Shown: piece after piece, positions 1-35,223 of the stretch | How positions within the stretch are numbered: position 1 is the first letter of the stretch | How the letters are laid out: each line of letters starts with the position of its first letter | DNA from: Blautia sp. | GTDB taxonomy: Bacteria; Bacillota; Clostridia; Lachnospirales; Lachnospiraceae | Reading direction: 5' to 3' | Assembly: GCA_017515325.1 (NCBI GenBank) | Contig: JAFWGA010000061.1 | Location: forward strand, 1 to 35,223 | Length of the DNA stretch: 35,223 bases | The notes under the pieces: generated by a model | Told to the model about the DNA's origin: nothing | Seen by the model: only the letters and a program-made list of their open reading frames with translations | Databases searched by the model: none | Made by a program: the position numbers and the translations under genes

Positions 1-42
1 TGAAGGTGCTTCCTCCGTGCGGATCCCCTTGTCAACGTAATT

Positions 43-63
43 ACCTGGCGTGACACGCCAGGT
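43..63. repeat. Perfect 10-bp palindrome at the left edge
   Basis: ACCTGGCGTG is followed after one base by its exact reverse complement. No T-run follows on either strand, so it does not look like an intrinsic terminator. The hexamer GTCAAC occurs just outside on one side (31-36) and overlapping the right end (62-67). It lies beyond the 3' end of the minus-strand VWA gene. It could be a protein-binding site or the end of an element outside the window. Confidence 0.5.
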
Positions 64-91
64 CAACAAGAAAAATAAATGAACCATATGG

Positions 92-126
92 TGGCTCAAA
101 TAAGGTGCGAGTTTTGGCTCAAATAA
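92..126. repeat. 12-base direct repeat, two units 23 bases apart
   Basis: TGGCTCAAATAA occurs at 92-103 and again at 115-126. The second copy runs into a small hairpin (GCTGG at 130-134, CCAGC at 141-145) that ends just before the VWA stop codon. Function unknown. Confidence 0.4.
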
Positions 127-147
127 TCCGCTGGCTTACACCAGCTC

Positions 148-2313
148 CTATTCAAGATTCTTGTTTAACATCCAGACCAGGTGATAGAACTCCTCTTTGT
201 AGTCATCCGTATCCTCCAGAGTCTTATAGGTGTCCAGGATATAGGCCAGTGAAGAGTTTCCCTTATTCTGACTGTCGCCCAGGATCATGGCAAACTCTGC
301 CACGAGAGAGGCAAAGGTGAAGCTGTCATCCGGTTCGAGTGTCAGGCAGCTGTCATCGATCACCTTTTCCTGCTCGACAGAAGAGTCTTCTCCCGGCTCC
401 TTATAACGGATCTTCAGGGTAGCATACTCATTTGCGTAAGCTCCCTTCTCGTTCCCGTCCGGGACCGTTCCGGAAGTATCCTCTGTCTGCTGGTATTTTA
501 AGGTCACGGCATCTGCCGCATCCGCCGGAATCAGCTCATACAGAGCGATCACACTGTGCCCTGCCCCCAGCTCGCCGGCGTCCTTGGTATCATCGGTGAA
601 ATCTGTTGCCTCCAGCATGCGGTTTTCATAGCCGATCAGCCTGTAGGCATTTACCCTCTGAGGATTGAATTCCACCTGGAGCTTCACATCCTCCGCCACC
701 GTATGGAAGGTGGCCCCCATCTCCTCCACCAGTACCTTCCTGGCTTCAAGCAGAGAATCGATGTAGGAATAATTGCCATTCCCACAATCTGCCAGGCGTT
801 CCATATTGTCATCCCGGATATTGCCATATCCAAACCCAAGGACAGAAAGATAGATCCCGCTCTCCTTTTTCTGCGTGATCAGCTTTTCCAGCTCCTCCGG
901 CTCCGAAATACCGATATTCAGGTCTCCGTCTGTAGCCAGCAGGATACGGTTATTGCCGTCTTCCTTATAATTCGCCTCTGCCAGAGCATAGGCCTTCTGG
1001 ATCCCCCCTTCCCCGTAGGTTCCGCCGGCTGCCTCCAGGGAGTCGATGGCCTTGCGAATCTGTGTCTTATCGCTGCCGCTGACTCCATCCAGCAGCACCT
1101 CCACTCCGTTGGCATAAGTTACGAGAGATACGGTATCATCCTCATCAAGCTGATCGATCAGCTGGCCAAAGGCCTTCTGAACCAGGGGAAGCTTGTCTTC
1201 ATCTGCCATGGAGCCGGACACATCCAGCAAAAAGGTCAGATTCTCAGCCGGCGCTTCGGAAAGATCGATGTCCTCCGTGCTTATGCCCACCATCAGAAGC
1301 TGATGCTTTTCATTCCAGGGGCAGGCAGCAATCTGGGTCGTAACACCGAATTTTTCTCCTTCCTGTGGCTTTACAAGGTCATAACGGAAATAATTCAGAA
1401 ATTCCTCTGCTCTGACGGCATCCGGATTGATCTCGTCAAGCTGATAGCCGTCCTCAATCATGCGGCGGACATTCGCATAGGAAGCGGTATCCACGTCCGC
1501 CGAAAAGGTGCTGAGCGGCTGGGTTTTCACCAAAGAGAAGCCATTCTCTTCCACCGCCGCGTAGGTCTCCCCATCCCCCTTCCGACTGCCGAACATATCC
1601 CAGCCGCCACTGCCGACCATAGCCGGAGCGGGGACGGCCATGGGCGCCGCAAGCATCATATTGGAGTCAAAAATGCCAACCTCGTAAGCTGCCTCTTCGG
1701 CCACTTCATATTCCTCCTGGTACAGACCATCCTCGTCTGTGCTGACAATATACGATTCTGTGTCAGGGTTTTGTTCCTTGATATTCTCTGTATCAATATT
1801 TAGATCGGTACCGGTGTTTGTATCAGTCTCTGTATCGACATTTATACCGGATTCTGTATTGACATTTGCATCGCCTTCTGTATCGGTATTTGTTCCGTCA
1901 TCTGTATTGGCTTCTGTATCGGCATTTGTTCCGACATCTGTATTGTCATTTTTATCGGTATCTGTCTTGACATCGGCTGGTTTTTTTTCCTCGCCTGGTT
2001 CTGCCACAGTCGTTTTTTGTGTTTCCTCCCTCGTGTCCTGTAAGACTGTTCTCCGGCTGACGAGCTGATAGGTAACGCCAACTGCCAGTATCACGCACAC
2101 GCCAGCGGCAATCGCTGTCATTCTCTTTATCAACACTGAATTCTTCTTTTCTCTCTTCATGGCAAAGTCCCTCCTCTCTGCTTCGGTCTTCTTTGTCTGA
2201 ATTCGGTCTTCTACAGCGCTGTATTCCGTCAGCCCTTCTTCAATACGGCTCCACAGGTCCGGCGTCTCTTCCTTCAGGTAATCCCTGTATTCCTTTGAAA
2301 GATCATGCTTCAT
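148..2313 (-). CDS. Membrane-anchored von Willebrand factor A protein (YfbK-like), partner of an ECF sigma factor
   Basis: Protein of 721 residues. The first 55 or so are cytoplasmic and contain a PDLWSRIEEGL stretch typical of the cytoplasmic end of sigma-factor-linked membrane proteins. A single transmembrane helix follows (about 62-84), then a Thr/Asp/Asn-rich linker (about 110-190). The rest is extracellular: a YfbK-type N-terminal region, a VWA domain with a complete MIDAS start DVSGSMAD (about 363), and the C-terminal YfbK/DUF3520-type region. The start ATG follows GGAGG and overlaps the upstream sigma-factor stop by 11 bases, which implies translational coupling. Known: VWA domains with an intact MIDAS bind metal and mediate protein contacts. 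Inferred: it anchors or senses for the sigma factor, possibly as an anti-sigma factor or co-regulator. No catalytic motif is visible. Confidence 0.85.
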   Translation of the reverse strand: MKHDLSKEYRDYLKEETPDLWSRIEEGLTEYSAVEDRIQTKKTEAERRDFAMKREKKNSVLIKRMTAIAAGVCVILAVGVTYQLVSRRTVLQDTREETQKTTVAEPGEEKKPADVKTDTDKNDNTDVGTNADTEANTDDGTNTDTEGDANVNTESGINVDTETDTNTGTDLNIDTENIKEQNPDTESYIVSTDEDGLYQEEYEVAEEAAYEVGIFDSNMMLAAPMAVPAPAMVGSGGWDMFGSRKGDGETYAAVEENGFSLVKTQPLSTFSADVDTASYANVRRMIEDGYQLDEINPDAVRAEEFLNYFRYDLVKPQEGEKFGVTTQIAACPWNEKHQLLMVGISTEDIDLSEAPAENLTFLLDVSGSMADEDKLPLVQKAFGQLIDQLDEDDTVSLVTYANGVEVLLDGVSGSDKTQIRKAIDSLEAAGGTYGEGGIQKAYALAEANYKEDGNNRILLATDGDLNIGISEPEELEKLITQKKESGIYLSVLGFGYGNIRDDNMERLADCGNGNYSYIDSLLEARKVLVEEMGATFHTVAEDVKLQVEFNPQRVNAYRLIGYENRMLEATDFTDDTKDAGELGAGHSVIALYELIPADAADAVTLKYQQTEDTSGTVPDGNEKGAYANEYATLKIRYKEPGEDSSVEQEKVIDDSCLTLEPDDSFTFASLVAEFAMILGDSQNKGNSSLAYILDTYKTLEDTDDYKEEFYHLVWMLNKNLE
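1785..1975 (-). repeat. Low-complexity coding repeat in the VWA linker
   Basis: The DNA consists of imperfect repeats of a TGTATCGG/TTTGT-like unit that encode alternating Asn, Thr, Asp and Glu (NTDTE-like units) across about 65 residues. It forms a flexible acidic spacer between the membrane helix and the extracellular domains. Repeats of this kind tend to change length by slippage. Confidence 0.7.
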
Positions 2314-2845
2314 AGCCGTACCTCCTCAGTTTTTTCAGTGCCTGGCGGTATCGGGAGGCCACGGTTCCCTGCGGCAGCTCCAGGATTTCAGATATCTCCC
2401 GCAGCGTGAGATCTCCCATGATCTTGTAGTGAACGATTTCCCGTTCCTGCGGTGTCAGAACCGCCAGTGCCTGCTTTATTGTGATTTCCTGCAGAGCCTG
2501 CTCGTATCCCGGCTCGTCTGCCGAGACCTGATCCTGCCCAGGCAGTTCATCCCAGGCTCCTGACGGAATCTCCTTTTTATTTGCTCTGATAAAATCAAGA
2601 GCCATATTTCTTGCCATCACCGTCAGCCATGCTTTATGCCCCCTGCCATACTCGAATCGATCAGCCTGCCGGAACAGCTTCAGGAAAAATTCACTGGCAA
2701 TGTCCTGAGCGTCCTCTCGTTGAACAACGATCCTGAGAATAACATGGTAAATATAGACGGCATAGGCATCGTAGACCTTTCTCAGCGCCTCCTGATCGCC
2801 GTGCCTCATGCCTTCCATGCATAAGGCAAACTCTGCGTTGTCCAT
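2303..2845 (-). CDS. ECF-family RNA polymerase sigma-70 factor
   Basis: About 180 residues from the chosen start, a normal length for the ECF class. Region 2 is visible in the segment with EDAQDIASEFFLKLF and the WLTVMARNMALDFIR helix. Region 4 follows in LTPQEREIVHYKIMGDLTLREISEILELPQGTVASRYRQALKKLR, given here as its recognisable order: LTPQER, TLREIS, and the helix-turn-helix GTVASRYRQALK. I chose the ATG at 2845 over an upstream in-frame codon because AAGGAGG sits at ideal spacing before it. The gene overlaps the downstream VWA gene by 11 bases, so the two are one unit. Such factors direct RNA polymerase to stress or envelope regulons; the signal here is unknown. Confidence 0.92.
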   Translation of the reverse strand: MDNAEFALCMEGMRHGDQEALRKVYDAYAVYIYHVILRIVVQREDAQDIASEFFLKLFRQADRFEYGRGHKAWLTVMARNMALDFIRANKKEIPSGAWDELPGQDQVSADEPGYEQALQEITIKQALAVLTPQEREIVHYKIMGDLTLREISEILELPQGTVASRYRQALKKLRRYGYEA

Positions 2846-2988
2846 GGGGATCCTCCTTGAAAAGAAAAAAATCAAAGCCGGTACCGTTTTTTCTCTTCTG
2901 ATTATGATACGTTTACGGGTACAACTATTTATTTGATTTTATAACAAACAACAAAAATAAATTTTCCTTTGTCGCTCACGAGAAAAAA
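2846..2988. other. AT-rich spacer upstream of the sigma factor
   Basis: No gene is seen. It holds an 8-bp palindrome CGGTACCG flanked by T- and A-runs, and a minus-strand stretch (TTGTACCCGTAAACG) that might be part of an autoregulated ECF promoter. Neither assignment is firm. Confidence 0.4.
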
Positions 2989-3585
2989 CTACAGGGTGCC
3001 TTTGGTTGACCAGACTCCGGATACCCTCGACTCATACTGTATTGCCATATCAAGCGCTTTGGCGAAGGACTTAAAACAGGCTTCCGCGATATGGTGATTG
3101 TTCAGACCGAAGACCTGATGAAAATGGATATTCATTGTCGCCGAATATGATACAGCATAGAAAAATTCCTTCACCATCTCTGTATCCATATCGCCCAGCT
3201 TTGGTACCGTGAATGCCACATCAGAGGAATAGTAAGGCCGTCCGCTTAAGTCTACCGCGCACAGAATCAGAGTCTCATCCATGGGCAGAGCAAAATGGCC
3301 ATACCTTTTTATCCCTGTCTTCTCCCCTATAGCTTCCTTGATGGCCTGGCCAAGCACGATCCCTACATCCTCTATCGTATGATGGGAATCCACCATCAGA
3401 TCTCCCTGGCACTCCAGATCCAGGTCAAAGAGACCATGTCTGGCAAAGCCCTCCAGCATATGGTCAAAAAAGCCGATTCCTGTGTCAATCTGGCTGATCC
3501 CTTTGCCATCCAGATCCAGGGTCAGATGGATATCTGTTTCCTTCGTCAAACGGGAAAGGCTTGCCGTTCTCTTTTTTCCTATCAT
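2989..3585 (-). CDS. hisB: Imidazoleglycerol-phosphate dehydratase
   Basis: Catalyses the sixth step of histidine biosynthesis, dehydration of imidazole glycerol phosphate to imidazole acetol phosphate, in the cytoplasm. At 198 residues it is the monofunctional form, without a histidinol-phosphatase domain. The family signatures are all present: TGIGFFDHML near residue 36, the metal-binding HHTIEDVG near 68, SGRPY, and the second metal motif NNHHIAEACFKS near 162. AGGGGAG precedes the ATG. The gene stands alone here, with no other his gene in the window, 103 bases behind sbcC on the same strand. It could be read through from the sbcDC transcript or have its own promoter; I see no convincing promoter in the gap. 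Confidence 0.97.
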   Translation of the reverse strand: MIGKKRTASLSRLTKETDIHLTLDLDGKGISQIDTGIGFFDHMLEGFARHGLFDLDLECQGDLMVDSHHTIEDVGIVLGQAIKEAIGEKTGIKRYGHFALPMDETLILCAVDLSGRPYYSSDVAFTVPKLGDMDTEMVKEFFYAVSYSATMNIHFHQVFGLNNHHIAEACFKSFAKALDMAIQYESRVSGVWSTKGTL

Positions 3586-3689
3586 AGTATTATTCTCCCC
3601 TCATATCCTGTAATTGGTTTCTCGTATATAACTCCCCCCGGTGAAATGGTTTGTCATTTGGTCAGGAAGCTGTTGGAAAGCCCATTGCC

Positions 3690-6600
3690 TCAGCTGATCT
3701 CCCAGTGAACATGGCTCCCCTTTTCGTCCTTTGTCACCAGCAATTTATCTTCAATCGTATGTTTCAGCTCAGTTACATGGGAAATGATGCCAACCATCCT
3801 TGACCCTCTGGCCATATCGGTCAGGACCCGTACTGCCTGATCCCTGGAATGATCATCCAGAGACCCAAAGCCTTCATCGATAAAGAGGATATCCAAATTG
3901 ACGGCAGCCGTGCTTTGCTGGATCTGATCCGCCATTCCCAGTGCGAGGGAAAGGGCGGCCATGAAGGATTCCCCTCCTGAAAGCGTCCTAACCTGGCGTT
4001 CCTTACCGGTAACGGCAGAATAAACCATCAGATCCAGACCACGGTTTTTGCCTTCCCCGGCCTTTTCCAGTTCGTACATTCTCAGTTCGAACTGGCCGGC
4101 AGACATTTCCCGGAAACGGCGGTTGGCCGCCTGAAGGATTCTTTCCAGATAATATCTCTGCACAAAGGTTTCCAGATCCATACGCGAGCCGGTAACATTT
4201 CCCGAAACCAGCCGGTAAAGCCCCTCTATCCGGTTACATTCTTCCACGATCCGGCTGCGCTCAGCCATTTTCGGAGCCAGAGACTCATAGGCTCCCTGAT
4301 TGGCCTTGAAAAGATCCCGTATGGATTCAAGCTCCTTTTGTCTTTGCAGCATGTCTGCCTCTGCCGCTTCCCACTCATTCTGCAGCATCTGGATATCCGG
4401 CTTCTCCTGTCCTGCGATAGCCTCTTCGGCGGCGCTCAGTCTACCGGCGGCAGCTGCCTTTCTCGCCCGGAAGTCCTCAGCCTGTCTGCGGATCTGCTCT
4501 GCTTCCTGCCTTTGGTGCCCTGCCACGAGTTCTTTCCATTCTGCCTCGGTCAGATCCTGCTTTTCCATGACAGCTTCATAATCCTGACGGCGTTTCAGCA
4601 GCTCCTCTTCCCTCTCAGGCAATTCCTTCTCATAGCGGCGAATCAGGGCCTGGCATTGTTCTATAAGCCCCAAGGCTTCTTCGTATTCTTTCTTGGCCTT
4701 CTGGTAGGATGTCTCAGCCTTTGCCTTATTTCCCTCTGCCTGTTTAAGGGCTGCTTCTGCTTCACCTCTGGAAGAAAACTCTTTCTCCCTGTCCAGGGCC
4801 TGATAGGCTGCAAGATCCCGTTCCAGGGACTTCTCTGCCTCTGCGGCTGTCTGCTCTGCCTGTCGGGCAGTCTCCTGGAAAATCGGCCTAGCCTTCTCTA
4901 TCTCTTTCAGTCTCTGCAGCAGGGCTGCCCTCTTGTCTGCCTCACGCCGGGCCTGATCAGACTCTTCCTTCAGCATCCGAAGCCATGCCTCCAGAAGGGA
5001 TTCTGCCCTGACAAGATCCGCTTCCAGCTCCTGCGTCTGGGCGGGTAATGCTTCCTTTAGTTTTTCCCACAGCCTGTCAAGAGATGTCCTGAAATAATTG
5101 CTTCGTTCCGTCAGAAGCTCTGCTTCCGTTCTTGCCTGTGCGGCAAGCTGCTCCTGCTCCGTTCTCAGGCGGCCTGCCTCCAGGCTGAGGCGGTCCAGTT
5201 CCTCCCGCGTCAGATTCTCATGCTCCTTGCTCAGCCGACAGGGGGAAGGATGCTGTAAAGACCCGCACACCGGGCAGGGTTCTCCTGGCCGCAGCTGTTC
5301 CCTTGCCAGAAAACCCGCCTGTTCATTCAGAAAATCCCTTCGGAAGCTTTCATATTCTGTATTTTTCTTTTCATAGGCCTGGCAGGCCTGCCCATAGCGA
5401 TCGGCAGCCTTTTGGGCCTTTCTCTTCTGGTCTTCAAGCGTTTTCTCCCATTTTTTGCTTTCCCGCAGATCTCTCTGCAGCTCCTGCGCCACGGCCTGCC
5501 TGGTCTGCAGCTTTGCCAGCTTCTGGTCTGCATCTTCCAGCTCCTCAGCCTGACGCCGGCATGAAGCGTCCTCTTCCTCAAGTGATTTCAGCTTTTCCCG
5601 TGCGGAATCCGCCTTTTCTCTCGCGGTACACTTCTCCTTTTCCTTTTTTCGGATTTCCTCCTTCATCGCCCTAAGCCGGTCAAAGAGTGCCAGCTCTTTT
5701 TTCACCCGATCAGATATCCTGCTGAAGGCAGCAAGCTGCTCCTGCTTCCCAAGCTGAGCCTCCTTTTCGCTTTCCTCCGCTTTCCGAGCCCGCTCCTGAC
5801 GCGCAGGAAGTAAGGATCTTTGCTCCGAAAGGCCTTCCCTGTCGGCAGCCACATTTTTGCCTGCATCCTGGCAGCGGGTATAGCTGCTCTGGATCTCCCA
5901 GGCTGCCTGGATCCTTTGTGCCAATTCCAAAAGAGAACGAATCCCTTCTGCCTTAGCCTCACAGTCTGATAGTTCCTTCTCCGCCTGAGCCTTTTGCTCA
6001 AAATACCTGATCAGTTCCTGTGCCTGGGTCAGAGTATCTCTTTTTCTGTCTCGAATCTCTCTCGCCTGACGGTTCAGCTCCTCAGCCAGCAAAAAGCGCT
6101 CCTTCTGCCAGCGGCACATGCCCTCCAGCTCATTCTGAAAGGCCTCGAGCTCTGCTGCCGTCAGGCCATCTCCCGTCATAATCCCATCCTTCAGCTTCCG
6201 TAACTGTCCGGCATTTTCATAAGCCTCATCAACAGCCACATGGCTGGCTTCCGCCTGACAGGCCGTTTTTATCCTGGTCAGCTCCTGTTTCTTTTCTCTG
6301 CTCCGTCCCGCCAGTTCATCTGAGATATTCTGATAAAGCTGGGTTCCGAAAAGCTTGCGGAAAATCACCTTCTTATCGTCGGATTTGGCCCGGAGCAGCT
6401 CCATAAACTCCCCCTGGGCGATCATGGCCACCTGCATGAACTGTCCCTTGGTCAGGCCGATCAGCTCTTCGATCCTGCTGTCCGCTTCCTTCTGGCTATA
6501 TTCTCTTCCGTCAGGCATCCTTAAGGAGACAGTTCCCCCTTCCTCCTTTATGCCCGTTCTTCGTTTCATGGGTCGGATATGACGGGGAACCCGTCTCACG

Positions 6601-6887
6601 ACACAATGCATGGCTCCTTCCCCGGCTCCCTCCAGGAATTCCAGCTCGACAAAGGGTGTTATCCCATAGTCCAGATACTGGCTCTGCAGCTCTGTCTGTT
6701 CCTTTCTGTTGGTTCCGGAGGAGGCTTCCCCGTAAAGAGCAAAGACAATCGCATCGAAAATCGTCGTCTTGCCCGCTCCTGTATCCCCGGTGATCAGAAA
6801 AAGATTCTGGTTGGGCTTCTCAAAGTCGATCTCGGCCAGTTCGCCATAGGAGCCAAAGGCCTGCATTCTCAGCTTTAATGGTTTCAT
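3690..6887 (-). CDS. sbcC: Exonuclease subunit SbcC (SMC/Rad50-like ATPase)
   Basis: The 1065-residue ATPase subunit of the SbcCD nuclease, which opens DNA hairpins and processes ends during repair. The order of parts fits Rad50/SbcC: Walker A GDTGAGKTT near residue 34, a long Glu/Lys/Arg-rich coiled coil, the zinc-hook motif CPVCG near 540, a second coiled coil, the ABC signature LSGGESF, Walker B LDILFIDEGFGSLD, and a terminal switch histidine in GIISHV. The start ATG overlaps the sbcD stop by four bases (ATGA), so the subunits are translationally coupled. The length is normal and the frame intact. Confidence 0.97.
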   Translation of the reverse strand: MKPLKLRMQAFGSYGELAEIDFEKPNQNLFLITGDTGAGKTTIFDAIVFALYGEASSGTNRKEQTELQSQYLDYGITPFVELEFLEGAGEGAMHCVVRRVPRHIRPMKRRTGIKEEGGTVSLRMPDGREYSQKEADSRIEELIGLTKGQFMQVAMIAQGEFMELLRAKSDDKKVIFRKLFGTQLYQNISDELAGRSREKKQELTRIKTACQAEASHVAVDEAYENAGQLRKLKDGIMTGDGLTAAELEAFQNELEGMCRWQKERFLLAEELNRQAREIRDRKRDTLTQAQELIRYFEQKAQAEKELSDCEAKAEGIRSLLELAQRIQAAWEIQSSYTRCQDAGKNVAADREGLSEQRSLLPARQERARKAEESEKEAQLGKQEQLAAFSRISDRVKKELALFDRLRAMKEEIRKKEKEKCTAREKADSAREKLKSLEEEDASCRRQAEELEDADQKLAKLQTRQAVAQELQRDLRESKKWEKTLEDQKRKAQKAADRYGQACQAYEKKNTEYESFRRDFLNEQAGFLAREQLRPGEPCPVCGSLQHPSPCRLSKEHENLTREELDRLSLEAGRLRTEQEQLAAQARTEAELLTERSNYFRTSLDRLWEKLKEALPAQTQELEADLVRAESLLEAWLRMLKEESDQARREADKRAALLQRLKEIEKARPIFQETARQAEQTAAEAEKSLERDLAAYQALDREKEFSSRGEAEAALKQAEGNKAKAETSYQKAKKEYEEALGLIEQCQALIRRYEKELPEREEELLKRRQDYEAVMEKQDLTEAEWKELVAGHQRQEAEQIRRQAEDFRARKAAAAGRLSAAEEAIAGQEKPDIQMLQNEWEAAEADMLQRQKELESIRDLFKANQGAYESLAPKMAERSRIVEECNRIEGLYRLVSGNVTGSRMDLETFVQRYYLERILQAANRRFREMSAGQFELRMYELEKAGEGKNRGLDLMVYSAVTGKERQVRTLSGGESFMAALSLALGMADQIQQSTAAVNLDILFIDEGFGSLDDHSRDQAVRVLTDMARGSRMVGIISHVTELKHTIEDKLLVTKDEKGSHVHWEIS

Positions 6888-8038
6888 CTGTCACCTCCGA
6901 AGCTTATGCTGTCGATCACGTCCCGCAAAATCGCCTTTTCCTCATCATCGATATCCTTTAAGAAGGAGCAGCACAGCGCAAAGGGATCCAGTCTCTCCTC
7001 CTCGGAATAGCTGCGGGAATAGTCCGCCTGACGAACCCCTTCCCTTCGGATTTCCAGGAGATTCGGAAAAGCACTCCGAAGTCTGTCCTGCATATCCAAT
7101 ATGTCCAGATCCACTCTGTCTGTCAGAATCACAGTGACATAGTCCTCACAGCGCTGAGCCAGGATTTCCCCAAGAGTTCCCCGAAGCACCCGGACCTGCC
7201 GGAGGGGAGACAAAGGAAGCTCCCGGACCTTTATATCCCCTTTGGGTCCCAGATCCACCATGAGAAGGCTTTTGGGCTGGCCGGCTTCGCTGACGGAGCA
7301 TGCCAGGGGTGTTCCACAATAGCGGAAGTATTCGCTGCCCACCTTCATGGGCTTGTGGATATGGCCAAGAGCAGCATAATCAAAGGCTTCCAGGATCTGA
7401 GCCGAAACGGCATCAATGTTGCCTACCGTCTTCACCTCTGAATCCATCCTCTCCACCTCATCCCCCGTCTTCCCGACAGGAAGATAAAACTGATGGCTGA
7501 CAAGGATATTCCTCTGGGTCGGGTCAAGCCTTTCTCTTCCGATCAGTCTGCGAAGGCTTTCCTCATAGCTCAGGTTGGTTCCCTCTTCTGAGACCCCCAC
7601 AATCTCCTTGACCATAGAGGGCTTGACGAAGGGCAGAAGATAGAAATTCACGATTCCATCATCATCCTCAAGGCTGACTTTTTCGATATAATCCTGGGGA
7701 CCGGATGGCGGCAGACCAATCATATGGACATTCTGGCGGGACAAGAGGCTGCGAAAGCAATTGATCCTGGCTGCACTGTCATGATTCCCACTGATAATCA
7801 TGATTGAAGCATCCGGTATCATGCCGGTCAGCTCGGAAATAAAGTGATCGAATACCTCCACGGCCTCCGCTGAGGGGATCGATTTATCATAGATATCTCC
7901 CGCGATTACGACAGCGTCAGGATGGTATTCTCCGGCAAGGGCACTGATCTGGGAAAGGATATGCTCCTGGTCGGCTCTTAAGTCCCGGTTGATCAGCTTC
8001 AAGCCCAGATGCAGGTCCGATACATGAAAAAATCTCAT
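6884..8038 (-). CDS. sbcD: Exonuclease subunit SbcD (Mre11-like nuclease)
   Basis: A calcineurin-like metallophosphoesterase of 384 residues that forms the nuclease subunit with SbcC. All metal-binding blocks are visible in order: DLHLG near residue 8, GDIYD near 48, SGNHDS near 83, SHQFY near 182 and GHIHKP near 226. It starts six bases after the thpR stop and overlaps sbcC by four, so thpR, sbcD and sbcC form one transcript. Confidence 0.97.
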   Translation of the reverse strand: MRFFHVSDLHLGLKLINRDLRADQEHILSQISALAGEYHPDAVVIAGDIYDKSIPSAEAVEVFDHFISELTGMIPDASIMIISGNHDSAARINCFRSLLSRQNVHMIGLPPSGPQDYIEKVSLEDDDGIVNFYLLPFVKPSMVKEIVGVSEEGTNLSYEESLRRLIGRERLDPTQRNILVSHQFYLPVGKTGDEVERMDSEVKTVGNIDAVSAQILEAFDYAALGHIHKPMKVGSEYFRYCGTPLACSVSEAGQPKSLLMVDLGPKGDIKVRELPLSPLRQVRVLRGTLGEILAQRCEDYVTVILTDRVDLDILDMQDRLRSAFPNLLEIRREGVRQADYSRSYSEEERLDPFALCCSFLKDIDDEEKAILRDVIDSISFGGDR

Positions 8039-8044
8039 AGGTCT

Positions 8045-8542
8045 TCACTCCACTGCGTATATTTCTTTATAGATTCTCTTGCCGTCCTTCTCCTCCGATT
8101 TCATCAGGGAGACTCTTGTGACAGTCATGTCTGCTTTAGGAATGGCAAGACCCGCCGGGCGCTTCCCCTTCTGCTGTCGAATGAGAGTCACATGCGGTTC
8201 AAATTTAGCGTCATCGCAGGGGATGCCCTTCTCCTTCAGCCTCTTGCGGAGGTCGGAGACATATTTCTTTATCTTCTGGTTTCCTTTTACGCCGATCCAG
8301 AACACGTCGCCTGTATAACCGAAGTCGGAGAAGCTCAGCCGGGATTTTTCTATCGGAATACTATCCATCACCTGACGAATCTCATCAATCATCTGGGTCT
8401 GCCCAACAAAGGCCAGAGTAATATGGAAGTTCTGCATAGGAACGTAGTTTCCTTTGATTCCCTGCTGCTTCATATCGTGCATGGTTCCAATCAGAGCTTT
8501 CTTCATTTCCTCCGAAAGCTGCAAAGCCAAAAAAACCCGCAT
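8045..8542 (-). CDS. thpR: RNA 2',3'-cyclic phosphodiesterase (2H / LigT family)
   Basis: At 165 residues it is a typical bacterial 2H phosphoesterase. Both catalytic HxT motifs are present: HITLAFVG near residue 40 and HVTLIRQ near 121. The family hydrolyses 2',3'-cyclic phosphate RNA ends and can ligate tRNA halves in vitro; the cellular role is not settled. GGAGGAGG lies just before the start. It is the first gene of the thpR-sbcD-sbcC unit. Its leader contains a motif shared with other spacers in the window (8567-8590). Confidence 0.93.
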   Translation of the reverse strand: MRVFLALQLSEEMKKALIGTMHDMKQQGIKGNYVPMQNFHITLAFVGQTQMIDEIRQVMDSIPIEKSRLSFSDFGYTGDVFWIGVKGNQKIKKYVSDLRKRLKEKGIPCDDAKFEPHVTLIRQQKGKRPAGLAIPKADMTVTRVSLMKSEEKDGKRIYKEIYAVE

Positions 8543-8566
8543 ATCTGCCTCCTCCTATCACGCAGT

Positions 8567-8590
8567 TCTTTCGACCTGTGCGGTGATCGC
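8567..8590 (-). repeat. Solo copy of a dispersed end motif in the thpR leader
   Basis: The plus strand reads CGACCTGTGCGGTGATCG. The same core, with GACC replacing GATC, forms the left end of the palindromic element at 19146, and its reverse complement recurs at 19301-19318 and 34535-34550. Here it falls between the thpR start codon and its presumed promoter. Confidence 0.6.
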
Positions 8591-8593
8591 AAT

Positions 8594-8623
8594 GGTCTAT
8601 TTTTTTCATTGACACAAGGTCAA
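8594..8623 (-). promoter_or_regulatory. Possible thpR-sbcDC promoter
   Basis: On the minus strand TTGACC is followed after 18 bases by TAGACC. The -35 box is good and the -10 box weak. It lies about 50 bases upstream of the thpR start, a sensible position. Confidence 0.4.
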
Positions 8624-8676
8624 CTGTTTAACGAAACTGAAAGCAATTTCGATAATGAGTATAACAAAAAAAACAG

Positions 8677-8705
8677 TTGACACAAAGAAAGAATCATCGT
8701 ATAAT
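8677..8705 (+). promoter_or_regulatory. Consensus sigma-A promoter for tRNA-Thr(CGU)
   Basis: TTGACA, 17 bases, TATAAT: a perfect match to the housekeeping consensus. Transcription would start near 8712, about 45 bases before the tRNA. Confidence 0.92.
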
Positions 8706-8756
8706 CATGCTTGCGTCAAACGGAAAGCTTAATGAACAGTTGTTTTCGTTTGTCGA

Positions 8757-8829
8757 GCTGGAATAGCTCAGTCGGTAGAGCACTTCACTCGTAATGAAGG
8801 GGTCGAGAGTTCGAGTCTCTTTTCCAGCT
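8757..8829 (+). tRNA. tRNA-Thr, anticodon CGU
   Basis: A full cloverleaf can be drawn. The acceptor arm GCTGGAA pairs with TTCCAGC, the D arm contains AGCTCAGTCGGTAGAGC, the anticodon arm is CTTCA / TGAAG around the loop CTCGTAA, and the T loop is TTCGAGT. The anticodon in DNA letters is CGT, reading ACG threonine codons. CCA is not encoded. It has its own consensus promoter and terminator, so it is a single-gene unit. Confidence 0.95.
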
Positions 8830-8835
8830 TTTTCG

Positions 8836-8867
8836 ATACCTTCTCCTGCAGGAGAAGGTATTTTTTT
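8836..8867 (+). terminator. Intrinsic terminator of tRNA-Thr(CGU)
   Basis: An 11-bp perfect stem (ATACCTTCTCC / GGAGAAGGTAT) with a four-base TGCA loop is followed by seven T. Confidence 0.93.
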
Positions 8868-9022
8868 GCCGGAGCATAGTCAGGTGACATCTTCCTTTCG
8901 GCGCCCCTGACATGACATACCAATAAGGCGGAGGGAGGCACAGCCGACACTCTGCCCCCCTGCCTGAGCCGCGTGCCCATGTTAGTCAGAAAAACTCATG
9001 ACGCGGCTCGGGGATAGAAAAA
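8868..9022. repeat. Structured intergenic repeat, family 2, copy A
   Basis: Shares many blocks in the same order with 21592-21738: a 27-base block beginning GTCAGGTGACATC (8879-8905), a CCAATA box, GGCACAGCCG, a C-rich run, and the 9-bp stem GAGCCGCGT (8966-8974) / ACGCGGCTC (9001-9009), followed by GGGATA and an A-run. The loop of the stem differs between copies except for a TAGTC-GAAAAA core. It fills the space between two convergent tRNA genes. Function unknown; a structured RNA or a BIME-like element are possible. Confidence 0.75.
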
Positions 9023-9045
9023 GGGCAGCGCCAACCGCGCTGCCC
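9018..9045 (-). terminator. Intrinsic terminator of tRNA-Thr(GGU)
   Basis: On the minus strand a 9-bp perfect stem (GGGCAGCGC / GCGCTGCCC, loop five bases) is followed by five T. It lies 75 bases beyond the 3' end of the minus-strand tRNA. Confidence 0.88.
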
Positions 9046-9120
9046 TGCTTTGTTTGTAAGATAGAGGATAGATCGTAACCCAGCAGAATACTTTCAAATG
9101 ACTTCCAGACATAAAAATAA

Positions 9121-9193
9121 AGCTGCTGACGGGAATCGGACCCGTGACCTCCGCCTTACCAAGGCGACGCTCTACCGACTGAGCCACAGCAGC
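9121..9193 (-). tRNA. tRNA-Thr, anticodon GGU
   Basis: A cloverleaf is complete: acceptor GCTGCTG / CAGCAGC, D arm with GGCTCAGTCGGTAGAGC, anticodon stem TCGCC / GGCGG around TTGGTAA, and T loop GTCCGATTC. The anticodon in DNA letters is GGT, reading ACC and ACU threonine codons. CCA is not encoded. It faces the other tRNA-Thr gene. Confidence 0.95.
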
Positions 9194-9233
9194 TTATGAA
9201 GGAAAGAGAAAACTCTCTCGCTCACAAGACGGT

Positions 9234-9262
9234 ACTTTACCATAGCTCTTCCGGTTTGTCAA
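9234..9262 (-). promoter_or_regulatory. Sigma-A promoter for tRNA-Thr(GGU)
   Basis: On the minus strand TTGACA, 17 bases, TAAAGT. The position, about 35 bases upstream of the mature tRNA, is ideal. A minus-strand A/T-rich stretch lies just upstream and could act as an UP element. Confidence 0.9.
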
Positions 9263-9317
9263 CTGTTTTTTCTATTTTTCTTTTTTCTATTTTACGAAAG
9301 CGAGAGCACGATGGTGC

Positions 9318-10322
9318 CTATGCTTTAAAAGGGGCTGAACCGCAGTTTCCTGACAGTATCTCATAGCGCCGCCATATCTCCTCCGAGGAGATTATCCCGT
9401 CTGTCGCACCATATTGTTCCACACAGCAGGATGCCGACGCATTGCCCAGGCAGCCGCACTGCCGGAGGGAGAGCTTCATGGAAAGCCCCCAGAGAAAGCC
9501 TGCCGCGAAACAGTCTCCCGCTCCCGTGGTGTCTACGCAGGTCACATGGGGGAAGGCCGGCAGAACAAAGGTCCCCTCCCGAGTCCCCATCACGCAGCCT
9601 TTCCCACCGCATTTGATGACAGCGCAGGGAAGGCCGGCTCCGGTAAAGAGGGCAGCGTTCCTGACCGGATCCTCTTCACCTGTCAAAAGACAGGCTTCGT
9701 TATCGTTGGCGAAAAGAACATCAATATAGGCAAATAACGGAAGCAGATCCTTTAGCTTTTCCCCCTTCTTGGCTGATGTCATATCCACCGTCAGAATTCT
9801 GCCAGGCTTTTTTTTCACTTCCGCAAACACCTCTTCCATTGCCGCAATATCCAGACGGTAAGAGACAAACAGACTGGCAAAGCCAATAATATCCGCTGCC
9901 GTATCCAATTGCGGCAGAATAACCTCCTTTGAAAGAGTGCGCAGGCTGCTGCGAGGATTCGTCAGGAAATACCTCTGCGCATCTTCTCCTACCATTACGA
10001 TGTTCATCCCGGTCTGGAGGCCATCCTCCACCGATATTTTGCTGATGTCTACCTCATTCTGTTTGAGAAAGTTCAGAACATTGATCCCGGTCTGATCCCT
10101 TCCCACCTGGGAAATAAGCTCTACCTGATTTCCCAGACGCGACAGGCAGACAGCCTCATTCAGGGCATCTCCCCCAAAAGAAAACTTCATGAAATCCACC
10201 GGTTCGGAGCCGGTCTGAAATACCTTTTCACTGACCGGTCCGGCCAGGACGTCCACTATAGCCGCGCCTATCAGAGTGATCTCTGGATGAGGCTTCCTGT
10301 TCTTATTCTGTGTCTGATTCAT
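9318..10322 (-). CDS. PfkB/ribokinase-family carbohydrate kinase
   Basis: A 334-residue cytoplasmic kinase that would phosphorylate a sugar or nucleoside with ATP. The N-terminal substrate region shows FSFGGDALNEAVCLSRLG near residue 47, and the C-terminal family signature DTTGAGDCFAAGF near 265 carries the catalytic Asp and the anion hole. The substrate cannot be read from the sequence; ribokinase, fructokinase and KDG-kinase-like roles are all open. AAGGG precedes the start, which lies inside the end of the DUF3786 gene (20-base overlap), so the two are coupled. Confidence 0.9.
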   Translation of the reverse strand: MNQTQNKNRKPHPEITLIGAAIVDVLAGPVSEKVFQTGSEPVDFMKFSFGGDALNEAVCLSRLGNQVELISQVGRDQTGINVLNFLKQNEVDISKISVEDGLQTGMNIVMVGEDAQRYFLTNPRSSLRTLSKEVILPQLDTAADIIGFASLFVSYRLDIAAMEEVFAEVKKKPGRILTVDMTSAKKGEKLKDLLPLFAYIDVLFANDNEACLLTGEEDPVRNAALFTGAGLPCAVIKCGGKGCVMGTREGTFVLPAFPHVTCVDTTGAGDCFAAGFLWGLSMKLSLRQCGCLGNASASCCVEQYGATDGIISSEEIWRRYEILSGNCGSAPFKA

Positions 10323-10941
10323 ATTTCGTCCCTTCTGTCTGGTCGATCTCGATCAAACGCCTGAGGATATGCTGCATCACATACCATGTCGTCTCATAGT
10401 GAAGGTGCTGTGGGGTAGACTTATCCCAGAGAAAGGAAATACTGGCCGGAAACTCATCATCCCCCTCCCAGTACCGGAACCACACGGGAAAATGATCAAA
10501 GGCGGGAATAAGCCAGCTCACATCTCCCACCTTCATGGGCTGTCCCCCCAACCTGCGGCAGGCTTCATCAAGGGCTTTCGTCCTTCCGTCAAAGGGAGAC
10601 AATACCTGACCCAGCAGCTTGGTATCGGCAGGTCCTACGCCGGCCGCATTGGTGAGCTGTGTGAGAGTCACCCACTCCCCCGTTGCGTTGGGGGGCTTCT
10701 GTGAAAGGCAAATCATGTCCAGGATAGACAGAACCTCTGCATGGGAGGCCATCCTGTCCCCTTCATAGATCCGCCCGCTTCTGCGGTCGATCCGATAGTC
10801 CTTCCCGACAAAACGAATGAAGATAGACTCTTCATTGTGAAGCAGAGGCCAGCGAGCGAATATCTCTTCCTGGTCAAAGGTCAGGAAGCGCTCACTGGCC
10901 GCCACGCTCATCTTCTCATAATTGTCATCGTCAATACGCAT
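10303..10941 (-). CDS. DUF3786 domain-containing protein
   Basis: A 212-residue soluble protein. The features I associate with DUF3786 are the GEWVTLTQL segment near residue 86 and the C-terminal FRYWEGDDEFPASISFLWD region near 155-173. The family is found in anaerobes and has no established function. GGGAGAAG precedes the ATG. Overlap with the PfkB gene makes a functional link plausible, but nothing here shows what it is. Its leader holds a diverged copy of hairpin repeat family 1. Confidence 0.78.
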   Translation of the reverse strand: MRIDDDNYEKMSVAASERFLTFDQEEIFARWPLLHNEESIFIRFVGKDYRIDRRSGRIYEGDRMASHAEVLSILDMICLSQKPPNATGEWVTLTQLTNAAGVGPADTKLLGQVLSPFDGRTKALDEACRRLGGQPMKVGDVSWLIPAFDHFPVWFRYWEGDDEFPASISFLWDKSTPQHLHYETTWYVMQHILRRLIEIDQTEGTKYESDTE

Positions 10942-11008
10942 GTCACTTCTCCCTTAATGAGTTTGTGCCCGTTGGCTCGCAGCTATTGCAAACGACAAAG
11001 TACCCTTA

Positions 11009-11065
11009 TAGTAAACGAACAAAATGCCTGCATTTTGATTCGTTACTGCGGCGGATTTGCACCGC
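11009..11065. repeat. Hairpin repeat family 1, copy 1 (diverged)
   Basis: Begins ATAGTAAACGAAC and contains a perfect 8-bp stem CAAAATGC / GCATTTTG with a two-base gap, flanked by GTAAACGA and TTCGTTAC arms. The following GGCGG / CCGCC hairpin (from 11050) matches the second hairpin of copies 2 and 3 at 13 of 18 aligned positions. It lies between apeB and the DUF3786 gene, in the leader of the latter. Confidence 0.75.
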
Positions 11066-11118
11066 CCCTGACTGTCCGTCTTCGGCAGCAGACATCCCGC
11101 ACATTACCGTAACCGGGA

Positions 11119-12513
11119 TCATACATCTGCCAGGAATGCTCGGTAGCCTTTATAAGCCTCATAGATATCCGCCTTGCTGGTGACCTCCCAGGGAGCATGC
11201 ATGGAGAGAACGGCGACACCGCTGTCAATTACCTCCATGCCATATAAAGCGGCGATATAGGCGATTGTTCCGCCGCCGCCTTCATCAACCTTTCCCAGCT
11301 CAGCCGTCTGGAAGCATACCTTATTGTCGTCAAGGATACGGCGAATGCGGGCCACATATTCCGCGTTGGCATCATTGGAGCCGGATTTTCCACGGGAACC
11401 GGTAAATTTATTAAGAACCAGCCCTCTTCCCAGATAAGCCGCGTTCTTCTTCTCAAAAACGTTGGCATAAGCCGGATCGAAGCCGGCGCTGACATCAGAG
11501 GAAAGCATACGGCTGTTTGCCAGCATCAGTCTGAAATTCGTCTGCGAAAACTGTCCCATGGCGCACAGAAGGTCTGCAGTAGCATTTTCAAAGAATCGGG
11601 AGCTCATACCGGTGGCTCCCACACTGCCGATCTCCTCCTTGTCCACCAGCAGGCAGCAGGAGGTTCTCTCTGCCGGCTCAGACTCCATCAGGGCCAGGAA
11701 AGAGGTAAAAGCACAGACCCTGTCATCCTGCCCGTAAGCCGCGATCATGCTGCGGTCCAGACCACATTCCCGGGCCTGGCCGGCAGGCACGATCTCAAGC
11801 TCAGCAGAGAGGAAATCCTCCTCCTCCATTTCGTACTTTTCCTTTAACAGACGAAGAATGTTCTCCTTCACTGCTTCTTTTTTCTGTTTTTCCTCATCCT
11901 CTAAGGGAAGCGGCCTGCTGCCGACCAGAATATCCAGGTTCTCTCCTTCCACCACCTCAGAGGCTTTCTTCTGAAGCTGCTTCGCGGACAGGTGGATCAA
12001 AAGATCCGTGATATACACCACGGGATCGGATGGATTCTCTCCGATACAGATATCCAGGACAGATCCGTCCTTCTTTGCCACAACTCCATGAATGGCCAGG
12101 GGCAGAGCAACCCACTGGTACTTTTTGACACCACCATAATAATGCGTATCCAGAAAAGCCAGATCAGCCTCCTCATAAAGAGGGTTCTGCTTGATATCCA
12201 GACGAGGAGAATCAATATGGGCACAAAGGATCTGCATGCCTTCCTGAACTGCCTTCGTCCCGATTCTGAAAAGGGCAATGGTTTTCTTCATTCCGACTGC
12301 ATAGACCTTATCTCCAGGTTTAAGCGTCCTGCCTTCCCTCAGGATATCCCGAAGGTCCTCATAGCCATACGTTCTGGCCTGGCTGGTCAGCTCTTTCACG
12401 CATTCTCTCTCTGTTTTCCCTGCATCCAGGAAATGCCGGTACAGGCCGCTGACTCGATCGATCTGTTTTTCATCCTCCTCCTGACAGCTAAGCCATGCAT
12501 TAGGACGTTCCAT
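11119..12513 (-). CDS. apeB: M18 family aminopeptidase
   Basis: A 464-residue dinuclear zinc aminopeptidase of the aspartyl aminopeptidase family, acting on N-terminal residues in the cytoplasm. The metal and catalytic positions are all in place: AHIDSPR near residue 96, YGQDDR near 256, the VDKEEIGS glutamates near 287, SSDVSAG near 336 and the terminal histidine in SMHAPWE near 437. GGAGGAG precedes the ATG. A good promoter lies about 200 bases upstream, so the transcript has a long leader that includes hairpin repeat copy 2. Clostridial genomes often carry more than one M18 paralogue; which one this is I cannot say. Confidence 0.95.
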   Translation of the reverse strand: MERPNAWLSCQEEDEKQIDRVSGLYRHFLDAGKTERECVKELTSQARTYGYEDLRDILREGRTLKPGDKVYAVGMKKTIALFRIGTKAVQEGMQILCAHIDSPRLDIKQNPLYEEADLAFLDTHYYGGVKKYQWVALPLAIHGVVAKKDGSVLDICIGENPSDPVVYITDLLIHLSAKQLQKKASEVVEGENLDILVGSRPLPLEDEEKQKKEAVKENILRLLKEKYEMEEEDFLSAELEIVPAGQARECGLDRSMIAAYGQDDRVCAFTSFLALMESEPAERTSCCLLVDKEEIGSVGATGMSSRFFENATADLLCAMGQFSQTNFRLMLANSRMLSSDVSAGFDPAYANVFEKKNAAYLGRGLVLNKFTGSRGKSGSNDANAEYVARIRRILDDNKVCFQTAELGKVDEGGGGTIAYIAALYGMEVIDSGVAVLSMHAPWEVTSKADIYEAYKGYRAFLADV

Positions 12514-12541
12514 ATTTTCTCCTCCTCTATCAACTTATGCT

Positions 12542-12597
12542 GCAACTGTTCCGGTCAGCTGCCCGCAGCAAGTGTGAGCTTCCGGCCGAACGGTTGC
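12542..12597 (-). repeat. Long imperfect stem in the apeB leader
   Basis: GCAACTGTTCCGG (12542-12554) pairs with CCGGCCGAACGGTTGC (12582-12597), with one G-T wobble and a three-base bulge. There is no T-run. It lies between repeat copy 2 and the apeB ribosome binding site. Confidence 0.5.
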
Positions 12598-12611
12598 GCT
12601 GCTTTCAATCA

Positions 12612-12713
12612 GTTATAGTAAACGGACAAGATACCTGCATTTTGATTCGTTTACTGCGCCGAATTTACGTCGCTGTAAGCGGCATGATTCCGCGGTAAAT
12701 TCGTGCGCATCCT
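12612..12713. repeat. Hairpin repeat family 1, copy 2
   Basis: Two adjacent hairpins. The first runs from GTAAACG (12618) to CGTTTAC (12654). The second has outer arms GCGCCGAATTTAC (12656-12668) and GTAAATTCGTGCGC (12695-12708) and an inner CGCTGTAAGCG loop. The arrangement is almost the same at 19324-19413. Read on the minus strand it starts at the predicted transcription start of apeB and fills the first 100 bases of that leader. Confidence 0.88.
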
Positions 12714-12715
12714 AT

Positions 12716-12745
12716 ATTATACGTCATCTCTTTTCTCTTTTTCAA
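12716..12745 (-). promoter_or_regulatory. apeB promoter
   Basis: On the minus strand TTGAAA, 18 bases, TATAAT. The expected start, near 12709, coincides with the outer edge of hairpin repeat copy 2, so the RNA would begin with GCGCACGAA. Confidence 0.75.
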
Positions 12746-12790
12746 TCCTTTCTATCCGTCCTTGTACAAAAAAGCAAAAACCGAAACCAT

Positions 12791-13651
12791 TTATGGCTGA
12801 GCCGCTATAACCAGGGTCTTATATTTCTTCTGCCAGATGGCAATCTGCCGGTCTGTGATCTTCATGATAGCGTCAAAAATATACTCATATGCCAGTGGGC
12901 AGCTTTCCACCAGAGTGGACGGGCAAAAAGCGTAATCCCTTGCTGCTGCAGCAAAAAAGGTGGAACTGTTCTGACGGGCAAAGAAGGGATTTTTCCCTTT
13001 ATACTTTCCCTTCTCCTGCGCATAGATCTGTTTAAACTCCTTTGAAGTTGCTGCATTTCCTGCCATCTGAGAAATAAAATACCCCATCATAAAGCAGAGA
13101 TCATCCACCCCTGCTCCCGGCGTAAAAACAATCTTCCGGTTTTGCGAGTCATACTTCAGCTCACAGCCCATATGCCTGAGGTCCAGTTCAAAGATAAAAC
13201 CCAATGCGTCCCACGCCCTTTTTACCGGGGCTTCGAACAGAGCAAACACCTCCCTCTGGATCGCCTGGGAGGAAAGGGAGAAGGTATACTTTTTTACCCT
13301 CGTGACAATGGTTTTCCTGGTTTTCTTTGTTTTCCCTTTTGTAAAGGTATCCGTCACTCTTGTGCGCTTTGTTCCCGTATACTTCCCTGTAATGATCCCT
13401 TCGGCAAAAGAATCCTTGCCGGAAATCTTCTCTGTTTTATCCAGAACGCTTACCGTCCTGGAGGATACAGCCCTGGGGCAGGTGAGCACGGCTGTATCTG
13501 ACTGGGATGATGTCATAGTAATGCCACCAGGAGCAGATGACTGAGTGGCAGCGGCCCAGACCTGGTCTGCACTTCCCTGCAGCAGAATACATGCCATCAA
13601 TAATGCAATAAAAGATCTGACAGATTTCTCTGTTCCCACATTTTTCTTCAT
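12791..13651 (-). CDS. Secreted protein resembling a metallopeptidase that has lost its zinc ligands
   Basis: From the ATG at 13651 (GGAGG six bases before it) the protein has 286 residues. A clear signal peptide (about 1-30: charged start, hydrophobic FIALLMACILL, cleavage after VWA-A) implies export. A Lys/Thr/Arg-rich stretch (about 95-125) follows. The C-terminal half resembles secreted gluzincin-type peptidases: KYDSQNRKIVF, a helix where HExxH would be expected (FMMGYFISQ, about 186-195), an EFKQIYAQEKGKY segment, and FFAAAARDY followed by CPLAYEYIFD. In active relatives the second helix carries ExFAEAF. Here the histidines and glutamates are absent. The peptidase relation is inference from pattern, not a search. 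A longer in-frame start exists at 13981 but lacks a signal peptide and crosses the terminator. Confidence 0.6.
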   Translation of the reverse strand: MKKNVGTEKSVRSFIALLMACILLQGSADQVWAAATQSSAPGGITMTSSQSDTAVLTCPRAVSSRTVSVLDKTEKISGKDSFAEGIITGKYTGTKRTRVTDTFTKGKTKKTRKTIVTRVKKYTFSLSSQAIQREVFALFEAPVKRAWDALGFIFELDLRHMGCELKYDSQNRKIVFTPGAGVDDLCFMMGYFISQMAGNAATSKEFKQIYAQEKGKYKGKNPFFARQNSSTFFAAAARDYAFCPSTLVESCPLAYEYIFDAIMKITDRQIAIWQKKYKTLVIAAQP

Positions 13652-13811
13652 TTTCGTCCTCCTGTCTCTAACTGTCCTTGGTTTTTGGTAAACACGGCGA
13701 AAACAGGATACCATCGCATCTGTTTCCAGGGGATAAGGCAATGATAGCATATTCCCTCTGACAGATGCTGTCGCTTGGTGTCGTTCCGAAATATTTTCTT
13801 TTTGTGATAAA
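13652..13811. other. Spacer upstream of the secreted-protein gene
   Basis: No gene is supported. It should hold the promoter of the minus-strand secreted-protein gene; a TATCAT box is seen on the minus strand without a convincing -35. Confidence 0.4.
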
Positions 13812-13859
13812 AAGAAAATGTGCAGGATGTCATGGTCCATGGCTGCCGACATCCTGCAC
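13812..13859 (-). terminator. Intrinsic terminator of the SpoIIE-type phosphatase operon
   Basis: A perfect 12-bp stem (GTGCAGGATGTC at 13820-13831, GACATCCTGCAC at 13848-13859) is followed on the minus strand by ATTTTCTTTTT. The inner loop can form a further small CCATGG-type pairing. It closes the operon that starts with tetR. Confidence 0.85.
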
Positions 13860-13907
13860 ACTTTTATTCTTCCCACTCCCCCAACTACCGCATCAGGGAT
13901 CAGGAAA

Positions 13908-15761
13908 TCACCTGTCACCAAGATACTGAAAATACAGCATCGTCGTATCATCGAACTGGGGAACATCCCCACAGTAAGCATCGATCTCCTCTTTCATTCG
14001 CTCCAGAAGCTCTTCTGGCTCTGCGCTGGTATTCCGGTTCAGCACCTGCAGCATCCTGTCTGTGCCAAATTGCTGGTTATCTTTATTGACAGCTTCCGGA
14101 ACGCCATCCGTATAAACAAACAGTCTGTCACCAGGATTCATCCTGAATTTGCGGTCCTGGAACTGAAGTCCTGGCAGGATGCCAATCATCGGGTCATGAC
14201 TGTACCTGATCAGTTTATAGGAGTCATCAGCCTTGCAGACAGCCGGATGCTCGTGCCCTGCATTAACGGTTACTCCTTCCCCGGTCTTAAGATTTATCAG
14301 GGCAAACCATACTGTCACGAAATATCCTGATTCATTTCTCTCACATAGCTGGTCATTTACATGGGTGATGATCTCCACTGGGCTCTCACCCATCTTCGCG
14401 TGATCCTTGATCAGCGTTTTCGTAACCATCATGAACAGGGCCGCCGGTACACCCTTGTCAGAAACATCACCTATGACCAGAGCCAGCTGATCCTGTCCGA
14501 CAAAGAAAAAGTCATAGAAGTCCCCCCCCACCTCTCTGGCGGGAGTCATTGTGGCGTACAGATCAAATTCCCTTCTCTCCGAAAAGGTCGAAAAATCCTT
14601 CGGCAGCACCTGCGACTGGATCTGTGCCGCGATATTCAGTTCAGCCTCGTATCTCTCCTTTTGGGATGTTACTGTCCTGATCTGTTCCACGTAATCGTCG
14701 ATTTCAGTGGTAAGATCCCTGAAGTCCTCCGCCAGCTGACCAACTTCATTCTCACGAACTGCCATCGCCCTCTTCTTTCCGGACAGGATCTGGGACATAT
14801 CCTGTCTGGCGGCAGCTCCGTCTCTTGTCTTTGTATACTTTCGGATACTGTCGAGAATTTTCTTCAGGGGATGGATGACATAAAAAAGCAGATGACACAT
14901 CACCAGCTCCAGCAGCAGGAACTGATACCCGGCGTCAAGCAGGGTGCTTTTAAGGGCATCCGTGCGAATCCGGGACTTCAGATTCTTCATGTTATAGGTT
15001 ACTCCGGCAAGATATGCCTGGTCTCCCATCACTTCCAGGCATTCGTAGTAGTCCAGGTAATCACCAGCCATCGTGAGTTCTTCTCCGAAGACAGTCCCGG
15101 AATCCGATTGTTCTTTCCCTGACGCCTCTACAGCCTCCCGCATACTGGAGGCCGTACTCTTGTCCTCCAGGACAGATACCGTAACCCCAAGAGTATAAAC
15201 ATCTTCATAGCTTGTCCCTCTCGTGGAATCCGGGTCTGCCGCGCTCATCAGGAAGCATTGTTTCTCATAGGGCTGATCCGTTTTTTCCGTATCGGTCACA
15301 ACCAGGAAGAGATAATCGCATCCCAGATTCCGCTTAATTTCATTGATACGGGTAAGGATCCAGGAGTAGGCAATCTCTGCGTACAGCTTTTGGTCCTGCA
15401 CGGACATTGCTTCGATCTCATCCTGACTCAGGTAATGGAGGGAAAGCTCCGGGTGACGGGCACTGAACTGCATTTGTTTTTGCTCGGTAAGGGTACCGCT
15501 GCCAAAATCAGCATCATACTCCACATCAATCCTGTCTGCATTTGCATACCAGTATTCCAGCAGCCACTGATAGGCAGGGTATTCCTTTATGGCAGAGATC
15601 ATCTCCAGCGCAGCTGCCTCTGCGCTGTTACCGGTAGTGGTCCTGACTGCATTTTCCGACACTTTCCGCTGTGAAAAATTGGTGATGACACCAGCCGTAA
15701 ATATCCCGATCATCATCAAGAGACTGATCTGGGTGTAAATGCCCCTTTTTTTCTGTTTCAT
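13908..15761 (-). CDS. Membrane-bound PP2C/SpoIIE-type serine phosphatase with extracellular sensor
   Basis: From the ATG at 15761 the protein has 617 residues. The first transmembrane helix is at about 8-28, then an extracellular region of about 240 residues, a second helix near 275-295, a HAMP-like linker with HPLKKILDSI, a coiled coil, and the C-terminal phosphatase. In that domain the motifs are AREVGGDFYDFF, GDVSDKGVPAALFM, NAGHEHPA and YTDGVPEAVN, which carry the metal-binding Asp residues. Such RsbU-like enzymes dephosphorylate anti-sigma-factor antagonists or other Ser/Thr phosphoproteins. No anti-sigma partner is adjacent. GGGAGG precedes the start at long spacing; an in-frame ATG at 15809 is an alternative. 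It is the last gene of the TetR-controlled operon. Confidence 0.9.
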   Translation of the reverse strand: MKQKKRGIYTQISLLMMIGIFTAGVITNFSQRKVSENAVRTTTGNSAEAAALEMISAIKEYPAYQWLLEYWYANADRIDVEYDADFGSGTLTEQKQMQFSARHPELSLHYLSQDEIEAMSVQDQKLYAEIAYSWILTRINEIKRNLGCDYLFLVVTDTEKTDQPYEKQCFLMSAADPDSTRGTSYEDVYTLGVTVSVLEDKSTASSMREAVEASGKEQSDSGTVFGEELTMAGDYLDYYECLEVMGDQAYLAGVTYNMKNLKSRIRTDALKSTLLDAGYQFLLLELVMCHLLFYVIHPLKKILDSIRKYTKTRDGAAARQDMSQILSGKKRAMAVRENEVGQLAEDFRDLTTEIDDYVEQIRTVTSQKERYEAELNIAAQIQSQVLPKDFSTFSERREFDLYATMTPAREVGGDFYDFFFVGQDQLALVIGDVSDKGVPAALFMMVTKTLIKDHAKMGESPVEIITHVNDQLCERNESGYFVTVWFALINLKTGEGVTVNAGHEHPAVCKADDSYKLIRYSHDPMIGILPGLQFQDRKFRMNPGDRLFVYTDGVPEAVNKDNQQFGTDRMLQVLNRNTSAEPEELLERMKEEIDAYCGDVPQFDDTTMLYFQYLGDR

Positions 15762-15825
15762 GATAGCTTTGATCCTCCCTGAAAAAATGATCGCGATAAT
15801 CAAAATCATTCCTTCCCCGCAGCAT

Positions 15826-16140
15826 TTACCGCCCTTTGGAAGTCATATCTGTCGTCCTGGCTTTCTTAATCCCCAGACAGGTAAGAGGAAGGCGGCTCGA
15901 GGATAAAAAAACATCCATCAGGAAAAGCAGAGGGTTGATATAATGGATCATTGCCTTATTGCTGCCGGTAAATTCCAGTATCTTCAGGACGGAAAGAACG
16001 AGGAAAACGAACCCTAAGCTCTTCCCCAGCATGGGGATATACGGCACCGGAACCAAAAACAGGGTCAACCCTGTAAACATAAGGAGAATGATCATCAGGA
16101 GCATTTTCCTTTTAAACCTGTCCAGAGTATTAAACAGCAT
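15826..16140 (-). CDS. Small membrane protein of unknown function
   Basis: 104 residues with three hydrophobic segments (about 13-31, 34-55 and 62-78) and a basic C-terminal tail. I do not recognise the family. Its ATG follows the dehydrogenase stop with no gap, and AAGGGAG lies just upstream, so it is translated from the same message. The phosphatase follows closely. It may be a membrane partner of the phosphatase; this is a guess from position only. Confidence 0.75.
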   Translation of the reverse strand: MLFNTLDRFKRKMLLMIILLMFTGLTLFLVPVPYIPMLGKSLGFVFLVLSVLKILEFTGSNKAMIHYINPLLFLMDVFLSSSRLPLTCLGIKKARTTDMTSKGR

Positions 16141-16980
16141 TTATTCTCCCTTTACGTTTTTGAATCGTTTGCCGGTGGAAGCCCCGCCATCGATCAGTAC
16201 ATCAATGCCGCTGAGATATCCATTCCTCTCATCCGCGATCATAGCGATGGCAAAGCCCAGCTCCGCAGGTCTTCCCATTCTGTGCTCACAGGTGTTTTCG
16301 ATCATCTGCCTGGCAAAATCCGACTGCTGCACTTCCTGTGTCCCCATATCTGTCTCGATCAGGCCGGGACTGACAGAAACCACGCGGATTCCCTTTCTGG
16401 CATATTCATGGGCGCATTTCTGGGCGTACCACACAACGAAATTTTTGCTTAAGGTATAGGCCATACCTGACTTCAGATAATCCTTCGGCGCAAGATTTGC
16501 CTCCCCTGTCATATGCTTGACAAAGGCTTCCTCCTTGTACTCCGCCTCTTCATAAATCTGATGCTTCACCAGAATTCCAGGAGCTTCATAGGCAGAGCTG
16601 GACGCAACGTCAACGATCACGCCGCCCTCATTCATATATTTATAAAACTCCATGTTGACATTCTTCGTACCCACCGCGTTAACCATGATGATCTTCTCAG
16701 GATCCGCCATCGAAGGGGACAGCCCGGCCGCATGAATCACAGTTTTTATCGTGCCAAGGCTTGCGGCCAGCAGACACAGTTCATGGACATCCCGACGTAC
16801 CGAAACATCACAGGCTGTCAGATGAACCTGGTGCCCCTCCGCCTCCAGCTGCTCTTTTGCCTTTTCCAGCTTGGATACCGTTCTGCCCGTCAATACCAGA
16901 ATAACATCTTTATCTATATTTCTTGCGGTCTCAAGCCCCATGCCGCTTCCGCCGCCGGTAATCACACATACATTTGCCAT
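16141..16980 (-). CDS. Short-chain dehydrogenase/reductase (classical SDR)
   Basis: 279 residues from the ATG at 16980, chosen because AAGGAGG sits six bases upstream. The Rossmann glycine motif TGGGSGMG is near residue 7, HAAG (in place of NNAG) near 85, the catalytic Ser in VASSSAYE, and the YxxxK pair in YTLSK near 183, followed by the SPGLIETDM segment. It would oxidise or reduce an alcohol/ketone with NAD(P). The insertion between the active-site Ser and Tyr is long, as in some steroid and 3-alpha-hydroxysteroid dehydrogenase relatives, but the substrate cannot be assigned. It follows the epimerase-like gene by 25 bases. Confidence 0.9.
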   Translation of the reverse strand: MANVCVITGGGSGMGLETARNIDKDVILVLTGRTVSKLEKAKEQLEAEGHQVHLTACDVSVRRDVHELCLLAASLGTIKTVIHAAGLSPSMADPEKIIMVNAVGTKNVNMEFYKYMNEGGVIVDVASSSAYEAPGILVKHQIYEEAEYKEEAFVKHMTGEANLAPKDYLKSGMAYTLSKNFVVWYAQKCAHEYARKGIRVVSVSPGLIETDMGTQEVQQSDFARQMIENTCEHRMGRPAELGFAIAMIADERNGYLSGIDVLIDGGASTGKRFKNVKGE

Positions 16981-17005
16981 CTTTTTCCTCCTTTTTTCAA
17001 AGCCC

Positions 17006-18043
17006 TTATGCTTCTTCCTTTTTAATGATCCCCTCTGCAAGCAGCCATGTAATCATATCATGGATTGTTTCATCATAAGACCGGGTAGAATACCCCAGTT
17101 CTTCTTTTGCCTTGCTCGAATCAAAACGATTGTTTCTGGCCAGATTATAAACGCCAAAGGTTGTCATGACAGGCTTTTCTCCGGTCATTTTTGCGGCTTT
17201 CTCCATGGCATATCCCATAATATTCGCCGCGAAAATCGGAAGGAAAACACTTACTTTCTTTCCGCCGCTTTCCTCGGTGATCATACGGCAGAACTCCTTA
17301 AAGGTAACCGGTTCGTTGGCGAGAATATAGCATTCCCCGCAGCGACCCTTTTCCGCGGCTGCAATCAGGCCCTGTGCCAGATCCCTGACGTCACAGAGAT
17401 TAAAATTACCGTCTATCCCTGCCGGAAGCTCTCCATTCATGATCTGAATCAGGTTCTTGGTGATATCACCAACCGCATAGTCGCCAGGCCCCATGATCCC
17501 GCTGGGCTGGACAACGCAGGCATTCAGCCCTCTGTGATGGACTGCATCCAGAACCTCCTGCGTGGCAATCGCCTTGCTCTGGGCATAACAACCGGGAACC
17601 TTTGTCTCGTCAAAGTAATCTATCTCCTTAATCGAGCCCTCCGGTATCTCCGGAATGGCTCCCGTACTGGAACAGTACAACAGCTTTGTCACCCCTGGTG
17701 TCTCCAGGCAAAGGTCAATGATGTTTTTCGTCCCTCCTACATTTACATCCATCACCTTCTGATTATAGTCCGGCGATGTCGTGACAATGCTGCCGATGTG
17801 AAGAACGATTGCCTCTTCTCCCTCCTTCAGATCAAAAAACGGTTTCAGGCTCTCTTTGTTCGAGAGGTCGCCTTCAATGACCTGGGCTTCCTCCGGAACG
17901 AACTTCATAGCCGGATCTTTCGGTAAAACCAAAGCCCTTACCCTTCTTCCCTCCTTTACAAGCCGACGGCATACGTTACCGCCAAGGAAGCCTGCCGCAC
18001 CGGTAACCAAAAAAAGTGTGTTCGGGTTTATTTCTGCTGCCAT
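17006..18043 (-). CDS. NAD-dependent epimerase/dehydratase-family (extended SDR) oxidoreductase
   Basis: 345 residues from the ATG at 18043, which has AGGAG ten bases upstream. The N-terminal GAAGFLGG nucleotide-binding motif is near residue 15, the active-site YCSSTGAIPE near 120, and YAQSKA near 149 supplies the Tyr and Lys. The extended SDR fold and the dihydroflavonol-reductase-like C-terminus (YSTRSYDETIHDMITWL) suggest a ketone or aldehyde reductase or a sugar-nucleotide enzyme. It is the first enzyme gene after tetR in the operon. Confidence 0.88.
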   Translation of the reverse strand: MAAEINPNTLFLVTGAAGFLGGNVCRRLVKEGRRVRALVLPKDPAMKFVPEEAQVIEGDLSNKESLKPFFDLKEGEEAIVLHIGSIVTTSPDYNQKVMDVNVGGTKNIIDLCLETPGVTKLLYCSSTGAIPEIPEGSIKEIDYFDETKVPGCYAQSKAIATQEVLDAVHHRGLNACVVQPSGIMGPGDYAVGDITKNLIQIMNGELPAGIDGNFNLCDVRDLAQGLIAAAEKGRCGECYILANEPVTFKEFCRMITEESGGKKVSVFLPIFAANIMGYAMEKAAKMTGEKPVMTTFGVYNLARNNRFDSSKAKEELGYSTRSYDETIHDMITWLLAEGIIKKEEA

Positions 18044-18127
18044 GTGTGATGTTCTCCTTTCAAAAATACCGTTACCGATAAATCTATTATCAATCAGGTA
18101 AAAAAAATCCTTCATGCCTTTGAAGGA

Positions 18128-18760
18128 TTATCCGTTGTCTTTGGGATTTTTTAATCCCAGTGCTTTATGCCAGTCTAAAAAATTGTGTATGGTTTCCGCA
18201 TGTGACAAAATCTGTTCCCGGGTTAAGTCGTAAAAAAACGGCTCATAGAAAAGGGCCCATACAGCGTAAGTCAGAATATGCAATTCATCCTCCGAAACAG
18301 ACTTGGTGGTCAGCCCTCTCCGACGTGCCTCCAGATAATGCCTGTAGTCCAACCGATTCATCGTATTCGCCCAGTCATGATGAAAATCACTGAATCTACT
18401 TCCGGCTGAGCATCGAATCAGGAGAGTTAATCCTACTTTATGTTCATACAAAAACTCCAGCCACCTCCTGTTTATCTCCGAAGGCATGGAGAAGGTATCA
18501 TAAATCTCCTGATCTGTACACTTTGTCAGATCTTTCCGTTCAATCTCCAGAACATAGCTTTCCAAATCCCGGATGGTATCGCACACCAATGAGTAAAACA
18601 AGTCTTCCTTCCCACTGTAACGCTTATACAAAGCGCCTGTCGTCACACCTGCCTGCCTACAGATCTCGGCAAGGGAAGATCTGTCAAACCCGTTTTTCAG
18701 GAATTCCTCCCTGGCCGCAGCCAACAAACGCGGATCAATGCTTTTATCAGGAACAGACAT
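18128..18760 (-). CDS. TetR/AcrR-family transcriptional regulator
   Basis: 210 residues from the ATG at 18760; AAGGAGG lies eight bases upstream, which favours it over the longer reading to 18832. The N-terminal helix-turn-helix is typical: AAREEFLKNGFDRSSLAEICRQ, here shown as its parts AAREEFLKNGF, SSLAEIC and VTTGALYKRYSGKEDLFY. The C-terminal domain would bind an unknown ligand. It lies 84 bases upstream of the epimerase-like gene on the same strand. A palindrome over its own promoter (18784-18812) suggests that it represses itself and the operon. Confidence 0.92.
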   Translation of the reverse strand: MSVPDKSIDPRLLAAAREEFLKNGFDRSSLAEICRQAGVTTGALYKRYSGKEDLFYSLVCDTIRDLESYVLEIERKDLTKCTDQEIYDTFSMPSEINRRWLEFLYEHKVGLTLLIRCSAGSRFSDFHHDWANTMNRLDYRHYLEARRRGLTTKSVSEDELHILTYAVWALFYEPFFYDLTREQILSHAETIHNFLDWHKALGLKNPKDNG

Positions 18761-18783
18761 TTGTTCACCCTCCTTAACTAAAC

Positions 18784-18812
18784 TAGTAATCCGAGTAGTC
18801 CGATTATTACTA
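18784..18812 (-). promoter_or_regulatory. Candidate TetR operator
   Basis: Inverted repeat with outer arms TAGTAAT (18784-18790) and ATTACTA (18806-18812) and inner CCGA/TCCG half-sites. It overlaps the -10 box and start region of the tetR promoter, the position expected for autorepression. Confidence 0.7.
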
Positions 18813-18837
18813 TAGCATTTCTCTATAGCCATGTCAA
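18809..18837 (-). promoter_or_regulatory. Promoter of the tetR-led operon
   Basis: On the minus strand TTGACA, 17 bases, TATAGT, about 50 bases before the tetR start. Close to the sigma-A consensus. Confidence 0.88.
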
Positions 18838-18900
18838 TTAAGCAGACAGGAAATTGGGAGCATCGCTTTTCATGGCTGACAGATGAAATGGCGGTTTTAA

Positions 18901-18920
18901 AATAAATTCGTGCGCATACG
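18901..18920. repeat. Fragment of hairpin repeat family 1
   Basis: TAAATTCGTGCGCATAC matches the right arm and flank of the second hairpin in copies 2 and 3. The rest of the unit is missing. Confidence 0.6.
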
Positions 18921-19059
18921 ATAAGCTCTGATAAGAGCCAAATTGCAAACCAGATAATGCAATTTGTATAATGGTGTGCTATACTTTGATTTAAGCGCTG
19001 CTATATCCAATCCTCCCCCATTGTCCGGAATTCACGTCTGTTTTCCTGAATATAGCAGA

Positions 19060-19105
19060 CGAATAAAACACTTGCCTTTTGATCCGTTTCCCACACCGGA
19101 TATAT
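19060..19105. repeat. Degenerate unit of hairpin repeat family 1
   Basis: CGAATAAAACACTTGC, CTTTTGATCCGTTT and CACCGGATATAT follow the order of copy 2 with scattered mismatches and a short deletion. The first stem is no longer perfect. Confidence 0.5.
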
Positions 19106-19145
19106 GATTATACGCAAACATGGAGATTATTCCACAGAATATTCT

Positions 19146-19318
19146 CGACCTGTGCGGTGACCGAAGGATGTGATGTTATGACTGGATAAATACAGGCAGA
19201 ACATCACATCCTTACGAGCACCACCAAGGAAATGAACAAGATGCTGATGCGCAGGAGCGAATAGCGCGGATTTTGCGCATGTCGCCGGTATCGGTCACTT
19301 CAGTGACCGCACAGATCG
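19146..19318. mobile_element. MITE-like palindromic element, 173 bases
   Basis: The two ends are near-inverted copies of each other: CGACCTGTGCGGTGACCG (19146-19163), and a right end whose reverse complement starts CGATCTGTGCGGTCAC, with nine extra bases before the GTGACCG portion. Inside, a perfect 14-bp stem AAGGATGTGATGTT (19164-19177) / AACATCACATCCTT (19200-19213) surrounds a 22-base loop, and a GCGC / GCGC hairpin lies near 19264-19278. No coding region and no clear target duplication are seen. End motifs alone occur at 8567 and 34535. Confidence 0.6.
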
Positions 19319-19323
19319 AATTT

Positions 19324-19413
19324 GTAAACGCAAAATGCTTGCATTTTGATTCGTTTACCGCGCCGAATATACGCCGCTGTAAGCGGCATGATTCCGCAGT
19401 ATATTCGTGCGCA
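19324..19413. repeat. Hairpin repeat family 1, copy 3
   Basis: The first hairpin has GTAAACG (19324) to CGTTTAC (19358) with a perfect CAAAATGC / GCATTTTG core. The second has GCGCCGAATATAC (19360-19372) and GTATATTCGTGCGC (19399-19412), with an inner GCCGCT / AGCGGC stem. Compared with copy 2, one T-A pair in the outer stem (12665/12698) has become A-T (19369/19402), so pairing is kept. It ends 35 bases before the hybrid kinase start. Confidence 0.88.
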
Positions 19414-19448
19414 TACTATATATGTCTCCAGTGTAATGAGGAACAGTT

Positions 19449-21587
19449 ATGAACAAAGGAAAAAACTCCAGACTCAGAACGGTAATCCAATCTATAGGAA
19501 CAAAAAGCGCAATTGTCGCACTGCTAGTGTTTTTACTGACCATCGCCGCGACATGCGCAGGAGGCTACAGGCTCTACCGTACCACAAAGGAGGAAATCGA
19601 TCTCCAGGGCAAGGTCAATGCTGTGGAGGCCGCCAAGGAATTTGACGGATATCTTCTTGTGCGCAAAAGCACCGTGCTCCTTTCGGGACATGTTGTGGAC
19701 GAAATGATCAGGCAGGGCAGGCCCAACAGCGAGATCCTGGAATACATGTCTGCCGAATCCCTCAGTATCAAGAAATCCATAGATGAGAACTATACCGGTC
19801 TGTATGGCTGGATTAACGGTGAATATCTGGATGGTGACGGATGGATTCCGGATGCGGATTATGTCCCTGTAGAGCGTCCATGGTACCTGGAAACCATGGA
19901 CGACAGTAACGATATTACCTTCGTCAGGCCTTATCTTGATGAACAGACAAAGACAACTCTGACAACATTGGCAAGGAAGCTGTCTGACGGGAAGAGCGTC
20001 ATCGCGCTGGATATCACGCTTGCGCGTATTCAGGAAATCACGGAGGAGACCGCGAAGCATACCAAGGGAAGCTATGGGCTGGTGCTGGACGACAAGGGGC
20101 AGGTCATTGCGCATTCCCGTCCTCAGGAACGTGGGAAGAACTATCTTGAGGAGGAAGGTACGCTCGGCGCTGTCCTCTCGGACAGGCTGTTCTATGGCAG
20201 CGACAGGCAGTTCGAGCTTCGCTATGGCGGCCGGAAATATATGGTATTTGCCGAAAAAATCGAGGGTGACTGGCTGTCGGTGTCCCTGATCGACACACGG
20301 ATATTCTACCGACCGCTGCTGATTATCCTTTTTCTTCTGGTTTTCCTCACTGCCATGGAAGCGGTTGTTTTTGTTGTTGTCATCTATAATCAAAGTGCGA
20401 AAAATCTCGCTGTGGCATCGGCTCGGGAAGCCCAGGATGCCAGCCGGGCAAAATCCCGTTTTCTTTCCCGGATGAGCCATGAAATCCGCACACCCATCAA
20501 CGCAATCATAGGCCTGGACAGCATCGCTCTCCGGGACGACAGTATCTCCCTGCAAACCCGTGAGGAGCTGAATAAGATCGGTGCCAGTGCCAGGCATCTG
20601 CTTTCCATCATTAATGACATCCTGGATATGAGCCGGATAGAATCCGGGCGTATGGAGCTCAAAGAAGAAGTATTCTCCTTCCAGGATTTTCTGGAGCAGA
20701 TCAGCGTCATTGTAAATGGCCAGTGTGAAGATAAGGGCCTGACCTTTGTCCTCACCAGGGCCACGCCGCTGGAGCAGTATTACAAAGGCGACAGTCTCAA
20801 GCTGAAGCAGGTAATCATCAATATTCTGGGCAACTCCGTGAAATTTACCCTTCCTCCCGGTGAAATCACTTTTATCATTGAACAGACCAAGCAGGAGGAG
20901 GACAGGGCTGTCCTCTCCTTTACGATGAAGGATACCGGAATCGGGATGGACAAAGAATTCATCCCGAAGCTGTTTGAGGCTTTTTCCCAGGAAGACACGG
21001 ACAACACCTCCCGGTACGGGGGCAGCGGTCTCGGCATGGCAATTTCCAAAAGCTTCATCGAGATGATGGGCGGCGAGATCAGGGTGGAGAGTGAAAAGGG
21101 CGTCGGTTCAACCTTCATCGTGACCGTCACCCTGGGACGGGTTTCCGATCAGGAGCTGCCCGTGACAGACACAGAGGCTCAGGAGGAAGAAAGCCAGGAT
21201 CTGGCGGGGCTTCATCTTCTGATCGCAGAGGACCAGGAATTAAATGCCGAGATTCTGGCTGATCTGATTGCTTTGGAGGATATGACCTCCGAATGGGCTA
21301 TGAACGGTCAGCTGGCCGTTGACATGTTCCGGCAAAGTGAGCCTGGACATTTCGACATGATCCTGATGGATATGCGAATGCCCGTCATGGACGGACTGAG
21401 CGCGACGCGTATGATTCGTTCCCTGGATCGTGCAGACGCCGCATCGATTCCTATCATCGCCCTATCCGCGAATGCATTTGAAGAAGATGTGCGTTCATGC
21501 CTCCAGGCAGGCATGAACGCGCATCTCTCCAAGCCTGTGGACATTGAGCTGCTGAAGAAATGCCTCAGAAAATATCGGAAAGCATAG
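19449..21587 (+). CDS. Hybrid sensor histidine kinase with receiver domain
   Basis: 712 residues. The first transmembrane helix (about 19-40), an extracellular Cache-type sensor of about 240 residues (with ERPWYLETM and VIALDITL, as in dCache_1), and a second helix (about 282-310) come first. No HAMP domain is obvious. HisKA follows with the phosphoacceptor in MSHEIRTPIN near 345, then HATPase with GNSVKF, DTGIGM and GGSGLGMAIS. The C-terminal receiver has the acidic pair in IAEDQE, the phospho-acceptor Asp in ILMDMRMPVMDG near 640, and LSKPVD. A separate Hpt or output protein would be needed to pass the signal on; none is adjacent. GAGGAAC precedes the start. Confidence 0.95.
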   Translation: MNKGKNSRLRTVIQSIGTKSAIVALLVFLLTIAATCAGGYRLYRTTKEEIDLQGKVNAVEAAKEFDGYLLVRKSTVLLSGHVVDEMIRQGRPNSEILEYMSAESLSIKKSIDENYTGLYGWINGEYLDGDGWIPDADYVPVERPWYLETMDDSNDITFVRPYLDEQTKTTLTTLARKLSDGKSVIALDITLARIQEITEETAKHTKGSYGLVLDDKGQVIAHSRPQERGKNYLEEEGTLGAVLSDRLFYGSDRQFELRYGGRKYMVFAEKIEGDWLSVSLIDTRIFYRPLLIILFLLVFLTAMEAVVFVVVIYNQSAKNLAVASAREAQDASRAKSRFLSRMSHEIRTPINAIIGLDSIALRDDSISLQTREELNKIGASARHLLSIINDILDMSRIESGRMELKEEVFSFQDFLEQISVIVNGQCEDKGLTFVLTRATPLEQYYKGDSLKLKQVIINILGNSVKFTLPPGEITFIIEQTKQEEDRAVLSFTMKDTGIGMDKEFIPKLFEAFSQEDTDNTSRYGGSGLGMAISKSFIEMMGGEIRVESEKGVGSTFIVTVTLGRVSDQELPVTDTEAQEEESQDLAGLHLLIAEDQELNAEILADLIALEDMTSEWAMNGQLAVDMFRQSEPGHFDMILMDMRMPVMDGLSATRMIRSLDRADAASIPIIALSANAFEEDVRSCLQAGMNAHLSKPVDIELLKKCLRKYRKA

Positions 21588-21591
21588 GCGG

Positions 21592-21738
21592 GGCGCCGGT
21601 CACCGTCAGGTGACATCTTCCTTTCGGCGCCTCTGCCAATAGGGTAAAGGGAAGCACAGCCGGACCTCTACCCCCCTCCCCGAGCCGCGTTCCGACGCTA
21701 GTCGGAAAAATTATATTACGCGGCTCTGGGATAAAAAA
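21592..21738. repeat. Structured intergenic repeat, family 2, copy B
   Basis: Begins five bases after the hybrid kinase stop. The 27-base block at 21605-21631 is identical or nearly so to 8879-8905. The stem GAGCCGCGT (21682-21690) / ACGCGGCTC (21718-21726) is identical to copy A, while the loop contains CCGAC / GTCGG instead. In this copy GGCGCCG and GTCACC can pair with GGTGAC and CGGCGCC around a bulge. It lies between two convergent kinase genes. Confidence 0.75.
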
Positions 21739-21772
21739 ACCGGCAGGCCAACTTCTGAACTGGCCTGCCGGT
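21733..21772 (-). terminator. Intrinsic terminator of the HAMP kinase gene
   Basis: On the minus strand a 12-bp perfect stem (ACCGGCAGGCCA / TGGCCTGCCGGT, loop ten bases) is followed by seven T. It sits 34 bases beyond the minus-strand kinase stop and directly against repeat copy B. Confidence 0.92.
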
Positions 21773-21805
21773 AACTGTCAGATCACTGTTCCGCCCCATG
21801 TTCCT

Positions 21806-23404
21806 TCACGATAACGGGACAGGTGCAGGCTCCTGATTATTCCCTGAGCTCTTACTGTCCAGGGTAAACCAGAATTCCACCCCGTCCTCATGATTGACGA
21901 CTCCGTATTCCTGCTGCATCCCCTCCATAATCGCTTTGACTATGGACAGGCCGATCCCGCTGCCTCCGTAATGGCGGGTCCTGGCCTGGTCTACCCGGTA
22001 GAATTTTGTCCAAAGATTGGGAAGAGCCTCTTCAGGGATAGGCTGTCCCGTATTGAACACGCTGACCTTTACCCTGTTCTCCTGCTCCTGAAGCCGAATC
22101 TCAATCCTTTTTTCTCCCTCAACATGGTGAAGAGCATTGCTCATATAATTCGTCAGGACCTCCTGAACCTTAAATGCGTCCGCCCATACATAGACCGGCT
22201 TTTCACCATCCCATTTCAGGCTGACCTCCTTCTGGGAGATCATAATCTCCATATTGGCGATAACGCCCTGGATCAGTTCCGTCAGATCAAACCTTTCCAT
22301 GACCGGAACGTCATTGCCGTATTCCAGACGATTCAGCGACAGCAGGCTCTTAACCAGCTTATCCATCTTTTCGGATTCTTCCATGATCACTCTGCAGTAG
22401 AACTCCCGGCTTTCCGGGTCTTCACTGATCCCCTCCAGCAATCCCTCTGCATAGCCGTGGATCAGGGCAATGGGAGTCTTCAGTTCATGGGACACATTGT
22501 CAAGGAATTCCCGGCGCATCTCATCGATCTTGATCCTGTCTGCAATGTCCCGCGTCAACTGGAGATTCGCTGATTTCAGCTCGGAAATGGTCTTTTTCAG
22601 TTCATCCGACATATGATTGAAGCACTCTCCCAGAACGTCGATCTCATTTCCGGCATGAGAGGTGTAATGGACATCAAAATCCAGGTCAGACATTTTTTGT
22701 GACTGAAGGGTAAGCTCACTGATGGGCTTGGTGATCTTCTTGGTAACCAGCCAGATCATAACCCCACTGATCGCGATAATAAAGCCTCCTACAATCATAT
22801 AAAAGGTATTGGAGATGGATACGCTTTCCTGTATGCTCTCCAGGGGTGTACGGATCAGAAAATACCAGGAATTGGGAAACTGGCCCCAGCATTCCAGATA
22901 CTTCATCTTAGCGAAACGGTCATGAACCGTCTGCACGACATAGGATTTCTCTCTCTTTATGACCGAACTGTTATCCCTGTCCAAATCAACCCCATAGGCA
23001 TAGCCAAATATCTTGCTCTTCAGAAGCGTATCGTTCCCCGGATAGCACATCTGGACCTCACCGTCCGGATCCATGATCACCCAGTTCAGATTCTGGCGGG
23101 AACTGCCCTGCCGGATGGGATTGCTGAAATCGTTCCTTACCTCGTCTTCCTTGTCCTCGTCCTCCTCATAGCTGATCACATCTGAATAATCCATATGGTA
23201 CAGCATAAGCATGGTCTCGATCAGAACGTCTGTTTTCCTGGAGATATAATACCTCTCAAGGAAAAAGCGGTTGATCATGATGATCGAAAGAATGGACAAA
23301 AGAAGCAGGCTGATAAAGGTGATGGTGATCTGATTCTTCAGTGTATGAAATCCACGGAGAGTGGAATACCCTTCCGCATTGATTTTACTTTCTTTCTTTT
23401 TCAT
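21806..23404 (-). CDS. HAMP-domain sensor histidine kinase, orphan
   Basis: 532 residues. A transmembrane helix (about 28-47), an extracellular region of about 150 residues containing an acidic EEDEDKEDE stretch, a second helix (about 203-224), and a HAMP domain (KKITKPISELTLQSQKM region) lead into HisKA, with the phosphoacceptor His in NVSHELKTPIA near 306, and HATPase with NYMSNALHH, a diverged G1 region (FNTGQPI) and GGSGIGLSI. It is an EnvZ/PhoR-type kinase. No response regulator gene is next to it, although these are usually encoded just upstream. A GGAAAT stretch is the only weak ribosome binding site. It has its own promoter and terminator, so it is a single-gene unit. Confidence 0.93.
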   Translation of the reverse strand: MKKKESKINAEGYSTLRGFHTLKNQITITFISLLLLSILSIIMINRFFLERYYISRKTDVLIETMLMLYHMDYSDVISYEEDEDKEDEVRNDFSNPIRQGSSRQNLNWVIMDPDGEVQMCYPGNDTLLKSKIFGYAYGVDLDRDNSSVIKREKSYVVQTVHDRFAKMKYLECWGQFPNSWYFLIRTPLESIQESVSISNTFYMIVGGFIIAISGVMIWLVTKKITKPISELTLQSQKMSDLDFDVHYTSHAGNEIDVLGECFNHMSDELKKTISELKSANLQLTRDIADRIKIDEMRREFLDNVSHELKTPIALIHGYAEGLLEGISEDPESREFYCRVIMEESEKMDKLVKSLLSLNRLEYGNDVPVMERFDLTELIQGVIANMEIMISQKEVSLKWDGEKPVYVWADAFKVQEVLTNYMSNALHHVEGEKRIEIRLQEQENRVKVSVFNTGQPIPEEALPNLWTKFYRVDQARTRHYGGSGIGLSIVKAIMEGMQQEYGVVNHEDGVEFWFTLDSKSSGNNQEPAPVPLS

Positions 23405-23443
23405 GGCTTCATTTCCGTCTTCAATCTTTTTCTGTCGGGCTTT

Positions 23444-23473
23444 ATTCTACCACCGTCTCCGGTTTTTCGTCAA
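23444..23473 (-). promoter_or_regulatory. Promoter of the orphan kinase
   Basis: On the minus strand TTGACG, 18 bases, TAGAAT, about 40 bases before the start codon. Confidence 0.75.
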
Positions 23474-23513
23474 TGTGTCGAGAGAATCTTCTTTTCTTTG
23501 TGAGATTCAACAC

Positions 23514-23542
23514 TTCCCATTTTCCTTCTCATCCGTTATACT
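23514..23542 (+). promoter_or_regulatory. Possible promoter of the sugar-transport ATPase gene
   Basis: A poor -35 (TTCCCA), 17 bases, and a good -10 (TATACT). Seven bases further on, ATCTTAAGAT (23549-23558) is a perfect 10-base palindrome in the early leader and could be an operator. Confidence 0.45.
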
Positions 23543-23584
23543 AAACGCATCTTAAGATTAATGCTTTTTTGGAGGATATATACT

Positions 23585-24694
23585 ATGGCAAGCTTATCAT
23601 TGCAGCATATCAATAAAACCTATCCTAACGGCTTCCAGGCAGTTAAGGATTTCAACCTTGAAATCGAAGACAAAGAGTTCATCATCTTCGTAGGCCCGTC
23701 CGGATGCGGCAAGTCCACTACCCTTCGTATGGTAGCCGGCCTGGAGGAGATCTCCAGCGGTACTCTTAAGATCGGTGACAAGGTCATGAACGATGTAGAG
23801 CCGAAGGATCGTGACATCGCCATGGTTTTCCAGAACTATGCTCTGTATCCGCATATGACAGTTTATGATAACATGGCATTCGGTCTGAAGCTGCGCAAGG
23901 TTCCGAAGGCTGAGATCGACAAGGCTGTGAAAGAAGCTGCCAGGATCCTTGACCTTGAGAAGCTCCTCGATCGTAAGCCGAAGGCTCTTTCCGGTGGTCA
24001 GAGACAGCGTGTTGCCATGGGCCGTGCTATCGTCCGTAATCCCAAGGTCTTCCTGATGGATGAGCCGCTGTCCAACCTGGATGCCAAGCTCCGTGTTCAG
24101 ATGCGTATTGAGATCTCCAAGATCCATCAGAGACTGGGCGCTACCATCATATATGTTACCCATGACCAGACAGAGGCCATGACCCTTGGTACCAGGATCG
24201 TCGTTATGAAGGACGGTATCGTGCAGCAGGTCGATACCCCGCAGCATCTGTATGACAAGCCCTGCAACCTCTTCGTTGCCGGATTCATGGGTTCTCCGCA
24301 GATGAACTTCCTTGATGCCAAGATCGGGGAAAAGGACGGAAACGTCATCGCTACCATCGGCCAGTATGATCTGGTTGTTCCCGCTGAGAAGGCCAAGGCT
24401 CTCAAGGATGGCGGTTATGTAGGCAAGACTGTTGTCATGGGCATTCGTCCTGAGAACGTTTACGATGCAGCAGAGAAGAAGGTGGACGGCGCTACTGAGA
24501 TGTCCTCCACAGTCAAGGTTTACGAGCTTCTGGGCGCGGAAGTCTTCCTGTATTTCGATGTCAATGATACTCAGATCACCGCTCGTGTTGATCCGCGTAC
24601 CACCGCTAAGGCCGGCAGCGAAATTAAGTTTGCCTTTGAGATGCAGAAGTCTCATTTCTTTGACAAGGATACCGAGAAGGTTATCACCAACTGA
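23585..24694 (+). CDS. ugpC: Sugar ABC transporter ATP-binding protein (UgpC/MsmK/MsmX type)
   Basis: 369 residues from the ATG at 23585, which follows GGAGG at nine bases. Walker A is GPSGCGKST near residue 38, the Q-loop is VFQNYALYPH, the signature is LSGGQRQR near 137, Walker B is VFLMDEP, and the H-loop is THDQTEAM. A MalK-like regulatory OB/TOBE region fills the C-terminus. No permease or binding protein is nearby, as usual for the shared MsmK/MsmX ATPase that energises several oligosaccharide importers in Gram-positive bacteria. The codon choice looks more restricted than in neighbouring genes, which suggests high expression. Confidence 0.94.
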   Translation: MASLSLQHINKTYPNGFQAVKDFNLEIEDKEFIIFVGPSGCGKSTTLRMVAGLEEISSGTLKIGDKVMNDVEPKDRDIAMVFQNYALYPHMTVYDNMAFGLKLRKVPKAEIDKAVKEAARILDLEKLLDRKPKALSGGQRQRVAMGRAIVRNPKVFLMDEPLSNLDAKLRVQMRIEISKIHQRLGATIIYVTHDQTEAMTLGTRIVVMKDGIVQQVDTPQHLYDKPCNLFVAGFMGSPQMNFLDAKIGEKDGNVIATIGQYDLVVPAEKAKALKDGGYVGKTVVMGIRPENVYDAAEKKVDGATEMSSTVKVYELLGAEVFLYFDVNDTQITARVDPRTTAKAGSEIKFAFEMQKSHFFDKDTEKVITN

Positions 24695-24726
24695 TCCACT
24701 GCATTTCGTATTCCTGCAGATAATGG

Positions 24727-24756
24727 CAGCCCCCGGTTTTCCGGGGGCTGTTTTTT
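24727..24756 (+). terminator. Intrinsic terminator after the sugar-transport ATPase gene
   Basis: CAGCCCCCGG / CCGGGGGCTG, a perfect 10-bp stem with a TTTT loop, followed by six T. Confidence 0.95.
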
Positions 24757-24784
24757 ATGGCAGAGGCGCCGATCGGAAGATGTT
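24757..24784 (-). repeat. Partial inverted copy of intergenic repeat family 2
   Basis: TGGCAGAGGCGCCGA and GGAAGATGT match the reverse complement of the first block of copy B with a short mismatch between. The rest of the unit is not recognisable. It follows the terminator directly and lies in the leader of the PucR-type gene. Confidence 0.5.
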
Positions 24785-24865
24785 ATGGCATGGCTGACAG
24801 GGCTGCCGAAGGGGGAAGAGCCGGCACAGCCTTGCTCCACTCTTTGGTATGGAAAGGTTTTGAAA

Positions 24866-25966
24866 ATGAAACTACAGCAGCTTCTACAGTCCTGTCTGGA
24901 CGACTGGGCCAGAATTACTGGTTTATCCTATGTTCTTCTGCATCCGAACACCGAAGTCTATCTGAAAAGCGGAGAATGTCAGCTTCCTTCCCCAGCCCTT
25001 CTCGAAGCCTTCCTGCAGAAAGATATCCTGTGTGAAACAGCTTCCGGCATATATATCCAAAAGATTTACGAGGGCTCTGCCTGGCGCTTTATCCTCCTCA
25101 TCATAGGTCCTTCTGACTCTTTTCCGAATCTAGGTCAGCTCGCCGTCTGTCAGGTTACCTCAATCCTGACTGCCTGCTCTTTGAAAACGGATAAGAACAC
25201 CTTTATGCAGCATTATCTTCAGGGACATTATTCTGCCTCCGAGGCTTACCAACTGGCTCGTCAGATGCACATCTCCCCCTCTGCCAGACGTGTCGTGATC
25301 CTGGTGGAACCAAGGCAGAAGCCAGACGATAATGTCATTATGACAATCCGTAATATTTTTTCCTCCCGGACAAAGGATTTTATCCTCCAGATGGATCATC
25401 CGGCATCCATAGCTGTTGTCAGGGAATTGTCCCAGCAGGAAACCCTTACGGATATCGAAAAGACTGCCCACATGCTGGTGGATATGCTCAGCACCGAGCT
25501 TTATGTTTCTTCCTGGGTTTCCTGCAGCAATCCCGCCTGTGAGTTGTCTGAACTGACAGGTGCTTATCAGGAGGCAGGAATTGCCCTCGAAACAGGAAAG
25601 ATCTTTTATTCTGAGCGGTCTGTCTTCTCCTATAGCAGGCTCGGCATCGGCAGACTGATCTACCAGCTCCCTCTTTCGGTCTGCGAGCTCTTTGTCCAGG
25701 AGATTTTCGAGAAGGAAAAACCGGATGATCTGGACGAGGAAACTCTGGTGACCATCCGGACACTCTTTGAAAACAATCTGAACCTGTCCGAAACCTCGCG
25801 GCAGCTTTACGTTCACCGCAATACGCTGGTCTATCGATTTGAAAAGCTTCAGAAAAGACTTGGCCTGGATGTGCGTTCCTTTGAAGATGCTCTTACTTTT
25901 AAGATCGGGATGATGGTAGTGGATTATATGAAGCATCTGGAGGCGTCAGGAGAGCACCGCCAGTGA
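24866..25966 (+). CDS. PucR/CdaR-type helix-turn-helix regulator
   Basis: 366 residues from the ATG at 24866, which has GAAAGG upstream; the earlier in-frame ATG at 24785 lies in repeat DNA. The C-terminal PucR helix-turn-helix is clear: LFENNLNLSETSRQLYVHRNTL, with the recognition part VHRNTLVYRFEKLQKRLGLD near 320-340, and a following FKIGMMVVDYM helix. The N-terminal two thirds would be the sensory region; I do not assign a ligand domain. Family members (CdaR, PucR) activate catabolic genes for sugar diacids or purines. Position behind the sugar ATPase suggests a role in carbohydrate uptake, but a terminator separates them. Confidence 0.85.
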   Translation: MKLQQLLQSCLDDWARITGLSYVLLHPNTEVYLKSGECQLPSPALLEAFLQKDILCETASGIYIQKIYEGSAWRFILLIIGPSDSFPNLGQLAVCQVTSILTACSLKTDKNTFMQHYLQGHYSASEAYQLARQMHISPSARRVVILVEPRQKPDDNVIMTIRNIFSSRTKDFILQMDHPASIAVVRELSQQETLTDIEKTAHMLVDMLSTELYVSSWVSCSNPACELSELTGAYQEAGIALETGKIFYSERSVFSYSRLGIGRLIYQLPLSVCELFVQEIFEKEKPDDLDEETLVTIRTLFENNLNLSETSRQLYVHRNTLVYRFEKLQKRLGLDVRSFEDALTFKIGMMVVDYMKHLEASGEHRQ

Positions 25967-26073
25967 AATGCGTGTGAAAATGAAATACGGTTCTGCATGC
26001 TCCTCGCACAATACTGCCAGTTGCTATCATATGCCTGTGAAGTGATGATTCCCGTGCAAAAGCCAGACTGACA

Positions 26074-26120
26074 GGGACAGGCACACTTCCCTTGTAACGA
26101 CAGAAGACTGCGCCTGTCCC
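26074..26120. repeat. 12-bp inverted repeat in a convergent junction
   Basis: GGGACAGGCACA (26074-26085) and TGCGCCTGTCCC (26109-26120) pair with one G-T wobble around a 23-base loop. No T-run follows on either strand. It lies between the convergent PucR-type and FHA genes and might act as a transcription stop or be a REP-like element. Confidence 0.6.
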
Positions 26121-26180
26121 GGCACTTCGAAAAACTGTGGCTGAACAGCCGAAGGCCTTTCGTCAGGGACATAATATCGT

Positions 26181-27659
26181 TCAAGCAAGAAATATATATC
26201 TGGCCTGGGCAAAATCTACTTCATCCTGATCTGCCAGAAGATATTCTTCTTCGGGATGAAGCATTCTGCCGTTGACAGCAGTACCATTCTTTGAATTCAA
26301 ATCCGTCAGGTAGTATTCCTCTCCCTTTTTTCTCACCTTGGCATGTACCCGACTGATCGTGGGAAGGGGAATGATGGCATCTGCCGCGTTCTCCATTTTA
26401 CCGATCACTGTAAGATCCTTCTCCAGAAAAATGGTAACCAGTTCTCCCGGTTCCCGACTGACAAGACTGGCAGGGCCTTTTCTGCCTGCCGCAGTCAGAA
26501 TCTGAGTCTCACCGCAGCCAGAAAGCGGTTCTGCCGTGTTCCATACCGACTGGGAACAATCCGGTTCTTTATATCCAAATGCATTCTTTCCTTCTTCCGT
26601 AAAGCTTCCGGCAGAATCACTGCCATCTCTCATCGCCTGCTCACCAGATCTGCTTTCCTTTATTCTCTGAAGACTTCTCTCCTGATTCCGGTATCCTTCT
26701 ACTGTTATCTTCCGTGGCGGCTGCCCCCCCTGATCTCTCATCAGAGATCGGGCAGGAATCCTTTCTTCCCTCTTTTCTTTTTGCCTTTTTCCCAGCTGAA
26801 ACAGCAGCATACCAACCGCCAGACAGATGATACTGCCTCCCAGTATGGTTTCAACGGAAACATCCGGCAGATAACCAAACTGCTTTGCCGTCACCAGGCC
26901 AGTACAGGTAGCAGCCGATGCCAGGACAAAGCAAACCCTTGGCCACAGAGGAAGGGGTTCCTTTTCCTCCTCAAGTATCCATTCCTCTTCCGGCTCACCG
27001 TCATCCGGATCAGGCATCATCTGCCGGGGCACAAGGTCCGGTTTCGCTGCCTGGAGTATATTCTCCGGTTCTTTTTCCGTTTTCGGTTGTTTCAGAATAC
27101 CATTGCCCTGGGAGCCTTTCCGGTATATTTCTTCTTTGATTTCCGCCAGATTCAGCTGTGCCTCCATGCACCTTCGATAGACTCCGTATCCCATCGAAAC
27201 AGCCTGGGCATCCCCATGATCCAGTTTGGGAAGAAGATACTCCATCAATTCTCTCAGCTGCTGTGAGATTTCTCCGGAAGCCCCAGGCAGGAAGCAGAAA
27301 TCAGCCTTGCTTCTGGCAGCATCGGTAAATATTGTCTCCGGAGAAAGAAGCAGCATTTCCGGAGCCAGCAGATATTCCGACAGGCTGTCCATCACCCTGG
27401 CGAAGCTGTCCAGCAGCATGAAAAGGTCAGCTCCTCTCACCTTTTCTTCTTCGTATAGTTCAGCAAGGGATATCCTTGAGGTGATGTCATAGTATGCCCT
27501 TGTATGACCGTCCAGACTCTGCAGACGACATCTGAGCAGTCCCGGTACCACGTTGGCTGTGAGCATCCGGGCCGGGTAGGTTTCTGCGGTTTCCTGCTGT
27601 TTTAGAGGCAGGATCATATCACTTCCGTTGATCCCTCTGCTGTATTCTGCCTGAACCAT
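26181..27659 (-). CDS. DUF6382-FHA domain membrane protein, last gene of the Tad operon
   Basis: 492 residues. The N-terminal 170 or so resemble the DUF6382 region that precedes FHA domains in clostridial Tad loci. Two hydrophobic segments follow (about 241-260 and 270-287), then a basic, poorly conserved linker, and a C-terminal FHA domain (about 415-490) with the phosphothreonine-binding SRVHAKV and the NSKNGTAVNG loop. It would read Ser/Thr phosphorylation; no kinase gene is in the window. AAGGAGG precedes the start, 18 bases after the previous stop. Confidence 0.85.
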   Translation of the reverse strand: MVQAEYSRGINGSDMILPLKQQETAETYPARMLTANVVPGLLRCRLQSLDGHTRAYYDITSRISLAELYEEEKVRGADLFMLLDSFARVMDSLSEYLLAPEMLLLSPETIFTDAARSKADFCFLPGASGEISQQLRELMEYLLPKLDHGDAQAVSMGYGVYRRCMEAQLNLAEIKEEIYRKGSQGNGILKQPKTEKEPENILQAAKPDLVPRQMMPDPDDGEPEEEWILEEEKEPLPLWPRVCFVLASAATCTGLVTAKQFGYLPDVSVETILGGSIICLAVGMLLFQLGKRQKEKREERIPARSLMRDQGGQPPRKITVEGYRNQERSLQRIKESRSGEQAMRDGSDSAGSFTEEGKNAFGYKEPDCSQSVWNTAEPLSGCGETQILTAAGRKGPASLVSREPGELVTIFLEKDLTVIGKMENAADAIIPLPTISRVHAKVRKKGEEYYLTDLNSKNGTAVNGRMLHPEEEYLLADQDEVDFAQARYIFLA

Positions 27660-27677
27660 AAAGAAATACCTCCTTTT

Positions 27678-28121
27678 TTACCCTGCCTTCATGATCACGC
27701 CGCCGGCCGCCTTCAGCTGGCGGATCCATCTGACGGGATGAAGTATTGCCGCCTCTCCCTTACAGGACAGATGGGAATTCACATCGACCATGATTCCATG
27801 GGTATCCAGCTCATAGGTAACAGTCACCGTTCCCAAAGGTGAAAGGTCAGTCCGGCATTCCATATTTCTCGCTCCCATAAAGCTGCCCTGACTAAGAAGG
27901 TATCCTCTCCAGGCAGCCGCATAATAGGCATCCTGCCCCTCCATCTCCCCCGCAATGGCGCCGGTCACGGCCGCTTCACAGGCTGCCGCCGTGAGCCAGG
28001 CACGATTATAATAGAAGAAAAACAGATACCAGACTCCCATGATCGTCATCATGATTACGACCATCAACAGCGTCACCTCCACCGTAAGGCTCCCCTTCAG
28101 CCACCTTTTTTCTTTTATCAT
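27678..28121 (-). CDS. TadE-like minor pilin / pseudopilin
   Basis: 147 residues. The N-terminal prepilin-like segment is KGSLTVEVTLLM followed by a long hydrophobic helix (about 12-37), with Glu at position +5 after the Gly, as in type IVb pilins processed by the adjacent peptidase. The rest is a short extracellular domain with two cysteines. GAGGAG precedes the ATG, nine bases after the peptidase stop. Confidence 0.82.
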   Translation of the reverse strand: MIKEKRWLKGSLTVEVTLLMVVIMMTIMGVWYLFFFYYNRAWLTAAACEAAVTGAIAGEMEGQDAYYAAAWRGYLLSQGSFMGARNMECRTDLSPLGTVTVTYELDTHGIMVDVNSHLSCKGEAAILHPVRWIRQLKAAGGVIMKAG

Positions 28122-28130
28122 TTTCTCCTC

Positions 28131-28556
28131 TTATCCCCCCAGAAACAATGTCAGAACATAGCCGCCCAGCAGAAAAGGGATAAAGGCTACTTCCTCACTG
28201 CGCTTTCTGTGGCATGCTGCCAGAAGAAAGGATCCGTAAACTGCAGTTCCCAGAAGAGCGATTGTCAGCGTAAGCAGAGTCGGCTCCCAGGATAAAAAAG
28301 CATTCATACCAAGAAGCAGGAGCGCATCCCCCATTCCCACGCCTCCACGAGTCATAACACTCAGTCCCAAAAAAACACCGCCAATCCCAAAGCCGGAAAA
28401 GTAATCCCATGTCCAGTTCTTCCCCATACCGGCCAGGATGATCCCTGCCGGTATGCCAGGCGCAACAGCCCAGGCAGATATCCTCTTTGTATGAAAATCT
28501 GTCCAGCTGCAGTATCCCAGCAAAATAAGTACAGCCGTTCTCTGAAGCAGTTCCAT
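28131..28556 (-). CDS. A24 family prepilin peptidase (TadV/CpaA type)
   Basis: 141 residues of membrane protein with about four to five hydrophobic helices, the minimal form without the N-methylation domain. Both catalytic aspartates are visible: SWTDFHTKRIS near residue 20 and GVGMGDALLL (GxGD motif) near 76. It would cleave the leader of the Flp pilin and the TadE-like proteins. GGAGGGG lies nine bases before the ATG. Confidence 0.9.
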   Translation of the reverse strand: MELLQRTAVLILLGYCSWTDFHTKRISAWAVAPGIPAGIILAGMGKNWTWDYFSGFGIGGVFLGLSVMTRGGVGMGDALLLLGMNAFLSWEPTLLTLTIALLGTAVYGSFLLAACHRKRSEEVAFIPFLLGGYVLTLFLGG

Positions 28557-28585
28557 CTCATCATCCCCTCCTGAACGAACTTATC

Positions 28586-29494
28586 CTATTTCTGCCCGCA
28601 TCGGCTGCAGGCCCTCATTCCCCTTACCTCAGATTCCTTGACCATACGTACCGACCGTTTCAGCCCGGAACAATCCGGATTATTGTGGTAACGATCCCCC
28701 TGCCTGGTCACATAGACCAGGGGATCGGGAATGCCGCTTTTCACGCACAATTCGCAGGGCTGATACCTTGCCCCGCCGGAATTTCTTGCGCTGGCCAACC
28801 CGGCAGAAGACATGTGCGTCACCGAAAGGTTCAGGTAGCTGCAGCCTAAGTCTTTGTGATATACCGTTCCTGTCTGAGTCACATAGACCATTTTTTCTGA
28901 AGCCGCAGATTCCGTATGGTGCTCATGAGTCTTTCCATTCCAGCTTCTGACTCTGACCAGATGCGTCCTTCTTACCGCCCGGACAGGAATCAGACCACTG
29001 ATGGGCTGAAAGGTATACGTATCCGGTATGGTCAGGTCAGTCAGTCCGCCCCCGCCAGGCGTATAGGTAAAGGCAGCTGCCCTCTTGGCATTCTGGCACA
29101 GTCTTGTCAGATGGACTGTCTCCACCCGGTACAGATCCATGATGGATATCATCGATAAAAGACCCAGGAAAAAAAGGGGAAGAACCAGAGCTGTCTCCAG
29201 GGTCAGGCTCCCTCTCACTCTGTGGCTCTGCGTACAAGCTTCTCTGTCCAGGCAATGTCTGAAGCAGGGAAGGAGACGTGAGGATACTCTTTCGCGTTTT
29301 TTATCCTTTATCATGCCTGAGTGCAAAGCTGCGGAAAAGATCGGGGGCTTTTCCACACAAAGAAACTGCAGAGAGCGTAACCTTTCTTTTTTATTTTTTT
29401 GGATAGTGAACCTTTTTTCCCGGAATGTCGAGAGCATTCCTGAGAAATACGCACTGCAGGCCGACTGCAGAAAGGATACAGCACAAAAGAGCAT
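28586..29494 (-). CDS. TadE-like protein with two C-terminal Cys/His modules
   Basis: 302 residues from the ATG at 29494, the second of two in-frame ATGs; AAGGAGGT abuts the first and is correctly spaced for the second. A TadE-like pilin segment, RGSLTLETALVLPLFFLG, comes at about 95-120, unusually far from the N-terminus. The C-terminal part has two copies of a VYVTxxGxxYHxxxxC module: YHKDLGCSYLNLS with CELC (about 203-250) and YHNNPDCSGLKRS with CSRCG (about 259-301). Each has Cys and His residues placed as for one metal ion. Similar modules end some secreted Gram-positive proteins. The first 95 residues are basic and contain a hydrophobic start. Confidence 0.75.
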   Translation of the reverse strand: MLFCAVSFLQSACSAYFSGMLSTFREKRFTIQKNKKERLRSLQFLCVEKPPIFSAALHSGMIKDKKRERVSSRLLPCFRHCLDREACTQSHRVRGSLTLETALVLPLFFLGLLSMISIMDLYRVETVHLTRLCQNAKRAAAFTYTPGGGGLTDLTIPDTYTFQPISGLIPVRAVRRTHLVRVRSWNGKTHEHHTESAASEKMVYVTQTGTVYHKDLGCSYLNLSVTHMSSAGLASARNSGGARYQPCELCVKSGIPDPLVYVTRQGDRYHNNPDCSGLKRSVRMVKESEVRGMRACSRCGQK

Positions 29495-29520
29495 CCGCAT
29501 ACCTCCTTCCTCTATTCTTA

Positions 29521-31065
29521 TTACAGATATCCGAATTCCCGGGAAACCGAAAAAAAGCCCGACAGATTTGCCACAACATCAACAGACATTCCCGCTGCAG
29601 CGACACAGGAATCCAGGCTGAAGCTTTCCCAGCCGTCCTGGCCTCTCAGTGTCACCTCTATCATATCCATGGTGCCCATCGTCTTGTCCTCTCTGGTCAG
29701 CCCCAGGAGCAGAACATGCAGATAGTCCTCATAGGAAAGTCCATTGTCATTCCCTTTTCTGTCAGTATCCAGCCGATCCAGAAGGTCGGGCAGATTTTCC
29801 AGTGCCAGCTGCCAGTCTGCCGGGCTTTTGATCAAAGGCACCCTGCCGCCTGAGAGCAGCTCTCTCACGTCCAGAATGCTTTCCCCAAAAGCCCAACAGG
29901 CAACAAGGGCAGCTTCGATCACCACAAGAGCCGGAGCTGCCAGAAAGGCCTGGGCTATACCCGCCGACAAAGCCCTCACCTGATCCATTTTAACCGGGTC
30001 TGAAGCTATGGCTGCCGCATTTACTCCCTCACGGATCAGCAGCAGCCGATTCACAACCGTTCTGAGATTTTCCTCATCGGTTTTCTTCCGGCTGATAATA
30101 TATTCAATCTGATACGCAAGGCCGGTTTTCGCCGGCCTTTGAAATGAGCCAAGCTTGGATATCATATACTGCTGAAACAAGGCTTCTCCTATAAACGAGC
30201 TCTCGGGAATATACCAGCCCTCCATGCCAAACCCTTTCTGAAGCTGTCTCTGTGAAAGAAGAGGTTTCCCGTTCAGCTGGCGAGGGGAAATGCTCTTGGT
30301 GGTCGGAATTACCAAAGTCAGGAGATCCATTCCCATAATCCGCTGAAGTTTTGGGATAGGGTTCTCAGGACCGGTATCAGAGCTTTCGCCAGCGGCGCCG
30401 GACGATGAAAAGAGCTCTCCCTGTGAAGAGCTGCCGGAGCTGAACCCCTGGCCGGTCCCCTCTGAAACAGCCTCAGATGCTGCTCGCCTTCTGGCTTCCT
30501 CTTTTTCCCTGCTCCTTGACGCAGCAGTGCGGATCTCATCATCATAATTCCGCATCGTCTGAGACTGATCCAGCCGGGATCCTGCTTCCTCCGCCTGCTG
30601 TGTGCTGGCCTGGTTTGCCTTCCACAAGCTCTGGGCAGCCGTGATCCCCTGGGCCCAGAGTGTTTCCAGCATATACTGGACTACTTCCTTATAAAAGATT
30701 TCTCCCCTGTCATCTGTCAGCAGTGCAAATCCGCTTATGCCTCCCTGACCCGGGATCAGCTTCTGACTTGGCGTCTGAAGCAAAACCGGCAGCATATACC
30801 GATAAAACTCATCATAGAGAGATCCCGGGTCAAGCATTCCATCGGAACCGGATGCATCGATGGCAAAAATATCATACTCATCGAGCAGGGTTCTGTCATA
30901 CTCTGAGAAAAGAGAGAAGAGACCAATATCCATGCTGTTCAGAATCTGACTCCGGGCAGCTGCCATCCGCACCGACTGTATCCCGGCACCGATCATCGAC
31001 ACCATGAGACACAGCATCAAAGCCAGAAAAATTGTGATGCTGCCCTTGGGGCTCTTCCTTGTCAT
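29521..31065 (-). CDS. DUF5702 protein of the Tad locus
   Basis: 514 residues from the ATG at 31065 (GAGGG seven bases upstream). A hydrophobic N-terminal helix (about 11-33, GSITIFLALMLCLMVSMIGA) with the KGS-IT start resembles a TadG/TadE-like anchor. The middle contains a long Ser/Gly/Ala/Glu-rich stretch (about 150-235), probably disordered, and the C-terminus a hydrophobic segment near 400-420. DUF5702 proteins are seen in clostridial Tad operons and have no proven function; a minor pilin or assembly role is likely. Confidence 0.78.
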   Translation of the reverse strand: MTRKSPKGSITIFLALMLCLMVSMIGAGIQSVRMAAARSQILNSMDIGLFSLFSEYDRTLLDEYDIFAIDASGSDGMLDPGSLYDEFYRYMLPVLLQTPSQKLIPGQGGISGFALLTDDRGEIFYKEVVQYMLETLWAQGITAAQSLWKANQASTQQAEEAGSRLDQSQTMRNYDDEIRTAASRSREKEEARRRAASEAVSEGTGQGFSSGSSSQGELFSSSGAAGESSDTGPENPIPKLQRIMGMDLLTLVIPTTKSISPRQLNGKPLLSQRQLQKGFGMEGWYIPESSFIGEALFQQYMISKLGSFQRPAKTGLAYQIEYIISRKKTDEENLRTVVNRLLLIREGVNAAAIASDPVKMDQVRALSAGIAQAFLAAPALVVIEAALVACWAFGESILDVRELLSGGRVPLIKSPADWQLALENLPDLLDRLDTDRKGNDNGLSYEDYLHVLLLGLTREDKTMGTMDMIEVTLRGQDGWESFSLDSCVAAAGMSVDVVANLSGFFSVSREFGYL

Positions 31066-31100
31066 CAAAACACCCTCTTCTTTCCTCAGTTATAAGGTCT

Positions 31101-31280
31101 TTATATCTTATCCGCGTTTGTTGATGCTTTTTTCAACACCTTATTCAGCATGGTTGTAATCTGATCCCTGAAGATCACGACGAAGCCGATCAGTACGACA
31201 AGAATCAAAATGACTTCTACGACACCGACTGCGTCCTCCTCTTTCCAAAAGGCTGCTAAATACCTGGCGGTTTCTTTCAT
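31101..31280 (-). CDS. Flp1-type pilin
   Basis: 59 residues from the ATG at 31280; AGGAGGT sits six bases before it and directly abuts the ATG at 31286, so the second ATG is the better start. The body is a single hydrophobic helix with EEDAVGVVEVILILVVLIG, where the Gly followed two residues later by Val-Glu fits a class IVb prepilin cleavage site, then a basic tail. This would be the major fibre subunit, processed by the peptidase encoded 2.5 kb downstream. Confidence 0.88.
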   Translation of the reverse strand: MKETARYLAAFWKEEDAVGVVEVILILVVLIGFVVIFRDQITTMLNKVLKKASTNADKI

Positions 31281-31310
31281 CCCCATACCTCCTGTACTTC
31301 TCGCAACTAC

Positions 31311-31379
31311 TCATCGCTCAGTACCCTGGGTTTCGTAGTTTCTCTTCTCTTTTCCAGGATATCCCTTTCTCATAACCAT
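31311..31379 (-). CDS. Possible 22-residue peptide between TadC and the pilin
   Basis: The reading frame starts ATGGTTATG with a near-perfect AGGAGGTGAT six bases upstream, and encodes a very basic peptide beginning MVMRKGYPGKEKR. It begins 19 bases after the tadC stop and ends 30 bases before the pilin start. The strong ribosome binding site is the only evidence. It may be a genuine small protein or a device to keep ribosomes moving between genes. Confidence 0.4.
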   Translation of the reverse strand: MVMRKGYPGKEKRNYETQGTER

Positions 31380-31398
31380 CGGTATCACCTCCTCATTT

Positions 31399-32409
31399 TC
31401 AAAAGCTGATCATGGCAGGTATCATCACGATTGCCATCACAACTCCCATCATCAGGATCATGGGAAACAGCAGCTTTGTTGCGGCCTCCTCTCCCACGAT
31501 CCTTGCCTTCCGTTTCCTTTCGTCCCAGGCTTCAAGGGATTCTGCCTCCAGCATTTGGGACAGTTGTCGGCTTCCCTTCTGCAGGTTCTGCACCAGCAGG
31601 GTGGAAAATGTTTTATAGCGAACCTGACCACAGCGCTCTCCAAAACGATAGTAGGCCTCGCTCTCCGAAATACCGCTGTCCATCTCATGTACCGCCATGG
31701 TAAGCTCCTCGTAGGCATAACGACCGCCGGCCGGCTTTTTCCGGCTGTAATCCGATGCCATTTTCCCAAAGGTGTTTCGCACAGTCATTCCCGCCTGGAC
31801 AAATAAGGTGAATTTCATGATCAGCTCGGGATAATCCAGCAGCAGCTGATCCTGCCGTTTTTGCTCCAGGGCGAAGCTTTCCCTGCCCTTCAGCACCAGC
31901 GTGGCGGCCGCTGCCGCCAGAAAAAGGGCTGCCAGGAGAGAACCCTTGGTGTCGCGGGGACGTTGCCATTCATAGTTTTTCCCCTCCCAATTCTCCGGAA
32001 GCCAGAAGTAGTCCTCGTCTCCTTTCTCAGTATTGTATCGCTCCAGCATCTCAAGGAGCTGCAGCCTCTCCTCTTCCTCTTCGCTGATCTGCTTTTGCTC
32101 ATCTTCTTCCTCCACATCAATTCGTCCTGGAATCTCTACTGTTATTCTGCTTTGTTCCTTTCCGTCGACTGATACCATCAGCTCCTGATCGTAGCTGTCT
32201 TCGGTCCTGATCAGACGGTTTCCTTCGGGCAGGGTTCTGTCAAGAGACTGGAGGCTCAAAAAAAGTCCCAGAATATTTCCGCTGACTGCCAAGAGGAAAA
32301 ATAGTTTTTTCCCCTCTTTATCCATAAAATCCGCAGCCGGTATCCATCCGCTTTTCCATCCTGCCCAGAGGATCAGAAGTATCGCAAATATGACAATATG
32401 GATCCACAT
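31399..32409 (-). CDS. tadC: Tad pilus platform protein TadC
   Basis: 336 residues from the ATG at 32409, which has AAGGAGGAG nine bases upstream and begins 16 bases after the tadB stop; the longer frame to 32523 would overlap tadB by 98 bases without a ribosome site. Hydrophobic helices lie near the N-terminus, near 160-180 and at the C-terminus (about 312-334), around a type II secretion F domain with KFTLFVQAGMTVRNTF. A charged acidic stretch of about 60 residues (DVEEEDEQKQISEEEEERL) between the N-terminal helices is unusual. Confidence 0.88.
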   Translation of the reverse strand: MWIHIVIFAILLILWAGWKSGWIPAADFMDKEGKKLFFLLAVSGNILGLFLSLQSLDRTLPEGNRLIRTEDSYDQELMVSVDGKEQSRITVEIPGRIDVEEEDEQKQISEEEEERLQLLEMLERYNTEKGDEDYFWLPENWEGKNYEWQRPRDTKGSLLAALFLAAAAATLVLKGRESFALEQKRQDQLLLDYPELIMKFTLFVQAGMTVRNTFGKMASDYSRKKPAGGRYAYEELTMAVHEMDSGISESEAYYRFGERCGQVRYKTFSTLLVQNLQKGSRQLSQMLEAESLEAWDERKRKARIVGEEAATKLLFPMILMMGVVMAIVMIPAMISF

Positions 32410-32425
32410 CTTCTCTTTCTCCTCC

Positions 32426-33226
32426 TTATACCTGAAGATCGATGATCCTGTGTCCCATCCACCAGGATAGTCCATAGACGGCCAGACAAGCCGACATAGC
32501 GAGTATTCCGAAAGCGTTTCCATACAGTACGTCCAGAAAACCTGGAGAAGCCAGGCGCAGATAAAGAATGATCCCGGCAGGCATCAGACTCATGATGGTC
32601 TGCTCATACTTTTTTGCCGCGATCACAGCCTGTATTTCCTTCTGCACATCAATCTTGTCCCCCAGCATTCGGGAAACCTTCTGAATCACGGCGCTCATAT
32701 CTCCTCCGGTTCTCTTTGCTGTCTGAAATACAGCGCCGAAATTCCGGATATCTTCTATCCCTGTCCGCCTGCCCAGGTCAAGAAAAAGCTCTTCCACGGG
32801 GACACTGAGGTAGAGCTGATTTTCGATGAAGCGGAATTCCTCCAGGATATCCGCATCCGGGGGATACAGCTTTTCCAGATCCCTGACACAGGCAATTACC
32901 GCATTCTCCACAGAATACCCGGCCTGAATCGCAACGTTCAAAGCATTCAGTGCATCACGGAACTGTTCATTCACCTTTTTTCTCCTGCGGCGGATACATT
33001 CTTTATTTTCCCATTTCAAAATACCGATACATGCCGGCAGGCAAAAAACCATCAGCCATGGGATCTGGTAAAAAAGATAGTCTATCCCGGCACAAAGGGC
33101 TATCCCCATACACAAATACCTGGTCAGCTCTTTAGGACTGAAATGATAAGAATCGTAATCTCTGCGCTGCATATATTGGGTACTGTCCCTTGTCTTCCCT
33201 CTTTTTTTCTTTTTCTTCTTTTCCAT
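32426..33226 (-). CDS. tadB: Tad pilus platform protein TadB
   Basis: 266 residues with a type II secretion F (GspF) domain. It has a very basic N-terminus (MEKKKKKKRGK), two hydrophobic helices (about 37-72), the conserved ALNVAIQAGYSVENAV and GGDMSAVI segments, and a C-terminal hydrophobic pair. It forms the inner-membrane platform with TadC, driven by TadA. GGGAGGGGG precedes the start. Confidence 0.88.
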   Translation of the reverse strand: MEKKKKKKRGKTRDSTQYMQRRDYDSYHFSPKELTRYLCMGIALCAGIDYLFYQIPWLMVFCLPACIGILKWENKECIRRRRKKVNEQFRDALNALNVAIQAGYSVENAVIACVRDLEKLYPPDADILEEFRFIENQLYLSVPVEELFLDLGRRTGIEDIRNFGAVFQTAKRTGGDMSAVIQKVSRMLGDKIDVQKEIQAVIAAKKYEQTIMSLMPAGIILYLRLASPGFLDVLYGNAFGILAMSACLAVYGLSWWMGHRIIDLQV

Positions 33227-33280
33227 AACCCCCTCCCTGCCCTCAGCAGATCATCGGTTCGCTATAGGTGACATCACGGA

Positions 33281-33298
33281 ACGATTACAATCGTTCTA
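33281..33298. repeat. Small palindrome between tadA and tadB
   Basis: GAACGAT, four bases, ATCGTTC: a perfect 7-bp hairpin without a T-run, just after the tadA stop. It might protect or process the operon mRNA. Confidence 0.45.
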
Positions 33299-33304
33299 TA
33301 ATCA

Positions 33305-34501
33305 TTAAAGCGTAATTCCCGCCCGGATCAGCTTCTCCTTATGGATCAGGTCGTCCTTTCTGACAAAGCCCTTTCCTTCCTCCCACAAAAAAAGTGGATG
33401 AATCTGGACTTCGCTGTCCGAAAAGCCTATGACTTCAGATATTTCCAGCACTTTTCTGGTTTTATCCCTCATTCTTCCCAGGTGCACCAGGATATCCACC
33501 CCAGAAGCGATCTGACGGCGGATCGCTTCCAAGGGCAGCTCGATTCCCATCAGGACCATGGTTTCCAGGCGGGACAGCATATCCCTGCTGGAATTGGCAT
33601 GGGCTGTACTCAGGGACCCATCATGTCCCGTATTGAGAGCCTGGAGCATATCCACTGCCTCCGCCCCTCTGCACTCTCCGACTATGATCCGATCCGGGCG
33701 CATCCGAAGAGCTGAGCGGATCAGATCCCGGATTGTCACGGAAGAGCTGGCGTTCATATTGGCCATCTTCGCTTCAAGACGGACCAGGTTGTCGATTCCG
33801 GATATCTTCAGTTCTGCATTGTCCTCTATGGTAATGATGCGTTCATCACTGGGAATAAATTCTGCCAGTGCTCCCAGAAAGGTAGTCTTTCCCGATCCGG
33901 TCCCGCCTCCGATCACCATGGAATAGCGGGCCTGCACCAGCTTGGCTAAAAAGGAGGCACCTTCGGATGTAATACTTCCTATAGCCAGGAGACGGTCCAT
34001 GGTGATAGGATGATCGGGGAAACGTCTGATGGTCAGGATAGGGCCGTTCAATGCCACCGGGGGAATAACCACATTCACCCTGGCTCCATTCTCTAATCTG
34101 GCATCCACAATAGGCATGGATTCATTGACAACCCGGTTGCATTTGCCCACAATCTGCTGAATCACATCCTCCAGCTTTTCCCGGGAGGAAAAAGCTTTAT
34201 CCCAGCGGAACAGCCTGCCTTCTTTCTCAACAAAAATATCCTCCGGTCCATTGACCATGATCTCTGTTACGGAATTGTCCTCGATCAGTTCCTGCAGGAC
34301 GTCCAGCTTGCGGACAGAAAAGAAGAGCTCCTGCCGCATAGCTATTTTTTCCTTCAGGGAATGACAGACGTCCCCCATCTGGTTCAGAACCAGATCATCG
34401 ATATTTTCAAGAATCTCTTCGTCAGACAGTTCCCGGGAAAGATCCAGCTTTTTCATCAGCTGCATCCGCATCAGTTGAAACGTGTCCTTTGCTGTCTGTA
34501 T
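33305..34501 (-). CDS. tadA: Tad pilus secretion ATPase TadA/CpaF
   Basis: A GspE/PilT-family hexameric ATPase that powers pilus assembly. Walker A GGGTGSGKTT is near the middle, the Asp box is ITIEDNAELKI, Walker B-like GECRGAEAVDML, and the His box HDGSLSTAHANS; an N-terminal coiled-coil region leads in with LDLSRELSDEE. The start is uncertain. AAGGAGG (34510-34516) has no ATG, GTG or TTG at working distance, only an in-frame ATA at 34501, which I use here. Other choices are the GTG at 34543, which falls in repeat DNA without a ribosome site, and the ATG at 34471. No TadZ/CpaE gene is upstream. Confidence 0.85.
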   Translation of the reverse strand: MQTAKDTFQLMRMQLMKKLDLSRELSDEEILENIDDLVLNQMGDVCHSLKEKIAMRQELFFSVRKLDVLQELIEDNSVTEIMVNGPEDIFVEKEGRLFRWDKAFSSREKLEDVIQQIVGKCNRVVNESMPIVDARLENGARVNVVIPPVALNGPILTIRRFPDHPITMDRLLAIGSITSEGASFLAKLVQARYSMVIGGGTGSGKTTFLGALAEFIPSDERIITIEDNAELKISGIDNLVRLEAKMANMNASSSVTIRDLIRSALRMRPDRIIVGECRGAEAVDMLQALNTGHDGSLSTAHANSSRDMLSRLETMVLMGIELPLEAIRRQIASGVDILVHLGRMRDKTRKVLEISEVIGFSDSEVQIHPLFLWEEGKGFVRKDDLIHKEKLIRAGITL

Positions 34502-34532
34502 CGACTCTCCCTCCTTCCAAGCCCAAAACCAG

Positions 34533-34575
34533 AGTGACCGCACAATTCGAAATGCATGTATTCTGACTCATTTAC
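34533..34575. repeat. Composite repeat remnant upstream of tadA
   Basis: AGTGACCGCACA and TCGAA match the right end of the element at 19301-19320, then a diverged family 1 hairpin (CGAAATGCATGTATTCTG ending ATTTAC) follows, agreeing at 22 of 28 positions with the consensus. The join is the same as at 19301-19358, minus about 13 bases. Confidence 0.6.
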
Positions 34576-34603
34576 TTCTGTGATTCACAATTGCATAGTT
34601 CTG

Positions 34604-34686
34604 CTGTACAAACGTACAGATACTTTAACGATATCGTTCTTATTTTGGGGAAACAATTTGCCGAACGGCTGATTTAATTAATCAGA
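34604..34686. repeat. Three palindromes in the Tad operon leader
   Basis: CTGTAC / GTACAG (34604-34619), AACGATATCGTT (34627-34638, perfect) and CTGATT / AATCAG (about 34664-34686). They lie between the predicted promoter and tadA and are candidates for regulator binding or RNA structure. Confidence 0.45.
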
Positions 34687-34700
34687 TAGCTGATAGCAGG

Positions 34701-34729
34701 AATATATCACAATTACTTTTCTTTGTCTA
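34701..34729 (-). promoter_or_regulatory. Candidate promoter of the Tad operon
   Basis: On the minus strand TAGACA, 17 bases, TATATT, about 200 bases before tadA. It would give a long leader that includes the palindromes. Confidence 0.5.
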
Positions 34730-35104
34730 TGACAATTTTTGTCGTTTTTTGACAATTCGTTTATCTTTGGTTCTTATGCCTAATTATAACGCAGATCGCA
34801 GAAGATTTGTTGTGCTCATTAGACAAAGACATGGGAACAGATTCATCCATGTGTTACTGTTTGTCTATCTGGGAAACTCATTGAACGATATTCCGACTGA
34901 TTCCTGTCAATCGTTCCATTTGCCGGATAATCAAACTATTATCGCTAACTTTCTTGAACTCAAAAGACTATGAACTTACGAACCATGGCTTAATCCCTGA
35001 AATGCTTGATTTTAAAGGACTTTCGTTATAAAAGTAGAAATTCGAAGGCTTCTATGCTACAATCCTATTTAGTTCAATATGGACTCAATCGGAGGAGGCC
35101 TTGG

Positions 35105-35223
35105 ATGAAATACGATACAAGTGTGATAGTACCTGTGCCGGAGAAATGTAAGCTGTCCAAATCAAGGGTGGGTGGCAAGTTGAAAGCGATTTATGTACAG
35201 AAGGTTCTGTCCACAGAATACCA
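35105..35223 (+). CDS. Start of an unidentified gene, cut by the window edge
   Basis: A strong GGAGGAGG lies seven to eight bases before the ATG. The 39 visible residues begin MKYDTSVIVPVPEKCKLSK and continue without a stop. I do not recognise the family. A weak TACAAT box lies near 35079. Being next to AT-rich DNA, it could be a transposase or other accessory gene, but nothing visible proves this. Confidence 0.6.
   Translation, partial: MKYDTSVIVPVPEKCKLSKSRVGGKLKAIYVQKVLSTEY

Follow-up and report, generated by a model that had tools for sequence, protein, structure and literature searches.

A Two-Hairpin 103-bp Repeat Dispersed in Blautia Genomes and Its Probable Nature as a Small Mobile Element

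Here we describe a repeat with two hairpins that occurs twice in a stretch of Blautia sp. DNA (35,223 nucleotides, contig JAFWGA010000061.1 of assembly GCA_017515325.1; hereafter the window), the two occurrences being members of a large dispersed family of 103-bp elements. The element is real, structured and multi-copy, and it is very probably mobile. Taken together, the data make it fairly probable that we are dealing with a non-autonomous mobile element of the MITE kind which inserts at TA, derives from a form of about 145 bp and has its hairpins selected during propagation.

Such an element would have spread within three Blautia-type species until each held about a hundred copies, inserting at TA dinucleotides, with tips TATAG...CTATA whose outer TA would be the target or its duplicate. 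The short form would have arisen from a three-hairpin form of about 145 bp through the loss of a linker and of the third hairpin, the last bases ACTATA being retained; from long to short is the direction of change that we infer. The mover may be a transposase that acts in trans, the TA target making the IS630/Tc1-mariner type the most likely one, and the hairpins, in single-stranded DNA or RNA, may be needed for spread or for host tolerance. Selection would keep them in the source elements during propagation, and copies would mostly decay once inserted.

Small structured repeats are common in bacteria, and excessive likeness among the copies of one species makes it hard to test what keeps such folds. 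Here selection on the fold can be tested, with three species that carry dozens to more than 100 copies each and diverse relatives across genera. A fold kept between subfamilies while the inserted copies drift separates selection for propagation from selection for a host function.

The Copies in the Window and Their Fold

The initial annotation had described two copies of a two-hairpin repeat. Both are present: 12627-12717 and 19331-19421 align without gaps and agree at 82 of 91 positions (no other place on the two strands exceeds 43 of 91), and both fold into the same two hairpins. The compensatory change that had drawn attention to them, T-A at 12665/12698 against A-T at 19369/19402 (element positions 52 and 85), is found in the alignment as described. 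As to the further copies then proposed, three relics hold up and are given below, but the likeness of 34542-34576 to the element is at chance level (E 0.61). The features are as follows.

12614-12716, + strand: short-form element, copy 1, complete, 103 bp, TATAG...CTATA; covariance model 116.5 bits, 93% to the family consensus
12618-12654, + strand: hairpin H1 of copy 1, positions 5-41, with one bulged A; RNA fold of 12605-12725, 0 of 200 shuffles as good, pairs counted
12656-12708, + strand: hairpin H2 (core) of copy 1, with an outer stem, an inner hairpin, an 11-nt one-sided loop ATGATTCCGCG and a bulged T; fold, H2-only model 63.5 bits
19320-19420, + strand: short-form element, copy 2, 101 bp, with a 2-nt deletion in H1 and its first four bases differing from TATA; covariance model 112.4 bits
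19324-19358, + strand: hairpin H1 of copy 2; fold
19360-19412, + strand: hairpin H2 of copy 2, with the T-A to A-T double change; fold and alignment, H2-only model 64.4 bits
11007-11065, + strand: decayed copy, H1 and the first half of H2; 92% over 60 columns, E 1e-16 (a model match stretching to 11108, at 50 bits, is forced)
19051-19104, + strand: decayed fragment, H1 and the start of H2; 74% over 54 nt, E 4e-7, 22.9 bits
18903-18923, + strand: 3'-end fragment comprising the element's final 21 nt; 20 of 21 nt, E 9e-4

In the short form, H1 pairs positions 5-20 with 25-41 around one bulged A, and H2 pairs 43-55 with 82-95 (one bulged T) and 56-60 with 66-70, the 11-nt one-sided loop remaining. 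An alternative helix, 66-69 with 77-80, is without covariation. The + strand fold beats shuffles in both window copies (z -3.5 and -4.1); for the - strand, the comparison with shuffles gives z -4.6 in copy 2 and z -1.3, not stronger, in copy 1.

Copy Number and Distribution

A whole-genome BLAST search with copy 1 returned 40 scored matches of 82-100% identity (150 candidates at first look), and their alignment delimits an element of 103 bp, TATAG...CTATA, set in unrelated flanks. The covariance model that the initial annotation had envisaged, built from these 40 copies, finds at least 87 matches in the window's genome (G000) at E ≤0.001 (97 of 1,215 candidates scored) and at least 132 at E ≤1 (150 of 1,253 scored), some of the latter being opposite-strand shadows of palindromes; these counts are lower bounds because only part of the first-look candidates was scored.

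Relatives bear copies too. With stricter filters and 97 candidates scored per genome, the model gave three matches in G014 and one in G018 among 24 other genomes of the genus; under stricter filters the remaining 22 had none, nor did any of 16 genomes from other families. An exact-pattern scan of GTDB contigs brought up 20 stretches, in four assemblies. With 150 candidates scored in each, and some matches possibly opposite-strand shadows, the scored matches numbered 124 in Blautia sp. RGIG5147 (sheep abomasum), 148 in uncultured Blautia SRR873598_bin.26 (G042), 5 in the Lachnospiraceae MAG RUG12865 and 4 in a Eubacteriales MAG. Phages and plasmids held no match to copy 1, and two exact patterns were both absent from viral contigs. 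The element has room for at most 34 codons; it is short and present in many copies, as expected of a MITE.

The Long Form and Its Conserved Core

Some copies run beyond GCGCAT into CC-GCCGGAGGC and a palindromic third hairpin, TTATAGTCAACGACAAA...TTTGTCGTTGACTATAA. In this long form, of about 145 bp, a variable hairpin (H1) is followed by the conserved core hairpin (H2), AUCC and a mini-hairpin NNC-GGA-GNN, and a second variable hairpin (H3). The form with the third hairpin was seen in G000, G042, G018, G071, G150, G474, G134 and G339; an alignment of 21 long forms, drawn from several genera, spans about 145 bp and has a double change in 20 of the 40 predicted pairs. The short form appears to be a shortened derivative of this three-hairpin element, and it is the short form that multiplied in the three species. 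Among the collected copies, the long tail occurs in 2 of 61 from G000, 0 of 35 from G041 and 3 of 71 from G042, figures that under-count long forms because copies were collected by likeness to the short one.

The exact tip pattern is found in 9 of 64 genus genomes and in 16 of 397 family genomes, the window's own included in each case, with 39 matches in G150. In three of the nine genus genomes (G050, G052 and G011) it is probably there by chance, since it stands outside any such hairpin element. In another genome of the genus, G078, tip matches lie at contig coordinates identical to those of G042.

H1 and H3 vary independently, for instance at H1 position 6, each staying self-complementary, which argues that the fold would matter rather than one shared protein-binding sequence. 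An H2-only model (26 sequences, 18 pairs, 11 of them with double changes) has matches in 18 of 120 family genomes, own included, with at least 48 in G186 and at least 26 in G094, most of those listed scoring alike. In a class-wide sample of 245 genomes, with stricter filters and 23 candidates scored per genome, it matched at least three: the window's own and two assigned to other families. Upstream of H2, the 40 nt fold at -12 kcal/mol or below in 19 of 24 distinct rows, as computed without a shuffle control, and their sequences are unrelated. Within the core, the unpaired bases are conserved (the one-sided loop with TTCC and the bulged T before GCGC) while the stems change.

The mini-hairpin pattern is missing from 24 of 62 rows, which include near-identical copies, and short forms lack it. 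Counted as 37 entries of locus and combination, 32 are fully paired in five combinations (CCC/GGG 13, GCC/GGC 9, CGC/GCG 5, ACC/GGU 3, UGC/GCA 2) and 5 carry one mismatch. By eye, three loci outside the family (L311-L313) have the same order of parts. One locus, L245, carries extra hairpins between H2 and H3.

Ends and Insertion Sites

The left end is TATAG or one change away from it in 43 of 61 copies from G000, 25 of 35 from G041 and 66 of 71 from G042; the right end is CTATA or one change away in 39, 29 and 53 of the same copies, respectively. Exact ends are rarer in G000 (TATAG in 26 of 61, CTATA in 24 of 61), the ends being ragged in older copies. The terminal inverted repeat measures 5-7 bp in the short form and about 14-16 bp in long forms of the TATAG subfamily. 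In other subfamilies it is absent or weak by eye, and since visual comparison across the wider family often reveals no inverted similarity between H1 and H3, it is not a family-wide trait. For the initial annotation, a match to the end of a known mobile element was to count against selection on structure: no known end was matched, although TATAG...CTATA ends and insertion at TA resemble what a transposable element shows.

One copy of G042 (L093) lies inside another repeat, and there the filled site reads ACACTCTT-TA[TAGG...ACTA]TA-TTTCTGTGCC (right flank TTTCTG). Its empty counterparts are L200, ACACTTTT-TA-ATTCTGTGCC (right flank ATTCTG), and L162, with the same layout. The length difference fits a 101-bp insertion at TA; as to the second TA, a duplicate and an element-borne TA give the same sequence and are indistinguishable. 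A second nested copy, L171, within a palindrome of G042, is compatible with several readings, and the near-empty paralogue of L146 is too diverged, with six bases in place of the expected TA. In the tandem arrays L121, L186 and L220 (L120 is ambiguous), neighbours share a single TATA-like step, which is not predicted by plain TA insertion, as this would leave more.

The genes neighbouring the window copies were found in six relatives. The corresponding loci beside both copies (L102-L107) are without element match, and no empty site can be read there because the BLAST alignments stop at the genes. Interrupted genes were also considered as empty sites, and were left unused: their joined flanks gave long but unconvincing frames.

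Covariation Across Copies, Species and Genera

Within the 40 copies of the window's genome covariation is modest, as expected for copies of one genome: 93.3% of 1,352 pair cells are standard against a shuffled mean of 92.3%, and both sides have changed in 10 cells against 3.8 by shuffling. A larger set comprises 174 distinct copies from three species and a few others, those beyond the first 40 mostly picked as high-scoring model matches; 168 were tested, after two G044 rows, identical rows and rows with more than 6 gaps had been left out. In a corrected G-test over 5,050 column pairs, the top four are all pairs of the structure (6-40, 54-83, 19-26 and 14-31).

Two further analyses used custom scripts, the branch count having been made after the stricter null. 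Under a tree-based null that re-places substitutions (60 replicates), the E-values of single pairs all stay above 0.05 (lowest for 6-40, E 0.067, then 54-83, E 0.2), because few events are common to many copies. In the branch count over the 168 copies, both partners of a pair change on 54 branches, and on 33 of these one standard pair becomes another. When the same columns are paired at random, the corresponding means are 17.9 and 2.8 (in 500 such pairings the maxima are 29 and 11), and sliding the pairings yields 10-25 and 1-5. The T-A/A-T pair of the window copies, 52-85, accounts for three of the pair-to-pair events. Single changes that break a pair number 248 on the same tree.

Across genera, an alignment of 36 rows, including near-identical copies and two opposite-strand shadows, holds 35 distinct rows in which 31 of 34 pairs have changed on both sides and 93.9% of cells are paired, against 71.5% when shuffled; having been fitted to the model, it leans towards the structure.

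Drift of the Inserted Copies

What happens to individual copies can be read from the 40 chosen by BLAST. Their single stem changes break a pair 85 times and keep it, as G-T, 47 times, where the loop rates (columns 22 and 63 excluded, as varying between subfamilies) would lead one to expect 135 and 66. Breaks thus stand at 0.63 and keeps at 0.71 of expectation: single-sided changes are at about two thirds, with a break-to-keep ratio near neutral. Sixteen pairs have changed on both sides, 10 of them still paired, and all stem changes together affect 164 of 2,712 sites (6.0%), compared with 59 of 838 (7.0%) in loops. In the larger, partly model-chosen set, breaks are at 0.43 of expectation, on terminal branches, and keeps at 0.85.

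Selection on structure, which the initial annotation had suggested, is supported for the family, where pairing is kept through many double changes, but hardly for the single copy. Changes that break pairing as often as they keep it were to count against it; that is what is found within the window's genome, and not between subfamilies or genera. The fold looks to be kept in the propagating lineage and little in each insertion.

Gene context was classified for 84 copies, drawn from 167 copies of three species after 11 with short flanks, 63 overlapping an ORF of at least 80 aa and 9 unclassifiable ones had been dropped; ORF calling was crude, and many of the overlapping ORFs are probably spurious. 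No orientation bias is seen among the 84 (26 sense, 29 antisense, 14 convergent, 15 divergent). The near-neutral drift of the copies, together with this lack of bias, argues that the fold would serve the propagating element and not the host at each site.

Candidate Mobilisers

IS630/Tc1-mariner insertion sequences target TA, a likeness to the present element. DDE_3 (IS630) is found in G150, G474, G134, G041 and G014, and was not found in the assemblies of G000, G042, G071, G339, G354 and G018, several of which are incomplete. Six IS630 loci were examined and only one, L266 of G150, has well-matching TATAG...CTATA ends, its tips TATAGCAATCCA...TGGATTGCTATA matching at 19 of 25 positions; end pairs matching at 16 of 25 or more and 900-1300 bp apart occur at 2 of 116 control loci. 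Elsewhere, some tips of long forms start with TATAGCAA (L044, L131, L205). Those of G150, a genome rich in long forms, begin TATAGGAA and TATAGTAA, with G or T at position 6, and agree with the tips of its IS630 (TATAGCAATCC) only as TATAG.AA.

Unlike an IS630 element, the repeat has no transposase, and its tips agree with those of IS630 over about eight bases only, fewer with G150's own copies. In G000 and G042, no IS630 transposase with matching ends was found within the same genome. Neither was an autonomous copy, with a gene between the ends: no tip pair lies about 1-2 kb apart among the places listed in 64 genus and 397 family genomes. An IS630-type mobiliser, which the TA target and about eight shared bases suggest, is unproven; the conserved core offers a search model for hunting the mobiliser.

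Alternative Explanations

The selected form might instead be a structured RNA, that is, an RNA family (H1, core H2, AUCC, mini-hairpin, H3) that would spread as copied RNA or regulate or stabilise transcripts. The unpaired bases of the core, conserved while the stems change, the five fully paired mini-hairpin combinations and a core flanked by hairpins of unrelated sequence in the majority of distant relatives are what such a family would show. G-T pairs also exceed A-C mismatches, 244 to 144 in the larger, partly model-chosen set and 31 to 17 in the cross-genus set, favouring the strand as written, but the model by which those sets were chosen or aligned itself favours G-T; in the BLAST-chosen copies of the window's genome the counts are 47 and 45, neither strand being favoured. 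With no gene-orientation bias and no credible relative in Rfam besides, we hold this reading to be rather unlikely. Strong intergenic hairpins would fit a host-maintained role, as a transcription terminator or in stabilising 3' ends, and A-rich tracts follow in some relatives. We rejected this role as very improbable, since the classified copies prefer neither gene ends nor an orientation; pair-breaking changes are frequent and occurrence among relatives is patchy.

Two further proposals concern DNA. Template switching in quasi-palindromes can copy one hairpin arm onto the other, and the double changes could stem from such mutation rather than from selection: 25 of the 33 pair-to-pair double changes lie on terminal branches, i.e., in single copies, and perfect palindromes such as H3 would be good substrates. 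This would leave unexplained the conserved loop and bulge of H2, the mini-hairpin and the equal architecture across genera. Pair-breaking stem changes are moreover rarer than the loop rates predict in both sets, although keeps are also reduced in the BLAST-chosen one, and we regard a purely mutational origin as quite unlikely. An element of the IS200/IS605 type (Y1, HUH) or a REPIN-like one would move as single-stranded DNA through two subterminal hairpins, and the two irregular bulged hairpins near the ends, a structure conserved rather than the sequence and the one shared step in three of four tandem arrays recall it. The empty-site target of L093 reads TTTA, which indicates that the left TATA is not all target and speaks against this type. 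So does the distribution of the Y1 family, found in 4 of 8 element-bearing genomes (1 of the 4 known to be at least 90% complete and at most 5% contaminated) and not in G000, G150, G474 and G339; we consider movement of this type improbable.

Relation to Known Repeats

The non-autonomous TA-inserting element that we favour is best read as MITE-like, and its size, copy number or ends recall RUP, BOX and Correia repeats; the likenesses below are those of described features. The repeat unit of pneumococcus (RUP) is described as 107 bp long, with 108 copies, a TA target and a proposed mobilisation by IS630-Spn1 (PMC2229807, PMC3049150). On that description the two share size, copy number, short terminal repeats bearing TA, insertion at TA, a strong fold and the lack of a gene; the present element, for which no matched mobiliser was found, differs in its three-hairpin relative, conserved core and inter-species covariation. 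BOX of streptococci is set out in its source as boxA, variable boxB and boxC modules (PMC3049150). It is likewise modular and structured, with modules lost or gained, whereas the order here is H1, core, mini-hairpin and H3, and the sequence of H1 and H3 differs between genera, so far as description allows comparison. Correia/NEMIS of Neisseria is described with forms of about 107 and 155 bp, terminal TA and target duplication (PMC2229807, PMC3049150). Two size forms and TA termini are points of likeness, as a duplicated target would be; in contrast, the Correia terminal repeats, as described there, measure 24-26 bp against 5-7 bp in the present short form, and the hosts are unrelated. Correia/NEMIS tips are TATAG-like.

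Comparison with Rfam 15, which the initial annotation had proposed, gave no convincing match to the element. At the gathering threshold the window yields two tRNAs only, and 12560-12780 has no match at E ≤1. A long form, L246, has nine sub-threshold matches, the best (E 9.7e-4, 28 bits against a gathering score of 80) being a microRNA model on the H3 palindrome. Our literature search, with most subscription papers outside its reach, turned up no recognised description of this element; an 11-base piece of its tip occurs in two papers with unrelated titles. As far as the present searches show, an architecture in which freely changing hairpins enclose a conserved core is undescribed.

We tentatively raise the possibility of an uncatalogued class of structured mobile nucleic acid in Clostridia, which would be defined by its shape and not by its sequence: a variable hairpin, a core with a one-sided TTCC loop and a bulged T, AUCC, the mini-hairpin NNC-GGA-GNN and a second variable hairpin. 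An enzyme might recognise its core in the folded state, whether of RNA or of single-stranded DNA, and multiply the element to dozens or more than 100 copies per genome, and the outer hairpins would be exchangeable.

Probable amplification and related forms

The conserved core hairpin H2 of the element has at least 48 matches in genome G186 and at least 26 in G094 (loci L289, L305, L292 and L306). Among the matches listed, most have one and the same score and at least eight of those in G094 are found some 120 bases or less from the start of a contig, which points to recent bursts. In G042, a Blautia-type genome rich in the element, the short form (H1 plus core) is found in head-to-tail tandem arrays, where a terminal TATA-like step is common to neighbouring units:

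L120:1193-1494, where the sharing of the step is ambiguous
L121, about 1540-1740
L186, about 616-820
L220, about 423-600

Other genera carry two-hairpin forms with an unrelated H1, CGAGTAGG...CCTACTCG or similar (L288, L303, L295 and L257:1576-1675). They have GCGCAT or GTGCAT at the end, followed by A-rich DNA, and are possibly short forms of independent origin.

Other repeats

Two further repeats were found in the window, together with a tRNA gene pair:

19138-19331, second dispersed repeat, structured and some 190 bp long, directly adjoining copy 2 of the element
8879-8912, 21605-21638 and 24758-24783 (inverted), third repeat, GTCAGGTGACATCTTCCTTTCGGCGCC
8757-8829, + strand, tRNA gene
9121-9193, - strand, tRNA gene

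The 190-bp repeat forms a long hairpin, TCGACCTGTGCGGTGACC...GGTCACTTCAGTGACCGCACAGATCGA (z -7.2, DNA fold), and has relatives in G042 and in G041, another element-rich Blautia-type genome. At locus L131, a copy of the element is flanked by a stretch resembling the third repeat. The oppositely oriented tRNA genes are enclosed by 44-nt inverted repeats, 73% complementary (8658-9281).

G042 has another dispersed repeat, roughly 68 bp long and almost perfectly palindromic, GGGGACGGTTCTCTTTTCTTG...AAGAAAAGAGAACCGTCCCC (L076:696-763, L085:7039-7105, L114, L162, L167, L200 and L204), one copy of which contains the element.
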